Below are positions 1-64,000 of a stretch of DNA of 64,000 nucleotides, in pieces (the first letter of the stretch is position 1; each line of letters opens with the position of its first letter). Where the stretch lies: assembly GCF_003987395.1 (NCBI RefSeq), contig NZ_PIPT01000004.1:62001-126000 (forward strand). The letters run 5' to 3'. The notes under the pieces were generated by a model, which was not told the origin of the DNA, did no database searches, and was given only the letters and a program-made list of their open reading frames with translations. Position numbers and translations under genes: made by a program. The DNA comes from Pseudidiomarina aquimaris. Lineage in GTDB: Bacteria; Pseudomonadota; Gammaproteobacteria; Enterobacterales; Alteromonadaceae.

Positions 1-1204
1 TATTGTTAGCTTCTTTGATAGCAGCATCGAAATCAGTGTAACGATACACTTTCAAAAGCGGCCCGAAGTGCTCGATGTCAGGCATTTTTTCGACATTGGT
101 GACGTCCAAAATACCAGGTGTAACAAAGCCTAAGTTGTGGTCTTTCTGCTGCATACGCAGCAATACGTTAGCACCGGCTTCAGCCAAGTCATTTTGCGCC
201 TTGACCATATCGTTTGCAGCCTTCGCAGAAATCATTGCGCCCATGAACGGCTGAGGATCTGCTTCGTAGTCACCCACTTCGATTTGCTTGGTAACTTCGA
301 GTAAGCGCTCAAGAATCGCATCGCCATTTTCGCTGCGCTCGATGAACAAGCGGCGCGCACAGGTGCAGCGCTGACCTGAGGTAATAAACGCCGACTGCAC
401 GATGTCATGCACAGCACCATCGATATCTTTCACATCTTTGACGATCAATGGATTGTTACCACCCATTTCCAGTGCCAAGATTTTGTCTGGGCGACCGGCG
501 AATTGTTTGTGCAATAAATGTCCAGTGGTCGAAGAACCAGTGAAGAACAAGCCATCAATTTGTGGATGTGCAGAAAGTGCTTTGCCGGTTTCTACTAAAC
601 CTTGTACAAGGTTAATAGCGCCCTTCGGCAAGCCTGCTTTTTCCCACAGTTTCACGGTGAATTCAGCTACTTTTGGCGTCATTTCACTTGGTTTGAACAC
701 AACTGTGTTACCCGCCAATAACGAAGGCACAATGTGACCGTTTGGTAGGTGTCCAGGGAAGTTGTAAGGGCCGTAAACAGCGACCACACCATGCGGCTTA
801 TGACGAATAAACGCTTTACCAGCAGGCATTGGGTTTTCAACGGTACCCGTGCGTTCGTGGTAAGCGCGCTCAGATATCGCCACTTTCCCGATCATGGCAC
901 CCACTTCGGTTAAGGTTTCCCACACCGGCTTACCGGTTTCTTCGGCAATGATCTTGGCGAATTCTTGTTTGTTTTCTTCCAGCAACTCCGCGAACTTTTT
1001 ACAAATTGCCAAGCGCTCTTCAAATTCACGATCGGCCCAATCAACAAAGGCTTCTCGCGCAGCCATGATGGCTGCTTCGACTTGTGCTTCCGTCGCACAG
1101 CGACCTTTCCAGACCTCTTCGTTACGGGCAGGATCAATCGACTTAAATTCGTCACCTTCACCAGCGACCCATTGGCCACCAATATAGAGATTCTGTTCTG
1201 ACAT
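1..1204 (-). CDS. astD: N-succinylglutamate 5-semialdehyde dehydrogenase, partial (C-terminus outside window)
   Basis: Oxidises N-succinylglutamate semialdehyde to N-succinylglutamate with NAD, the fourth step of the arginine succinyltransferase (AST) pathway, in the cytoplasm. Reading down from the ATG at 1204 gives [17 protein letters not shown], an aldehyde-dehydrogenase N-terminus typical of AstD. The family catalytic pair is visible: Glu246 in ALEMGGNNP and Cys280 in [10 protein letters not shown], with the usual 34-residue spacing. About 401 codons are present; the family is close to 490, so roughly 90 C-terminal residues are cut off by the window edge. It lies 18 bp downstream of astA on the same strand and is probably cotranscribed with argD/astC and astA. 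astB and astE are not in the window and may lie beyond the left edge. Confidence 0.95.
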
Positions 1205-1222
1205 CTTATGCTCCTTGTATGA

Positions 1223-2242
1223 CTAGAGTGCAACGCAACGCGCTGCATCGCCCTCGCTCAAGCGCAAGGCTTGGGCAGTCTCAGGGCTCATAATAATGGT
1301 ATCGTCGACGAGTTCGACGCGTGCTTGAGCGGCGCGGAAATCACTCACCCGTGTATTACAGACAATGTAACGTGTCGCCTTTGCACTATCTACCGTATCA
1401 ATGCGCACCTTCATGCGGCGGCTCTCACGCACACTCTTGATGTTGGCAACTTCAACTTCAACGGTAGGACCGGCATCAAAAATATCGACGTAACCACGGA
1501 AGCGAAAACCTTCATTTTCAAGCATCCGCAGGGCTGGACGCGTATTTTCATGGACCTTACCAATCACTGCCTGCGCTTCTGGCTCTAACATCTTCACATA
1601 GAGTGGAAAGGTTGGCATCAGTTCAGCAACAAAGGCCTTTTCACCAATCCCCGTAAGATAGTCAGCTTGGTTAAAGTCCATGTTGAAAAAGTGCTTTTCA
1701 AGCCAACTCCAAAACGGTGACTCGCCATTTTCGTTCGACACGCCGCGCATTTCTGCAATCGCAAATTGACTGAAACGTTCGCGGAACTCAGCCATAAACA
1801 ACATACGAAAACGCGAGAGCACGCGGCCATTTTGGTTCTTTCGAAATGGCTCACGCAAAAACAAGGTGCACAACTCACTCACACCGGTGTAATCGTTACA
1901 CAGCGTTAATGTTTCGAGTGCGTTGTAGACATCGAGACTTTTCGAGTGATGAACAACCTTTCCCAAGTGATAGTGATAGAAAGCTTCAGTTAACCCGACC
2001 GCAGCTTCAATACCGCTGCAGCCAACCACTTCGCCCGTCTCCGTATCTTCCATGACGAACAAATAGCCTTCTTCACCCGGTTCACTTACGTGCTCGCGAG
2101 CAAAGGCTTCTTGTGCACGCGCAATACGGCGTTTCAACAAGCCTTCATCGACTGGCAATGAAGTAAAGCCGTAGCCTGACTCCACTGCGCAGGTGTAGAG
2201 CGCCGCATAGTCCTGCGGCGTTATCGGACGTACCACTAACAT
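1223..2242 (-). CDS. astA: Arginine N-succinyltransferase
   Basis: Transfers succinyl from succinyl-CoA to the alpha-amino group of arginine, the first step of the ammonia-producing AST pathway; cytoplasmic. The 339-residue product matches the family in length (about 340) and in its opening, MLVVRPITPQDYAALYTCA. It also carries the family-like stretches GYGFTSLPVD near residue 25 and YLTGIGEKAFVAELMP near residue 200, and a GNAT-type fold is expected. It sits 15 bp downstream of the aminotransferase gene and 18 bp upstream of astD, so the three genes form a compact catabolic operon. There is no sign of truncation. Some gammaproteobacteria carry a paralogous AruF/AruG pair; only one subunit gene is seen here, in keeping with the homomeric AstA type. 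Confidence 0.95.
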   Translation of the reverse strand: MLVVRPITPQDYAALYTCAVESGYGFTSLPVDEGLLKRRIARAQEAFAREHVSEPGEEGYLFVMEDTETGEVVGCSGIEAAVGLTEAFYHYHLGKVVHHSKSLDVYNALETLTLCNDYTGVSELCTLFLREPFRKNQNGRVLSRFRMLFMAEFRERFSQFAIAEMRGVSNENGESPFWSWLEKHFFNMDFNQADYLTGIGEKAFVAELMPTFPLYVKMLEPEAQAVIGKVHENTRPALRMLENEGFRFRGYVDIFDAGPTVEVEVANIKSVRESRRMKVRIDTVDSAKATRYIVCNTRVSDFRAAQARVELVDDTIIMSPETAQALRLSEGDAARCVAL

Positions 2243-2257
2243 AAAGGCTCCGCGGAC

Positions 2258-3481
<1,224 letters not shown>

Positions 3482-3517
3482 TCATTCGGATTCATATACG
3501 GGGATTTGAGTGGCCGT

Positions 3518-3546
3518 ATTATGGCAGAAATTAACTCGTTTGTCGT
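3518..3546 (-). promoter_or_regulatory. Candidate sigma70 promoter for argD-astA-astD
   Basis: On the minus strand, ACGACA (plus 3541-3546) is followed by a 17-bp spacer and CATAAT (plus 3518-3523). These match 4 of 6 and 5 of 6 positions of the sigma70 -35 and -10 consensus. The -10 is about 46 bp before the argD start, leaving a short leader. The call was made by eye; no transcription start is known. Confidence 0.45.
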
Positions 3547-3604
3547 GGCTACAGAGCAGAAAAAACAGGCGTTTCAGCTTGTTGCGTTAAGCTTGCGGGG
3601 ATGC

Positions 3605-3618
3605 TGCATAACTATGCA
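3605..3618. promoter_or_regulatory. ARG-box-like palindrome (putative ArgR site)
   Basis: TGCATAACTATGCA is a perfect 6+6 dyad around a 2-bp centre and resembles the ArgR half-site pattern TGAAT...ATTCA. It lies between the pabA stop and the candidate argD promoter, roughly 100 bp upstream of the expected start point. That position suits activation rather than occlusion, and ArgR is known to activate the ast operon in Salmonella. A weaker partial match, TGAATCCGAATGAG (minus strand, 3481-3494), lies in the leader. The assignment is inference from pattern. Confidence 0.4.
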
Positions 3619-3642
3619 TAGGGTACGAGGATCAATGAATAG

Positions 3643-4242
3643 TTAACGCTGGAAATCGCCGCAAAATTGCACAAAGTTTTGCAAAACCTGATGACCATAT
3701 TCTGTTTCGATGGCTTCAGGATGATATTGCACCCCCCAAATCGGCAGGTCACGGTGGTGAATTGCCATGATCTCCTCGGGCTGCTCGGACGTCCACGCAT
3801 CAACAATCAAGGCGTCAGGTAAACTTTCGGGCGCTAGAACTAAGGAGTGATAGCGCGCTACTTTGAAGCTTTCCGGCAGGCCCTGCATCAAGCCACTGTT
3901 GTTATGTCGTATAGTTGACGTTTTGCCGTGCATGATTTGTTGAGCGCGCACGACCTGAGCTCCGAATGCCTGACCGATCGCTTGGTGCCCCAAACATACA
4001 CCTAACAAGGGCACCAAACCCGCAAATTCGCGAATAGCCGCCAAGGTTATGCCGGCGTCATTGGGTGTGCATGGGCCGGGCGACAAAATGATGCCGGATA
4101 ATTGCAGTTCATGTATTTCTGCCAGAGTGATTTCATCGTTTCGCGCAACTTTAACCGTACACCCGAGCTCGCGCATGTAACGCACAACATTGTGGGTGAA
4201 TGAGTCATAGTTATCGATCATTAAAAACATAGCACGGCTCAC
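3643..4242 (-). CDS. pabA: Aminodeoxychorismate synthase / anthranilate synthase glutamine amidotransferase subunit
   Basis: Class I glutamine amidotransferase that releases ammonia from glutamine for the PabB (4-amino-4-deoxychorismate) or TrpE partner, in folate or tryptophan synthesis. The triad is visible: Cys83 in LLGVCLGHQ, with His174 and Glu176 in QYHPEAIET; the oxyanion-hole motif SPGPCTP is near residue 55. The 199 residues fit the family. The first codon could be GTG at 4242, with a weak AGG in front, or ATG at 4230, which gives the conventional MFLMIDNYDSFT start. The neighbour argD matches the enterobacterial pabA-argD order, so the PabA role is favoured. It lies 17 bp after trpS and is probably in one operon with rpe and trpS. 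Confidence 0.9.
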   Translation of the reverse strand: MSRAMFLMIDNYDSFTHNVVRYMRELGCTVKVARNDEITLAEIHELQLSGIILSPGPCTPNDAGITLAAIREFAGLVPLLGVCLGHQAIGQAFGAQVVRAQQIMHGKTSTIRHNNSGLMQGLPESFKVARYHSLVLAPESLPDALIVDAWTSEQPEEIMAIHHRDLPIWGVQYHPEAIETEYGHQVLQNFVQFCGDFQR

Positions 4243-4259
4243 GAACCTAAAGAGGCGTG

Positions 4260-5267
4260 CTATTCAGGACGAGGGACGAAGCCAATGACGTCATAAACTT
4301 TACGTAACGTTTCCGCTGCATGCGCGCTAGCTTGATTAGCGCCCTTCGCCATGACTTCATTGAGGAAGTCCATGTTGTTGCGATAGTCATGATAACGCTG
4401 TTGAATCGGTTCAAGCATGGCTACCACTGCTTCGGCAGTATCGGTTTTCAAATGACCATACATTTTGTCTTCATAGGCCGGCACTAAATCGGCAATCGGC
4501 GTGCCGGTCGCAGCAGATAAAATCGACAAGAGATTAGAGACACCAGGCTTTTCTTCTACATCAAAATAGATGCGTGCTTGCTCGTCGGAGTCCGTCACCG
4601 CACGCTTTAGTTTCTTGGTGATTTTCTTCGGCTCTTCAAGCAGGCCAATAAAGTTGTTTGGATTGTCATCCGACTTCGACATTTTTTTCAATGGATCTTG
4701 AAGGCTCATTACCCGTGCGCCGACCTCAGGAATAAACGGGTCAGGGATGGTAAAGACATCACCATAAATATTATTAAAACGCGTAGCCACATCCCTTGCC
4801 AGCTCAAGGTGTTGCTTCTGATCGTTACCGACAGGAACTTGGTTCGCTTGATACAGCAAGATATCGGCGGCCATGAGAGCTGGATAGGTAAATAGCCCAG
4901 CATTGATGTTGTGCGCATGACGGTCTGACTTGTCCTTAAACTGCGTCATACGGTTTAACTCGCCCATTTGCGTGTAGCAGTTCAAAATCCAGGCCAGCTG
5001 CGCATGCTCAGGTACATGTGACTGTACGAAGATAGTGCTTTTCTCTGGATCAAGGCCGCATGCCATGTACAGCGCTAAGCCATCTAGCGTTGCTTCGCGT
5101 AATTTTTCTGGTTCTTGGCGCACGGTAATGGCGTGGAGATCAACCAACATAAAACGGCAATCATGGGTATCTTGCATGCGCACCCACTGACGCAGAGCGC
5201 CAATATAGTTACCAATAGAGAGTTGTCCAGATGGCTGGCAGCCGCTTAATACAATGGGTTGACTCAT
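4260..5267 (-). CDS. trpS: Tryptophanyl-tRNA synthetase
   Basis: Class I aminoacyl-tRNA synthetase charging tRNA-Trp in the cytoplasm. The 335-residue length is typical. The HIGH-equivalent motif appears as SIGN (residues 17-20) inside [17 protein letters not shown], and KMSKS is at residues 195-199 in [10 protein letters not shown]. The C-terminus, [11 protein letters not shown], is complete. It lies 29 bp downstream of rpe and 17 bp upstream of pabA. In many gammaproteobacteria gph sits between rpe and trpS, but there is no room for it here. Confidence 0.97.
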
Positions 5268-5296
5268 GATTATTTCCGTTACTTCACTTAAGTTAA

Positions 5297-5968
5297 TTAA
5301 TTGACCGAGGCCAATTCGGCACGCATGTCGTTAATGACTTGGGCATAATCGGCTTGATTGAAAATGGCAGACCCCGCAACAAACATATCAGCACCTGCGG
5401 CGGCAATTTCGGCGATGTTTTCCGTCTTCACACCACCGTCGATTTCGAGGCGGATATCGAAACCACTGGCATCGATGCGCTGACGCGCTTTGCGCAGCTT
5501 ATCAAGTGTCGCGGGAATAAACTTTTGCCCGCCGAAGCCCGGGTTAACTGACATCAATAAGACTACATCGACTTTGTCCATGACATAATCGAGATAGTGT
5601 AAAGGTGTTGCCGGATTAAAGACGAGCCCCGCTTTGCAGCCATGATCGCGAATTTGCTGCAAGCAGCGGTCGACATGGGTCGCAGCTTCGGGATGGAAAG
5701 TGATAATCGAGGCGCCAGCATTGGCAAACTCGTCGATCATTCGCTCCACTGGCTCTACCATCAGGTGCACATCGATAGGAGCCTCAATGCCGTAATCTCG
5801 TAACGCCTTACACACCATTGGGCCAATGGTTAGATTGGGGACAAAATGATTGTCCATCACATCGAAGTGGACCACGTCGGCACCCGCCTTCAATACAGCA
5901 TCGACTTCTTCGCCTAAGCGCGCAAAATCTGCGGACAAGATTGACGGGGCGATAAGATAATCAGCCAT
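5297..5968 (-). CDS. rpe: Ribulose-phosphate 3-epimerase
   Basis: Interconverts ribulose 5-phosphate and xylulose 5-phosphate in the pentose phosphate pathway. I chose the ATG at 5968 ([19 protein letters not shown]) because GGAG stands 6 bases before it and this is the normal N-terminus. A longer reading to 6028 would add 20 residues with no family match. The 223-residue TIM barrel shows the family motifs [15 protein letters not shown] near residue 30, HLMVEP near 68, [12 protein letters not shown] near 140 and EIDGGVK near 175, including the metal-binding His and Asp residues. It is the first gene of the rpe-trpS-pabA group. Confidence 0.96.
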
Positions 5969-6051
5969 AACAAACTCCGATGTAATGAAAGTGACCCAAA
6001 TCACGCGTAAGCTGCGTAGAAAGTGCACTAGTGTACCAGACCTATGAGCGC

Positions 6052-6078
6052 TTGCCAGTCAAAAAAATACGCTATAAT
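6052..6078 (+). promoter_or_regulatory. Candidate sigma70 promoter upstream of the 6148 gene
   Basis: A consensus TATAAT (6073-6078) is preceded by TTGCCA (6052-6057), with a 15-bp A-rich spacer that is shorter than the ideal 17. It points rightwards into the small unknown gene and DUF2970 pair, about 70 bp before the GTG start. It lies in the divergent gap with rpe. Confidence 0.5.
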
Positions 6079-6147
6079 GCTTGGCAAATACCTCTAGTTA
6101 CTGTTAAATTGTACGTAATTCACACAATTGGTGTAGGAGTGTCGAAC

Positions 6148-6504
6148 GTGGCAAAACACGTCGCAAAAGCTACCATACAAAAAGCCAAGCAGCACAAGAA
6201 AGCCTTTTCCGGGTTTGTTGTGGCGGGGCTCTTTGTGTCTATGGCGATGTTTGGCACCGACAGCACTGGTACTATTACGGCTTCTGAAGAAGCGTGTAAG
6301 AAACTTCTGAATAACTCCGAGCAACCAGCAGCAGTACAACAATGCATTGAAAGCAATACAACCAGTACTTTAAGCTGGTCAAGCTGGTTCCGTGGCGGCA
6401 GTCGATCTACCCAATTCCACTTCCTTGATTTGTTCGAGTTGCTGTTTGGTGATAGTGAACAACAAGCGCATAAGTACGGCAGCAACAAGAAAGTCAGCCT
6501 CTGA
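6148..6504 (+). CDS. Small single-pass membrane or secreted protein, function unknown
   Basis: I do not recognise this family. I chose the GTG at 6148 because AGGAG stands 8 bases before it and translation then begins VAKHVAKATIQKAKQHKK, a strongly basic amphipathic start. Upstream codons back to 6031 remain open but run through the likely promoter. The 118-residue product has one hydrophobic segment (about residues 24-37, SGFVVAGLFVSMAMFG), then a Ser/Thr-rich region with two Cys residues (EEACKK and QQCIES) and an aromatic patch around WSSWFRG. This suggests a positively charged cytoplasmic tail and a periplasmic domain, possibly with a disulphide (inference). The stop is 2 bp before the DUF2970 gene, so the two are translationally linked. 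Confidence 0.7.
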   Translation: MAKHVAKATIQKAKQHKKAFSGFVVAGLFVSMAMFGTDSTGTITASEEACKKLLNNSEQPAAVQQCIESNTTSTLSWSSWFRGGSRSTQFHFLDLFELLFGDSEQQAHKYGSNKKVSL

Positions 6505-6506
6505 TC

Positions 6507-6701
6507 ATGAGCGCTAACCAACCTAATTTCTTCAGTGTTATTGTTAGCGTACTTGCTGCACTCTTTGGGGTGCAAACTGAACAGAATCGCCAGCGCGATT
6601 TCACCAAAGGTCACCCAGGCATTTTCATCGCGGTAGGCGTATTCTTTATCGTTCTCTTCGTTGCGACCTTACTCTTAGTGGTCAACCTAGTCCTGCCCTA
6701 G
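6507..6701 (+). CDS. DUF2970 family small membrane protein
   Basis: This 64-residue protein matches the DUF2970 pattern: an N-terminal SVLAALFGVQTEQNRQRDF stretch, then one transmembrane helix (residues 40-62, FIAVGVFFIVLFVATLLLVV). Members are inner-membrane proteins of unknown function common in gammaproteobacteria. It starts 2 bp after the preceding small gene, so both are probably made together. The stop codon lies within a 9-bp inverted repeat shared with the convergent prlC end. Confidence 0.8.
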   Translation: MSANQPNFFSVIVSVLAALFGVQTEQNRQRDFTKGHPGIFIAVGVFFIVLFVATLLLVVNLVLP

Positions 6702-6719
6702 GCGCATCATCTAGGGCAG
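6693..6719. terminator. Hairpin between convergent DUF2970 and prlC genes
   Basis: CTGCCCTAG (6693-6701) and CTAGGGCAG (6711-6719) form a perfect 9-bp stem with a 9-base loop. The hairpin covers the whole 18-bp gap between the two convergent stops and includes the DUF2970 TAG. No long T-run follows on either strand, so terminator activity is inferred from position. Confidence 0.5.
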
Positions 6720-8786
6720 CTAAAGTGCCGCCCCAGCCTGTTCTAATGACTCAATGCCTGAATGGCGTAACAGTGCTTCGACATCTGGCTCGCGACCACG
6801 AAACTCTTTGAATAGCGCCATCGCGTCACGCGTACCACCGCGCTCCAGAATGGCATGCAAGAAATCTTGACCTACCTCGCGACTAAAAATACCTTCTTCT
6901 TCAAAACGGCTGAACGCATCAGCAGAAAGAACTTCAGCCCACTTGTAGCTGTAGTAACCCGCCGCATAGCCGCCAGCGAAAATGTGCCCGAAACTATGCT
7001 GAAAACGGTTGTATTCAGGTGGTTTTCGCACCGCGACTTGCGCTCGAACTTGATCGAGAATGCTTTGGATTTGATCGCCTTGTTGCGGGTCATAATCGCG
7101 GTGAATACGCAAATCAAAAAGACTAAATTCTAGCTGCCGCACCATTTGCATCGCTGACTGGAAGTTTCGCGCCGCAAGCATACGATCTAACATTTCCTGT
7201 GGTAGCGACTCACCGGTTTCGTAATGACCGGAAATAATGGCCAAAGCATCCGGCTCCCAGCACCAGTTTTCAAGAAACTGTGAGGGCAACTCTACGGCGT
7301 CCCAAGCGACCCCGTTAATGCCTGATACGCCGGCAACATCAACTTGCGTTAGCATATGATGTAAGCCATGTCCAAACTCGTGGAACAAGGTTAATACCTC
7401 GTCGTGGGTGAACAATGCCGGCTTGTCACCTTGCGGCTTATTGAAGTTACAGGTCAGATAAGCCACTGGCCGTTGCAGCTGTTGCTGCTGGGTCACGCGT
7501 CGTACAGCACATTCAGCCATCCACGCGCCACCACGCTTACCGCTGCGGGCATAGAGATCTAAAAAGAAGCTGCCACGCGGCTCGCCATTGCTATCGGTGA
7601 TTTCGAAATAGCGCACATGTTCATGATATTGAGAAGGCGCTGAGGTCTCACTAATTTGCATTCCAAACAGGCTTTCTACGACGCTGAACAAGCCTTTCAG
7701 AACTTGCCCTTCTGGAAAGTACGGGCGGAGTTCTTCATCGGAAATCGAATATTTTTGTTGTTTCAACTTCTCGCTGAAGTAGGCAACATCCCAAGCTTCC
7801 AGTTGAGCTACGCCAAAGGTTTCACGCGCGAAATCAACAACCTCTTGATAGTCTTGTTTGGCCTGAGGGAGTGAGCGGCTGGCGAGATCCTGCAGAAAAC
7901 CCTCGACCTGCTCGGGTGACTCAGCCATTTTGGTTGCTAAGCTCAACTCAGCGTAATCTTTAAAACCCAGCAATTGTGCTAACTCATGACGCAAGGCCAA
8001 GGTTTCCGCCATGATCTCAGTGTTATCATAGTTGCCAGCTTCTGGGCCCTGATCGGAAGCTCGCGTAGTAAAAGCTTGGTACATGACTTTGCGCAATTCG
8101 CTGTCGTCGGCATACATCATGACCGGCAAGTAGCTCGGAATCGATAAACCAAAGCGCCAGCCTTGCTGTTCATTTTCCTCTGCGGCACTTGCGGCGGCTG
8201 CAATGGCACTCTCAGGCAGGCCAGCCAAACGCTTCTCGTCCGTCACCAGATAGTGCCAACCATCGGTGGCATCCAACAAGTTGTTGCTGAACTTCGATGC
8301 TAAATCAGAGAGGCGCGTCTGAATTTCCGCGTAGCGCTTTTTCTCATCTGCCGGCAAGGCAACACCGGAGAGTTTGAAGTCACGTAATGTATCGCTGACC
8401 ACTCTGCGTTGCGCTTCGCTTAATTCAGCGAATTCGTCGCTATCCGCCAGAGCTTTGAAGGCTTTGTACAAACCTTCATGTTGACCAACAAAGGTGCCGT
8501 AATCGCTTAACATAGGTAAACATGCGTCATGCGCCTCACGCAATTCTGGCGAGCTCACGACCGCGTTCATATGCGACACTGGCGACCAACTGCGTTCCAG
8601 CAAGTCGTCGACCTCTTCCAGAGGCGCCACAAGGCCTTGCCATGAGAAGTCGCCAGCCGCGATCACTTGCTCTATGGTCGCTTTGCAAGCTGCAATACGT
8701 TGCTCAATTGCAGGCACGATATGCTCTGGTTGAATAGCAGCAAATGGCGGCAAATGGTAATCACCTAATAAAGGGTTTTGACTCAT
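6720..8786 (-). CDS. prlC: Oligopeptidase A (M3 family zinc metallopeptidase)
   Basis: Cytoplasmic thimet-type oligopeptidase that degrades short peptides, including signal-peptide fragments, in the family. The 688-residue protein carries the zinc site HEFGH at residues 469-473 within LTLFHEFGHGLHHMLTQ. The downstream Glu ligand is expected in the WDAVELPSQFLENW stretch. The start MSQNPLLGDYHLPPF is preceded by AGAGGA at good spacing. The length fits E. coli PrlC (about 680). It is divergent from the DPP IV-like gene, which adds to the local concentration of peptidases. Confidence 0.96.
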   Translation of the reverse strand: MSQNPLLGDYHLPPFAAIQPEHIVPAIEQRIAACKATIEQVIAAGDFSWQGLVAPLEEVDDLLERSWSPVSHMNAVVSSPELREAHDACLPMLSDYGTFVGQHEGLYKAFKALADSDEFAELSEAQRRVVSDTLRDFKLSGVALPADEKKRYAEIQTRLSDLASKFSNNLLDATDGWHYLVTDEKRLAGLPESAIAAAASAAEENEQQGWRFGLSIPSYLPVMMYADDSELRKVMYQAFTTRASDQGPEAGNYDNTEIMAETLALRHELAQLLGFKDYAELSLATKMAESPEQVEGFLQDLASRSLPQAKQDYQEVVDFARETFGVAQLEAWDVAYFSEKLKQQKYSISDEELRPYFPEGQVLKGLFSVVESLFGMQISETSAPSQYHEHVRYFEITDSNGEPRGSFFLDLYARSGKRGGAWMAECAVRRVTQQQQLQRPVAYLTCNFNKPQGDKPALFTHDEVLTLFHEFGHGLHHMLTQVDVAGVSGINGVAWDAVELPSQFLENWCWEPDALAIISGHYETGESLPQEMLDRMLAARNFQSAMQMVRQLEFSLFDLRIHRDYDPQQGDQIQSILDQVRAQVAVRKPPEYNRFQHSFGHIFAGGYAAGYYSYKWAEVLSADAFSRFEEEGIFSREVGQDFLHAILERGGTRDAMALFKEFRGREPDVEALLRHSGIESLEQAGAAL

Positions 8787-8891
8787 GCGGCTTCCTCTTG
8801 AATAATGCGCTGTGTAAGTACTCTACAGCAGATGTTTGGCCGAAGTTCAATTTTTCAAGGCGGCAACTGCCCAAACAGGACAACAATAATC

Positions 8892-11195
8892 ATGAAACTT
8901 ACCCAAGTTACCCGTCGGCACGCCCGAAATACGTTGGGTGCAGGCCTTGCACTCATTGTCTTAGTCGGTTGTAGCAGTATGTCTACAGCGCCAGCGACTT
9001 CCACTTCTGTCGCCAATGGCACCACAGGTGAACAGTTAACACTCGAGCGACTCTATACTGACGCAACTTTACATGCTGGCGGGGTACCGCCCACCCGTTG
9101 GCTCGCCGATGGCAGTGGCTATACTACGCTCGAAGCTGCGTCTCAAGGCGAAGGCAATGACCTCGTTCGTTACCACCCCGAAACGCAGGCACGTGAAGTT
9201 CTCATTAGTGCCGCTGAGCTTACGCCGAGCGGACGCAACGAACCGCTTGCGCTAGCCGACTACCACTGGTCAAACGATGGCAGTAAGCTACTGATCTTTA
9301 CCAACACCAAACGTTCATGGCGCACCCACACCTTGGGTGACTATTGGGTCTTCGATCTCGACACGCGCAAATTGCAGCAGCTTGGGCAATTTGCCGATGC
9401 GTCGACTCTGCAATTCGCCAAATTCGACCCGGCAGCTCAGCGCGTGGCTTATGTCGTCAAGAACAACATCTATGTTGAAGCTCTGGCCACCGGCGAAGTG
9501 ACGCAACTTACCCATGACGGCAACGATACCATCGTCAATGGCACCTTCGACTGGGTAAACGAAGAAGAGTTTTTCTTACGAGACGGCTTCCGCTGGAGCC
9601 CGGACGGCGAACATATTGCGTATTGGCAATTAGACACCGAAGGTACGCCGATCTTCACTATGATCAACAATACCGATTCGCTGTATCCGACCTTAAAAAC
9701 CTTTCCCTACCCTAAGGTAGGTGAAACCAATGCAGCCATGCGCATTGGTGTGATGGATGCCGATGATGGCGACACCACTTGGATGCAGGTACCAGGCGAT
9801 CCGCGTCAGCATTACTTAGTCCGGATGCAATGGGCAGGTAACTCTGAAGAACTATTGATTCAGCAGCTGACACGGTCACAAGCGATCAACAAGACTTTCA
9901 TTGCTGATGCGGGTAACGGCGAAGTCAGCGAACTGTTACGGGAAACGACAGAAAGCTGGGCCGAGTATGTCGACGAAGTTAAGTTCTTCGATAACGGCGA
10001 CTTTACTTGGTTAAGCGAGCGCAGCGGCTACCGCCATATTTATCGCGTTGATCGTGACAGCGGTCGTCTCAATGCCATCACGCGCGGTAATTGGGATGTC
10101 GTCGAGGTGCTGCAAATCAACCAGCAACAGGGCTGGGTTTATTTTATCGCCTCACCGGAAACACCGCTCGAGCGCTATCTGTTCCGTGCCAGCCTTGATG
10201 GCTCGGGCAAGCTTGAGCGACTCACACCAGCAGCACCGGGTACCCACAGCTACCAATTGTCGGCCAATGCCGACTACGCTGTGCATACCTACTCACATGC
10301 TATGCAAGTACCACAAGTTGATATGGTGAGCCTACCAGACCACCAGCAGATCCGAATGATTAAAGACAACGCCAGTGCTCAGCAAGCCTTTAACGACCTT
10401 GCGAAAGGCTCTTTCGAGTTTTTCCAAGTGCCGGCTCGTGACGGTCTTCTGCTCGACGGTTTTTTAATGAAGCCAGTCGATTTTGACCCTAGCAAAGAGT
10501 ACCCAATTGTCTTTTACGTATACGGCGAACCTTGGGGCCAAACCGTGAGCAATAGCTGGGGCGGTGAACGCTTTCTTTGGCACACTTACTTAACTCAGCA
10601 GGGCTATATTGTTGCCTCCATCGATAACCGCGGCACGCGCTCACCGCGTGGTTTTGAATGGCGACGTTCGATCTATAAGAACCTCGGCGTAGTGACTGTG
10701 CGTGACCAGTACGATGCACTACAAGCGATGACCGAACGTTGGGACTTTATCGACGAAGAACGTGTCGGTATTTGGGGTCACAGTGGTGGTGGTTCGCAAA
10801 CCTTGAACGCCTTGTTCCGTTACCCTGAAAGCTACCATGTTGGGCTAGCTTTAGCTCCAGTACCTGATTTGACGCTCTATGACACTATCTACCAAGAGCG
10901 CTACTCTGGTTTGTTACCTGAATCGGCTGAACGTTATGCTGAAACCTCAGCTATCACTCTCGCTGAGAACTTGCAAGGTGATTTGCTGTTAGTACATGGA
11001 ACCGGCGATGACAACGTGCATTTTCAAGGATCAGAGCGCTTAGTCAACGAACTGATCAAACATGGTAAGCAATTTGAATATTTTGCCTACCCGAATCGCA
11101 CGCATGGCATTCGCGAGGGCGAAGGCACAACACTGCATTTGCGCACCATGATGACTGACTTCCTTCGGGAAAACTTACCAACCGGCGCCCGTTAA
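8892..11195 (+). CDS. Dipeptidyl peptidase IV-like S9 family lipoprotein
   Basis: Prolyl-oligopeptidase-family serine peptidase with an N-terminal beta-propeller (about residues 60-500, with repeated WSPDG-type strands) and a C-terminal alpha/beta-hydrolase. The nucleophile is Ser631 in GIWGHSGGGSQ; the Asp is likely in GTGDDNVHF and the His in NRTHGIREG. Residues DWVNEEEFF match the DPP IV Glu-Glu motif that anchors the substrate N-terminus. I chose the ATG at 8892 because it opens a lipoprotein signal ending LVGC (Cys27), so the enzyme is probably anchored to the outer membrane facing the periplasm. The 767-residue length fits bacterial DPP IV. It probably removes X-Pro dipeptides. Its stop shares the bases TTAA with the convergent gene. 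Confidence 0.93.
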   Translation: MKLTQVTRRHARNTLGAGLALIVLVGCSSMSTAPATSTSVANGTTGEQLTLERLYTDATLHAGGVPPTRWLADGSGYTTLEAASQGEGNDLVRYHPETQAREVLISAAELTPSGRNEPLALADYHWSNDGSKLLIFTNTKRSWRTHTLGDYWVFDLDTRKLQQLGQFADASTLQFAKFDPAAQRVAYVVKNNIYVEALATGEVTQLTHDGNDTIVNGTFDWVNEEEFFLRDGFRWSPDGEHIAYWQLDTEGTPIFTMINNTDSLYPTLKTFPYPKVGETNAAMRIGVMDADDGDTTWMQVPGDPRQHYLVRMQWAGNSEELLIQQLTRSQAINKTFIADAGNGEVSELLRETTESWAEYVDEVKFFDNGDFTWLSERSGYRHIYRVDRDSGRLNAITRGNWDVVEVLQINQQQGWVYFIASPETPLERYLFRASLDGSGKLERLTPAAPGTHSYQLSANADYAVHTYSHAMQVPQVDMVSLPDHQQIRMIKDNASAQQAFNDLAKGSFEFFQVPARDGLLLDGFLMKPVDFDPSKEYPIVFYVYGEPWGQTVSNSWGGERFLWHTYLTQQGYIVASIDNRGTRSPRGFEWRRSIYKNLGVVTVRDQYDALQAMTERWDFIDEERVGIWGHSGGGSQTLNALFRYPESYHVGLALAPVPDLTLYDTIYQERYSGLLPESAERYAETSAITLAENLQGDLLLVHGTGDDNVHFQGSERLVNELIKHGKQFEYFAYPNRTHGIREGEGTTLHLRTMMTDFLRENLPTGAR

Positions 11196-11905
11196 GGCGC
11201 ATCGTTGTAGTCTAAATAGGCTTCGTTCAGTACGGTCATACCGTGCTGGCGGAGCCATTTTTCTGCTTGCTGATAGTCTTCTGAATACCCCGCTACGAGT
11301 TGCCAAAAGCGTGCACTGTGGTTGAATTCTCGTAAGTGGCATAGCTCATGAATGACGACATTGCGTATCACCCACTCCGGCGCTAACCACAACTTCCAAC
11401 TGAATTTAAGCTCGCCACGGCGATTGCAATGCCCCCATTTACTTGAGAAATTTCCCACATCCCAACTTTGCGGCTGCAATTCATGCGTGCTCGGCCAAAC
11501 TCGAAAGAAATCATCGAGCCACTGCTGTGCTTGTTGCTGGTACCATTTTCGCACCAGTTCGCGGGGTTCTTTGGCTGGATTACTCCTTGGCGTAACAGTG
11601 GCAACCAGGTTCTGGCCGATGCGCTCGCAGGATTTTCGCGAGGCTTGCTTAACCACTAAATGCAATGGCTCGCCCAGCCAGCGTAATCGTTCACCAGACT
11701 GCCACGCCCTCTTATTCAACTGATGTAGCACCGCGCGCTGCTCGCGTAAGTGACGCTCGATCCACGCTTGCTTAGCTTGCACGAACGCATACACTTGCCG
11801 CTCCGGCATTCGCTGCGGGGCCTGCACGAGGACTTCACCGTCCCGAACTTTTATGGCAATCGAGCGACGGCGACGACTGCGTTGAATTGGATAGATTGCG
11901 CTCAT
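11192..11905 (-). CDS. YgjP-like (DUF45/SprT-type) zinc metallohydrolase
   Basis: Member of the YgjP/DUF45 family, a cytoplasmic gluzincin-like group of unclear substrate. The 237-residue protein has the active-site motif HELCHLREFNHSARFW near residue 187. The His-Glu-x-x-His plus downstream His are the expected zinc ligands. A basic N-terminus (RSRRRRSIAIKV) and a KWGHCNRRGELKFSWKL segment just before the zinc site are family hallmarks. It is convergent with the DPP IV-like gene, and the two stop codons overlap in a single TTAA. There are no signal peptide or membrane segments. Confidence 0.88.
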   Translation of the reverse strand: MSAIYPIQRSRRRRSIAIKVRDGEVLVQAPQRMPERQVYAFVQAKQAWIERHLREQRAVLHQLNKRAWQSGERLRWLGEPLHLVVKQASRKSCERIGQNLVATVTPRSNPAKEPRELVRKWYQQQAQQWLDDFFRVWPSTHELQPQSWDVGNFSSKWGHCNRRGELKFSWKLWLAPEWVIRNVVIHELCHLREFNHSARFWQLVAGYSEDYQQAEKWLRQHGMTVLNEAYLDYNDAP

Positions 11906-12015
11906 CGATTTTTTCAGCTTAAGGATTGACCTAGTTACGTTGCACAGACACCCATTTTAGGTGATCATACTGCCTTTCGTTTTTCCAAGACTAGCATGTT
12001 ACAGGAGTACAACGC

Positions 12016-13371
12016 ATGACTCGACATTACGATTATTTAGCCATCGGCGCTGGCAGCGGCGGTATTGCCTCTGCAAACCGTGCCGCCATTCGTGGCGCGA
12101 AAGCTGCGGTTATTGAAGCCAAAGCCGTTGGCGGAACTTGTGTCAATGTCGGTTGTGTTCCGAAAAAAGTCATGTGGTATGGCGCACACATTGCTGAAGC
12201 CATCAAATACAGTGAAGCCTATGGCTTTGACCTGAAACAAAATGGCTTCGATTGGGGTACCTTGGTGCGTAACCGCGAAGCCTACATCGAGCGGATTCAC
12301 GGTGGCTATAAGCGTGGCTTTGAAAGTAATGGCGTGGAGTATATCGAGGGCTTCGCACGCTTCGTCGACAAAAATACCGTGGAAGTGAATGGTGAGAAAA
12401 TCACTGCCGACCATATTACTATCGCGGTAGGCGGTCGAGCTATTATTCCAAGCTGTGAAGGTGCCGAATACGGTATCGACTCTGATGGCTTCTTCGCTTT
12501 AGAAGAGCGGCCGAATAAGGCTGTGGTCGTTGGTGCCGGCTATATCGCCGTCGAAATCGCTGGCGTGCTGCATGCCTTAGGTGCCGACAGCCATCTCCTA
12601 GTGCGTCGTGACCGCCCCTTGCGCTACTTCGACGAAGATATTACCGATGCTTTACTCGAACGCTTAGCGCAGGATGGCCCGACCCTCCACACCAATACCG
12701 TGGTACAAAAAGTCGAGAAAGGTGATGATGGCCTGCTGACGATTCACACCGAAACTGGCGATGCTATTGAAGGCGTGGACTGCCTCGTGTGGGCGATTGG
12801 TCGCGAGCCGGCAACAGACAAAATTAATCTTGAAGCCGCAGGCGTAGAAGTCGATCCGGTTGGCTTCATCCGCACCGATAAATATCAAAACACCAATGTC
12901 GAAGGTATCTATGCCGTTGGTGATATTACCGGTGAAGCACAACTGACCCCGGTGGCGATTAAGGCAGGGCGATTACTGTCAGAACGTTTATTCAACCCTG
13001 AGTTACCCGACGCACACATGGATTACACACAGATCCCAACCATTGTGTTCAGTCATCCACCTATCGGCACGGTCGGCTTAACCGAGGTTGAAGCGATCGC
13101 TAAATATGGCGAGGGCAATGTGAAAGTTTATCGCTCTAAATTCGCAGCGATGTACAACGCCGTTACTCCTCACCGTGCGCTAAGCACGTTCAAGCTTGTT
13201 TGTACGGGCCCAGAGGAAAAAGTGGTTGGTATTCATGGTATTGGCGAAGGTATGGATGAAATTCTACAAGGCTTCGCGGTGGCAATGAAGATGGGCGCCA
13301 CCAAAGCAGATTTTGACGCTACCGTCGCCTTGCACCCTACCAGTGCAGAAGAGTTCGTGACCTTACGCTAA
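12016..13371 (+). CDS. gor: Glutathione-disulfide reductase
   Basis: NADPH-dependent flavoenzyme that reduces glutathione disulphide in the cytoplasm. The 451-residue length equals the usual size. FAD binding is shown by [10 protein letters not shown] (residues 11-20), and the redox pair is Cys42 and Cys47 in [13 protein letters not shown]. The NADPH-binding [11 protein letters not shown] is near residue 175, with a downstream RRDRPLR that supplies the arginines typical of NADPH preference. The C-terminal [16 protein letters not shown] carries the catalytic His-Glu pair. AGGAG precedes the ATG. The marR gene converges from the right, and a hairpin inside its end probably terminates gor. Confidence 0.96.
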
Positions 13372-13388
13372 TAGCGTTAGTAAGACTC

Positions 13389-13898
13389 TTACCTGACCTG
13401 GCTTTGCACCTTCAAAAGCAGCTCTTGGAGCTGCTTTTGTTCGTTAGGGCTCAAGCCCGCCATAATTTGCTCAGCTAGTTGAAAACGTGTCGTGGTTATC
13501 TCGTCAATCAACGCTTTGCCCTGTGCCGTTAGCGCTAATACCCGCGAACGTTTGTCATCCTGAGCATGTGTTCGCGTCAACAGACCGCGTTGAATCAAGC
13601 GGTCACAACAAAGCGTCAATGCCCCCGACGTGATGCGCACCTCTTCCAGTAATAAACTCGGCGTTCCTTGAAAAGGCTCACCTTGGCGTCGCAAGCAGGC
13701 TAAAACATCGTGTTCACGTTGACTTAAGCCTGCCTCTTTTAACGCGACACCACCTAGATCTTCAAGGTTCGCGGCCACCCCAAGTATACATCCAATAAGG
13801 CCAGCTTCTGCTACTGGCAGATCAGGACGTTGCGCTTGCCACTGCTCAGTGACACGCGCAAGTAAATCAGGAAAGCGATTGAGGTTATTAATTGCCAA
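13389..13898 (-). CDS. MarR family transcriptional regulator
   Basis: 169-residue winged-helix regulator. The DNA-binding region runs from about residue 55 to 135, with LSQREHDVLACLRR, the recognition-helix segment RITSGALTLCCDRLIQRGLLTR and the wing DDKRSRVLALTAQGK. All are typical of MarR proteins that sense small phenolics, oxidants or drugs. A Cys pair (TLCCDR) within the recognition helix is notable and might respond to thiol chemistry (inference). It is the third gene of blaI-M56-marR on the minus strand. A 36-bp nested dyad in the 64-bp gap directly upstream suggests autoregulation. Its last codons also encode a perfect hairpin. Confidence 0.88.
   Translation of the reverse strand: MAINNLNRFPDLLARVTEQWQAQRPDLPVAEAGLIGCILGVAANLEDLGGVALKEAGLSQREHDVLACLRRQGEPFQGTPSLLLEEVRITSGALTLCCDRLIQRGLLTRTHAQDDKRSRVLALTAQGKALIDEITTTRFQLAEQIMAGLSPNEQKQLQELLLKVQSQVR
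13414..13438. terminator. Perfect hairpin inside the 3' end of marR, likely gor terminator
   Basis: AAAAGCAGCTC (13414-13424) and GAGCTGCTTTT (13428-13438) form a perfect 11-bp stem with a 3-base loop, 43 bp after the gor stop. The A-tract/T-tract ends make it usable on either strand. It encodes the KQLQELLL stretch of MarR, so the terminator is embedded in coding sequence. Confidence 0.65.
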
Positions 13899-13915
13899 AG
13901 CATGAACTCAGTTAT

Positions 13916-13951
13916 GACTTTGCACAAAGATTATTCCCTTCGTGCAAAGTC
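13916..13951. promoter_or_regulatory. Nested dyad upstream of marR (putative MarR operator pair)
   Basis: GACTTTGCAC (13916-13925) and GTGCAAAGTC (13942-13951) are perfect inverted repeats. Each arm also lies within its own small dyad, CTTTGCACAAAG (13918-13929, perfect arms) and CTTCGTGCAAAG (13938-13949, one mismatch), with centres 20 bp apart, about two helical turns. The site sits 18 bp upstream of the marR ATG and just after the M56 gene stop. A MarR operator is the likeliest reading; an intercistronic hairpin is an alternative. Confidence 0.55.
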
Positions 13952-13962
13952 TGCAAGACTCT

Positions 13963-15102
13963 TTAGTCGGAAGCCAGTTGAAAAGCCAGAGCGACTTGGT
14001 GTCCTTCACCAGCAAAACGTGGATCGTACCGCCATTTACTGAGTGCTGTTTTTGCTGCCTCGTTAAAGATATCGGCTGGTTTAGCATTAAGTATCTCAAT
14101 ATTGGCTACTTTACCATCTGTGGTAACGCTGAAGCGCATGACCACCTGGCCTTCGATACCTTGCTGCGCAGCCGCGACTGGATAGCTCGGATTCACACGT
14201 ACTATGGGTCGTGCGTCCTCTTTTGCCTGTCCAGCGGCCATAACCGGTGACTGCCACGCAATAATGAATGTCATCGTCAAAAGACTCAGTACCAACAAGG
14301 GCCAGTAACGTAAGGGTCTTGCTGATTGCAGTTGTAAAATACGTTCTTTCATAGTTGTGTTTGCTCCGTAGCGGTAATGATGAGGGCTCAACGTCCCCTC
14401 GGTAATTGCAGTAGCCGCTACCTGCACTAACGTCTGACCATATTGCGCCCGCTCAGTAACCGAGGCACGTGCGAGCACTTGAGCATCACAAGCAAGCTCC
14501 TGATCATAACGAAAGCGGCGGTAACACAACCAAGCTACTGGATGAAACCAGAAAATTGCGCAGATCCCATAGGCGAGAGCGTTCGCCAATAAGTCTCCGC
14601 GCTGCCAATGTTGTTTTTCATGCGCCAACATTAACTGGCGTTGCTGCCTATTAAAGCGCTGGGCAAAATCGCGCGGCAGATACAATATTGGCCGCAGTAG
14701 ACCCGCGATGGCTGGCCCTGCGCCAGCATTTGTGCGGACCACGCGTAACCTACCGATCCGCCAGTAACGCCGTTCACGCGGCCACTGCAGCAGTAACACT
14801 GTCAATGCTACCGCCACCCCCAACAACCAAATCCAGTAAAACGTCATACTATACGATGCTGCAACAACTGTTGTTATTTGCTGCTGAGCTTGGACCAAGA
14901 CCAACCAAGCCGCGCTGCTTTCGTGCCACTGTGGCCACCATTGTTGTGGCAACGCGCTGACAATCAACGCTAAGGGTAAGAGAGCCCAAAGACTATAAAG
15001 GGTTCTGGCGCCGAAGTTTCTTAACAACCAGCGGTGGCAGCCGAGTCTGACTGCGCCGAAGCAGATAAGAATTAAACTACTACTGAGTACCCAATCAATC
15101 AT
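13963..15102 (-). CDS. BlaR1-type M56 membrane metallopeptidase fused to a TonB C-terminal domain
   Basis: I chose the ATG at 15102 (MIDWVLSSSLILICFG), which overlaps the end of blaI; a reading from 15162 would run far into blaI. The 379-residue protein has transmembrane helices near residues 5-20, 36-50 and 88-106. The M56 zinc motif HEKQH (161-165) follows in LMLAHEKQHWQRGD, with another helix near 275-295. The last 70 residues (RVNPSYPVAAAQQGIEGQV to SKWRYDP) are a TonB C-terminal domain, not the penicillin-binding sensor of true BlaR1. The protease may cut the BlaI partner on an envelope signal; the TonB domain suggests the signal comes from the periplasm or outer membrane (inference). 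No beta-lactamase gene is adjacent. Confidence 0.88.
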   Translation of the reverse strand: MIDWVLSSSLILICFGAVRLGCHRWLLRNFGARTLYSLWALLPLALIVSALPQQWWPQWHESSAAWLVLVQAQQQITTVVAASYSMTFYWIWLLGVAVALTVLLLQWPRERRYWRIGRLRVVRTNAGAGPAIAGLLRPILYLPRDFAQRFNRQQRQLMLAHEKQHWQRGDLLANALAYGICAIFWFHPVAWLCYRRFRYDQELACDAQVLARASVTERAQYGQTLVQVAATAITEGTLSPHHYRYGANTTMKERILQLQSARPLRYWPLLVLSLLTMTFIIAWQSPVMAAGQAKEDARPIVRVNPSYPVAAAQQGIEGQVVMRFSVTTDGKVANIEILNAKPADIFNEAAKTALSKWRYDPRFAGEGHQVALAFQLASD

Positions 15103-15475
15103 TCGAGCCTTCCTGCTCGAGCTTGTCGAGTAAGGCTTTAAGTTCACGAATATCGTCGTCACTCAGGTTGTCGGTCGCCGCAAAACTGGCTACCAAAGGT
15201 GCAACTTTTCCAGAGAACAAGCGCTTTACGAAGTTCTTGCCGGCATGGCGCTGATAGTCTTGCTCGGTGATGGTCGGGTGATAAAGGTAGGCGCGCCCTT
15301 GTTGTTGATAGTCAAGCGCGCCCTTTTGTACCAATCGATTGAGCATGGTTTTGATAGTCTTCGCTTGCCAATCAGAGGTATTTTGTAAACGCTCGACAAT
15401 TGCGATGGCGGGAAGTGGTGCTTCTTGCCAGAGTACCTTCATGACTTCCAGTTCGGCATTGCTGATCTCGATCAT
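15095..15475 (-). CDS. BlaI/MecI family transcriptional repressor
   Basis: 126-residue winged-helix repressor. It opens MIEISNAELEVMKVLWQ, followed by QNTSDWQAKTIKTMLNRLVQKGALDYQQQGRAYLYHP, which is the BlaI DNA-binding core. The C-terminal LKALLDKLEQE helix should dimerise. I chose the ATG at 15475, preceded by AAGGG; a longer frame from 15574 would cover the promoter and neighbouring gene. The family represses its own operon until the M56 partner triggers cleavage, and the partner's start overlaps this stop. Two TACA/TGTA-type dyads spaced 21 bp apart lie immediately upstream. Confidence 0.9.
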   Translation of the reverse strand: MIEISNAELEVMKVLWQEAPLPAIAIVERLQNTSDWQAKTIKTMLNRLVQKGALDYQQQGRAYLYHPTITEQDYQRHAGKNFVKRLFSGKVAPLVASFAATDNLSDDDIRELKALLDKLEQEGSND

Positions 15476-15491
15476 CGGAAAACCCTTACGA

Positions 15492-15537
15492 TTACACTTG
15501 TAAGCAAAAGGATTACAGACGTAATCTAAACTGTCAA
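15492..15537 (-). promoter_or_regulatory. blaI promoter with two BlaI-type operators
   Basis: A perfect -35 TTGACA (minus strand, plus 15532-15537) points into blaI. GATTACAGACGTAATC (15511-15526, 6-bp arms) occupies the -35/-10 spacer, and TTACACTTGTAA (15492-15503, 5-bp arms) lies just before the ribosome-binding site. Their centres are 21 bp apart, two helical turns. Both contain the TACA/TGTA elements known for BlaI/MecI boxes. The -10 (AATCCT at 15509-15514) is poor. The -35 overlaps the last codons of the Tag-like gene. Confidence 0.6.
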
Positions 15538-16229
15538 ACTTTTTTTCTTGTCGGTTCTGCCGCAGTTGCGTCAACGGTCATTGAGAGAATCCGTGACAAG
15601 TGACTAAACGGTAGCCCCGTCTCTTCATGCCAGCCATTAAAAACGCTTTGGATTTGCTTTAGGCCGCGCTGGCTGGTTTCGCTACCTTCAAGCAATTTAT
15701 GATTCCGCAAGGCAGTGAGGACGTCTGGAGAGAGTACGTAGCCATCCCAGCCGACGCGCCGTAAGAAGTGCTGTGCGGTAGCACCGCCTAAGCGTGAACC
15801 ATGCTTTTTAAAATAAGTGAGCAATTGCGCTTGTTGTTCGGATGGGTACTGCGCCAAAAATTCGCCGAAACTTCCGTATTCTTCGCTAATTTCGACGATC
15901 ATGCGGGCATTTACGGGGACAGTTTCAATTTTCTGCCAATTGCGGATGATCCGTGTGTCGTCGGCAAGTTGCTCGAGACGCTCAGGCGGCACCTGCTGCC
16001 AATAAAGCGGCACAAAGCCACTAAAAGCCTCTTCAAAACCGGGCCACTTGGCGTCGATAATGCGCCACACAAATCCAGCACGAAAAATGCCGCGGGTCAT
16101 TTCAGCCAAGTAAAAAGCGTCTGACTGTTCACGTAGCTGCGCTGCGGAGGCAAGTTTGGGCAACCGTGCATTAAGTTCTTTCTCGCCTTTGCGGGCAAGT
16201 GCTCGTTCATAAAAATACGCAAACTTCAC
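15534..16229 (-). CDS. DNA-3-methyladenine glycosylase I-like (Tag family) protein
   Basis: 231-residue protein resembling the Tag fold: the stretch FYLAEMTRGIFRAGFVWRII, a YWQQVPPERLEQL segment, and DTRIIRNWQKI, which aligns by eye with GIIRHRGKI of E. coli Tag. A helix-hairpin-helix region follows (FLRRVGWDGYVLS). It lacks the N-terminal CGW and C-terminal Cys/His zinc ligands of classical Tag, so it belongs to a divergent, zinc-free branch. A base-excision role on alkylated DNA is inferred. The start MKFAYFYERALARKGE is taken at 16229. The last codons overlap the blaI promoter. Confidence 0.7.
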   Translation of the reverse strand: MKFAYFYERALARKGEKELNARLPKLASAAQLREQSDAFYLAEMTRGIFRAGFVWRIIDAKWPGFEEAFSGFVPLYWQQVPPERLEQLADDTRIIRNWQKIETVPVNARMIVEISEEYGSFGEFLAQYPSEQQAQLLTYFKKHGSRLGGATAQHFLRRVGWDGYVLSPDVLTALRNHKLLEGSETSQRGLKQIQSVFNGWHEETGLPFSHLSRILSMTVDATAAEPTRKKV

Positions 16230-16331
16230 CTTAGACTCCTTCGTTTTAACTTCGCTCTTTATCGTATTTCTAGCGCATACGGCAGAACTTATGGTAGCTT
16301 CAGCATAACCGAATCAAGAAACTGGATACGA

Positions 16332-17366
16332 ATGTTTTTACTAATTGTTTTTGCTTTTATCGCCATTGGTGTTTCCTTTTTATGCTCGGTGCTTGAGGCC
16401 GCTTTACTCTCGATAACACCAAGCTATATCGCACAACAAAAAGCGACGAAACCTAAACTGCACAAAAACTTACAACGTTTAAAAGCGAATATTGACCGCC
16501 CGCTCGCAGCAATTTTGACTCTGAACACTATCGCCCATACTGTCGGTGCAGCAGGCGTTGGTGCGCAAGTAGGTGTGGTGTTTGGTGATGGCTATTTGGC
16601 GATTGCTTCGGCGGTGATGACGCTGCTGATTTTGGTTCTCTCAGAGATCATTCCAAAGACGATTGGTGCGAAATTTTGGCGTGGGCTCGCCCCGATGTTG
16701 CCGCCGACACTGAATTTCATGATTCTCAGCCTGAAGCCTTTCATTTGGCTATCGGACCAAGTTACCAAGCGCATTGGCGGTGAATCGCATGACATCGATG
16801 TGCGCAACGAAATTAAAGCACTGGCAATTGTCGGCAACGAGCAAAACGTTATCGATAGTGACGAGAAACGTGTGATCAGTAATATTCTTGACCTTCATGC
16901 CATCAAAGTAAGTAAGGCCATGACCCCGCGTACGGTAAGCGAGTCCGTGCGCCCCGACTGTACGGTTGCTGAGTTCCTCGAGCAGGTCAAAGCGATGCCT
17001 TACTCACGCTTTCCGGTGATTGACACAGACGAAGTGCCGCACGGTTTGATTTTGCGTAACGAAGCACTCGAATCGCATCGCGACGAGAAAATAAGCACCT
17101 TGGTTCGCGACATCGAGGTGTTATCACCTTCAGTGGATTTGGAAAGTGCGTTAACGCGTTTTCTCGAAACACGGCAACATATGGCGGTGGTTTACGACGA
17201 GCATGGAACATGGCTCGGTGTGATCACGCTGGAGGACATCATTGAAACAATTCTAGGCCAGCCGATTATGGATGAAACTGATACCGTGCCAAGCTTGCGT
17301 CGCTATGCGAAACAACGTTGGGGGCAGCGTATCAAGGCCGATTCTGACGCCAACGAAAAGGAATAG
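16332..17366 (+). CDS. CNNM/CorC-type hemolysin family membrane protein (DUF21 plus CBS pair)
   Basis: 344-residue integral membrane protein. A DUF21/CNNM region occupies about residues 1-150, with helices near 1-22, 55-80, 85-105 and 118-135 and the motifs SVLEAALLS and LSEIIPKTIGAKFWR. Two CBS domains follow (about 190-310, with AMTPRTVSESVRPDC and MAVVYDEHGTWLGVITLEDI). There is no C-terminal CorC/HlyC domain. The family is implicated in magnesium or cobalt efflux; the historical hemolysin label is probably misleading. The DGC gene begins 4 bp after the stop, so the two are a likely transcriptional pair. Confidence 0.9.
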   Translation: MFLLIVFAFIAIGVSFLCSVLEAALLSITPSYIAQQKATKPKLHKNLQRLKANIDRPLAAILTLNTIAHTVGAAGVGAQVGVVFGDGYLAIASAVMTLLILVLSEIIPKTIGAKFWRGLAPMLPPTLNFMILSLKPFIWLSDQVTKRIGGESHDIDVRNEIKALAIVGNEQNVIDSDEKRVISNILDLHAIKVSKAMTPRTVSESVRPDCTVAEFLEQVKAMPYSRFPVIDTDEVPHGLILRNEALESHRDEKISTLVRDIEVLSPSVDLESALTRFLETRQHMAVVYDEHGTWLGVITLEDIIETILGQPIMDETDTVPSLRRYAKQRWGQRIKADSDANEKE

Positions 17367-17370
17367 TCTT

Positions 17371-18399
17371 TTGCTGACGGCAACGACGCATCAGTCAATA
17401 CGGCATCAAGCTCAGTTACTCAAAGCGGTACTGAAAATTGTGGTGCTGTTTTCACTTTTGATCGGAAGTTTGAACGTTTTCGTTTTTGCCGCCTTTATGG
17501 TCGCGACCTTCAACTTTTTAACCGCTTTTTTTGCCAGCGCCATTCTATTTTTTTACAACCGCAGCGCGAATCTAAGGTTGGCCTCATGGCTGACCTGTTT
17601 AGCGGTCATCTTTAATGTCGCGGTATTTATTCATCTAGCGGACGGACGCAATTACTCGATTTTATGGGTAATGATCATCCCCCCGATCGTATTTTTCCTT
17701 CTTGGCAAGCAGATAGGCGCTTGGCTGACCGCTGGCGTATTTGCCTACAGCATTGCCCTCATGGCTTACCAACTGCAACAACCACGGCAAGAAACGCAAG
17801 GCTTAGGCGCACTGCTGAATATCATTGAAGTATGCACAGCTTTATGGTTCTTATTTCGCTTTTACGAAGGCTCTCGGCAGGCAGCCTACCGCGAGCTTGA
17901 GAGCCTCTCCGCAACTGATAAACTCACTGGACTCGCCAATCGCAGCAAGCTAGATAACTTATTACTCGACGTTCATCAAAAAAGACGCGACGCTGAAATT
18001 AGCTCGGCAACCGTGGTGATTTGTGACATCGATCACTTCAAACGCATCAATGATGAATTCGGGCATCTAGAAGGGGACCGGGTACTTCAAGCCCTCGCGC
18101 GCCAACTCAAGGCTGAAGTCGGTGATCAAGGCGTGGTCGGCCGTTGGGGCGGCGAAGAGTTCATGTTCATATTCTCTGAGCGTGACGTCGCGTCTACCGT
18201 GCAATTTTGTGAACACCTTCGCACAACGATTCAGAATCATAGCCCATCGAGCAAACGTGCGTTGACCCTCAGTTTTGGGATTGCCCAATTGCACCCTCAA
18301 CACTCAATTGAGCACGCGCTCTTGTGCGCCGACCGTGCGCTCTATCGCGCCAAGCAAGACGGAAGAAATTGTGTACGATGTGCTGAGCGCGACGTTTAG
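17371..18399 (+). CDS. Membrane-bound diguanylate cyclase (GGDEF)
   Basis: Makes cyclic di-GMP from two GTP. I chose the TTG at 17371: AAGGA stands 7-8 bases before it, it lies just after the preceding stop, and upstream codons overlap the CNNM gene. The 342-residue protein has about six transmembrane helices (residues 20-165), a short linker and a GGDEF domain opening LSATDKLTGLANRS. The active site is GGEEF at 260-264 within GRWGGEEFMFIFS. The residues at the expected inhibitory-site position (GDQG) do not fit RxxD, so product inhibition is probably absent. The membrane part is a likely sensor of unknown input. Confidence 0.92.
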   Translation: MLTATTHQSIRHQAQLLKAVLKIVVLFSLLIGSLNVFVFAAFMVATFNFLTAFFASAILFFYNRSANLRLASWLTCLAVIFNVAVFIHLADGRNYSILWVMIIPPIVFFLLGKQIGAWLTAGVFAYSIALMAYQLQQPRQETQGLGALLNIIEVCTALWFLFRFYEGSRQAAYRELESLSATDKLTGLANRSKLDNLLLDVHQKRRDAEISSATVVICDIDHFKRINDEFGHLEGDRVLQALARQLKAEVGDQGVVGRWGGEEFMFIFSERDVASTVQFCEHLRTTIQNHSPSSKRALTLSFGIAQLHPQHSIEHALLCADRALYRAKQDGRNCVRCAERDV

Positions 18400-18524
18400 T
18401 TTTTCAAATTTTGTTACAAAGCTCTTTGCTCGTTTACTTTCAAACGCTCTACAACTCGCAATTTAGCCCCTAAACTCAGACCTGACTTATTTCTTCATTC
18501 ATCCGTTTTTAAGAGCAACCGACC

Positions 18525-21401
18525 ATGAAACGATTATTTTTGAGTAGTGCCATAAGCTTGGCGCTGTTAAGCGGCTGTAGCACACAGACCGTTATGCCAG
18601 AACCGACGACGCAGGTTGAGCAGGCACAAGCCAAAGTCGTGAAATCACCGAACGACGACCGTGAGTACCGCGTCATCACCTTACCAAACCAGATCGAAAT
18701 CATGCTGGTTTCTGACCCAAGTACTGAAAAGTCAGCTGCATCGTTGAGTGTTGGCGTGGGATTATTACAAGATCCAATGACTCAACAAGGCATGGCCCAC
18801 TACCTTGAGCACATGCTCTTCCTTGGTACTGAAGATTATCCGGATACCAAGGGCTATTCGGAATTTATGACCGCCAACGGTGGTTCGCAGAATGCCTACA
18901 CGTGGCTCGACATTACCAACTACATGTTTAGTGTGAACAACGACGCAGTCGACGAGGCTTTGGATCGTTTCTCAGACTTTTTTAAAGCCCCTATGCTTTA
19001 CCCGGAATACACCGATAAAGAGAAAAATGCCGTCAATGCAGAATGGTCAATGCGCCGTGAAATGGACTTTTTTGGCCAATTTAAACTGGCACGAAACTTA
19101 TTGGGCGATCACCCAGCGAATCGCTTTTTGATCGGTAACCTTGAGTCGTTAGGTGACAAAGAAGGTAGTCAATTACATGCCGAAACCGTCGCCTTTTATG
19201 AGCGCTACTATTCAGCGAATATTATGAAAGTCGCGCTGTTAGGAAATCAGTCGCTGGATGAACTCGAAGCTTTGGCACGTGAACACTTTAGCGAAATTGA
19301 AAACCAAGCGATTGCCGAGCCTGAAGTGACGGCGAGCATCGACTTTACAGAAGTTGGCGGTAAGCGTATTCACTATGTTCCAAACCAAGACGTTAAGCAG
19401 TTACGGTTGGAATTTATTATCGACGACAACAGCGATGACTTTGCCGTTAAACCTAATCAATTCATCTCTTATTTGATCGGCTCTGAAATGCCTGGAACAC
19501 CGGCATTTTTGCTTAAGAATAGTGGCATGATTTCAAGCCTCAACGCTTCTGCCAGCCCGACTTACTACGGTAATTACGGCACGCTCTCTATTGACGTCAA
19601 CCTTACCGATGCAGGCATGCAAAATCGCGAAATGATAACTGCCATGCTATTGCAATATATCGAGCTGATTAAAGCCGAAGGCGTTGATGCGAAATACTAC
19701 GACGAGATCAAAACGAGTCTTGATAACCAATTCCGCTTCTTAGAAAAGTCGGATGAGTTTGGCTATGTTTCGAATCTTGCTGAAGCTATGCAGAATGTAC
19801 CAGCAAGTATGGCGATTGCAGCGCCTTACCATTACGAGCGCTTCGACGCCGCTGCTATCCGTAGCGTACTCGACCAACTCACACCAGAACGTTTGCGCGT
19901 TTGGTACGTGAGTAAGCAAGAGCCGCACGACAGTGAATTGCACTACTATGACGGTAAATACCAAGTGGTGGATATCAGTGCGGAAGAGCAAGCTAGCTGG
20001 CAACAAGCACTGAACATTCCGATGCAACTCCCGGCAGTGAATAATATGCTGCCAGAGAACTTTGAGCTAGTTGCGGATAGCCAACGCGATAAGCCAGAAG
20101 TTGTTGTCGAGCAAGACGGTATTCGCGCATGGCATTATCCGAGTCAGGATTTTGCTGACCAACCACGCGGCTGGCTCGATATTCATATGAATTACCCTGC
20201 TGCGTTGTCATCTGCGAAAGCCGATGTGCTGTTGTCGCTTTGGCGCGATCTCTATACCTTGCAGCAAAGTGCGCTCGCTACTGAAGCGGGCATCGCCGGC
20301 ATGAATATGAGCCTTTCAGCAGGTACCGGTTTGACCATGCGCGTCGGCGGCTTTACCGATAAGCAGTCCATGTTATTGGAAAAAGCACTCGCGGGGCTGG
20401 TCGTCAATGTCGACGAGCAAGGTTTCGCCCAAGCGGTTGATCGTTATGTTCGTGCGCTGCAAAACCAAGGGAAGCAGTTCCCGTTTTACCAAGCGTTTGG
20501 CGCCTATAACAAACTGATTCGCGAAGGTAGTTTTAACACTGAACAGCTTATCAAAACGGCACAGGAATTAACGCCGGCTGATCTGACTAGTTTCATGAGC
20601 GAGTTTTTACAAGCGAACCACACACGCATTTTCGCCTTTGGTAACTACAATCAAGCAGCACTGGAAAACGTCGTCAGTACCGTTGCCGATGCGTTACCAG
20701 AGGAGCGTGATAACTTTGCCTATCGCCGCGCAGCATTCTGGCGTCCCCAAGTAGGTGAAACACTGGTGTGGCAGCAAGATATTGATGTTGCCGATGTTGG
20801 CCTTATCGACGTTAAGGTGAATCCAACCCCAGGTTACGCAACCTTTGCGGCGGCAACTGTTCTCAAAGATCACTTCAGTAATGTGGCCTTTGACCGCCTG
20901 CGTACGGAAGAGCAACTTGCTTATGCCGTTGGCGGCACTGCGACGCGACTGGATGATTACACTGGTTTCGCCATGTACATTCAAACCCCAGTTAAAGACG
21001 CAGCAGCCATGCAAGCCCGTTTCGATAAGTTCCGCGACGAGTATGCTGCCGTTCTTGCTGAATTAACGGAAGAAGAGTTCGCGCAACTGAAGGCAAGTAC
21101 ACTGGTAACCCTGAAAGAGCCACCGAAGAATATGTCAGAAGAAGCGCAGCCGCTAATCAGCGATTGGTATCGTGAAGAGTTCGACTTTGACAGCAAACAG
21201 CAACTGATTGACGCTGTGGAACAGGTCACTCTGGCTGACGTTCAAGCTTTCTATCAGGAAACGATGATGAACTCTGAGGCTGCACGGATTAACGTGCAAA
21301 TGCGTGGTACGAAGTTTGTCGAACAGCCATTTGCCAATTTCGAGCAGCAAACTCAGGTTGAGAACTTAGCTGACTTCCACAAGGACATGGAAAAGCAGTA
21401 A
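18525..21401 (+). CDS. Pitrilysin/insulinase-like M16 metallopeptidase lipoprotein
   Basis: 958-residue M16A peptidase resembling protease III (PtrA). The inverted zinc motif HYLEH (His92, Glu95, His96) is in GMAHYLEHMLFLGTEDYP, and the third ligand is in NAEWSMRREM. Further catalytic-domain hallmarks are NAYTWLDITNY and, in the C-terminal half, FDRLRTEEQLAYAVGG. The N-terminus MKRLFLSSAISLALLSGC is a lipoprotein signal (Cys18). Unlike the soluble periplasmic E. coli enzyme, it should therefore be membrane-anchored. It is not in the rec operon, where ptrA lies in E. coli. It probably degrades mid-sized peptides in the periplasm. Confidence 0.93.
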   Translation: MKRLFLSSAISLALLSGCSTQTVMPEPTTQVEQAQAKVVKSPNDDREYRVITLPNQIEIMLVSDPSTEKSAASLSVGVGLLQDPMTQQGMAHYLEHMLFLGTEDYPDTKGYSEFMTANGGSQNAYTWLDITNYMFSVNNDAVDEALDRFSDFFKAPMLYPEYTDKEKNAVNAEWSMRREMDFFGQFKLARNLLGDHPANRFLIGNLESLGDKEGSQLHAETVAFYERYYSANIMKVALLGNQSLDELEALAREHFSEIENQAIAEPEVTASIDFTEVGGKRIHYVPNQDVKQLRLEFIIDDNSDDFAVKPNQFISYLIGSEMPGTPAFLLKNSGMISSLNASASPTYYGNYGTLSIDVNLTDAGMQNREMITAMLLQYIELIKAEGVDAKYYDEIKTSLDNQFRFLEKSDEFGYVSNLAEAMQNVPASMAIAAPYHYERFDAAAIRSVLDQLTPERLRVWYVSKQEPHDSELHYYDGKYQVVDISAEEQASWQQALNIPMQLPAVNNMLPENFELVADSQRDKPEVVVEQDGIRAWHYPSQDFADQPRGWLDIHMNYPAALSSAKADVLLSLWRDLYTLQQSALATEAGIAGMNMSLSAGTGLTMRVGGFTDKQSMLLEKALAGLVVNVDEQGFAQAVDRYVRALQNQGKQFPFYQAFGAYNKLIREGSFNTEQLIKTAQELTPADLTSFMSEFLQANHTRIFAFGNYNQAALENVVSTVADALPEERDNFAYRRAAFWRPQVGETLVWQQDIDVADVGLIDVKVNPTPGYATFAAATVLKDHFSNVAFDRLRTEEQLAYAVGGTATRLDDYTGFAMYIQTPVKDAAAMQARFDKFRDEYAAVLAELTEEEFAQLKASTLVTLKEPPKNMSEEAQPLISDWYREEFDFDSKQQLIDAVEQVTLADVQAFYQETMMNSEAARINVQMRGTKFVEQPFANFEQQTQVENLADFHKDMEKQ

Positions 21402-21542
21402 CTAAGTTTTAGAACGACTGCGGGAGCAGCGTTGGGAGCAGTATTTCACCTGCTCCCAATCGCGCTCCCATTTTTTTCGCCAAGTAAAAGGACGTTGGCA
21501 TACCGGGCAAACTTTACTCGGCAAGTGCGCCTTCTTAATCAA
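21402..21542 (-). CDS. DUF2256 family zinc-ribbon micro-protein
   Basis: A 46-codon gene starting at TTG 21542, which overlaps the end of the DUF3300 gene. The upstream frame is closed by a stop at 21549-21551, so TTG is the only usual start. Translation contains [20 protein letters not shown] and then [17 protein letters not shown], with two Cys-x2-Cys/Cys-x3-Cys pairs matching the DUF2256 pattern (CxxCxRPFxWRKKWxxxWxxVKYCSxRC). A small zinc-binding protein is expected. DUF2256 genes are often found beside cryptochrome/photolyase-type genes; none is near here. It shares a transcript with DUF3300 and converges on the M16 gene with no gap. Confidence 0.85.
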
Positions 21543-22944
21543 TTTCCCTTACATCTCCTCGTTGTGGACTTGGCCGCTTAACCGCAGGCTTAGGCCTTTC
21601 AACACGCTCAGGCTTGCGCACCACCGGCTTAGGTTGTTGCGGCTTCGACTCGAAGCGCGGTTGCTGACGAATAACCCGCTGCTCTGGACGCGGTTCGACG
21701 CGCGGCTGCTGACGGATAACACGCTGCTCCGGACGCGGCTCTATACGCGGTGGCTGACGCACCACAGGCCGATCTGGCTGCGGTTCAACTCGTGGCTGCC
21801 GTACAATCGGCTGTTCCGGCTTCGCAGGTTTCGCCGGTTGCGGACCAAACCGCGGTTCACGGCGTAGTTCAGGCTGCTCAGCACGCGCTTCTAACCGCGG
21901 CTGTGCGGGTCGACGCATACGTGGCTCTGCCTCAGCTTCGAATAACCGACGACGCAACTCTACTTGTGGTGGACGTTGTTCACGCACAGGCTTACGCACA
22001 ATACGACCCGGCTCGTCCGCGCGATCAAATTTTGGCGGATTTTGTACTAGGTCACGATGACGGTAGTCGACGTTACGACGATGACGCGGATCATGGCGCC
22101 AGCGGTCACCATCACCAGGGCGCGGTCGATAATAATCACGGCGGTCACGACGATCACGACGGTCGCGATCGTGATAATGATGGTGATGAATCACGACATA
22201 ACGGTTGCGCCAATAAAAGTCGCTAAAGAAATACCAACTTGGCACGTTGTACGAGAGTGTCCAGTGCACGCCTCGGCCAAAACTTACCGAAACGCCAAAA
22301 CCATCCCAATACACCGGAGGCCGACGATGCCACCATGAACCATACACATAACGGCTATCGTAAACCGGTACATAGACATATTCACGACGCACCGTTTCAA
22401 TACGGATCACCTCTGGCTCACGCTGCACTACTACGCGCTCGTCAGTACGCAAATTACCGGCCGCATAAGCACGGTCACGCAGCACTTGAATGCTCGCTAA
22501 GACATCTTCTTGTTGTGCTAAAAATGCTTCGCCGACGGCTTGGGTCCACTCCAGATCTTCACTCATACGTTTCAGCACGTCAGGCGTTGCGACCAGAGCT
22601 TTGACGCTTGGGTCCCAATCTTGCGCATCAGCTTCATCTAAACGGCGCTCGGCCGACCAATGCTGGTGGCGTTCGACCCAGCGCTCAGCTTGGATAACCT
22701 CCAGCGGATAGGTCGCCGCAATCAGGATATGTGACAACAAACTATCAGGATAAAGCGCGATCGGAGCGAGCATGCGGTCCAGATCTGCACGTTCATAGAA
22801 ACCATCCACAGCGTAGGCCGTGTAGTTCTCCGTCGAGTTTGCGTAGGCTTGGGGTACCGTAGTACAACCCACGGAAGCTGCCAAAGCCAAGGACACGACA
22901 CTTAACTTCAACAACGGTAGTTTGGCTAATTTTGCTTGTCTCAT
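21535..22944 (-). CDS. DUF3300 domain protein with basic Pro/Arg/Gln-rich tail
   Basis: 469-residue exported protein. The signal region [27 protein letters not shown] has an imperfect lipobox (Cys27), so it is either a lipoprotein or is cleaved near QAYA. The DUF3300 domain spans about residues 55-240: [25 protein letters not shown] is a strong match, and [24 protein letters not shown] follows. A His/Asp/Arg-rich stretch ([14 protein letters not shown]) and then a disordered tail of 15-residue repeats ([15 protein letters not shown] type) complete it. The function is unknown; the acidic/basic tail may bind polyanions or the cell wall (inference). A short hairpin (GATGGT/ACCATC, 22965-22979) lies in the leader. 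Confidence 0.85.
21655..21834. repeat. 45-bp tandem coding repeat in the DUF3300 gene tail
   Basis: Four successive 45-bp units begin near 21655, 21700, 21745 and 21790. The first two are nearly identical and the last two have decayed. They encode the 15-residue Pro/Arg/Gln repeats, so frame is preserved. Slippage-driven length variation between strains is plausible. Confidence 0.75.
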
Positions 22945-23064
22945 CTGAGAGCCTCCGTTTGTTGGATGGTTCTACCATCAGTAACAGTATAGACGCTCAT
23001 CAGCTCATGACCGTGACCTAATACGAGTAAAGGGAATGTAAATAAGTGTTTCTGAGACCATAAA

Positions 23065-23090
23065 AAAAGCCGCTCTGCTGAGCGGCTTTT
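23065..23090 (-). terminator. Rho-independent terminator of the S46 peptidase gene
   Basis: AAAAGCCGCTC (23065-23075) and GAGCGGCTTTT (23080-23090) form a perfect 11-bp stem with a 4-base loop. On the minus strand it is followed by a run of seven T. It begins 10 bp after the S46 gene stop. Confidence 0.9.
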
Positions 23091-23099
23091 CCCGAGCTT

Positions 23100-25256
23100 T
23101 TATTTAATTCCAAGCTCTTTCAGAAGGTTATCTGCTGCGTCTACATGTTGCATTTGCCACAACATAAAACGGCTATCGACTTGGATCGAACGGGTATTAT
23201 CAATATTGAAGTCCCAATCCGAAATAATCGAGTCCAAGGTGCCGTCAAACGCTAAGCCAACAAGTTCTGCTTTGCCGTTTAGCACGGCTGAGCCCGAGTT
23301 ACCGCCAGTAATATCAAGCGTAGCCAAGAAGTTCACCGGCACCGAGTTAAGGCTTTCTACGTAATAATCGCCATATTCTTTGGCAGCAATCGCGTCGAGC
23401 TGCTCTTGTGGCGCATTGAACTCACCTTCACCGGTCGCTTTTTGCTGAATACCACGCAGCGTTGTGAAAGCTGTCCATGCAGTCCCGTCATAGGTACCGT
23501 GGTCACGGCCAGTCACCGTGCCGTAAGTGACACGAAGGGTACTATTGGCATCAGGATAAACCGCTTCGCCTTGCTCATTCATGAAGGCAATTTTCGCTTT
23601 CATATAATTTGCATACGCTTCTTGGATCTTGCCCGATAGCTCCTCGCTTTTATCTTGTTCTGCTTCCTGCTGAGGGTACAAAGCCACCGCAGCTTTAACA
23701 AAAACGTCTTGGCTGTCGCCAAACTGGCTTGGCTTCGCGGCTAACAGTTCATTGCGCGTATCGAGTTCGGTCAGGTCCGTTGCGGCATACCACGAAGCAA
23801 TCAATTCGCGAAGTTCGGCATCGCTCATATCATCGGCGAGGCCGAGCACCTCATCAAAAGTACTGTCGCGTTGCGCCGCTGGCACTTGCAGGTAGTTCTT
23901 CAAATTATAAAAGTCGAGTGCTTGCTCAACGCTACTATCAAAACTACGGTCGAGACCCGCCATGTAGGCTTTATAGCGCGGCAGATCGCGCTCCTGGTAG
24001 CCGACTTCACGCTCGGCATCTGGCTTGGTCTGCTCTTGGCTGAGTTTATACAAAGCTTGTGCTACACCGAGTAAACGTGGTGTGGCCAACGAACGATAAT
24101 AATCATTACGATCTCCTTCGTGGCGCTCTGCTAATAGGGCTTCAATTGCCTGCAAGTCTTCCGCATAAGCCGCACGGTTCTCAGCAGATTTATTCACCCA
24201 TTCCGTCAAGGCAGCATGCTCCGCCTTTTTCCGCTCGAGCAAGTCTGAGTTGGCAAAGCTATCAAGCATCCCCTGACGATTTTTCAAGTAGTTGTTCAAA
24301 CCGGCAACTCGGCTAGCATACTTCAACTCGGCATCTTTGTTGTCAGCGGTTTGCGCAGCAATAATATCGAGGTTTTCACGGAAACGCTGGACGGTATTCG
24401 GATAGCTCCACTCAAAAGTGTTCTCAACCTCACTTGGCAAGCGGTGGCGGTTGGTGCGACCCGGATAGCCCAAGGCCATCACAAAATCACCTTCATTAAG
24501 TGCGTCTTGGCTGATTTTTAGGTGAAAATCAGGCTGGTACGGAACATTTTCTTCTGAAAATTCAGCGGACTCGCCTTCAGGACTTACATAAGCACGATAG
24601 AACGAGTAGTCGCCAGTATGTCGTGGCCACATCCAGTTGTCGGTATCGCCACCAAATTTACCCACACCTTCAGCAGGCGCATGAACTAAACGTACATCTT
24701 TAATTTCAAGTTGCTTGATCAGATAGTACTCAAGACCACCATAGAAAGAGGAGACACTACAGCGGTGTCCAGCATCTTCTTCGCAGGCTGCCACAATTTG
24801 CTTGTAGTTGTTTTCGATAGCGTCAACGCGCTCCTTGCCAGTGAGGGCTGCGGTTTCACTGTCAATAACTTGGGCCGTGACATTTTCAACTGCTTTGGTC
24901 ACGTAGATGCGCGAACCCGGCGCTGCGGCGACTTCGTCGGCCATTGTTTCGGCAAGAAAGCCATTGGCAAGCAGGTCGTTTTCTGGCGTTGAGTTGTAAG
25001 CAATGCTGTTATAAACACAGTGATGGTTAGTTACCACTAATCCCTGCGGCGAAACAAATGAGGCCGAACATCCACCTAAGCTCACCACGGCTCCCATCGG
25101 AAACTCAGTGAGCTTGGTCAAGCTAGCGGGATCAAGCTCTAACCCAGCGGCTTGCAGTTTGTCGGCAATTTCAGGGAGCTGTTGAGGCATCCACATGCCT
25201 TCGTCAGCCAGTGCTGTGGTACTCAAAAGCGCCAGCGCAATCAATGACTTTTTCAT
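23100..25256 (-). CDS. S46 family dipeptidyl peptidase (DPP7-like)
   Basis: 718-residue chymotrypsin-fold exopeptidase releasing dipeptides from the N-termini of peptides in the periplasm. A signal peptide (MKKSLIALALLSTTALA) precedes the mature start DEGMWMPQQLP, which is typical of S46. The catalytic His is in VTNHHCVYN near residue 78 and the Ser in GGNSGSAVLNG near residue 650. The residue at the position that is Arg673 in P. gingivalis DPP11 reads Gly in GLAFDG, as in DPP7. Preference for hydrophobic rather than acidic P1 residues is inferred. A clear terminator follows. Together with the DPP IV-like, M16 and M3 enzymes it completes a peptide-degradation set. Confidence 0.93.
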   Translation of the reverse strand: MKKSLIALALLSTTALADEGMWMPQQLPEIADKLQAAGLELDPASLTKLTEFPMGAVVSLGGCSASFVSPQGLVVTNHHCVYNSIAYNSTPENDLLANGFLAETMADEVAAAPGSRIYVTKAVENVTAQVIDSETAALTGKERVDAIENNYKQIVAACEEDAGHRCSVSSFYGGLEYYLIKQLEIKDVRLVHAPAEGVGKFGGDTDNWMWPRHTGDYSFYRAYVSPEGESAEFSEENVPYQPDFHLKISQDALNEGDFVMALGYPGRTNRHRLPSEVENTFEWSYPNTVQRFRENLDIIAAQTADNKDAELKYASRVAGLNNYLKNRQGMLDSFANSDLLERKKAEHAALTEWVNKSAENRAAYAEDLQAIEALLAERHEGDRNDYYRSLATPRLLGVAQALYKLSQEQTKPDAEREVGYQERDLPRYKAYMAGLDRSFDSSVEQALDFYNLKNYLQVPAAQRDSTFDEVLGLADDMSDAELRELIASWYAATDLTELDTRNELLAAKPSQFGDSQDVFVKAAVALYPQQEAEQDKSEELSGKIQEAYANYMKAKIAFMNEQGEAVYPDANSTLRVTYGTVTGRDHGTYDGTAWTAFTTLRGIQQKATGEGEFNAPQEQLDAIAAKEYGDYYVESLNSVPVNFLATLDITGGNSGSAVLNGKAELVGLAFDGTLDSIISDWDFNIDNTRSIQVDSRFMLWQMQHVDAADNLLKELGIK

Positions 25257-25331
25257 AGTTATTCTCGTGTTGATGAACCAATGACGTTAATAAAAAGTTG
25301 GCCACCATGATTGTCGCAGATGCGCTGAATG

Positions 25332-25991
25332 TCAACGGCTGTCAGCACCACTCAGAAGGCCTAGTTCAATTGCTTTGAGCACTGCGCGGGTGCGGTCGTT
25401 GACACCAAGTTTGGCCAAAATCGCTGAAACTTGGTTTTTAACGGTACCGGTCGACTTGTAAAGACATTCTGCAATTTCTTGATTACTGAGCCCCGCTGCG
25501 AGTAAACGTAAAACCGCCAGCTCTTTATTGGTAAGGGCTTCAGTCGGGTTCATCGCTTGCTGTTGGGGTTGGCTTTGCAGGCCTTCAACGATTCGAGTCG
25601 TGAGGGTTGGTTCCAACCAAGTGCCACCTTTGTGCAGGCACTCGATCGCTTGCACCAAGGTCTCGAGTGCAACATCTTTTAACAAATAACCTTTCGCACC
25701 TGCTTTTATCGCGGCCAAAATACTCTCATGGTCATCAAATGTGGTGAGCATCAACACCGGCGGTGGCGTAGCAAATTCTTGCAAGCGCTGCACGGCAGTG
25801 ATGCCATCGCACTCTGGCATGCGAATATCCATCAACACCACATCGGGTGTTAATGCCGCAATCTGAGTAAGTGCTTGCTCACCATTTGTTGCCTGTCCAA
25901 CAACCTCTACTGAATCATCCAGCGCCAGTAGACTTTGCAAGCCTTGGCGTACTAAGTTCTGATCATCGACCAGCACTACCTTTATTGGCAT
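25332..25991 (-). CDS. NarL/LuxR-family response regulator
   Basis: 219-residue two-domain regulator. The receiver has Asp9/Asp10, the phospho-acceptor Asp55 in VVLMDIRMPECDG, Thr in MLTTFDDHE and Lys in GYLLKDV. The LuxR helix-turn-helix is near residues 150-210 (LTNKELAVLRLLAAGLSNQEIAECLYKSTGTVKNQVSAIL). The start overlaps the kinase stop by 10 bp, so the two form a cognate pair. The target is unknown. The next gene downstream on this strand is the S46 peptidase, across a 75-bp gap. Confidence 0.95.
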   Translation of the reverse strand: MPIKVVLVDDQNLVRQGLQSLLALDDSVEVVGQATNGEQALTQIAALTPDVVLMDIRMPECDGITAVQRLQEFATPPPVLMLTTFDDHESILAAIKAGAKGYLLKDVALETLVQAIECLHKGGTWLEPTLTTRIVEGLQSQPQQQAMNPTEALTNKELAVLRLLAAGLSNQEIAECLYKSTGTVKNQVSAILAKLGVNDRTRAVLKAIELGLLSGADSR

Positions 25992-27145
25992 TGCTCCTCC
26001 ATCGGCAAATGCACCGCAATTCGCAAACCTGATTCCGTCGTCAGCATGAATGTTCCGCCGAGTTGTGCCACACGTTCTTGCATGCCACGCAAACCATTGC
26101 TTGGGGTAATGGCCACATTGACGTGACCATTGTCCTGCAGCTCTATTACAAGCTCATCGGCGACCTGTTGCACACAAACTTTAAGCGTATCGCCATTGGA
26201 GTGCCGCATAAAATTGGTGATGCCCTCTTGGATAATTCTCAGCACGGCATCAGCAACTTCCATTTGGCGCACATGGAATCCATCAGGAATAGAAAATGCG
26301 ACACGCTTCCCTGGTACCTCGTAGACTAATTCCTGCAAGACCTTCTGCAGCGGCAACACACTCGCCGAGCGTATTTCAGTGACTGCTTCGCGCACATCTG
26401 CTAACAACAATTTGGCAATGCTCTGACTCTGCTGCAGAAGCCCTTTCACTTCACCTTCACTTTTTCGTTCCGCTACCTGCAACTGAATGGTCAACGCAGT
26501 TAAATGATGACCGAGTAAATCATGAATGTTACGCGCAATACGCGTGCGCTCTTGTTGTTTATTTGCCTCACTTAATAGCGCCTGCGTTGCCCGTAATTCG
26601 CGATTGGTTGCTTCTTCACGTTGGCGGGCCCGACTCTCACGCAGTTGGCTCGCCATCATCAGAATCGCAAACAAATGAAAAGCCCAAAACAGTAGCGCTG
26701 TCAGCCACGCTCCCGAATGGCCCCAATGGAATTGGAAGATCAGTGCCTGCGGTAGACATACGACGAGAGCGATAATGATCGAGGTGCGCACCGTTACGAA
26801 GTAGGGTAGCTGCGCACACCACATGGTAATTAGCACTGCAATAAAGTTGAACGGTAGCAGCCAAAACAAGCCATACACGCAGCCCAGTTGTAGCGCCAAC
26901 AAAAGAAGACGGGAACGCGGTTCACCCGGAAGACGTTCATCGCTGGTGGCGAAAGAGAAAGCCACGATAAAGAGCACAAATAGCGCGGCAGTTACCAGCC
27001 AAAGCGGTGAGAACCAGGCAAATCCATCCCGCTCAGTGGTGAGCGCTAACGACATGGCCGCAAGCATGAACCAGGTAAGCAGTCCTGCCCAACGCTCAAA
27101 GCCATAATCTCGGAGCGTGTGTGTGATTTGCATGTGCAAGTACAC
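25982..27145 (-). CDS. NarL/DesK-type sensor histidine kinase
   Basis: 387-residue membrane kinase. Five or six transmembrane helices occupy residues 20-165. A HisKA_3 dimerisation region follows, with phospho-acceptor His208 in TRIARNIHDLLGHHLTA, then an HATPase domain (FMRHSNGDTLKV, QDNGHVNVAITPSNGLRGMQER). There is no recognisable periplasmic sensor domain; the short loops resemble DesK-like kinases that read the membrane state (inference). The start could be ATG 27145 or ATG 27133. It is cotranscribed with the overlapping response regulator. Confidence 0.92.
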   Translation of the reverse strand: MYLHMQITHTLRDYGFERWAGLLTWFMLAAMSLALTTERDGFAWFSPLWLVTAALFVLFIVAFSFATSDERLPGEPRSRLLLLALQLGCVYGLFWLLPFNFIAVLITMWCAQLPYFVTVRTSIIIALVVCLPQALIFQFHWGHSGAWLTALLFWAFHLFAILMMASQLRESRARQREEATNRELRATQALLSEANKQQERTRIARNIHDLLGHHLTALTIQLQVAERKSEGEVKGLLQQSQSIAKLLLADVREAVTEIRSASVLPLQKVLQELVYEVPGKRVAFSIPDGFHVRQMEVADAVLRIIQEGITNFMRHSNGDTLKVCVQQVADELVIELQDNGHVNVAITPSNGLRGMQERVAQLGGTFMLTTESGLRIAVHLPMEEQCQ

Positions 27146-27161
27146 CTTATGCCTAAACTAG

Positions 27162-27176
27162 ATAAGCACAGCTTAT
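27162..27176. promoter_or_regulatory. Short dyad upstream of the histidine kinase
   Basis: ATAAGC (27162-27167) and GCTTAT (27171-27176) form a perfect dyad with a 3-base centre, 17 bp upstream of the kinase start and 40 bp beyond the gdhA stop. It could be a binding site or a weak gdhA hairpin; neither T-run nor family motif decides. Confidence 0.25.
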
Positions 27177-27215
27177 GTTACTTTTGCACTCGGCGCATAT
27201 GCCAAAAGTCACATC

Positions 27216-30280
<3,065 letters not shown>

Positions 30281-30358
30281 ACTCGTCTCCTTTTATTATT
30301 TTTTTACTAATAATAGACGAGGTTTGGCGCTTCGTTATTCCAGAACAGGAGAATTTCA

Positions 30359-30931
30359 ATGTGCGGTCGGATGAATGTAATAGCAGCCCCCATCACACAG
30401 TACTTGCGGGAACAGCTCCATCTCGACTTTTCCACCGTCGACAATCATGACTTACGCCCGACACAGCGCGTCGATACGCTTATGGCTACCGCCAAAGGTT
30501 TGCGGCAAATCACCACCCATTGGGGAATTCAACCTCGATGGTCAAAGCGCCTGCTCATCAATGCCAAGATCGAAACCGCCGCCGAAAAACCAACCTTTAA
30601 GAAAGCCTTCGCGCAAGCGCGCTGCGTGATCCCTGTCACGGGATGGTACGAATGGCGTACCGAAGGCACGAAAAAACAGAAGTACCTTTTTGCCGATGCT
30701 AAATCAGAGCCAATGTTTATGGGAGGCATCGTCTTCAAAAGTGAAGACGGCCCCCGTTTGGTTACCTTCACTACGGCACCTACCGCTCAATGCGCTGAGT
30801 ATCATGACCGTATGCCGCTCATTCTCCCTCCTGACACTCTCGATTTTTGGTTGCACTCTTCTGTTGAAGAGCTAGCGCCGTTGTTCCAAACTCATCCCAC
30901 AAACGCCCTAAGCATTTCAGAGGCGCCATAA
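30359..30931 (+). CDS. yedK: SOS-response-associated peptidase YedK (SRAP/HMCES family)
   Basis: Forms a thiazolidine DNA-protein crosslink with abasic sites in single-stranded DNA, protecting replication forks. The 190-residue protein begins MCGRM, so Cys2 becomes the N-terminal nucleophile after Met removal. Other active-site residues are recognisable: Asn68 in LLINAKIET, Glu98 in GWYEWR, and His149 in EYHDRMPLIL. It is shorter than E. coli YedK (about 222), mainly at the C-terminus. It is divergent from the hydrolase-gdhA pair and is followed by a strong bidirectional terminator. Confidence 0.94.
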   Translation: MCGRMNVIAAPITQYLREQLHLDFSTVDNHDLRPTQRVDTLMATAKGLRQITTHWGIQPRWSKRLLINAKIETAAEKPTFKKAFAQARCVIPVTGWYEWRTEGTKKQKYLFADAKSEPMFMGGIVFKSEDGPRLVTFTTAPTAQCAEYHDRMPLILPPDTLDFWLHSSVEELAPLFQTHPTNALSISEAP

Positions 30932-30958
30932 AAAACGCTGACCGAAGTCAGCGTTTTT
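30931..30958. terminator. Bidirectional terminator between yedK and the nuclease gene
   Basis: AAAAACGCTGAC (30931-30942) and GTCAGCGTTTTT (30947-30958) make a perfect 12-bp stem with a CGAA tetraloop. T-runs appear on both strands, so it can serve both convergent genes. It starts at the last base of the yedK stop. Confidence 0.92.
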
Positions 30959-30983
30959 GATCATTTAGCGTTCAAGCCGCAGT

Positions 30984-33470
30984 TTAAACTCGGCGACGAC
31001 GCACCAATGCTAAGAACAACGCACCTAAGCCCAACCCAAACGGGAATGAACCACTGGTTGTTGCATGGTCGATATTTGGCGCTTCACCACCACCTGGAGG
31101 AGCTGAGCCACCATCGTCAACATCTGGGTCACCGCCATCGTTGTCGCCGGTATCACCTTCAACCGTGGCAATGGCAACGATCACAGGGTCGTGGTCTGAG
31201 CTGCGGTACGGGTCAGCGTTATAGAACGCCGCCTGATTGGCTTCACTCTTGTACTCAACGTTGTAGTCGAGTGCCACTGGCTCATCGGCGTTGATATGCC
31301 AGTTCGCGACGGCAACGACTTTATCGGTCAGGCTTGCCGAAGCCAATGCGTGATCTATTGAACCTGAGAGGCCTTGATACAAGTAGGTGTGATTTTCTGC
31401 ACCTAACTCAGCCATTTGCAGGTCGGTCATGCCGCCATCGATAAGTGCTTGGATTGGATCTTCCATACCATAGGCATTCAAGTCACCAATGACCAATACG
31501 TCTTCGACATCACGACCGGTTGGGTCGCCAGCAACCCATTCAAGCAGAGTTTCAGCTGCTTGCACGCGAGTTGCATTCCAACAGCCTTGGCCATCATCAT
31601 TGTCTTGATCACCCGCTGCGGCGCTATCGCTACAACCGCCTTTCGAACGGAAGTGGTTCACAACTACCGTCACTTCATCTTCATTCAACAAATCATGGAA
31701 GGTTTGTGCGATCGGTGGACGGTTACCGAAATCAAACGGCGCATCGGTAGTGAACACCGCAGTGCCCGTTTCTGCTACACGGTCGGTGCGATACATCATT
31801 GCATTGGTGATTGAGTCGCTACCGACAAAGTCAGAGCCTTCAAATACCACATACGCCCAATCAACACCGCTTTGCGCACTTACTTCAGCAGTAAGTTGTG
31901 CGATTGCACTATTCTCACCGAAACCGTCATTTTCGATTTCGTTAAGACCGACGATGTCGGCATTCATGTTCACGATTGCCGCAACGATCTTCGCCAATTG
32001 ACGCTGATACTCAGCTTCCGTATCGGCACCGCGGTCGGTTGGGAAGCCACCGCCTTGGCCGTCACCGTTGTAGAGGTTGTCAACGTTGAAAGAAGCAATA
32101 CGTAGATCGCCCTCGTCGGCAAGCTCAGGGCTATCGGTGCGTGGGTTGGTTTCGATGTACTGCAGTTCAGCTGTTGGAACCAAACGGTACTCGCTGAACG
32201 AGTAATTGATAACACCCGTTGGGTTGGTAATTTCCGTACCAACACGCAATGAGTTCATCGCACTTAGACCACCTGCTGGGAAAGGCACTACCTCTGGGTT
32301 GCTACCACCCATTGCATCATCAATGAGCATAGAACTCAGGCCAATATTTGGCTCGTCCATTTCACCCGCTGCTGCGACTTGAGTAGGCGTGTAAAGACGT
32401 TCGCTGGTGATCCAGAACTCGCCATAACGGCTGAGCGTATCAACGTTGTTTACGACAACAGCGTGATCAAATGTCACCAACATACCTTCGATAGCTTCAA
32501 ACTCAGCCATATCGCTTACTGGTAATGCAAAGCTTGCTGCAGTTACTGAATTACCTGAACTACAAACGGTGATGCCAGTTAAGTTACTGATTTGCGTAGA
32601 GTCATAATACTCACTTACCGGACCGGCCAAACGTACACGGTCGCCGACGCTCACGTCAGTATCTTGATGGTAAACAAAAATACCTTCTGAGGTGCTTGGA
32701 TCGCCATCTTGATCGGCGTCTTCTTCTTGCAAGAAGAAACCACCTAACGAACCACTGCCACCTTGGTGGTCAGCAGTGACGATCGCTTCAACAACAACTT
32801 CTTGGTCAACCATCGGGCTGCTGTAGCCTGAGCCTTGTACTTCAGAAATCAGCGTTGCCGCGTCACCACAGGCACCAAATTCAGGTGCTGGCTCTGGTTC
32901 AGGTTCTGGCTGAGCTTCGCCAAAGCCGAGGTGGAAGCCAAGGTTACTAATGTCATCACGCTCGTAACTGTCGAATTCTACATGCGGCTCATAAACATCG
33001 CTTGGGTCTGTGTCACCAGCGGTGATGCTATCTTTACGACGCAACGTTTGCTCCGCCATCGCCACGCCTTCGCTAGCCCAGTCCTCATCGACGCCAACCT
33101 GGCCCATCGAATCAACGGTCGTCTCGCCATTTTTCAAAACTAAGGCATCGTTACCGTTGTAATAAAGGTTGCCGGTTTTATCGGCAATAGCCTGAATCGC
33201 ATCGCTCGCTTGCGGATGCGCTACAACAAATAATCCGTTTGGCGGCAAAGTGCCTTCTAAAGGCACGGTGTTACCAGCTTCGGTGTCGCCGTTTGAATAG
33301 ATTTCAAGCACGTACGTGCTTAAGTCAACTTCTGTGCTGCCAGCATTAAAAAACTCAACAGCCTTGTTGTTCGAACTACCTTCGATATACTCGGAGATAA
33401 TGATGTCCGCATTAGCGGCGCCACTCGCAAGGAGCGCTGATAATGCGATTGCAATATTATGACGTTTCAT
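30984..33470 (-). CDS. Extracellular nuclease, ExeM/NucH-like, with LTD domain and GlyGly-CTERM tail
   Basis: 828-residue secreted DNase. I chose the ATG at 33470: MKRHNIAIALSALLASGAANA is a good signal peptide, while upstream codons are promoter-like. After it come a lamin-tail domain (IIISEYIEGSSNNKAVEFFN, residues 22-130), an OB-like segment (about 200-400), and an endonuclease/exonuclease/phosphatase domain (about 470-770: RIASFNVDNLYNGDG, VGLNEIEND, VVNHFRSKGG, VIGDLNAYGMEDP, SSDHDPVIV). The C-terminus has an Asp/Gly/Pro linker, a hydrophobic helix (FPFGLGLGALFLALV) and RRRR, matching GlyGly-CTERM sorting by rhombosortase. It probably degrades extracellular DNA as a nutrient or in biofilms. 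Confidence 0.92.
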   Translation of the reverse strand: MKRHNIAIALSALLASGAANADIIISEYIEGSSNNKAVEFFNAGSTEVDLSTYVLEIYSNGDTEAGNTVPLEGTLPPNGLFVVAHPQASDAIQAIADKTGNLYYNGNDALVLKNGETTVDSMGQVGVDEDWASEGVAMAEQTLRRKDSITAGDTDPSDVYEPHVEFDSYERDDISNLGFHLGFGEAQPEPEPEPAPEFGACGDAATLISEVQGSGYSSPMVDQEVVVEAIVTADHQGGSGSLGGFFLQEEDADQDGDPSTSEGIFVYHQDTDVSVGDRVRLAGPVSEYYDSTQISNLTGITVCSSGNSVTAASFALPVSDMAEFEAIEGMLVTFDHAVVVNNVDTLSRYGEFWITSERLYTPTQVAAAGEMDEPNIGLSSMLIDDAMGGSNPEVVPFPAGGLSAMNSLRVGTEITNPTGVINYSFSEYRLVPTAELQYIETNPRTDSPELADEGDLRIASFNVDNLYNGDGQGGGFPTDRGADTEAEYQRQLAKIVAAIVNMNADIVGLNEIENDGFGENSAIAQLTAEVSAQSGVDWAYVVFEGSDFVGSDSITNAMMYRTDRVAETGTAVFTTDAPFDFGNRPPIAQTFHDLLNEDEVTVVVNHFRSKGGCSDSAAAGDQDNDDGQGCWNATRVQAAETLLEWVAGDPTGRDVEDVLVIGDLNAYGMEDPIQALIDGGMTDLQMAELGAENHTYLYQGLSGSIDHALASASLTDKVVAVANWHINADEPVALDYNVEYKSEANQAAFYNADPYRSSDHDPVIVAIATVEGDTGDNDGGDPDVDDGGSAPPGGGEAPNIDHATTSGSFPFGLGLGALFLALVRRRRV

Positions 33471-33573
33471 AATCCATTCTCTTATTGTTTTAGTCCACAT
33501 TTGATATGCGCTAAGCACTATAACGCAAATTTTGTAACAACTTAATGACTTTTTATTACGAGCGGATGACAAT

Positions 33574-34014
33574 ATGACGAAGACGTATGACATTAGAATG
33601 AAGCGCATTTATACCGATGCTTCGCAAGCCGATGGCACACGGGCACTTGCTGATAGATTGTGGCCGCGAGGTATTAAAAAGGCAGAGGCCAAAATTGATT
33701 TGTGGTGTAAAAAAGTAACCCCTTCAAATGAACTACGCAAAAGCTATCACAGCAAAGAAATTAAGTTTGAAGCGTTCGCCGAGCGCTATTTAAATGAGCT
33801 CAATACCCACGCCGATGAACTCTTACCCTTAATGCGAGCAGCACGGCAAGGCACTTTAACGTTGCTCAGCGCGGTTAAAGAGCTCGAACACTCACATGTC
33901 CCTGTGCTACGTTATGCCATCGAAAGCGCATTACGCCATGAAGACGAGCAAGCCGACGGCAGCGAGCCCAGTTCCCCCGTCTGCTTCGCCACCTCCTTCA
34001 CGAATAACGAGTAA
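33574..34014 (+). CDS. DUF488 family protein (YeaO-like)
   Basis: 146-residue cytoplasmic protein. It aligns by eye with E. coli YeaO: MKRIYTDASQADGTRALADR, LWPRGIKKAEAKIDLWCKKV, TPSNELRKSYH and FAERYLNELN. The family function is unknown. The C-terminal 25 residues are an extra Glu/Asp/Ser-rich tail. It is divergent from the nuclease gene and 11 bp before the 2OG-oxygenase gene, with which it is probably cotranscribed. Confidence 0.9.
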   Translation: MTKTYDIRMKRIYTDASQADGTRALADRLWPRGIKKAEAKIDLWCKKVTPSNELRKSYHSKEIKFEAFAERYLNELNTHADELLPLMRAARQGTLTLLSAVKELEHSHVPVLRYAIESALRHEDEQADGSEPSSPVCFATSFTNNE

Positions 34015-34025
34015 CGAACAACGCC

Positions 34026-34721
34026 ATGACGCAAGATTTCATTGAAGTTTACGACAACGCGCTAAGTACTGATTTTTGTAATTCTTTCATGCAAACCTTT
34101 GATAACAGTCCGCATCTACAGGCGGGCCGCACGGGTGGCGGCGTGGACGTGAGCAAGAAACTCAGCAGCGATCTTTATTTAAATCAGCATACCGAGTACC
34201 AAGAGCAACTTAAGCTCATCCAGGAAACAACTTTCCGCTATGCGCTGCAGTACTTCAAAAAGTATCACTTTGCGCTGATCGCACCGTTAGCACTCCAAGT
34301 ACGCCATCCGAAAACAGGCGAAGCAGTAGCGTTGACGCATGAAAATTTTGACGAAGTAGCAGCCGGTAATGAAGCTGCTTATATGCAGTTACTGTATCGT
34401 TTAGGCCCGATTCAGGCGCAAAAATATGAACAAGGGAAAGGCAACTACAATTACTGGCATTGCGAGGTTTTTCCGGAAAAGAATAGTGTCGAAGCACTTC
34501 ACCGTACCTTGCTGTTCATGTTCTATTTAAACGATGTTGAGGAAGGCGGAAGTACTGATTTTTATTATCAACAACGCAGCATCAAGCCGAAGCAAGGGCG
34601 TATGGTGATCGCTCCAGGCTACTTCACCCACACCCATCGGGGCAGCACGCCAGTTTCTAACGATAAATATATTCTTACCAGTTGGATCTTGATGAACCCT
34701 GGCGCGCGTATTTTTGGCTGA
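34026..34721 (+). CDS. 2-oxoglutarate/Fe(II)-dependent oxygenase (prolyl-4-hydroxylase-like)
   Basis: 231-residue protein of the P4H-like dioxygenase fold. It opens FIEVYDNALSTDFCNSFMQTF, as in many bacterial 2OG-Fe(II) oxygenases. The likely iron ligands are His and Glu in YNYWHCEVFPE and the distal His in YFTHTHRGSTPVSNDKYILTSWI, with an Arg for 2-oxoglutarate nearby. HxE instead of HxD as the first pair is a variation to note, so the exact ligands need a structure. There is no signal peptide. The substrate is unknown; protein or amino-acid hydroxylation is inferred from family. It follows DUF488 and converges on osmC. Confidence 0.8.
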   Translation: MTQDFIEVYDNALSTDFCNSFMQTFDNSPHLQAGRTGGGVDVSKKLSSDLYLNQHTEYQEQLKLIQETTFRYALQYFKKYHFALIAPLALQVRHPKTGEAVALTHENFDEVAAGNEAAYMQLLYRLGPIQAQKYEQGKGNYNYWHCEVFPEKNSVEALHRTLLFMFYLNDVEEGGSTDFYYQQRSIKPKQGRMVIAPGYFTHTHRGSTPVSNDKYILTSWILMNPGARIFG

Positions 34722-34740
34722 GGGTATTATTCTTCCTCAG
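34718..34740. terminator. Weak hairpin across the convergent stops of the oxygenase and OsmC genes
   Basis: CTGAGG (34718-34723) and CCTCAG (34735-34740) form a 6-bp stem with an 11-base AT-rich loop spanning both stop codons. The stem is short with no T-run, so activity is uncertain. Confidence 0.3.
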
Positions 34741-35182
34741 GCAGCGCTAAGCCCGTTCCATCTTGGTCACGCACGCGCACATTGACGTCAATGCCGCTGC
34801 GAACGCTCTGCGTGACCACACAAAAGTCCTCAAATTGCGCTAGCACGCGGTCGAGCTTTTCAATGTTCATGGCGCTATTTCCGAGCCGCAAATCAACATC
34901 CATACTGGTGACCCGCCAGCGCCCATCCACACGTTCAAGGTGGCCCTCGACCGTCGCCGTGACTTTACCGGGGTCGCCCTTGTATTTGCGAATGGCAAAC
35001 ATCAAACTAGCCGCTAGGCAGTTCGCTGTAGCTGCTGCTAATAAACGGCTTGGATTTGGCCCTTCGCCGTCACCAAGAGGTTCTGGTTCGTCCGTCACTA
35101 TTTCACCGAATTCCCCAAAGTCGATCGCAAATTTATAGTTGTCGAGTAACTCAAGTTTTACCTCAAACGTCGGATTTTCCAT
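34727..35182 (-). CDS. OsmC family peroxiredoxin-like protein
   Basis: 151-residue protein of the OsmC/Ohr fold. I chose the ATG at 35182 (MENPTFEVKLELLDNYKF) because AGAGGA precedes it; upstream in-frame ATGs overlap the maeA promoter region. The motif PNPSRLLAAATANCLAASLMFAIRKY matches the OsmC helix with a peroxidatic Cys. The second Cys is in FEDFCVVTQSVRSGI. The protein is likely to reduce organic peroxides in the cytoplasm, although this subgroup (YhfA-like) is poorly studied. It is divergent from malic enzyme. Confidence 0.85.
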   Translation of the reverse strand: MENPTFEVKLELLDNYKFAIDFGEFGEIVTDEPEPLGDGEGPNPSRLLAAATANCLAASLMFAIRKYKGDPGKVTATVEGHLERVDGRWRVTSMDVDLRLGNSAMNIEKLDRVLAQFEDFCVVTQSVRSGIDVNVRVRDQDGTGLALPEEE

Positions 35183-35269
35183 GTGATCCTCTCTTATTTC
35201 TGCCATAATAACTGACTCAATTTTTACCATTAAATTTGCCAAAATCGTATGCGCCAGGAGAATGCCTCT

Positions 35270-36952
35270 ATGTCGAAGAGTCCGCTGTACATTCCCTATG
35301 CTGGGCCAAACCTACTGGAAACACCATTGCTCAATAAAGGTAGTGCGTTTACCCGTGAAGAGCGAGCGATGTTTAATCTCACCGGTTTGTTACCACCGCG
35401 CTACGAAACCATCGAAGAGCAGGTGAAGCGCTGCTATATGCAGTATTCAAGTTTCGATACAGCACTTAATAAGCACATTTATTTGCGCGCGATCCAGGAC
35501 AACAATGAAACGCTTTTCTACAGATTACTACAAGATAATCTCGAAGAAATGATGCCGATCATTTACACGCCGACTGTTGGCGATGCCTGTGAGCAATTTT
35601 CTGATATTTATCGCAGTTCACGCGGACTCTTTATTTCCTACGAAGAACGCGATCAACTCGATGATATTCTGCGCAACGCTACCAAGCGCAAAGTTAAAGT
35701 CATCGTGGTGACCGACGGCGAGCGCATTCTTGGACTTGGCGACCAAGGCATTGGTGGCATGGGTATTCCCATTGGTAAGCTAAGTCTCTATACCGCCTGT
35801 GGCGGTATCAGTCCTGCCTATACCTTACCCGTGTGTCTCGACGTCGGCACCAATAACGAAAAGCTCTTGAACGACCCGATGTACATGGGGGCGCGTCATA
35901 AGCGCATCGACCAAGAGAGCTACGATGAGTTTATCGAAAAGTTCATGCATGCGGTTCGCCGTCGCTGGCCGGAAGCCATGATTCAATTCGAGGATTTTGC
36001 CCAACCGAACGCCATGCCGATTTTACAGCGCTACCGTGACGACTTCTGCTGTTTCAACGACGATATTCAAGGTACCGCAGCGGTCACCGTGGGAACTCTG
36101 CTCGCCGCTTGTAAAGTCAAAGGTGTAGCGCTAAAAGATCAACGCGTAGCTTTTGTGGGCGCAGGCTCAGCGGGCTGTGGAATTGCCGAGCAAGTCATCG
36201 CACAAATGGTCGCCGAGGGACTCAGTGACGAAGAGGCGCGGGCGCAGATTTATATGGTCGATCGGTTTGGCTTGCTGACCGAGGGTATGGAAGGTTTACG
36301 CGACTTCCAGCAAGCATTAGTTCAGCCGCAAAAGCATCTCGAAGACTGGCAGCATAGTGGCGATTACCCGTCTCTACTCGATGTCATGCATTGTGGTAAG
36401 CCTACCATTTTGATTGGTGTCTCTGGGCAACCCGGATTGTTTACCGAGCAAGTTATCCGGGCGATGCACCAGTACACACAGCAGCCTATTATTTTTCCAC
36501 TTTCGAATCCGTCACGACAAATCGAGGCACACCCAGCTCACGTTATCGAATGGACCAACGGCGAAGCTATTGTTGCTACCGGTAGCCCTTATGATCCTAT
36601 CAAGTTTAATGGTGGCATTTATCCTATTGCCCAATGCAATAATAGTTATATTTTCCCAGGCATTGGACTCGGTGTGTTGGCGGTAAAAGCTCAGGTTATT
36701 AGCGATGAAATGCTAATGGCGGCAAGTAATACACTCGCTGATGCCTCGCCGCGAGCTAATGGCGAAGGCGAAACTTTGCTACCGCCGCTTACTGAGATCG
36801 CTGAGTTAAGTAAACGCATCGCCTTTGCGGTCGCGAAAGTAGCACAAGCTCAGGGTCATGCACTTGAAATTAGTGACGAAAAACTTATGGAGCGTATTGA
36901 GGGGCACTTCTGGTCTCCCGAATACCGCCACTATAAGCGCGTCAGTATTTAA
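35270..36952 (+). CDS. maeA: NAD-dependent malic enzyme
   Basis: Oxidatively decarboxylates malate to pyruvate and CO2. I prefer the ATG at 35270 ([19 protein letters not shown], 560 residues, close to E. coli SfcA), with AGGAG upstream; ATG 35249 has no ribosome site. The malic-enzyme signatures are present: [13 protein letters not shown] near residue 105, [18 protein letters not shown] near 160, [13 protein letters not shown] near 245, and a Rossmann [13 protein letters not shown] near 300. ISDEKL and the C-terminal RHYKRVSI-type end are complete. It supplies pyruvate when growing on amino acids and organic acids (inference). Confidence 0.96.
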
Positions 36953-36969
36953 TCGTTCTTGACTGGCAA

Positions 36970-37024
36970 CATCGCTCGTTTCCTTGTATGTTCAATAACA
37001 TAGCAATGAGGAAATCGAGCGATG
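36970..37024 (+). promoter_or_regulatory. Long leader hairpin covering the Shine-Dalgarno and start codon of the 37022 gene
   Basis: CATCGCTCG (36970-36978) pairs with CGAGCGATG (37016-37024, containing the ATG). TTTCCT (36979-36984) pairs with AGGAAA (37009-37014), leaving one bulged T. An inner TATGTT (36987-36992) pairs with AACATA (36997-37002) around a CAAT loop. The Shine-Dalgarno AGGA and the ATG are both in the stem. No T-run follows. It could be a translation switch, an RNA thermometer, or a maeA terminator. Confidence 0.6.
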
Positions 37025-38017
37025 CGGCAATCCACAGCCTTTTTGCAACTCAGTTGGTTGGTGCTCTCACTGAGCGTTGCGATGCCGTGCGCTTTGGCAC
37101 TAGAACAACAAGGGCCTCCCACCGACGAACCACCTGCTAAAACCAGCGAAAAAGAACTGATCGATGACGTTCGCAGTGGCTTGCATAGCTCTGTCAGCAC
37201 CACAGCGGCGTGGCTCGACTCTTTCTTCACTGACGCTATCGATCGCAGTGCATATGACGATGTTTATGGTAGCCTGACTTTGGCTCCACAATGGGACGAA
37301 TATGATGGTTTTGAGGTGGACTCAAGCTTTCGCGCACGGGTGGTGCTGCCGCACGCGGAGCGCAAATTCTCAGCTGTCATTGGTCGCGGCGATTTTGATG
37401 ACTTTATTAATGATCAGCAGACCACTCGCCCCACTGTCATTCGCCGCGAAGAAGCTGACGACGAATGGATGGTCGGTTTAGGCTTCGACCCCGTTGTGGA
37501 AGATGACCATAGTATTTCTTTTGGTGCAGGATTCCGCGGTGGTATTGATCTTGACCCCTATGTGCGAGCCCGCTACCGCTTCGAGCAAATACTCAATGAA
37601 CGCAGTGAGCTGCACATGCAAAGCGTTGGGTTTTGGCGCGATAGCGATGGTTTTGGTATTGCCCAAACCATCGAGCACGACTATGCCCTGAGCGAACATT
37701 GGTTCAATAAATTTTGGCTGCGCGCCACGTTTGCTGAGCGCACTGAAGGTGTGCGCTGGCATGCTTCGGAAAAAGTCTATTACATCTACCAACCGGAGCG
37801 CGCATTAGGCGCCGAAGTTTGGTGGTATGGTGAAACCGAACGTGCCGTGCCATTGCAAGATTACGGCTTAAAAGCCCTGCACCGCTCGCGTTTTCTCCGT
37901 GATTGGCTCTACTTAGAAAGCTGGGTCGGCGTCCATTGGCCCCGTGAGCAGCTCGACGAGTCTCGTAAACCGCGCTGGCTTGTAGGTATTGAGCTTGAGC
38001 TTCACTTCGGCAAATAA
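37022..38017 (+). CDS. Putative outer-membrane beta-barrel protein, family not recognised
   Basis: 331-residue exported protein. The signal peptide MRQSTAFLQLSWLVLSLSVAMPCALA ends near residue 26, and an acidic linker follows (PPTDEPPAKTSEKELIDDV). From about residue 75 the sequence alternates polar and aromatic residues in strands such as YGSLTLAPQWDEY, SFRARVVLP, ISFGAGFRGG, VRARYRFEQI, FWLRATFAERT and LVGIELELHFGK, a beta-barrel style. I do not recognise the family. A lone gene between maeA and a convergent NRAMP gene, it begins inside a long hairpin that hides its start codon, so translational control is likely. Confidence 0.7.
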   Translation: MRQSTAFLQLSWLVLSLSVAMPCALALEQQGPPTDEPPAKTSEKELIDDVRSGLHSSVSTTAAWLDSFFTDAIDRSAYDDVYGSLTLAPQWDEYDGFEVDSSFRARVVLPHAERKFSAVIGRGDFDDFINDQQTTRPTVIRREEADDEWMVGLGFDPVVEDDHSISFGAGFRGGIDLDPYVRARYRFEQILNERSELHMQSVGFWRDSDGFGIAQTIEHDYALSEHWFNKFWLRATFAERTEGVRWHASEKVYYIYQPERALGAEVWWYGETERAVPLQDYGLKALHRSRFLRDWLYLESWVGVHWPREQLDESRKPRWLVGIELELHFGK

Positions 38018-38024
38018 GGCTGCA

Positions 38025-39233
38025 CTACCAAAGCTGTAATGCAGCGCCAATGCTGCGCACACCAAGCCCCACCGCCACCAACACGACAAGCATTGCTAAC
38101 AAGTTTTGCCGCCAGCTATTGCGATAGCGCCCCATCATGCTGTGATTGCATGCCCACACGAGAAACAGCGCCATAATTGGCAACAGTAAGCCATTAGCTA
38201 CTTGTGCGAACCAAATCACCGTCACTGGCTTAATTTGCAGTGAGGCTATGATCACACCGATGGCAATGATACCCATCCAAGTGAGACGAAATGGTAACCC
38301 TTTTAAGTCGCCACCACGGCCAAGGATGCCACTGAGCGCATAAGCCGACGCAAGTGGTGCGGTAATCGACGACGAGAGTCCTGCGGCGAACAAACCCAAG
38401 GCCATTAACCAGGTCGCCCAGTCGCCAGCAAGCGGCCGTAATGACTCACTTAAATCAGCCGCACCCTCAATCGTTAACGCCTTACCAAAAAATGCCGCAG
38501 CGGCGGTCGAAACAATCGCCACTGAAATAAGGCCACCTAACGGAATCGAAACCCATAAATCGCTCCGTGCTTCACTCAACTGTTCTGGCTGCTGCCACTT
38601 CTTGGCAGAGCTCGCCGCATGCAAAAACAGGTTATAGGGCACTACCGTGGTACCGATCAAGGCAATGACCGTGAGCACTGAACCCGTGGGTAAAGATGGT
38701 ATTAGTAAGCCCTCAAAAAATGCCCCCCAGTCCGGCTGCACCAGCAAAAAGGTCGCGACAAAGGTCATGCTCATCAGTAACACCAAAGCTATCAGCACGC
38801 GTTCTAACAAGACATAGCTACCCCGCCACAACAAAGCAGCGGCCAAAATTCCCAAGACCAACGGCAACCATGCAGCCTGCTCCCCCAATACGCCAGCGAT
38901 GCCCATGCTGGCTCCTGTAAGGTTACCGCCTTGATAAACACTGTTACCAATAATGACCGCACCGATGATGAGTGCAACAGCGCCCCAGCGCAGGAGAGGG
39001 TTTTGCACTTGTCGCCGTATCGCTTCGCCTAGCCCTTGTTGCGTAACAACCCCTAAACGCGCCGCCATTTCTTGCAAGATAATGGTCGCAAGCACCGAAA
39101 ACACCAGAGCCCAAAGTAGCGCATAGCCGAAATTTGCCCCAGCAAGACTGGCTGTTACGACCGTCCCTGGACCTATGAATGCCGCAGCTACAAGGGTCGC
39201 GGGCCCTAAACTTATACCTTTGCCTTTACGCAT
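38025..39233 (-). CDS. NRAMP-superfamily transporter lacking the canonical DPGN and MPH motifs
   Basis: 402-residue membrane protein with about 11 hydrophobic helices, recognisable as NRAMP from LGPATLVAAAFIGPGTVVTAS near its start and the overall layout. Canonical manganese/iron transporters have DPGN in helix 1 and a Met-Pro-His set in helix 6. Here helix 1 reads GPGT and helix 6 reads VVPYNLFLHAASS. The metal-coordinating Asp, Asn and Met are therefore missing, as in NRAMP-related subfamilies that carry other substrates. I would not call it MntH; substrate unknown. It converges on the preceding outer-membrane-like gene with 7 bp between the stops. Confidence 0.82.
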   Translation of the reverse strand: MRKGKGISLGPATLVAAAFIGPGTVVTASLAGANFGYALLWALVFSVLATIILQEMAARLGVVTQQGLGEAIRRQVQNPLLRWGAVALIIGAVIIGNSVYQGGNLTGASMGIAGVLGEQAAWLPLVLGILAAALLWRGSYVLLERVLIALVLLMSMTFVATFLLVQPDWGAFFEGLLIPSLPTGSVLTVIALIGTTVVPYNLFLHAASSAKKWQQPEQLSEARSDLWVSIPLGGLISVAIVSTAAAAFFGKALTIEGAADLSESLRPLAGDWATWLMALGLFAAGLSSSITAPLASAYALSGILGRGGDLKGLPFRLTWMGIIAIGVIIASLQIKPVTVIWFAQVANGLLLPIMALFLVWACNHSMMGRYRNSWRQNLLAMLVVLVAVGLGVRSIGAALQLW

Positions 39234-39323
39234 GACAAGCGATGCCTCTTGCTTGTCCCCTAACTTGGGGTATCCTAAATCAATGTAATGTTTCTAAGTT
39301 ACGTAATCATGATGAGAACCGCA

Positions 39324-39785
39324 ATGTATCAAGCTCAGCTTTCTTCGCCTCTTGGCCCAATATCTGTCCGCAGTGACGGCGCATGTGTAACTGCAGTGGA
39401 GTTTTGCGACGAGAGTTCTAAGGAAGGATCCAAATGCGAAGTATTGTCTGCGGCTATCGCTCAACTCGAAGACTATTTTGCTGGCCGCTTGCAAACTTTC
39501 GATTTACCCCTCAGCCCGGAAGGTACCGCTTTTCAGCAACGCGTCTGGCAGGCGCTAACAAAAGTGCCGTATGGCACAACAAGTAGCTATGCGAAAATCG
39601 CACAAGCCATTGAAAACCCAAAAGGAGTTCGTGCGGTAGGAATGGCGAACAGTAAAAACCCAATTGCAATTGTCATACCTTGTCACCGAATTATCGGCGC
39701 CAACGGCACGCTAACAGGCTACGCAGGTGGTCTTGATAAAAAAGCTTGGCTGCTGCAGCACGAAGGCTGTCACTGGTCAAAGTAA
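39324..39785 (+). CDS. ogt: Methylated-DNA-protein cysteine methyltransferase
   Basis: Removes alkyl groups from O6-alkylguanine onto its own cysteine in a suicide reaction. The active site is Cys120 in IVIPCHRIIGANG, with the DNA-binding RAVGMANSKNP segment just before and TGYAGGLDKKAWLLQHEG after. The start is uncertain: ATG 39324 (MYQAQLSSPLGPISV) gives 153 residues of normal Ogt type; ATGs at 39309 and 39312 would add a few residues. The 3' end overlaps the convergent WYL regulator by 16 bp, a possible antisense interaction. Confidence 0.93.
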   Translation: MYQAQLSSPLGPISVRSDGACVTAVEFCDESSKEGSKCEVLSAAIAQLEDYFAGRLQTFDLPLSPEGTAFQQRVWQALTKVPYGTTSSYAKIAQAIENPKGVRAVGMANSKNPIAIVIPCHRIIGANGTLTGYAGGLDKKAWLLQHEGCHWSK

Positions 39786-40324
39786 TAACGGTACATGGCT
39801 TCAGCATGTTCCGCGACTTCAGTTCTGAGGCTTGTCGGCGCAACCACCTCAATCTGCGCACCATAGCTCAGAATCCATACCAGTAACTCAGTAGATAACT
39901 CTGCTTCGGCCTTGAGGCTAAACTTGTCGCCGAGCATTTCAAGCTTTTGGGAATTGTTGAGAGGGCACGCCTCAAGTTGCGGTTGCAATGCTTTATCGCA
40001 GTTCAACTCAATCTGCACTCGCTCACCGGTTAAGCGACTCGCATGTGACGCACCGTTTCCGTTATGCCGACGGGTTACCCCACCATCGGCAACCAATGAC
40101 AACAAAGGCGCATCGGCCAGCAAACTCCAACCGAAGGGTTTATTGCGCTCGTCGGTGGTGAGCGGAAACACTTCTGATAACTCTACAAGGTTGCGTTGAA
40201 TCGTGCGAACACTTACGTCAACGCCCTGTTCAGCGAGGCGCTCACGCAAGGTATTTACGTCAATCTTTTGCGGCTGTTTGGGTATATGCCGTAACATCAA
40301 TAAATAACGCAGTACCGTTTGCAT
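39770..40324 (-). CDS. WYL-domain (YafY-like) transcriptional regulator, short
   Basis: 184-residue regulator with an N-terminal winged helix (residues 1-60: LLMLRHIPKQPQKIDVNTLR, VSVRTIQRNLVELSEVFPL). A WYL-like region follows (about 85-180: VQIELNCDKALQPQL, LSTELLVWILSYGAQIEVVAP, LRTEVAEHAEAMYRYY). It is about half the length of usual YafY proteins, with a compact WYL domain. The ligand and targets are unknown; some WYL regulators respond to DNA damage or single-stranded nucleic acid. Its end overlaps ogt by 16 bp on the opposite strand. The 184 bp upstream hold no gene I can see. Confidence 0.82.
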   Translation of the reverse strand: MQTVLRYLLMLRHIPKQPQKIDVNTLRERLAEQGVDVSVRTIQRNLVELSEVFPLTTDERNKPFGWSLLADAPLLSLVADGGVTRRHNGNGASHASRLTGERVQIELNCDKALQPQLEACPLNNSQKLEMLGDKFSLKAEAELSTELLVWILSYGAQIEVVAPTSLRTEVAEHAEAMYRYYFDQ

Positions 40325-40508
40325 GACTGAACTCCCTTTCTGATTCAGTTTCGGTTTAGTTCAAGGTTATACCCCTCCTGCGACATGTTACGTCGCAGCA
40401 TTTAAATTTTGTAAAACTATCGCAAACTTTTAGGTTACATGCTTCATTTTTAGGCAAGCAACCGCGAATTGCGTTAGACTGTCTACACCATAAACGGAGG
40501 TACATTCT

Positions 40509-40781
40509 ATGAACCGCTTACTGATGTTACTGGTGGTTGGTATTGGTCTTTTCACCGTGCAAACCACAACTGCACTGGCGCAAAATGCGTCAGAACAGCA
40601 AGAAAAAGCTGAAGATGCGAAAAAGTCAGCCGAAGAACGTAAGGCTGAGTTGCGCGAGAAGATGAAAGCTGAGCACGAAGCCATGAAGGCTGAGCGCGAA
40701 GCGCAACGTAAAGCTTTGCAAGAAGAAAGTAAGAAAAAGAAAGATAACGGCAAGAAAAAAGACAACGGCGATAATCGTTAA
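40509..40781 (+). CDS. Small exported Lys/Glu-rich helical protein, function unknown
   Basis: 90-residue protein. A signal peptide (MNRLLMLLVVGIGLFTVQTTTALA, cut near residue 24) is followed by a single highly charged helix with Glu/Lys repeats (EQQEKAEDAKKSAEERKAEL, KMKAEHEAMKAEREAQRKAL), probably a coiled coil. It ends with KKKKDNGKKKDNGDNR. GGAGG precedes the ATG. I do not recognise a family. A clear terminator follows, so this is a monocistronic gene. Confidence 0.75.
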   Translation: MNRLLMLLVVGIGLFTVQTTTALAQNASEQQEKAEDAKKSAEERKAELREKMKAEHEAMKAEREAQRKALQEESKKKKDNGKKKDNGDNR

Positions 40782-40807
40782 TCGTTTTTCGTGATTCGTA
40801 AAAACAA

Positions 40808-40834
40808 AAGTCGACCTTGAGGTCGGCTTTTTTT
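40808..40834 (+). terminator. Rho-independent terminator of the small charged-protein gene
   Basis: AAGTCGACC (40808-40816) pairs with GGTCGGCTT (40821-40829, one G-T pair) around a TTGA loop and is followed by T residues to 40834. It is 27 bp after the stop of the 40509 gene. Confidence 0.88.
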
Positions 40835-40894
40835 GTGCTCAACGAATAACTTAGGCTACACTGTGGTTACTAAAATTATAATAAATCCACCACT

Positions 40895-41917
40895 ATGACC
40901 GAATTAAGCCAAGCAGCTCTTGAGCACGAGCCGAATCAATCGACTCCCTACAAGGATGACCCATCGCAGCGTTGCAAAAACTGCGACAGCGAGCTTTTAG
41001 GTGAATTTTGTCATACCTGCGGCCAACAAGATCGTCACTACATTCGCAGTGTTTTCGCCGTAGTGGGTGATTTGATGGGCGAGATTAGCCATTGGGACTC
41101 TCGGTTTTATCGCACCTTAATAAATTTATTTGTCCGCCCTGCGTTTTTAACGCAGGAGTTCGTGAAAGGTCGACATGCCTCTTACGTGCCGCCTTTACGA
41201 CTCTATTTTTTCATCTCGCTTATTTCATTTTTAGTGCTGACGACGTTGATTGATTTCGACAATGTCGCAGCAGTTCAATCCGACTTAACTCCTGAGCAAC
41301 AGGCCGAAGTCGAAAAGACCATTGCGGAAACACGGCAAGAGCTCGAGGCTCAGGGACAAGAAGTCCCGCCCATACCAGAAGGCACGAACTACGAAAACGC
41401 CTTTGACAATTTACAGGTCTCACTACCTTTTGCGACAGAGGAAGAAGAACAACAGATCGCTGAACGCATTCGCGAGTTAGCCGAAGACCCCAAAATTCTG
41501 ATTAAACGCTTAGTTTCATTAGCTCCGCAGATGATGCTTATTATGCTCCCGTTTTGGGCATTGTTTTTAAAACTGATTTATATCTTTTCAGGTCGCTATT
41601 ACCTTGAGCATCTGAGTGCGGCACTCCATACCCACGCCTTCTTGTTGCTGTCACTGATGATACTAACCGTGTTATCTAAAGGTTCAGCTTGGGCCGCAGA
41701 CGCGACCGGTTATGCGGTCATTGAAGATACAATTGATTACGCAGAGAATATTTTATTGGTGTGGATGGTGAGTTACATGCTGTTTACGCAAAAGCTGTTT
41801 TATGCGCAAAGTTGGCCCATGACTTTGTTTAAGTTTGCGTTATCAGGCTTGGCTTACATTGTTTTACTCAGCTTTGCCTTTGTAATTATGCTTTTCATAG
41901 GCATACTAACCGCATAA
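40895..41917 (+). CDS. DUF3667 family membrane protein with N-terminal zinc ribbon
   Basis: 340-residue protein. A zinc ribbon sits at residues 27-47 (CKNCDSELLGEFCHTCGQQ, two Cys-x2-Cys pairs). The conserved DUF3667 block follows (DLMGEISHWDSRFYRTLINL, FVRPAFLTQEFVKGRH), then five transmembrane helices between about residues 100 and 340. A Glu-rich soluble insert (about 120-190, TPEQQAEVEKTIAETRQEL) separates helix 1 from the rest. The function is unknown. It lies 25 bp before the glycosyltransferase gene and may share its transcript. Confidence 0.85.
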   Translation: MTELSQAALEHEPNQSTPYKDDPSQRCKNCDSELLGEFCHTCGQQDRHYIRSVFAVVGDLMGEISHWDSRFYRTLINLFVRPAFLTQEFVKGRHASYVPPLRLYFFISLISFLVLTTLIDFDNVAAVQSDLTPEQQAEVEKTIAETRQELEAQGQEVPPIPEGTNYENAFDNLQVSLPFATEEEEQQIAERIRELAEDPKILIKRLVSLAPQMMLIMLPFWALFLKLIYIFSGRYYLEHLSAALHTHAFLLLSLMILTVLSKGSAWAADATGYAVIEDTIDYAENILLVWMVSYMLFTQKLFYAQSWPMTLFKFALSGLAYIVLLSFAFVIMLFIGILTA

Positions 41918-41942
41918 TAATAAAAATTAACGAGAGGCTACT

Positions 41943-42977
41943 TTGCCCACAACACAACCGATCATTGTTATTCCTGCCTATAATCCCGATGAGCGCTTGC
42001 TCACGTTAGTCAGATCATTGCTGCAAGAAGCGGAAAACGATCAATTCATCTTGATTATCGATGACGGTAGTGAAAACAGTTCGTTGTTTGCGCAGTTGCC
42101 AGTAGGACCAAATATAAAGGTCCTTCGTCACGAAATGAATCAGGGGAAAGGTGGAGCACTTAAAACGGCCTTTCGCTGGGTTTTAGAGAATTGCCCAGAT
42201 ACCATTGGTGTCGTCACCGCTGACGCCGACGGTCAACACCTTCCCGAAGATATTTTCGCAGTTATGCGCGCTTTTTCTCAGCAACCCAATGCACTTTGGT
42301 TAGGTAGCCGTAATTTCTCTGAAAAAGGAATCCCTTTTCGTTCATGGCTGGGCAATAATTTTGCCCGCATTACCTTTCGATTTGGTTTACGTATTAACAT
42401 TCCAGACACCCAAACCGGCTTGCGAGGGATACCGCGCTCGCTACTAAAAGACCTCATTGAAGTATCAAGTAACCGTTTTGAGTTTGAATTAGATATGCTC
42501 ATGATTGCGAAACGAGAGGAACTCGAGTTTGAAAGTGTTCGCATTCAGACAGTTTATGAGCATGGGAATAAAACGAGTAACTTCAAACCATTAAAAGACT
42601 CGGCTCTCATTTATAAGAAATTCTTGAAATTTTCTGGGGTGGGAATTGCCTCGGCGGCGATTGATTATGGCCTCTTTGCGCTTATTTACGGCTTTACCGG
42701 AGAGATCCTTCTAGCTATCGCTTTAGCACGCCTATGTTCAGGTATCTTTAATTTTAGCCTCAACCGCCAGTGGGTCTTCGGTCGTGGCGGTTCGCTCTGG
42801 CGTGACGCATCACAATATACGCTCCTTGCAGCGCTGTTAGTGGCTACCAACTACGTATTGACCAAGTCATTGCTCTGGCTGGGGATTTCACCCTTTATCG
42901 GCAAACCCGCAGCCGAAATCATTATCTTTATGGCTAGCTACCGATTGCAAAAAAAGCTGGTATTTAGGTCAGCTTAA
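41943..42977 (+). CDS. Family 2 glycosyltransferase fused to a GtrA-like membrane domain
   Basis: 344-residue protein starting at TTG 41943 with GAGAGG in front. The N-terminal GT-A domain (about 1-215) has IIVIPAYNPDERLL, IIDDGSENSS, NQGKGGALKTAF, the DxD metal site in VVTADADGQHLPED, and ETQTGLRG-like TQTGLRGIPRSL. It resembles dolichol/undecaprenyl-phosphate sugar synthases. The C-terminal GtrA-type domain (about 225-344) has four helices (SGVGIASAAIDYGLFALIYG, SGIFNFSLNRQWVFGRGG). It probably makes and helps flip a polyprenyl-linked sugar for surface glycan decoration. The donor is unknown. Confidence 0.9.
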   Translation: MPTTQPIIVIPAYNPDERLLTLVRSLLQEAENDQFILIIDDGSENSSLFAQLPVGPNIKVLRHEMNQGKGGALKTAFRWVLENCPDTIGVVTADADGQHLPEDIFAVMRAFSQQPNALWLGSRNFSEKGIPFRSWLGNNFARITFRFGLRINIPDTQTGLRGIPRSLLKDLIEVSSNRFEFELDMLMIAKREELEFESVRIQTVYEHGNKTSNFKPLKDSALIYKKFLKFSGVGIASAAIDYGLFALIYGFTGEILLAIALARLCSGIFNFSLNRQWVFGRGGSLWRDASQYTLLAALLVATNYVLTKSLLWLGISPFIGKPAAEIIIFMASYRLQKKLVFRSA

Positions 42978-43304
42978 TTGCGAATTCCCTGCAATTAACC
43001 TGCATTTTTATTCTGAATAAATTATTTCAATAAATCATTGCACAACTTTTTATCATCATGCTACCTTGCTCATTAGCATGGTAAGCGGTGTGTGCTATAG
43101 CGAAATTTAGCCCCTTCTAAAGTTGACTATACAAGACTCTCAAACGCTGCGAAAAAGGCTATTCCTTATACAACTTTACGTGCGCGACAACTTTACAGAG
43201 CTCCAAATTCAGCTATCGTTGAGTTGTATACACAAGTATTCACTCTTGTGTTAATGCAAGAACGACATAAGTTCATAAAAAATATAATTATTCAGGGTGA
43301 CAAC
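42978..43304. other. Intergenic leader of the TonB-receptor operon with repeats
   Basis: No gene is seen in this 327-bp stretch. It holds a 10-bp direct repeat ACAACTTTAC (43170-43179 and 43187-43196, period 17). It also holds two perfect 7-bp inverted repeats: CATGCTA/TAGCATG (43057-43063, 43074-43080), perhaps a terminator for the glycosyltransferase gene, and ACACAAG/CTTGTGT (43230-43236, 43245-43251) in the likely leader. I see no convincing Fur box. The region is AT-rich and probably carries the promoter and operator of the receptor gene. Confidence 0.55.
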
Positions 43305-46010
43305 ATGAAAAAACATCTGATCTCTCCACTCGCGGTCGCCATATCCCTCGCGTTGGTGCCAAGTGCGCAGGTAGCCGCACAAGAAGCATCAAGCGAGACG
43401 AATGCTAGCGCCGACGAGCGTATTACCGTTACTGGCTCGCGCTTACAACGTGTTGAAGCCGAAAGCGCAGCGCCGGTACAAGTTTTCACTGCCGAAGATA
43501 TCGAAGTTTCTGGTGTCACCTCGGTAGAACTTATTCTTCAAAAAATGTCAGCTTCAGCCGGCTTTGCCGGTAACCAGAGCAACGCCTACTGGACGGGTAA
43601 TGGGTACGGGACCGCACAAGTTAACTTACGCGGCTTAGGTATTAACCGTACTTTGGTGCTTTTGAATGGTCGTCGCATTGTTAATGGCGGTACCGGTGCG
43701 AACAGCTCTGTCGATTTGAACATGATTCCAGTCGAAGTGATTCAGCGCATAGAAGTATTGAAAGATGGCGCATCGGCCATCTATGGTGCTGACGCTGTTG
43801 CTGGCGTAGTTAACATCATCACCAAGAAGGGCTATGAAGGCTTCAGCATCGAAGCTCGCGTCGGTAGCACCGACGAAGGTGATGGCCAAGACCGTAACGT
43901 GAATATGATTATCGGTGCCAGCAGCGACAAAGGTCGTGTGATGGCAACCGTCGGCTACCGCTCATCAGACGAAATCAATATGGCTGATGCCGCAGGTTGT
44001 GCGTTAGGCGAATTAACTCCGGGTCAACTCGATTGCTTCGGTAGCTCAAGCACCATCGGTGGTCGTGCGACGATTTTGACCGGTCCAAATGCTGGCGACC
44101 GCATCAACTTTAACCAAGATCCGAATGGCGACGGTGATTTCTATGAACCGTACAGCTCGGCCAAACACAATTTTGCATTCTTCCCTTACTTGAATGCGGT
44201 CAACCCAATCACGAACTGGAACTTCTCAACGTTTGCTGATTATCAGTTGACGCCGAGCACAACTGTTTTTGCTGAGGTGCTTTACAACAACCGTAAGTCC
44301 GATCAGCTGGCCACCCCTGGCACACTCCGTGGCATCGAGTTTGCTGCTGACCATCCAACGAACCCAGTAGGTGAGGCGATTCGCCTAGACGGTCGTCGTC
44401 TGCTTGAAGGCGGCCCACGTATCTTCTTCCAAGACGTCAACACCTTCCGCACCGTCGTCGGCTTAAACGGTTACCTCGATAACGGTTGGCAATGGGATGT
44501 TGCCTATAACTATGGCCGCAACACTGCGATTGATGGTATGACCAACATCGTCAATATGGAGCGTTTAGCGCAAGGTCTTGATGCCGAAAACTGTGGCTCA
44601 AACGGTGCACCATGTATCGACTTACTCGGTTATGGTGGCATCAGCGATGAAGCACTCGACCACATCATGTTCCGCACCACTGATAACGGCGGTAATGAGC
44701 AGCGTTCATTAACTGCGAATATCTCTGGTGACTTATTTGACCTCCCTGCGGGATGGGTACCGTTTGCCGTCGGTGTTGAACACCGTAAAGAAAAAGGCTG
44801 GCGCCATCCCGACTCTTCTATTGCTGCCGGTATCATGAATACCAACCAGGCAGAGCCAATTGAAGGTAGCTACACCGTAAACGAGGTTTACGCAGAGACC
44901 GCGCTACCTTTACTTCGCGATAAAGCTTTTGCACAGGACTTGAGTCTTGAGTTGGCATACCGTTACAGCGACTACGATTCATTCGGTAGCGACGGCAACT
45001 ACAAGGTTGGCTTGCAATGGCGCATTAATGACGCATTCAAAGTGCGCGCAACGCAATCAACAGCCTTCCGTATTCCAAACATCCCTGAATTGTTTGGTGG
45101 TGTAGCTGAAGGTAACCTGACCACCACCGATCCATGTGACGGTTGGGATCAAGCAGGTGCCGATCCAACAGTTGCCGCGAACTGTCAAGCTGATGGCGTT
45201 CCTGCTGGTTATGAACAGTTCGGCGCGACTGTACTGACCACAGTAGGTGGTAACCCGAACCTGAAGCCAGAAGATGCTGAAACCTTCACTGCTGGATTCG
45301 TATGGGATGTACAGTTCGTTGAAAACCTACAAGTAACCTTGGACTACTACAACATCGATATCGAAGATGCGATTCAAACGATTCCTGGTTCAACGAAGCT
45401 AGCTGCATGTTACAACTCAGAAAACCTGTCACATCCGTTCTGTAGCCCTGAGCACTTCACTCGCGACAGTTTGACTGGCGACATCAACTTCTTGTCTGCT
45501 CAGCCAACTAACGCAGCCACAGAGAAAGTGTCAGGCCTTGACCTTGCGGTCTTCTACAAAACGGATATTGCGGGTTGGGCAAGTGACTTCTCATGGAATA
45601 CGAGTTATCTCGATGAGTACACCTTTGCACCATTCGCGGGGGCACCTGAAATCGAATACGCAGGCTACATTACTGGTGGCCGCGGTAGTTACACGCACTT
45701 GCGTTCAAACGCTACCGCAACCTTCGTGAAGGACGCATGGCGTTTCCATTACGGTGTTCAGTACATCGGCGGTGCAGATGACATCAACGCTTCACCAGGC
45801 GATATCGGCGACCACGCGCCAAGTGTGTTCTATCACAATGCACAAGGTACGTACTTCGTGAACGAGAAGCTTAGCATCACTGCCGGTGCCAACAACTTGT
45901 TCGACAAGCAACCGCCGTACATCCAAAGCTGGACCGATGCCAACACAGATACAATGACTTACGACTTGCTCGGCCGTCAGTTGTACCTGAAAGTTCGGTA
46001 TAGCTTCTAA
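43305..46010 (+). CDS. TonB-dependent outer-membrane receptor
   Basis: 901-residue receptor. I chose the ATG at 43305 (MKKHLISPLAVAISLALV, signal peptide cut near residue 29) with AGGGTG in front. The TonB-box region and plug follow (ERITVTGSRLQRVEAESAAP, VNLRGLGINRTLVLLNGRR, DGASAIYGADAVAGVVNII). A 22-strand barrel completes it, ending NNLFDKQPPYIQSW and VRYSF with the terminal Phe needed for insertion. The style is that of large substrate receptors of Alteromonadales rather than classical siderophore receptors. The ligand is unknown, but the two PepSY proteins that follow suggest a redox-active or metal-complex substrate (inference). Confidence 0.93.
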   Translation: MKKHLISPLAVAISLALVPSAQVAAQEASSETNASADERITVTGSRLQRVEAESAAPVQVFTAEDIEVSGVTSVELILQKMSASAGFAGNQSNAYWTGNGYGTAQVNLRGLGINRTLVLLNGRRIVNGGTGANSSVDLNMIPVEVIQRIEVLKDGASAIYGADAVAGVVNIITKKGYEGFSIEARVGSTDEGDGQDRNVNMIIGASSDKGRVMATVGYRSSDEINMADAAGCALGELTPGQLDCFGSSSTIGGRATILTGPNAGDRINFNQDPNGDGDFYEPYSSAKHNFAFFPYLNAVNPITNWNFSTFADYQLTPSTTVFAEVLYNNRKSDQLATPGTLRGIEFAADHPTNPVGEAIRLDGRRLLEGGPRIFFQDVNTFRTVVGLNGYLDNGWQWDVAYNYGRNTAIDGMTNIVNMERLAQGLDAENCGSNGAPCIDLLGYGGISDEALDHIMFRTTDNGGNEQRSLTANISGDLFDLPAGWVPFAVGVEHRKEKGWRHPDSSIAAGIMNTNQAEPIEGSYTVNEVYAETALPLLRDKAFAQDLSLELAYRYSDYDSFGSDGNYKVGLQWRINDAFKVRATQSTAFRIPNIPELFGGVAEGNLTTTDPCDGWDQAGADPTVAANCQADGVPAGYEQFGATVLTTVGGNPNLKPEDAETFTAGFVWDVQFVENLQVTLDYYNIDIEDAIQTIPGSTKLAACYNSENLSHPFCSPEHFTRDSLTGDINFLSAQPTNAATEKVSGLDLAVFYKTDIAGWASDFSWNTSYLDEYTFAPFAGAPEIEYAGYITGGRGSYTHLRSNATATFVKDAWRFHYGVQYIGGADDINASPGDIGDHAPSVFYHNAQGTYFVNEKLSITAGANNLFDKQPPYIQSWTDANTDTMTYDLLGRQLYLKVRYSF

Positions 46011-46026
46011 TCCCTGTAGCACTTGG

Positions 46027-46056
46027 GTTGCCACTTACTATAAAGTGGGTGGCAAC
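46027..46056 (+). promoter_or_regulatory. Intercistronic hairpin between the receptor and PepSY genes
   Basis: GTTGCCAC (46027-46034) and GTGGCAAC (46049-46056) form an 8-bp stem. An alternative CCACTT/AAGTGG pairing (46031-46036, 46043-46048) competes with it. No T-run follows. It may act as an attenuator or as a 3' stabiliser, giving more receptor than reductase from one operon. Confidence 0.45.
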
Positions 46057-46084
46057 TCCTTCTTCGTAAGTTTCCGAGGTACTC

Positions 46085-46816
46085 ATGACGCAGGTTACGC
46101 GTTCAAGCCGGTGGCGCGTTTGGCACCGTTGGCTGTCTTTGATATTTGGCGTACAGATGGTCTTATGGGCCATCAGTGGCGCTTACATGGTCTTTTTTGA
46201 CCTCGACTACATTCACGGTGATCACCTGGTACAAGAGATCACGCAGCCCGTCGCGCAAGAGGTTGATGTTCGACCTATCGACGATGTCTTGGCAGCCTAT
46301 CCACATACCCAGAATATCACCTTTAAAACACTTTGGTATCAAGGCCAACAGCAAGCGGTTTACAAACTTAGCGGGCACAACGGCGAGCAATTGCTCAACG
46401 CGAGCACGTTAATGCCGATTGCACTTTCGGCTGAGGATATTGAAGCGCTTGCCATACGTTATTACGCCTTAGACGACCCTAAGGTCGAGTCAGTCGTGTA
46501 TATGACAGAGAATCCGCCGACTGAATTAAACCCTGCGCTTTTGCCCATCTGGCAGGTTAACTTTGACGATTTTGGCAGCACCAGCCTTTACCTTTCTGAA
46601 AATACTGGCGAAATGCTGGTCAAACGTCATACCTTTTGGCGCGGATTCGATATCTTTTGGATGATTCATATCATGGATTATGAAGATCGCGTGGATATTG
46701 AGTCATGGTGGTTGCAAGCGTTTATTATCGGCACCTTTATTCTGATGATCACCGGCGCCGTTCTGCTCGTGTACACCATCAGCTTCAAGCGCAAATCATC
46801 TGGAGGTGCGGCATGA
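46085..46816 (+). CDS. PepSY-type membrane protein
   Basis: 243-residue protein with an N-terminal helix (SLIFGVQMVLWAISGAYMVFF, residues 19-39), a periplasmic PepSY-like domain (about 45-190, WQVNFDDFGSTSLYLSENTGEML) and a C-terminal helix (AFIIGTFILMITGAVLLVYTI). HRWLS near residue 16 and WMIHIMDY near 197 provide membrane-proximal histidines typical of PepSY-TM proteins, possibly haem or metal related. GAGGT precedes the ATG. The stop overlaps the next start as ATGA, so it is translationally coupled to the PepSY-reductase fusion. Confidence 0.82.
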   Translation: MTQVTRSSRWRVWHRWLSLIFGVQMVLWAISGAYMVFFDLDYIHGDHLVQEITQPVAQEVDVRPIDDVLAAYPHTQNITFKTLWYQGQQQAVYKLSGHNGEQLLNASTLMPIALSAEDIEALAIRYYALDDPKVESVVYMTENPPTELNPALLPIWQVNFDDFGSTSLYLSENTGEMLVKRHTFWRGFDIFWMIHIMDYEDRVDIESWWLQAFIIGTFILMITGAVLLVYTISFKRKSSGGAA

Positions 46817-48453
46817 TGCGGTTTATGCAATGGCTGCACCGTTGGGTCAGCCTGATTCTTATCATTCAGGTTCTATTATGGATTGTCAGTGCCGCGGCAT
46901 TCAGCTTGATGGGGCATCATGCGATGTCGGGTCATCAGTATATGCGTCACGTCCATCCTGAGATGCTCAGTGAACAAGCGCCACAATGGTCACTGGACGA
47001 GGTACGTCGTCGCTTCCCTGCCGCCGACAGTATTGTACTGAGTAACGTGCTGGGGTATCCACAGTATCAAGTCAAAGAGGGTACCGAGTGGAGCTATGTG
47101 GACGGTCATACTGGCGCTGCGTGGCAAACCGATGCGCAATTGGCGCAAGCAGTTGCTGCGGCAAGCTATGAAGGGCCAGGTGTAATTGTTGACGTAGAGG
47201 CCATTGAGCGCTCAGACGAAGTTATTAAATGGCAGGGGCCAGGTTATCGCATTGATTTTGCCGATGATCTTAATACCCGAGTTTATGTTGATGCTGCTTC
47301 AGGTCAGGTGGTCGATCATCGCAACACCCAATGGGTGATCGCAGACTGGGCCTTTAAGTTGCACTTTATGGACTACAGTGGCGAACGTAGCTTTAATCAT
47401 TTGTTGATTTGGAGTGCAGGGCTGTTTGCGCTTTGGTTCTCTTTGTCGGGTCTTATTTTGCTAGTGCGCAACGTCGCTCAAGGTGACTTCAACCCACGGC
47501 GTAAGCCTACTTGGCTTGAGCAGTTGCAGCGTGACGAAAAACCCATCGCCAGTAGTTGTGGTGGTGGTGGTACTTGCGGATTATGCAAAGTGACCTTCGA
47601 CAATGCACAACAACCGGCACCAACGGCTGCAGAACGCGTGATGCTCAGTGAGGCTGAACTCGCTTCAGGCCTACGCTTAGCTTGCCAACACAAAGTACAG
47701 GCAAGCGATAAGGTTGAACTAGCGAACGGAGATGTCGCTAGCCATACCTTGAATCTGCAGCGTAAACGCGATTTAACACCGAGTATCGCTGAGCTGACCT
47801 TTTCCAGCTCCCAGCCACTCACGTATCGCGCCGGGCAGTTCTTGCAATTTAAGATACCGCACGAAAATGCTGTACTTGAGCGCCATTATTCATTCGCCAC
47901 AGCGCCAACTGATGACGGCTTGCTGACCTTTACCGTGCGCCATATGCCAGCGCCACGAAGCGGCGTACCGGCAGGTATTGGTTCAGGCTTCCTGTGTCGC
48001 TTAAAAGCGGGCGATCAGGTTGAAGCCATTGGCCCATTTGGCGATTTCGTTCTAACCGAGGCACAAGAACGACAGCAAGTATTCATTGGCGGCGGTGCGG
48101 GTATTGCGCCGTTGCGCGCCTTGCTGCAAGCTGAAAAGCAAGCTGAGTCACCGCGTCCATGTAAATTCTTTTACGGTGCACGAAACGGTTCAGAACTCTG
48201 CTATGTAGACGAGTTCGCTGCTGATGAGCAGGTTGATTATGTACCAGTTCTATCTGAGTCAGTTTCAGAGGACTGGAACGGTCGCACCGGATTTGTGCAT
48301 GCGGTCGCTGCAGAGTGGCTACGTAGCCAAGATTTATCGAACCTAGATGTGTATGTTTGTGGGCCGCCTGCGATGCTGAAGGCGACCATGGATATGTTGG
48401 CAGAACTAGGTGTACCTCGAAACCAAATCAAGTTCGATGATTTTGGTATCTAA
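46813..48453 (+). CDS. PepSY membrane domain fused to a NqrF-like ferredoxin and FAD/NAD(P)H reductase
   Basis: 546-residue fusion protein. GGAGGT precedes the ATG at 46813. The PepSY part (about 1-225) has two helices (LHRWVSLILIIQVLLWIVSA and SAGLFALWFSLSGLILLV). Next is a [2Fe-2S] domain with Cys249, Cys255 and Cys258 in SSCGGGGTCGLCKVTF and Cys291 in LACQ, the NqrF arrangement. An FAD domain follows (LERHYSFATAP near 355) and a pyridine-nucleotide domain (GGGAGIAPLRALLQ, then VYVCGPPAMLKATM). Electrons should flow from NAD(P)H through FAD and the cluster to the membrane PepSY region, and then to a periplasmic acceptor such as a ferric chelate brought in by the receptor (inference). Confidence 0.88.
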   Translation: MMRFMQWLHRWVSLILIIQVLLWIVSAAAFSLMGHHAMSGHQYMRHVHPEMLSEQAPQWSLDEVRRRFPAADSIVLSNVLGYPQYQVKEGTEWSYVDGHTGAAWQTDAQLAQAVAAASYEGPGVIVDVEAIERSDEVIKWQGPGYRIDFADDLNTRVYVDAASGQVVDHRNTQWVIADWAFKLHFMDYSGERSFNHLLIWSAGLFALWFSLSGLILLVRNVAQGDFNPRRKPTWLEQLQRDEKPIASSCGGGGTCGLCKVTFDNAQQPAPTAAERVMLSEAELASGLRLACQHKVQASDKVELANGDVASHTLNLQRKRDLTPSIAELTFSSSQPLTYRAGQFLQFKIPHENAVLERHYSFATAPTDDGLLTFTVRHMPAPRSGVPAGIGSGFLCRLKAGDQVEAIGPFGDFVLTEAQERQQVFIGGGAGIAPLRALLQAEKQAESPRPCKFFYGARNGSELCYVDEFAADEQVDYVPVLSESVSEDWNGRTGFVHAVAAEWLRSQDLSNLDVYVCGPPAMLKATMDMLAELGVPRNQIKFDDFGI

Positions 48454-48464
48454 GCAAGTACGGG

Positions 48465-48496
48465 CTCGAGCGCTTGAATTATTTCAAGCGCTTGAG
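48465..48496. terminator. Bidirectional hairpin at the convergent ends of the reductase and SQR genes
   Basis: The 14-base arms at 48465-48478 (CTCGAGCGCTTGAA) and 48483-48496 (TTCAAGCGCTTGAG) pair with one mismatch around a TTAT loop. The loop holds the SQR stop. Outer GGG/CCC bases can extend the stem. The hairpin overlaps the last codons of the SQR-like gene and lies 11 bp after the reductase stop. The T-tract is weak. Confidence 0.6.
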
Positions 48497-49750
48497 GCCC
48501 ATCATTCTTAAGCCAACCTTCTCATAGACGGGTTCGCTAGTACCGCGGCGGACTTTATACATAAAGTACTTTTCAAACGCCACCTTCGCCCAATGAACCC
48601 AACGTCCTGAACCTGTCCAATTGCGGTTGCGCGGTGGATTTTGCGGCACAGCCAAAAACGCTGCACCGGTATTACCCATATCAGCCAAGCAAAGAGCGCT
48701 CAGCGTCGGCTCAACCCAAGCTTCACTGCCTTCAAGGCTCGCATGAATATTCTTCACAATGGCCGAGGTCATCGACTCTATCATCAAGCCGGTTTTGGGG
48801 GCGCCCACTGGCACTGGGGTTTCTTCAATTGGCGCAATAGCAACACAGACACCAGCCGCATAAATTTCCGGATAGGCTTGTGCCCGTTGAAAGGTATTGG
48901 TTTTAACAAAGCCCTTGGGATTGCAAAGATCCGCAACCTCCGCCACCGCGGGTGAGCCTTTAAATGCTGGTAAAAACATCGCTAATTTAAAGGGTGCTTG
49001 CTCTTGTGCCTTCTCAACGCCATCGTCGTTGTACACGGTGAAATGAGCTTGCTCTTGGGTGAACTCCGTTACCTTGGCGTTGCATACCCATTTGATACCA
49101 TGTTCACGAAACTTGTGTTCCATGAGGCTTTTGGAGTCGCCGACGCCACCCAAGCCCATATGGCCAAGGTAAGGCTCAGGTGTGACAAAAGTAATCGGGA
49201 CTTTGTCGCGGATTTTGCGCTTGCGAAGTTCGTATTCAAGCGACAGAACATACTCATAGGCTGGACCAAAGCAGCTCGCACCTGGTAAAGCGCCGACTAA
49301 CACCGGACCAGGGTTTTCCAACAATTGATTAAAAGCGGAGTGTGCATGCACCGCGTGATCAACCGTACAAATCGACTCGGTAAAGCCGGTTTCAGGACCC
49401 GCACCAGGAATGTTTTCAAAGGCCAGTTTAGGCCCTGTACAGAGCACTAAGAAGTCATAGCTTTGCTCTGAGGCATCACCCAACTTGAGCTTGCGCTGCT
49501 CCGCATCGACATGCGCAACCCCAGAGCCATTAAACTCAATTGCGTGTTTCTCAAATATAGAGGCAATCGGCATCACTACTTGTTCGCGCGTTCGGGAGCC
49601 AAGCGCAACCCAGGGATTCGATGGAACAAAGTTAAACTCGTCGCCCTCGCCAACCACCATTATTTCGTGCTGTTTCGATAAAACTTCACGCAATTCAAAA
49701 GCAACAGATACACCGCCTAAACCAGCGCCCACTACAATAACCTTAGCCAT
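48479..49750 (-). CDS. Sulfide:quinone oxidoreductase-like FAD flavoprotein
   Basis: 423-residue FAD/NAD(P)-fold oxidoreductase. The N-terminal FAD site is VIVVGAGLGGVSVAFEL. Further marks are LVLCTGPKLAFENIPG near residue 105, GALPGASCFGPAYEYVLSLE near 155, IYAAGVCVAIAPIEETPVPVGAPKTG near 300 and ALCLADMGNTGAAFLAVPQNP near 360. These match the SQR family; Cys in the SCFG and ALC segments are candidates for the redox-active pair. It lacks an obvious membrane helix, and SQRs bind the membrane peripherally. AAGGAGG precedes the ATG. Sulfide detoxification into the quinone pool is likely, but FCSD-like relatives cannot be excluded. It is convergent with the PepSY-reductase operon. Confidence 0.82.
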   Translation of the reverse strand: MAKVIVVGAGLGGVSVAFELREVLSKQHEIMVVGEGDEFNFVPSNPWVALGSRTREQVVMPIASIFEKHAIEFNGSGVAHVDAEQRKLKLGDASEQSYDFLVLCTGPKLAFENIPGAGPETGFTESICTVDHAVHAHSAFNQLLENPGPVLVGALPGASCFGPAYEYVLSLEYELRKRKIRDKVPITFVTPEPYLGHMGLGGVGDSKSLMEHKFREHGIKWVCNAKVTEFTQEQAHFTVYNDDGVEKAQEQAPFKLAMFLPAFKGSPAVAEVADLCNPKGFVKTNTFQRAQAYPEIYAAGVCVAIAPIEETPVPVGAPKTGLMIESMTSAIVKNIHASLEGSEAWVEPTLSALCLADMGNTGAAFLAVPQNPPRNRNWTGSGRWVHWAKVAFEKYFMYKVRRGTSEPVYEKVGLRMMGLKRLK

Positions 49751-49764
49751 GCTGCCTCCTTTAT

Positions 49765-49780
49765 TTTAGTAATTGCTAAA
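49765..49780. promoter_or_regulatory. Dyad in front of the SQR-like gene
   Basis: TTTAG...CTAAA (49765-49769 and 49776-49780) forms a 16-bp near-palindrome with AATT at its centre. It lies 15 bp upstream of the ATG, just before the AGGAGG, and a further TTTAGC half-site follows at 49787. Sulfur-responsive ArsR-type repressors (BigR/SqrR) control SQR genes in other bacteria; a binding site for such a protein is a guess. Confidence 0.35.
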
Positions 49781-49810
49781 ATATGGTTTAGCGAGCTTTA
49801 TTCGTCAAGT

Positions 49811-50881
49811 TTATTTTTTCACCGCGGCAAAATTGCGCTGGGTTGGCACCTGTAGTTGTTCGCTCTCAAAATTAGCAAGTGCACGCCGCAGTTCTTCTTG
49901 AAATTTATCGCGGAACTCACTCGGCGCCAAAATTTTCAGGTAAGCCGCACGCGCCAGCAACCATTGCACTAAATTCAGGGTGTAAGGCACTGTGACACGT
50001 AGGAGGCGACAGTTCGGTTGGCCTTCGAGAGGCAGCAACTCTTGATTATCGCCTAAGGGTGCGTCTTCTATTTCACGTCTGATGGAATTGAAAATAATGG
50101 CCTCGAGGCGGAATGGTTCGCCAAATTTATAAGCTAGGGCTCCACTTGCAGCGTAACTGTCTAGCTCGAAGTCGCCGACCCGTGGATCATCAGTGACAAT
50201 TTCGCGCACCTCACTGATGCGTGAAAACGGCAGTTGTCGCACGCGGTCATTGGCATGATCACGGATCACCAAATACGCCACTGCGCCCCGATAAAAAACC
50301 GCCAGAGCGGTGGCCCGCAAGGTTTGCCCCGGATCGCCTTGGTGCGGGTGATAACACAGACGCACAGCCACTTGCTTCAAGGCCACTTCAAGTAAACGCT
50401 GACTTTTCTCGCTATCAAGTTCAGGCCCGGTCAACCGATGAGAGGCGCCGGTGACTTTAACCCGTTGGTACCAAAGTGATGCTAAGCTCTTGCGCACAGC
50501 AAGCTGTTCACGCGCCCGTTGAAAGAGCCCTTCAACCGGCTTGAATACGCTCATCGGCCCAAGTTCGGCAAGTTGTTGCTGAGCGATGACCAACGCTAAC
50601 GCTACGGGGTCCTCAAGCTCCAACAGTCGTTCGAATTCTTGCTGCTGGAGTTGCCAAATATCCGGCTCACTCGCGGCTGTCTTGGGTTTCCGCGAGAGTC
50701 CAAAATGGCCCTCGAGATCTTCTAAATTACGTTGAATGGTACGTTTTGAAACGCTGGCCAATTCTTTTTCCGCAAGATACTCGAGCAACTCTGCGGTGGT
50801 GCGATCTTTCTCATACAAGGCCAACAACATATAGATGCAACGAATTGTGAGGCTTGCATTTGCAGTGGTATGTCCTTCCAT
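49811..50881 (-). CDS. WYL-domain transcriptional regulator (YafY-like)
   Basis: 356-residue regulator of the full-length WYL class. The winged helix is at residues 1-60 (SLTIRCIYMLLALYEKDRTT, VSKRTIQRNLEDLEGHFGL). The WYL core is at about 170-300 (VRLCYHPHQGDPGQTLRATA, RGAVAYLVIRDHANDRVRQL, PFSRISEVREI), followed by the C-terminal WCX-like region (LLRVTVPYTLNLVQWLLARA). The ligand is unknown. It is divergent from the MaoC-like gene, which may be its target, and its recognition helix resembles that of the shorter regulator at 39770. Confidence 0.88.
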   Translation of the reverse strand: MEGHTTANASLTIRCIYMLLALYEKDRTTAELLEYLAEKELASVSKRTIQRNLEDLEGHFGLSRKPKTAASEPDIWQLQQQEFERLLELEDPVALALVIAQQQLAELGPMSVFKPVEGLFQRAREQLAVRKSLASLWYQRVKVTGASHRLTGPELDSEKSQRLLEVALKQVAVRLCYHPHQGDPGQTLRATALAVFYRGAVAYLVIRDHANDRVRQLPFSRISEVREIVTDDPRVGDFELDSYAASGALAYKFGEPFRLEAIIFNSIRREIEDAPLGDNQELLPLEGQPNCRLLRVTVPYTLNLVQWLLARAAYLKILAPSEFRDKFQEELRRALANFESEQLQVPTQRNFAAVKK

Positions 50882-50984
50882 CGTGCGATTCCATGTATAC
50901 TAGTTGTAAGTCTGATGCTACTTAGCTATACCGGCAAAAGTCAAAATTATGTTATAGTTGCAGCAGTTGATTAAAGGAATTCTC

Positions 50985-51896
50985 ATGCAGGAAGTATCGT
51001 CACCTATGGAACAAGCAGCACAGCTACCAAAATTACCGGGCATGTTTTTCCGCTCGCTTTTCACCGTAGCCCGCAATGATCAGGCGGAGGCGGCGGCGAC
51101 GACCTTGCAGGACACCTTTACTGCGCCGGCGCTCACTGCGTCACAGGTTGCGCGTTATAAAGAAGCATTCCCGGGCTTTGTCAGTGAGGTTCCGCTTACT
51201 CTGATGTACTGCTTAGCGCAGCGCGTTCATCTCGCACAGATGCTCGGTGACGAATTCCCATGGCCGGCTCCCGGCTTAGTTCATGTTAGCAACGAGCTTG
51301 AGCAGCATGCCGATATCGAGCTGAATAAAGCATTTCATATCCAAGCGCACATTAAATTGCCGGCGCGCGGCCCAAAAGTTTCACCACGTCGATTGCGTCC
51401 GCTCTTTACCGTCATTTTCTTACAAGACGATAAGCCTATCGTTACCTGTAAAAGCGAATATCAGGTGATGCCAAAGGCAAGCAATAAGCCGGCCAAGCCA
51501 CGTGAGCAAAAGCAAGGGCAGCGTCCAAGTGATGACTGGCACGCCGTAAACGAGTGGCAATTGGATGCAACGAGTGGCCGCAACTACGCTCGCCTCTCGG
51601 GTGACTTCAACCCTATTCATCTGCACCCGCTACTGTCGCGGTGGTTTGGTTTTGAGAAGCCGATCATTCACGGCATGTACATGGCAGGACGCGCACAAGC
51701 GGAAATTGAGAAGAAGCATGGCAAAGCTGTGCAGCGTATTGATGTTACGTTTAAGCGCCCGGTGCCGCTACCCGCAACGATTACCCTATGGCAAACCGCT
51801 GACGCAGATACCGAGGGTAAATATCAGGTGTGTGGCGCTGAAGACTTGCTTCAGCGCCTTGAAGGAAGTTATACCCTCGTCTCCAGTGAAGAGTGA
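50985..51896 (+). CDS. MaoC-like hot-dog dehydratase family protein
   Basis: 303-residue protein. I chose the ATG at 50985 (MQEVSSPMEQAAQL) with AAGGA at 6-base spacing; ATG 50958 would add nine residues without a ribosome site. The C-terminal hot-dog domain (about 190-300) carries the hydratase-2 motif YARLSGDFNPIHLHPLLSRW with Asp and His, followed by PIIHGMYMAGRAQ. The N-terminal half probably forms a second, degenerate hot-dog fold. Likely substrates are enoyl- or hydroxyacyl-CoA/ACP thioesters. The stop is 2 bp from the convergent acylase gene. Confidence 0.85.
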   Translation: MQEVSSPMEQAAQLPKLPGMFFRSLFTVARNDQAEAAATTLQDTFTAPALTASQVARYKEAFPGFVSEVPLTLMYCLAQRVHLAQMLGDEFPWPAPGLVHVSNELEQHADIELNKAFHIQAHIKLPARGPKVSPRRLRPLFTVIFLQDDKPIVTCKSEYQVMPKASNKPAKPREQKQGQRPSDDWHAVNEWQLDATSGRNYARLSGDFNPIHLHPLLSRWFGFEKPIIHGMYMAGRAQAEIEKKHGKAVQRIDVTFKRPVPLPATITLWQTADADTEGKYQVCGAEDLLQRLEGSYTLVSSEE

Positions 51897-51898
51897 GC

Positions 51899-54433
51899 TT
51901 AACGCACACTCTCCCCAGTTAACGTTACCTGCTCCTCAGCCACTGCAGCGACATCATCATTACTAAAGTGTAATGGACGCAACTGTGGTTCTGAAGAGTA
52001 CAGCAGGGTCTGATCAAGGTAATGATCAGAACTGCTATCGGATGCTTGTGAATAGCTCAATAAACCGTTCGCAACCGGTCCTTCTGGCGTGAATTCCATA
52101 GCGAACATCCAGCTTGAACCATAGGTAATATGGTAACCACCCGCAGCTTCACTCAACACCGAGCCCGGCAAGAGTGGATACGTATGGCGTGGTAGCACGG
52201 TACCATCGTTACCCATGTTGCTATTGAACACGTTGAAGCCACCTTCAATATTGTTGGCACCGCCCCATGGGAGCTTCTGTCCTGATGGCTGGCCATTTGG
52301 CAAGCTACGCTCAACAAACTGCACTTCACCTAAGGTTGCATCAACTGCTAAGCCAGCATTTTGAATACGTTCTTGCGCAGTGGCTAGCTGGCTTAACACA
52401 ACGTCATTGGCTAACAAGGTGTTCGGTGTGGTCACCGGTTGCGATGGATCATAAGCGACCTGCCACTGCGGGTTACGACGGAATTCAGTAGCAAACTCAC
52501 GGAACAACATGGCACCAATACTATTCAGGTTCATGCGGCCGTCGAACTGCGCCAATGCAGCACAACTCGCAGAGATATCGACACTTGCTCCACTCGCTGT
52601 CATGACCGGCGTAGAGCCTTGAGCCTCACAATGAGTAACAAGGTCAGCTAAGACTTCCTCAACCAGCCACGCGCGATTACCAATCAGACGATCAACTAAG
52701 TCTTCACGAGTGAACTTACCGTCCACTGAACCACCTTGAGCTAACATTTTCTGACCCATACGCGAGCGGAATGACTGCTGATTGCCGACCGGCCCCCACA
52801 AGGGTGAAACACCAGTGATAGGCGCAGCAGGGTTGGTTAACCAATAGCTGTCGTTAGAGTTCTGCACAAAGTCTGAGCGTTCAAGCTGCGGTGCTTGCGC
52901 AAATGGAACGGTTCCTTGCGGTAAGTAAAGACTTTCATCGCCGGGGAAAATAAATAGTCCTGCTTGTTGTGACAAGCCTTGGTACAGCTGATTCTGTGAC
53001 CATGCAGCTAAAGCTTCAGGGACAATATTGGGCACCGAAGAGCCATCAGTAAAGAACGCGTTACCGTCTTTATCAACCGCCATCGCATTGTTGAAAACAG
53101 TACCTGTGTAATCGACAAAGGTCTGTTTATAGCTTTCGATGCTGTCAGCCAAGTTCATGCCCAGCCAATGATCGAATAGTTCATAGTTGGGTAAGTTAGC
53201 ATCGTGCAGGGCATACGCGACTTGTTGCCCAGTGACCGGATCGGTACCCCACGGCAAACCATTCGGGATCACAATGATAGGACCAAACTCGCTGTGGTAG
53301 CTCGAGCGTTGCAAGGTCATAAACGTACCTGGCCCTGTCGCAACTTCGATCGAGTGTTGCTGTTTCGTCATTGCCACCGGCTCGCCATCGAGCATGTAGG
53401 TGGTGCCGGTCGCGTCATTACTATCAAGCGTCAAACGATGAATGGTAAAACGCGAGGCGGTCGAGAAGGTATGGGTCCAAGCGACATTTTCGTTAAAGCC
53501 AATATTCACGATACCAGGCATACCCGATAATGAACCGCCAACAACTTTCATTTCGCCCGGAATTTCAATACCGAACTGCCAAAAACGCTGATTACCCGTG
53601 TGTGGAAAATGCGGGTTAGCGATAAGCATCCCCTGCCCAGAGGCACTTAGGTCTGAGCCAATCGCCCAGCCGTTCGAGCCTGACTCAGTAGGGTTGGTAT
53701 CAGGAACTTCCGCGTAAAGCTCGGCCAATGGTGCTAGGTCCAATGCCTCGCCAGTCTCTTTGTTGGTCGCTCCCGCGCTCTGACTCGGCGGTACGGCTAA
53801 GAACAGCGGCCCAGTGAAGTTAGCTGCACCAGGCAAGAGTGCAACACCTTGGGCATAAGTCATCATGTCGATCGGGGTAATGGGTTGTACCCACGGCTGA
53901 CCGGCACACTCAGGTGCAATATTATCCACGCCCGTGTCAGCTAGGTATTTGTTATAGCCGGCAGCGTAGCCTGTAATGAGTGCTTGAGCGCGTTCGCTAA
54001 TTTGTTCAAACCCTTGCTCGGCATTGTCGCGGATCCCCAGGGCCAAGTAACCAAAGTCATTGAGAATATTGCCGGAATCACCGCTTCCCGGCACTTGGTC
54101 AGGGCCAAAGTACATGGCGCGCTGCGAATTAAATTTAATGATTTGGTCGGCCAAAATACAAATATTGTCGCGGGCAAACGCATAGCCGACACCAAAACCG
54201 AGACTCTCGAGGTTCTCAGCCTTAACGTAAGGCACGCCGTAGTCCGTCCACGTAACATCAGCACTCAGCTCACCGTCGGGAGCGAAGGTGATAAGACCGG
54301 TTGGCGCAGGGTTGGTGACCACTACCTCATCGACTGGATCTGGGTCATAGCCATCGCCGCAGGCACTCAAAGTTAGGACACCTGCCCCAACCAACAGTGC
54401 GGCTGCACTGCGTTTAAAGTATTGTTCTGCCAT
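51899..54433 (-). CDS. Penicillin-acylase family N-terminal-nucleophile hydrolase, lipoprotein
   Basis: 844-residue amidase precursor. A lipoprotein signal ends TLSAC (Cys25). The alpha chain runs to about residue 252 and the linker is probably removed by self-cleavage before Ser253 in GSNGWAIGS, which becomes the catalytic N-terminal Ser of the beta chain. Asn in FNENVAWTHTF near residue 320 and the YALHDANLPNYELFDHW region support the family. Members cleave amides, including penicillin, acyl-homoserine lactones and aculeacin; the substrate cannot be read from sequence. Signal quenching or lipopeptide use is possible. Expected location: periplasmic side of the envelope. Confidence 0.9.
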   Translation of the reverse strand: MAEQYFKRSAAALLVGAGVLTLSACGDGYDPDPVDEVVVTNPAPTGLITFAPDGELSADVTWTDYGVPYVKAENLESLGFGVGYAFARDNICILADQIIKFNSQRAMYFGPDQVPGSGDSGNILNDFGYLALGIRDNAEQGFEQISERAQALITGYAAGYNKYLADTGVDNIAPECAGQPWVQPITPIDMMTYAQGVALLPGAANFTGPLFLAVPPSQSAGATNKETGEALDLAPLAELYAEVPDTNPTESGSNGWAIGSDLSASGQGMLIANPHFPHTGNQRFWQFGIEIPGEMKVVGGSLSGMPGIVNIGFNENVAWTHTFSTASRFTIHRLTLDSNDATGTTYMLDGEPVAMTKQQHSIEVATGPGTFMTLQRSSYHSEFGPIIVIPNGLPWGTDPVTGQQVAYALHDANLPNYELFDHWLGMNLADSIESYKQTFVDYTGTVFNNAMAVDKDGNAFFTDGSSVPNIVPEALAAWSQNQLYQGLSQQAGLFIFPGDESLYLPQGTVPFAQAPQLERSDFVQNSNDSYWLTNPAAPITGVSPLWGPVGNQQSFRSRMGQKMLAQGGSVDGKFTREDLVDRLIGNRAWLVEEVLADLVTHCEAQGSTPVMTASGASVDISASCAALAQFDGRMNLNSIGAMLFREFATEFRRNPQWQVAYDPSQPVTTPNTLLANDVVLSQLATAQERIQNAGLAVDATLGEVQFVERSLPNGQPSGQKLPWGGANNIEGGFNVFNSNMGNDGTVLPRHTYPLLPGSVLSEAAGGYHITYGSSWMFAMEFTPEGPVANGLLSYSQASDSSSDHYLDQTLLYSSEPQLRPLHFSNDDVAAVAEEQVTLTGESVR

Positions 54434-54522
54434 AGTAAATACCTGTTTTAGGTTGTTATTGTTGGTTTAATTATTTGTTGTCAGACCAGTATGGTTGACC
54501 AAACAGCGCGCCGCAAGTCGCT

Positions 54523-54942
54523 TTAGACCAATGGCTTTTGTCGCAGAGATTTGACGTCGCCGCGCTTTTTCTTTTTTTCAATGCGACGCTTTTGACTGGC
54601 TTTGCTGGGTTTGGTGGGAATACGCTTCTTCTGCACGCGGTTGACGCTCGCTACCAGCTCAATAAACTGCGCCAACGCTAGCTCACGATTTTGTGCTTGG
54701 CTTCGGGTGGTCTGTGATTTGATGATTATTTTGCCGCTTGGAGTAATCCGATGATCGCTCTTCGCCAACAAACGCTGCTTATAAAAGTCCGGCAGCGATG
54801 ACGCCTGAATATCAAAGATCAGCTGTGCCGCAGTCGCCACTTTATTCACATTTTGCCCGCCGGCACCGCTTGAGCGAATAAACTGCCACTCGATCTCATG
54901 CTCGGGAATGCTCACGCGCTGCGAGATTTCGATGTCGCTCAT
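54523..54942 (-). CDS. arfB: Alternative ribosome-rescue factor ArfB (YaeJ)
   Basis: 139-residue peptidyl-tRNA hydrolase that frees ribosomes stalled on truncated mRNA. The GGQ motif is at residues 28-30 in RSSGAGGQNVNKVATAAQL. The basic C-terminal tail that enters the empty mRNA channel is present (PTKPSKASQKRRIEKKKKR, then KSLRQKPLV). Its ATG overlaps the recD stop as ATGA with GGAGG upstream, so it is the last gene of the recC-recB-recD operon and translation is coupled to recD. Confidence 0.95.
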   Translation of the reverse strand: MSDIEISQRVSIPEHEIEWQFIRSSGAGGQNVNKVATAAQLIFDIQASSLPDFYKQRLLAKSDHRITPSGKIIIKSQTTRSQAQNRELALAQFIELVASVNRVQKKRIPTKPSKASQKRRIEKKKKRGDVKSLRQKPLV

Positions 54943-56864
54943 GTTAATCCTCCACTACGGCGAATACGCCGCTCGGTTGCTCGCAACACCAGTTCGCGCT
55001 GCTTAAATACTAGGGTGCAATGCTCACTGGCACGGGTGATACCTGTATAGAGTAGCTCTTTCGTGAGAATAGGCGAATCATGGTCAGGCATCACTACCAC
55101 GGTATGATTGAACTCTGAGCCTTGCGACTTGTGAATAGTCATTGCGAAGGCAGTTTCAATATGCGCCAGCCGCGACGGCAGCAACCACCGCAACTCACCG
55201 TTCGCACCGCGGAACAGCACACGAATGGGTTCAGCTGGGCCAATACGCACTGCTAAGCCAATATCGCCATTTCGCAAATCGACGCTGTAGTCATTCTGCG
55301 TAACCATCACCGGACGCCCCACAAACCATTTGTCTGCGCTCACTTGCTCGCCAAAGAGCCACTGCGTGATAAGTTTGTTGAGGTGTTCCACGCCCCAATC
55401 ACCGCTGCGCACCGCAGCCAGTAGTTGGAAGCGTTCGAGCTGCGCCAAGAGCTGTTCGCCCCATTGCTCAACAGCGCCTTCAGGCCCACGTTGCAGCACC
55501 TCCAGCAACGGTTGGTAGCCCTCTTGCACCAGCACGCGTAGCGGCTTCTGGCTCGCATGGGTCAGTTCTAGCGTGTGGATATTCGCAAAATCAGGATTTT
55601 CTGCGGCGATACGCTTGGCATCGCTCAACCAATCTACAAGCCACTCGGTTTGCTGGGTGTTCACCTCGTGCGCCAATTTGCCGATACCCTGCTCGGCGTT
55701 AAAGCGCCGACTTTCATGCAGCATTACCGTATGTTGCAAATAAGGCCAGCGTGCCGCGCCGTTTGAGTCACAATACTGCTCAGGTAGCTGCGGGAGTGCA
55801 TGGCTGTCGGCTAACCAGTCGGCGAGCTCAGGTGCATAATGTCCTTGCTCGGCTTGCTCACAAAGCTGGCCTAACACAGCGCCCGCCTCGACTGAAGCCA
55901 ACTGATCTTTGTCACCAAGCAGAATTAACTGCGTATGCGGAGCCAACGCCCCAGTCAAGGCGGCCATCATTTCAATATCGACCATCGAAGCTTCGTCAAC
56001 GATAACCACATCAGCCAATAACGGGTTACGGCGGTTATGCTTAAATTCACGGCTATGGCTTTGACTGCCAAGCAGGCGGTGTAACGTAACAGCCTGCCGA
56101 TTCGGCATGGTCTGCTGCAAGGTTACCTGAAACTGCTCGGGCAAATTACCCAATTCACCTTCAATCGAACTGGTCATGCGCGCTGCGGCCTTACCCGTTG
56201 GCGCTGCGAGTCTTATACGCAGCGGTTTTGAGCCGCTACGATGATGCTGTAAGGTCGCCAATAAGCGCACTACCGTGTAGGTTTTCCCTGTGCCAGGTCC
56301 ACCGGTGATAATAGTGAAGCCGCTGCGCACCGCCATGGCACAAGCAAGGCGTTGCCAACTCAATTGCTCAGCATTACCAAACAGTGCATCGAGGGTTTTA
56401 CGTAACTGGCTCACTTCGAGCTCCGGTTGCGTAGCACAGCGCTGGTTTAAATCCTGTTTAATTGCTTGCTCATAATGATAGTAACGGCGCAAGTACAAAC
56501 GCTTCTCGTCACTCAAAACCAAAGGCGAGTTGGGCTGATTGACGGCAATTGAAGTGGGCAACACCTGCGACCAATCGCTCGGTAATTGCGCCAGCGCCTG
56601 CGTAGCTGTGAGACATTGATGACGACTCTCAAATGAGGCGTTTTCAGGTGGCAATTGCAACAAAGCATCAGCTTCGCTAGCCAAGCTGGCGAGATCCAAA
56701 CACGGGTGTCCATGGCCAAGTTGGTGGCTGGTGAGTGCGGCTAAGAAGGCGATAGCTTCAGCGTCAGCGCCCAACTTATCTAGCAAGTATTCAGCAAGGC
56801 TGAGGTCCACTGCGCGTAGCCAGCCATGCTGGTGCCAGGTGCGTAGAATATGCAGATGCGTCAT
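54939..56864 (-). CDS. recD: Exodeoxyribonuclease V subunit alpha (5'-3' helicase)
   Basis: 641-residue superfamily 1B helicase of RecBCD, moving on the 5'-ended strand. I chose the ATG at 56864 (MTHLHILRTWHQHGWL), which overlaps the recB stop as ATGA with GGAGG in front. Walker A is GGPGTGKT (188-195) and Walker B is VIVDEASMVDIEMM near 290. Later motifs include LLGDKDQLASVEAGAVLG near 315 and the C-terminal FAMTIHKSQGSEFNHTVVVMP plus ELLYTGITRASEHC. The length is near E. coli RecD (608). It is cotranscribed with recC, recB and arfB. Confidence 0.96.
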   Translation of the reverse strand: MTHLHILRTWHQHGWLRAVDLSLAEYLLDKLGADAEAIAFLAALTSHQLGHGHPCLDLASLASEADALLQLPPENASFESRHQCLTATQALAQLPSDWSQVLPTSIAVNQPNSPLVLSDEKRLYLRRYYHYEQAIKQDLNQRCATQPELEVSQLRKTLDALFGNAEQLSWQRLACAMAVRSGFTIITGGPGTGKTYTVVRLLATLQHHRSGSKPLRIRLAAPTGKAAARMTSSIEGELGNLPEQFQVTLQQTMPNRQAVTLHRLLGSQSHSREFKHNRRNPLLADVVIVDEASMVDIEMMAALTGALAPHTQLILLGDKDQLASVEAGAVLGQLCEQAEQGHYAPELADWLADSHALPQLPEQYCDSNGAARWPYLQHTVMLHESRRFNAEQGIGKLAHEVNTQQTEWLVDWLSDAKRIAAENPDFANIHTLELTHASQKPLRVLVQEGYQPLLEVLQRGPEGAVEQWGEQLLAQLERFQLLAAVRSGDWGVEHLNKLITQWLFGEQVSADKWFVGRPVMVTQNDYSVDLRNGDIGLAVRIGPAEPIRVLFRGANGELRWLLPSRLAHIETAFAMTIHKSQGSEFNHTVVVMPDHDSPILTKELLYTGITRASEHCTLVFKQRELVLRATERRIRRSGGLT

Positions 56865-59800
56865 ACCACCTCCTTGCCGGCAAAACACTGTTCCAACGCT
56901 TCAATCAAAGCTCTTGCGGGCCGATGAAAATAGGCTCCGGCGGTCTCAGCTTTAGCGCCGCGTAAAAATAAATAAAGACTACCGCCGACATGAGCATCAT
57001 AGTCATAGGCGTCACCCAAACGCGCTTTCAGTAGCTTATGCAACGCCAGCGTGTAAATCACAAACTGCAGATCGTAACGACTTTCCAGAATTTTATGCTC
57101 CATCGCCGCATGGGTGTAGGCGCCGGCATCAGGACCAAGGTAATTCGATTTATAATCGGCCACGTAATATTTACCCTGCCACTCAAACACTAAATCGATA
57201 AAGCCTTTGAGCATGCCGTTTAACGTCCGCTCTAGCAATTTCGGCCGCGAACGTTCGGGCAGCACGTACTGACAGACAAGTTGATCAATTGCGGTGGCCT
57301 GAACCTGATGAGTTGGAAACCAAAACTCCGGCTCGGCTTGGTAGTGGTTTAGCTCGGCAAGCTTGACTGGTGGTGTGCCATCATCTAACTCAAAAGCTGA
57401 CTGCAAATAGCTTGGTAGCCATTGCTGTAGCGTTTGTTGCTCACTTTCATCAGTCACATGACGAACTTGCTCAGTCAGCCACGCTTGGCAGGCGCCAGCA
57501 TCATTTGCCAAGTAGGCAAAACCTTCGTCAGCCGCCGCTTCAAGTAGGTTGTGCAGGAACGTACCCGCCTCAGCACCGCGTTTGAAACTATGAATCGTGC
57601 CTAACTTGGGCTGGGCCGGCGCATCGGGCGGCACATCATGCAAGGCTTCTTGTAAGTTTTCCGCTGCCGCATCATCCGTCGCCAACCACTCACCGTAACG
57701 CAATGCACTGTAGCTGGCCATCCACCACGAAGTAAACGCGAAGCCATCCGGTAAGTGGCGTACCTCGAGTTCTTGTTGTTCCTGCGGCGGCCCTTGGTAG
57801 CACGTTGGCTCAGCGGGCAGTTCAGGAGTGAAGGCGACGCTGTAACCGTCCAAACAGTAACCCTCTGTACTCGCAGCTTCTTCTTGTGCATTAAACAAAT
57901 AATGCCAGGCAGTTTTGGCTAAGGTTTTGTAACCCGCGACACCGACATAGGTCGCAAATTGAGCGCGGGTGACGGCGACATACAATTTACGAATTTCTTC
58001 GGCAAAGGACTCTTCAAGCACCTGCGCTTTCGCCGCGTCATCTTTATCAAAACACAGCGCTAAATTGCCATTAGCATCATGATAGCGCTGCGGGAATTTC
58101 ATGCGGCTTTCATCGCGCCCCTTACTAACGAAAGGTAAGAATACTAACGGATACTGCAAACCTTTCGACTTATGAATGGTGACCACTTGAATCAGCTCCG
58201 CATCACTTTCGAGGCGAACTTGCTGCTCTGCCGCATCAACACTACTGCCGTTTTCTTGTGCTTTGTTGATGTGCTCAGCGAGAAAGCGCAAGAGGCCATG
58301 GCAGCCTTCTACCTGCTGCGCATGTTGCTGCAATAATTCCGCCAAATGCAGCAGGTCAGTTAACTCACGTTCCCCTTGCGGCAAGGTCAGCAAACGTGCC
58401 GGTATCGAGAAGTGATGCAATACATGTTGGATCATCGGCAGTACGCCTTGCTGCAGCCAAATGTCGTGAAATTCGACAAACTGTCCAGCAAAGTCGTCCC
58501 AACGCAATTCGTCAGTGTTAATCGCATCGATTTCAGTAAGTTCCATGCCCAACAGCTCACAGCCTAGGACACTGCGTAAGCGCCGTGGATCACGCGGCAC
58601 CGCACAAGCATACAGCAAGGTATAGAGCTCTTGCGCCACACGGCCGGCAAACACGGAGTCACGCTCTGACAAGTACACACTGCGTAACTGTCGGCGCCGC
58701 AAGGCCGTGCGCATGATCTGAGCCTGCGGACCGTTAGCAACGAGGATGGCAATATCACGCGGTGCCACGCGCGTCAGCTCCCCACTCGCATTATCACGAA
58801 AACCCGTCTCGGGGTCATTCAGCAGTGTGACAATCGTCTCGGCAAACGCTTCGGCTAGCAGCTCATCAAGGCTACCGTTGTTGCCTTTCTCTGCGCTGTA
58901 ATCCACCACAGCCAACGCCTTCTGCGTCGTACCGCCCACCACGAACTCTCGTTTCAAGCCGTTTGCTTGCACTGATTGGAACGGCATCGCATTGTCGTCA
59001 TCGGCGGTTTTGAAACGAAAAGCCCCCTGCGGGCTTGCTTCGGCTTGCGCAAATAGCGCATTGACGCTATCGACCATCGCCTGCGTCGAACGGAAGTTGG
59101 TCCCTAAGGTATGGTGCCGCCCCGCGGTCGCACGCCGCGCTTGCAAATAGGTAAAAATATCTGCGTTTCGAAACGAATAAATCGCTTGTTTAGGATCGCC
59201 GATAAGAAACAAGCCATTTTCTTCAGGCGTTTGCGCAACCTGATAAACTCGGTCAAAAATCTCGTATTGAATCGGGTCGGTATCTTGAAATTCATCGATC
59301 ATGGCGATTGGAAACTGTTGTCGCAATTGACTCGCCAATAACTCGCCGTTCTCCGCGCGCAAAGCATCGCGCAAGCGGGTCAACATGTCATTAAAGCCAA
59401 TTTCGGCGCGTTGTTGTTGCAACTGGCTAAAGCGCTGTTGCAACCAGTTGCCAGCGTGACGCAGTAACGCAACTTTCGGACTTGGTAAAGCCGCCACATC
59501 AGCGGCCAGTCCAGCCAAACGTCGCGGCAATGCGAGCTGACGATCATCAAGCTCGGAACTACACGCCTCCGCTAGGCCTTCGGGCGTTAAGCGGCGACTG
59601 GCAGCCTCGGTAAGTGGCGGCGCCAGTGGTGCATCCGTATCCGCTGCGGCGATCGCATCACACCAGTCCTGCACCTGCGCTAACCAGTTTTTCAAGTGGG
59701 TAAACTTACGCCCATCAGCCTTAACCTTACCCTTCAACTGTGCGGCAAAATGCTCTTGGAAATCATCCAGTGCAGCTTGCCAAACGTCAGCTTCGTGCCA

Positions 59801-60511
59801 TGTGGCGCGCAGCTCTGCTTCAGCGGCCAAGTAGTCATCGAGCGCCGAGAGGCCCTGAGCGGTATCGCTCGGCTGCACATGCTGGAGTTCGCGCGTTTTT
59901 TCTAATAATTTGTCCGGCGAGCGGAACAGTTCGACAAGATAAGCGTACTTTTCGACCTCATCACTTTTGAGGCTAGCAACGAAGTGTCGCCAATAATCCT
60001 GCGCTGCTTGCTGCCATTGCGCGCTGTTGTCGGTATTCAAGTTCTGGTTAAACAGACTACCGCTGGCAAAGGCATGCTCACTCAACATGCGATTGCACCA
60101 GCCATGTATGGTCGAGACCGCCGCCTCATCCATTTGCTGCGCAGCCAGATCTAAAATGCGCGCTTGCGTTGGCCACTGCGCACTCGGGTAGTCTTTGCGC
60201 AAGCCAGCTAAAATGGGATCATCACTCTCGAATTCGTCGCGAAAGAAACTGGCAGCCTCAGTTAGACGCGCGCGAATCCGATCCCGTAACTCTTGGGTGG
60301 CCGCATCGGTAAAGGTCACAACCAAAATCTCGGGTGGCGTTTTCATCCTCTCACCGGCCTTCATTTGGCCCTCGTCAGCGGGGTCGTGACCAAGTACGAG
60401 GCGCAGATAAAGCGCTGCGATGGTATAGGTTTTCCCGGTACCTGCACTGGCTTCTATCAAATGGCTACTGCGCAGCGGAAAGGTTAATGGATTCAGTGAG
60501 GTCGCGCTCAT
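56861..60511 (-). CDS. recB: Exodeoxyribonuclease V subunit beta (3'-5' helicase and nuclease)
   Basis: 1216-residue subunit of RecBCD, which resects double-strand breaks and loads RecA after Chi. Walker A is ASAGTGKT at residues 21-28. Walker B is MIDEFQDTDPIQYEIF near 400, followed by LIGDPKQAIYSFRNADIF and, near 775, VTIHKSKGLQYPLVFLPF. The C-terminal nuclease domain shows GFIDLVFEWQGKYYVADYKS near residue 1110-1125, with the catalytic Asp and Lys. AGGAGG stands before the ATG, which overlaps the recC stop by 4 bp. E. coli RecB is 1180 residues, so this is full length. Confidence 0.97.
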   Translation of the reverse strand: MSATSLNPLTFPLRSSHLIEASAGTGKTYTIAALYLRLVLGHDPADEGQMKAGERMKTPPEILVVTFTDAATQELRDRIRARLTEAASFFRDEFESDDPILAGLRKDYPSAQWPTQARILDLAAQQMDEAAVSTIHGWCNRMLSEHAFASGSLFNQNLNTDNSAQWQQAAQDYWRHFVASLKSDEVEKYAYLVELFRSPDKLLEKTRELQHVQPSDTAQGLSALDDYLAAEAELRATWHEADVWQAALDDFQEHFAAQLKGKVKADGRKFTHLKNWLAQVQDWCDAIAAADTDAPLAPPLTEAASRRLTPEGLAEACSSELDDRQLALPRRLAGLAADVAALPSPKVALLRHAGNWLQQRFSQLQQQRAEIGFNDMLTRLRDALRAENGELLASQLRQQFPIAMIDEFQDTDPIQYEIFDRVYQVAQTPEENGLFLIGDPKQAIYSFRNADIFTYLQARRATAGRHHTLGTNFRSTQAMVDSVNALFAQAEASPQGAFRFKTADDDNAMPFQSVQANGLKREFVVGGTTQKALAVVDYSAEKGNNGSLDELLAEAFAETIVTLLNDPETGFRDNASGELTRVAPRDIAILVANGPQAQIMRTALRRRQLRSVYLSERDSVFAGRVAQELYTLLYACAVPRDPRRLRSVLGCELLGMELTEIDAINTDELRWDDFAGQFVEFHDIWLQQGVLPMIQHVLHHFSIPARLLTLPQGERELTDLLHLAELLQQHAQQVEGCHGLLRFLAEHINKAQENGSSVDAAEQQVRLESDAELIQVVTIHKSKGLQYPLVFLPFVSKGRDESRMKFPQRYHDANGNLALCFDKDDAAKAQVLEESFAEEIRKLYVAVTRAQFATYVGVAGYKTLAKTAWHYLFNAQEEAASTEGYCLDGYSVAFTPELPAEPTCYQGPPQEQQELEVRHLPDGFAFTSWWMASYSALRYGEWLATDDAAAENLQEALHDVPPDAPAQPKLGTIHSFKRGAEAGTFLHNLLEAAADEGFAYLANDAGACQAWLTEQVRHVTDESEQQTLQQWLPSYLQSAFELDDGTPPVKLAELNHYQAEPEFWFPTHQVQATAIDQLVCQYVLPERSRPKLLERTLNGMLKGFIDLVFEWQGKYYVADYKSNYLGPDAGAYTHAAMEHKILESRYDLQFVIYTLALHKLLKARLGDAYDYDAHVGGSLYLFLRGAKAETAGAYFHRPARALIEALEQCFAGKEVV

Positions 60512-63500
60512 TTCTGCTCCTCCTGCGCCAGCGCCTCAAGCAGCGGCAGGTAAAGCGCTCGCGCTATGCTAAGGCTGCGTTCGTCCGCTGGTAGATCGGC
60601 AAAACTTGGGTAAAAGCGACTCATATACCGCGCTCGCAGGCGCAAAGCCGTGTGGAAGCCCATATCATTTGACTCATCATAATAACGCTGAGCATCGTCA
60701 TTGTGAAAACTCAGATCATCCGCCGCAATAAAAGCTGCGATGCCTTTTTTCATTGCCTTACTCCAACCTGCCAGCACCAACTCAAAATGTATCGGCAAGG
60801 GTTCGCATAATGCCTGAGTGGCCCGGTCGAGTAGCTGCTTAAGGACATGGCATGCGTGCGCAGTTTCCATACTGGATAAGCACAGACGATGTTCGGCGCT
60901 AACGATATAAGTGGTGCAAGGCGCATCAGAGTTTAGCAGCAGGTGCGCCAGCCAACTTTCGAGCAGCTTATCAAGCCTTATTACACCTTTGTCAGTGACG
61001 ATTTCCGAGGCCGACAACTTAAGGTGAATTTGTTCACCCGCGCCATTGGTCCGCACGCCACTGAGCACATCCTCAACCTGTACTTGGTCAGCGTCTCCAA
61101 AGCCCAGCGGATAAGCTTCGACTTCTTCTGGGTACGCAGCCACCAAGTCTTGTATTTGTTCCCACAGGCTTAGCCCACTCTCAATAACGAATTGTTGCTG
61201 AGTGGCGCCCGCAGCACCGATGGCTAAGCGGCCCTCGCCTTCTAAGCGCAGCGAGATATGCTGTAATTGTTCCAACCACTCCTCTTCGTTTTGCGCTTCT
61301 CGTATGGCCTCAAGCAAGGGTTCTTCTAGGCCATGCAGTAGCTGCCAGCGGGTCAGACCATCGAGGGTGAAAAGCTCTTCATCTTGGTTTTCAACGCGAG
61401 CCTCGGGCAAATAGCACTGGAAGCGCTGCTGCAAAAACCAACGCGCGGGCTCTTCGAGGAAGCCCTTCAACTGCCTTAGCGATACCGCACCCGCAGGCAG
61501 CCATTTGGGTAAGACTTGTGGCGTCGACCCATCAGCGCTTGGCACAACGCTATGCAAGGCTTGCCATTCTTTTGCGTAGGTAAAATAGTGTTCAGCCGCA
61601 GTGGCTTGAAAGTAAGCTGGATTAAAGGGCTGTAAAAAGTGCTCCTCGAGTTCAGCTGCATGACCTAACTGCTGCAGGTGATCCCGCAGTTGGCTCACCA
61701 ACACCGAAGGCGGCTGCTCGGCGTTATCTTTACTACTGCGCCCGCACCAACTGAGATAAAACCATTGCCGCGCTGACAACAAGGCTTCTAAGAACAGGTA
61801 GCGGTCATCCTCACGGCGCGAGCGGTCGCCCGGTCGACGGTCGTGCGCCATGAGGTCGAAATCAAAAGGTTTGCGTTGGCGAGGGTAATCGCCGTCATTC
61901 ATGCCCAACAAAAAGACGCCCTTAAATGGAATAGCGCGCATTGGCATGAGCGTAGCAAAATTTACACTGCCGGCTAAAAAGCGCTGGGTCAATTGATGTT
62001 CGTCGACTTTTGACAGCCAGCTCTCTAACACGACGGCTAAGGCCACCGGCTGGTCGTACTCAGCAGCAGTGACGCTGTCCTGCCAGTTGTTTAACTGCGT
62101 CTGTAATTGCGCCAAAACCCACGCATCCTGATCGGTTTCGGCAGCAAAAAGACACTCCATCAAATCAGTCAGCTGTGCGCACCACTCTACCGGACGCAAT
62201 TGTTGCAAGGTGAGTTCGAAAGCGCCATCGAGCACCCGCACGAGTTGCTGCAGCGCGCCTACGGCATTGGCCGCCAAACCGCCGACCTCAGGATACGGCT
62301 CATCATCTAACCATGCGGTAGTTAAGCTGTCGGTGCGGCCCACCGCATAACCGAGCAACATCCGCCGCAAGCCGAACCACCAACTGTGTCGTCCCTCCGC
62401 TGCAGGCAAACCTAGCTGTTCACGATGCTTGCCATGTAAGCCCCAACGTACGCCGGCCTCATGCAGCCATTGCTGCAGCTGCTCGACATCATTGCCGTTC
62501 AGGCCAAAGCGCTTTTGTACCGCGGCGACCTGCAAAATATCGAGCATCTCGCTCGCCGTCGCGCGTTCGACATTGAGCTTCAGTACATACTCTAAGGCTA
62601 ATAAAATCGGGTGTCGTTGCCGCATGCCCTGATCGGCGATAGTGAAAGGAATGCGGCGTGAATCGTCATAGCCATAGCGACCAAACACCGCTTGAATATG
62701 CGGCGCATAGAGATCTACATCAGGCACCATGACGATGATGTCGCTCGGCTTTAATTCATCATGTTCAGCAAATAGTTGGAGCAAGCGGTCGTGCAGAACC
62801 TCAACTTCGCGTTGCGGACTGTGACAGCTCACAAAACGCAATGAATCATCTTCGGGCAAGGCGGACCAATGCTCCCGCGTTTCGCCAATACTGCGCAGAT
62901 GCAGCATATCGGATTGTAATTGGGCCAACTGTGACTGTGGTGCCTGCGCCTCTTCAAATAGGTCAAAGTTGAGCTTGGGAAAACGCTTCTGCTGCTCTTG
63001 GGTGCCATCAAAAGCATCCAACATACGAATGTAATCGCCGCCTTGTTTACCCCACGACGCTAACAGTGGATGTGTTTCAGTATGCAGATTATTGATATCC
63101 AACTCCGCCTGTCCAGGCTTGCGCTGCAAGCGTTTGCGTTTGATTTCACGCAATACATCGCGGCCTTCGATACTGTCCATCCAAAAGTGCTGACTCGGAT
63201 TGTGTACACAAAGCACCACCTGACAGCAATGTGCCAACGCATTTAGCACTTCTATCATTTGCTGCGGCAAACTCGATATACCAAAAACCACGACGCGTGG
63301 TGGTAGACCTGACGGACGCTGCGCCGGCGTTAAACTTTGCGCTTTGGCGACAAAACGCTGATGTAACTGCGCACGGTCACTCAAGCCATGCGCGCCAATG
63401 TCCGCGCGAATCAAGCGCCACAATACAGGCTGCCAGGCATTGGCCTCATCGACCGCAATGGCACCGCCTTCCGCCCAGTCTGCCAACCAATCAGCACGAT

Positions 63501-63939
63501 ACATTTGATATTGGTCATAAAGGTCCGCCAAACGCTCCGCTAATTGGTAGAGCTTGCGCTGCTCGGTATCGTTGCGCATGTAGTTGGCCAATGCGGCGAA
63601 TTCAGGGGCGTCGAGATGCTCGGGCAACAAGCGCAATAAACGCCAGGTAAGGCGGTCCTTATCAAAGGGCGAGTGCCGCGGTAAGTCGTTACCGAGGACC
63701 GCACGATAGGCCTGCCACTGAAACCGCGCGGGCAAGGTTACATCGACCATGGCGGCAATACCCAATGCTTCAGCCCAGTGTCGCTTGAGCCACTGGGCGA
63801 TACCGTTGGACTGCACCAGCACACATTCCGATTCGAGGGGGGCGAGAGGAGCAATCCTTGTCATCTCCACAACCAAGTTTGTCAGTTCCTCTAACTTATG
63901 GCTGTGGGCTACGATTAATCCTGCGCTTTGTTCACTCAT
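60508..63939 (-). CDS. recC: Exodeoxyribonuclease V subunit gamma
   Basis: 1143-residue Chi-recognising scaffold of RecBCD, with an inactivated helicase fold. The start MSEQSAGLIVAHSHKLEELT is typical, and SNGIAQWLKRHWAEALGI (about residue 50), RHPILLALEYVLKLNVERAT (about 410), FLLGMNDGDYPRQRKPFDFD (about 690) and KGFLEEPARWFLQQRF (about 820) are strongly RecC-like. It is the first gene of the rec operon, overlapping recB by 4 bp. Unlike E. coli, no ptrA lies between recC and recB. Confidence 0.97.
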   Translation of the reverse strand: MSEQSAGLIVAHSHKLEELTNLVVEMTRIAPLAPLESECVLVQSNGIAQWLKRHWAEALGIAAMVDVTLPARFQWQAYRAVLGNDLPRHSPFDKDRLTWRLLRLLPEHLDAPEFAALANYMRNDTEQRKLYQLAERLADLYDQYQMYRADWLADWAEGGAIAVDEANAWQPVLWRLIRADIGAHGLSDRAQLHQRFVAKAQSLTPAQRPSGLPPRVVVFGISSLPQQMIEVLNALAHCCQVVLCVHNPSQHFWMDSIEGRDVLREIKRKRLQRKPGQAELDINNLHTETHPLLASWGKQGGDYIRMLDAFDGTQEQQKRFPKLNFDLFEEAQAPQSQLAQLQSDMLHLRSIGETREHWSALPEDDSLRFVSCHSPQREVEVLHDRLLQLFAEHDELKPSDIIVMVPDVDLYAPHIQAVFGRYGYDDSRRIPFTIADQGMRQRHPILLALEYVLKLNVERATASEMLDILQVAAVQKRFGLNGNDVEQLQQWLHEAGVRWGLHGKHREQLGLPAAEGRHSWWFGLRRMLLGYAVGRTDSLTTAWLDDEPYPEVGGLAANAVGALQQLVRVLDGAFELTLQQLRPVEWCAQLTDLMECLFAAETDQDAWVLAQLQTQLNNWQDSVTAAEYDQPVALAVVLESWLSKVDEHQLTQRFLAGSVNFATLMPMRAIPFKGVFLLGMNDGDYPRQRKPFDFDLMAHDRRPGDRSRREDDRYLFLEALLSARQWFYLSWCGRSSKDNAEQPPSVLVSQLRDHLQQLGHAAELEEHFLQPFNPAYFQATAAEHYFTYAKEWQALHSVVPSADGSTPQVLPKWLPAGAVSLRQLKGFLEEPARWFLQQRFQCYLPEARVENQDEELFTLDGLTRWQLLHGLEEPLLEAIREAQNEEEWLEQLQHISLRLEGEGRLAIGAAGATQQQFVIESGLSLWEQIQDLVAAYPEEVEAYPLGFGDADQVQVEDVLSGVRTNGAGEQIHLKLSASEIVTDKGVIRLDKLLESWLAHLLLNSDAPCTTYIVSAEHRLCLSSMETAHACHVLKQLLDRATQALCEPLPIHFELVLAGWSKAMKKGIAAFIAADDLSFHNDDAQRYYDESNDMGFHTALRLRARYMSRFYPSFADLPADERSLSIARALYLPLLEALAQEEQK

Positions 63940-64000
63940 TTGCTATCCTCTCCATACATGTGGATCATCCTACCCAAACATGTAGCGGTAGGCTAGCAAG
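63940..64000 (-). promoter_or_regulatory. Leader of the recCBD-arfB operon (partial)
   Basis: These 61 bp precede recC up to the window edge. GAGAGG stands before the ATG as ribosome-binding site, and the hexamer ACATGT occurs twice (63956-63961 and 63977-63982). I cannot name a convincing -35/-10 pair; the promoter may lie partly outside the window. Confidence 0.3.

Follow-up and report, generated by a model that had tools for sequence, protein, structure and literature searches.

A hairpin over the ribosome site, overlapping a promoter-like motif, as a candidate read-through shield between the malic enzyme gene and an outer-membrane-like gene in Pseudidiomarina

Bacterial genes are packed closely, and transcription can continue from one gene into its neighbour. 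In the transposase leaders of IS10 and IS50, read-through transcripts fold back on themselves, and the ribosome site is thereby hidden from transcription that enters from outside. In yeast, the long isoform of genes with long undecoded transcript isoforms (LUTIs) is transcribed and remains untranslated, while the short one is translated; this depends on upstream open reading frames and on an inner promoter that is actively repressed. In phage T4, two reviews describe gene e (lysozyme) and I-TevI as carrying a hairpin on transcripts initiated upstream, with a late promoter inside it; lysozyme synthesis from transcripts folded in this way is reported to be 100-fold lower, and related phages are stated to keep a late promoter in the 5' strand (PMC3014915, PMC2988022). 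One of the reviews adds soc and 49 to the genes whose start is sequestered (PMC3014915).

We investigated a hairpin at the start of an outer-membrane-like gene located downstream of a malic enzyme gene, in a 64-kb stretch of DNA (the window, meaning the whole stretch that was analysed) whose closest named relatives are Pseudidiomarina. As in gene e and I-TevI, the Shine-Dalgarno sequence and/or AUG is predicted to lie in a helix on long transcripts, the leader in the window included. A promoter-like motif overlaps the DNA of the 5' strand, and short transcripts, should they start from it, would lack that strand as those of the T4 genes do. The hairpin thus appears, by analogy, to work like the T4 gene e class. 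Unlike the T4 genes, the Pseudidiomarina pair, a metabolic and an outer-membrane gene, resides on a bacterial chromosome and involves no phage late sigma factor, and it is described here by sequence computation, whereas an experimental figure is given for T4 lysozyme. The proposed fold-back of a read-through transcript that hides the ribosome site is shared with IS10 and IS50, which are mobile and have changing neighbours, whereas the neighbour here is one and fixed. An untranslated long isoform and a translated short one, as we propose here, would also resemble the yeast LUTIs, which differ in being eukaryotic, in acting via upstream open reading frames and in actively repressing the inner promoter. 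A literature search on such precedents and on promoters or hairpins of Pseudidiomarina and Idiomarina, made with narrow terms that leave absence from print unproven, returned nothing similar beyond the T4 reviews; passages of PMC8450116 and PMC4265352 have no bearing on read-through shielding.

The malic enzyme gene and the downstream gene are separated by a 69-nt gap on the same strand, and the malic enzyme stop codon ends 17 nt 5' of the hairpin (Table 1). The start codon of the downstream gene agrees with a signal-peptide-like N-terminus, as judged by eye. Its product had been called outer-membrane-like and of unknown family in the initial annotation, and both descriptions held. The protein matched no Pfam or NCBIfam family, with just a few single weak matches among 30 members, and a sequence profile search of the PDB gave nothing credible (two matches, E about 0.5). 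The AlphaFold model (mean pLDDT 79.3, pTM 0.69) has 14 strands and a helix at the N-terminus, and the best PDB structure matches were porins and other outer-membrane barrels, with at most 12% identity and TM-scores below 0.5 on the query among the best 50 of 977. Since a barrel was predicted and the matched structures are outer-membrane proteins, the label of an outer-membrane beta-barrel-like protein is supported at the level of the model, and we refer to its gene as the barrel gene.

Table 1. Features of the malic enzyme–barrel gene region, in window coordinates
Feature	Position	Strand	Evidence and remarks
Malic enzyme gene	35249..36952	+	Pfam Malic_M E 4.8e-100, malic E 8e-79; presumed read-through source
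CTGGCA, -35-like element	36963..36968	+	CT(A/G)G at this exact distance from TATnnT in 26/26 genomes
Hairpin 5' arm	36970..36987	+	Fold and arm coevolution; inside promoter spacer
TATGTT, -10-like element at hairpin apex	36987..36992	+	TATnnT in 26/26, 18 nt after hexamer CTGGCN
Predicted transcription start region of the barrel gene's putative own promoter	36997..37001	+	Inferred from -10-like element
Hairpin 3' arm over Shine-Dalgarno and start codon	37006..37024	+	Fold
Shine-Dalgarno GAGGA	37008..37012	+	Sequence; at least 3 bases paired with 5' side in 23/25 tandem leaders
Outer-membrane beta-barrel-like gene, unnamed family, 331 aa	37022..38017	+	26/26 genus genomes; AlphaFold; PDB matches
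Nramp-family gene, convergent, 3' of barrel gene	38025..39233	-	Family match

We then computed the fold of the leader directly. The minimum free energy structure of 36960-37040 had an energy of -30.3 kcal/mol (z -4.67), and none of 200 shuffled sequences was as stable. The hairpin spanned exactly 36970-37024, as initially annotated, with the same outer stem of nine pairs that includes the ATG at 37022-37024 (36970-36978 with 37016-37024) and the inner stem that closes the loop (36988-36992 with 36997-37001). The annotated stem over the Shine-Dalgarno sequence was also present, with nine pairs instead of the six given there (36979-36987 with 37006-37014, U37015 being bulged). The energy by itself is not exceptional, as 80 of 21,310 windows of 73 nt (step 6, both strands) reached -30.3 kcal/mol or lower. 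The burial of the start, measured as the predicted cost of opening positions -15 to +6, amounted to 24.8 kcal/mol, the costliest among 49 ORF starts picked by a simple rule in the 64-kb window (runner-up 16.9, median 8.0 kcal/mol). The 81-nt stretch had a single match in its own genome.

We next compared the locus across the genus. The barrel gene was found in all 26 genomes searched, with 54-82% identity to the protein of the window, and lies directly 3' of the malic enzyme gene in 25 of them, the exception being genome G020. When the leaders of the relatives were folded from CTGGC to +15, 21 of the 25 tandem leaders gave a z of -2.88 or lower against shuffled sequences, and the weak folds were those of L013 (-0.88), L017 (-1.91), L021 (-1.2) and L024 (-0.09). 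Pairing with the 5' side involved at least three Shine-Dalgarno bases in 23 of the 25 leaders; of the AUG, it involved at least one base in 19 leaders, none in six and all three in seven. The conserved feature is thus the burial of the ribosome site, and the complete burial of the ATG in the window is one extreme of a range. In L024 (1366-1449), the inverted repeat, CATTCCTTG/CAAGGAATG, was observed 3' of the -10-like box, as would be seen after a duplication or relocation of the 5' arm; because of this downstream location, the short transcript of L024 would retain this hairpin.

Species differ in the sequence of the 18 nt that contain the 5' arm. Since a MAFFT alignment loses the stem register, owing to differing bulges and register, we adopted an alignment-free arm-swap test, in which each 5' arm was paired with its own 3' region and with those of other species. 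The 16 representatives used were chosen, without a tree, by at least four differences in the 18-nt arm, so that relatedness among them is lessened and still present. The mean pairing energy was -17.2 kcal/mol with the own 3' region and -10.9 kcal/mol with those of other species, and none of 100,000 permutations attained the native pairing sum. The result persisted when the Shine-Dalgarno complement was removed and the outer arm alone was tested (native -9.4 versus -5.3 kcal/mol; 0/100,000), whereas the controls reached the native sum in 54,856 (coding segment) and 27,673 (reversed arm) of 100,000 permutations. The inner TTTCCTTG alone gave a small native advantage (5,014/100,000). At the level of single species, the native partner was the best or tied in just 8 of 16 cases with the full arm and 9 of 16 with the outer arm; it ranked fifth or lower in L013, L017, L021, L024 and L026, and L013, L017 and L026 had no native advantage with either the full or the outer arm. 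Overall, pairing rather than sequence has been kept in the hairpin arms, and the covariation in relatives that the initial annotation had proposed as a check is indeed present in this form.

A promoter-like motif overlaps the hairpin. CT(A/G)G was located exactly 24 nt 5' of TATnnT in all 26 genomes, and the best-conserved letters of the leader are TTCCTTGTATGTTC together with CT(A/G)GC. When the leaders were aligned on TATnnT, its first three letters and the last one were invariant, and positions -18 to -9 were variable. Each box agrees with the sigma-70 consensus at four of six positions, and a consensus promoter scan did not list the pair; the motif looks like a promoter with its -10 box at the hairpin apex. 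A genome-wide search for the motif pair with an N16 spacer, allowing up to three mismatches, gave 15 matches versus 33 for the control. The barrel-gene locus had one mismatch and the other 14 matches three each, so that no second copy with fewer than three mismatches was found in the genome and there is thus no sign of a regulon. The 5' arm motif, searched likewise with up to three mismatches, gave 55 scattered matches versus 36 for the control.

Because the 5' arm extends only as far as the start of the -10-like box, transcripts from the gene's putative own promoter would lack that arm. For the 25 tandem leaders the mean calculated opening cost was 21.1 kcal/mol on long transcripts versus 5.7-6.2 kcal/mol when the transcript was taken to begin 4-11 nt beyond the box, and 20.0 versus 8.8 kcal/mol when more sequence was included on both sides. 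The initial annotation had taken transcription starting inside the hairpin to speak against translational control; such a start is just what the sequence predicts, and the hairpin would then act as a filter on read-through transcripts, its role not being abolished.

We consider it reasonably probable that the hairpin shields the barrel gene from read-through, blocking translation of transcripts that run on from the malic enzyme gene while those from the gene's own promoter stay readable. Polymerase continuing past the malic enzyme gene would yield a long transcript on which the hairpin forms in the leader and leaves the outer-membrane gene untranslated. The putative own promoter (CTGGC...TATGTT) would overlap the hairpin in such a way that its spacer is the 5' arm and its -10 box the apex, and the transcripts from it would begin a few bases past the -10 box, without the 5' arm and with an ordinary open ribosome site. 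We infer the promoter activity, the read-through and the ribosome block in the cell from the computed features described above. The genus-wide coevolved hairpins over a conserved promoter-like element suggest an RNA insulator within the promoter spacer; phage T4 is known to use this device, which here would stand between two chromosomal genes. A LUTI-like variant, in which strong transcription of the malic enzyme gene sends polymerases through the overlapping inner promoter and so lowers initiation there, while the long transcript is untranslatable, so that the barrel gene is actively turned off, is conceivable and on the unlikely side; if true, carbon metabolism and the cell envelope would be coupled with no need for a regulator. 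The signature itself, a start-hiding hairpin with its 5' arm between -35 and -10, is searchable and could be used wherever transcription starts have been mapped.

Genome G020 served as a control for the arrangement. Its barrel gene (L027) has a divergent neighbour, and the malic enzyme gene, at a distance of about 3 kb, has a convergent Nramp-like gene as its 3' neighbour. The L027 leader keeps the promoter-like motif, TTGTATGTT and CTAGC with the same spacing, and lacks a hairpin (z +0.78, with an opening cost of 3.2). In the protein tree, G020 is placed, without strong support, as a long-branch sister to the other 25 genomes (support 87/98 for the 25). Because the control is thus one genome on a long branch, the arrangement and the hairpin may each have changed once, and the difference probably represents one evolutionary change and not many.

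We further analysed homologue loci of two related genera, g35 and Idiomarina (g52), folding 32 of 35 loci; L126, L152 and L159, for which no start was set, and more distant homologues (about 21-32% identity) were left out. The opening costs were 2.9-12.7 versus 11.6-26.3 in the 25 tandem leaders, ranges that overlap slightly (L024 11.6, L127 12.7). The flanks examined upstream of these homologues revealed no malic enzyme. According to the ORF lists, six of them (L145, L146, L147, L150, L157 and L158) have a non-malic neighbour on the same strand and no such hairpin, so that tandem order alone brings no shield; the hairpin is associated with the malic enzyme as neighbour and not with tandem order generally. 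An element similar to the -35-like box, CT(A/G)GAC, was found 5' of the homologue in 13 of the 17 g35 loci, whereas a scan of 17 Idiomarina loci did not reveal it in any. In eight of the g35 loci (L148, L149, L152, L155, L156, L159, L161 and L162) it forms part of CT(A/G)GAC-N18-CAA(T/G)CT, which may be a separate class of promoter for this gene family; a sigma-E identity was considered for this motif and dropped, as the spacing does not fit.

The strongest rival remains a role at the 3' end of the malic enzyme gene, which could coexist with the shield. The hairpin would then be a terminator lacking a U-tract, a Rho-related pause or a structure that stabilises the 3' end, overlapping the barrel-gene start as a consequence of the short gap. 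Its beginning so soon after the malic enzyme stop codon fits such a role, as do another hairpin at a gene end, at about 48462-48500, that also lacks a clean T-run, and leaders L003 and L004, where an 8-nt window no more than 4 nt past the ATG contains five T. However, the other 23 of the 25 tandem leaders have at most four T in such 8-nt windows, with only one in the window itself; the initial annotation had likewise found no T-run after the hairpin, which both the sequence and the terminator scan bore out, the latter listing no terminator-like site in the 69-nt gap. Furthermore, the 3' end of the G020 malic enzyme gene carries no hairpin of this kind, and the extent of Shine-Dalgarno pairing within the stem in 23 of 25 leaders also argues against this role, which we regard as improbable. 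The initial preference for translational occlusion over termination is thus supported by the folds of the relatives, the opening costs and the arm coevolution.

Translational control of another type could operate if the long transcript were the expressed one and a small RNA, a protein or a helicase opened the hairpin on a signal, with TATGTTC near the loop being recognised. The conservation of the hairpin itself and of the leader letters named above would be expected from such a switch. The fixed 24-nt distance, however, is not explained by an RNA target, no Rfam covariance model matched 36700-37300 up to E 1, and the motif persists in L027 without the hairpin; a conditional switch is therefore quite improbable, and the small-RNA or protein target initially suggested fits less well, the conserved letters being promoter-like. 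An inverted repeat acting on the DNA level as an operator, or a chance fold, with no role for the RNA, would account for the overlap with the promoter-like motif, whereas the arms diverge among species with their complementarity kept, unlike a sequence-specific operator, and the shuffled sequences never folded as well, making this reading very improbable. The RNA thermometer also proposed initially would be consistent with the paired ribosome site and start codon. However, the predicted opening cost of the window's leader was 29.9 kcal/mol at 20 °C, 24.2 kcal/mol at 37 °C and still 22.6 kcal/mol at 42 °C, so that no melting is expected in the range of a mesophile and a thermometer is extremely improbable.

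Two further hairpins in the window lie between convergent ORFs. The long one at 48462-48500, located where the ORFs 46705-48453 (+) and 48479-49750 (-) converge and lacking a clean T-run, is possibly a bidirectional gene-end structure. The other, at 21420-21478 between the ORFs 18525-21401 (+) and 21535-22944 (-), is a strong hairpin with a run of seven T after it and has the appearance of an ordinary terminator.
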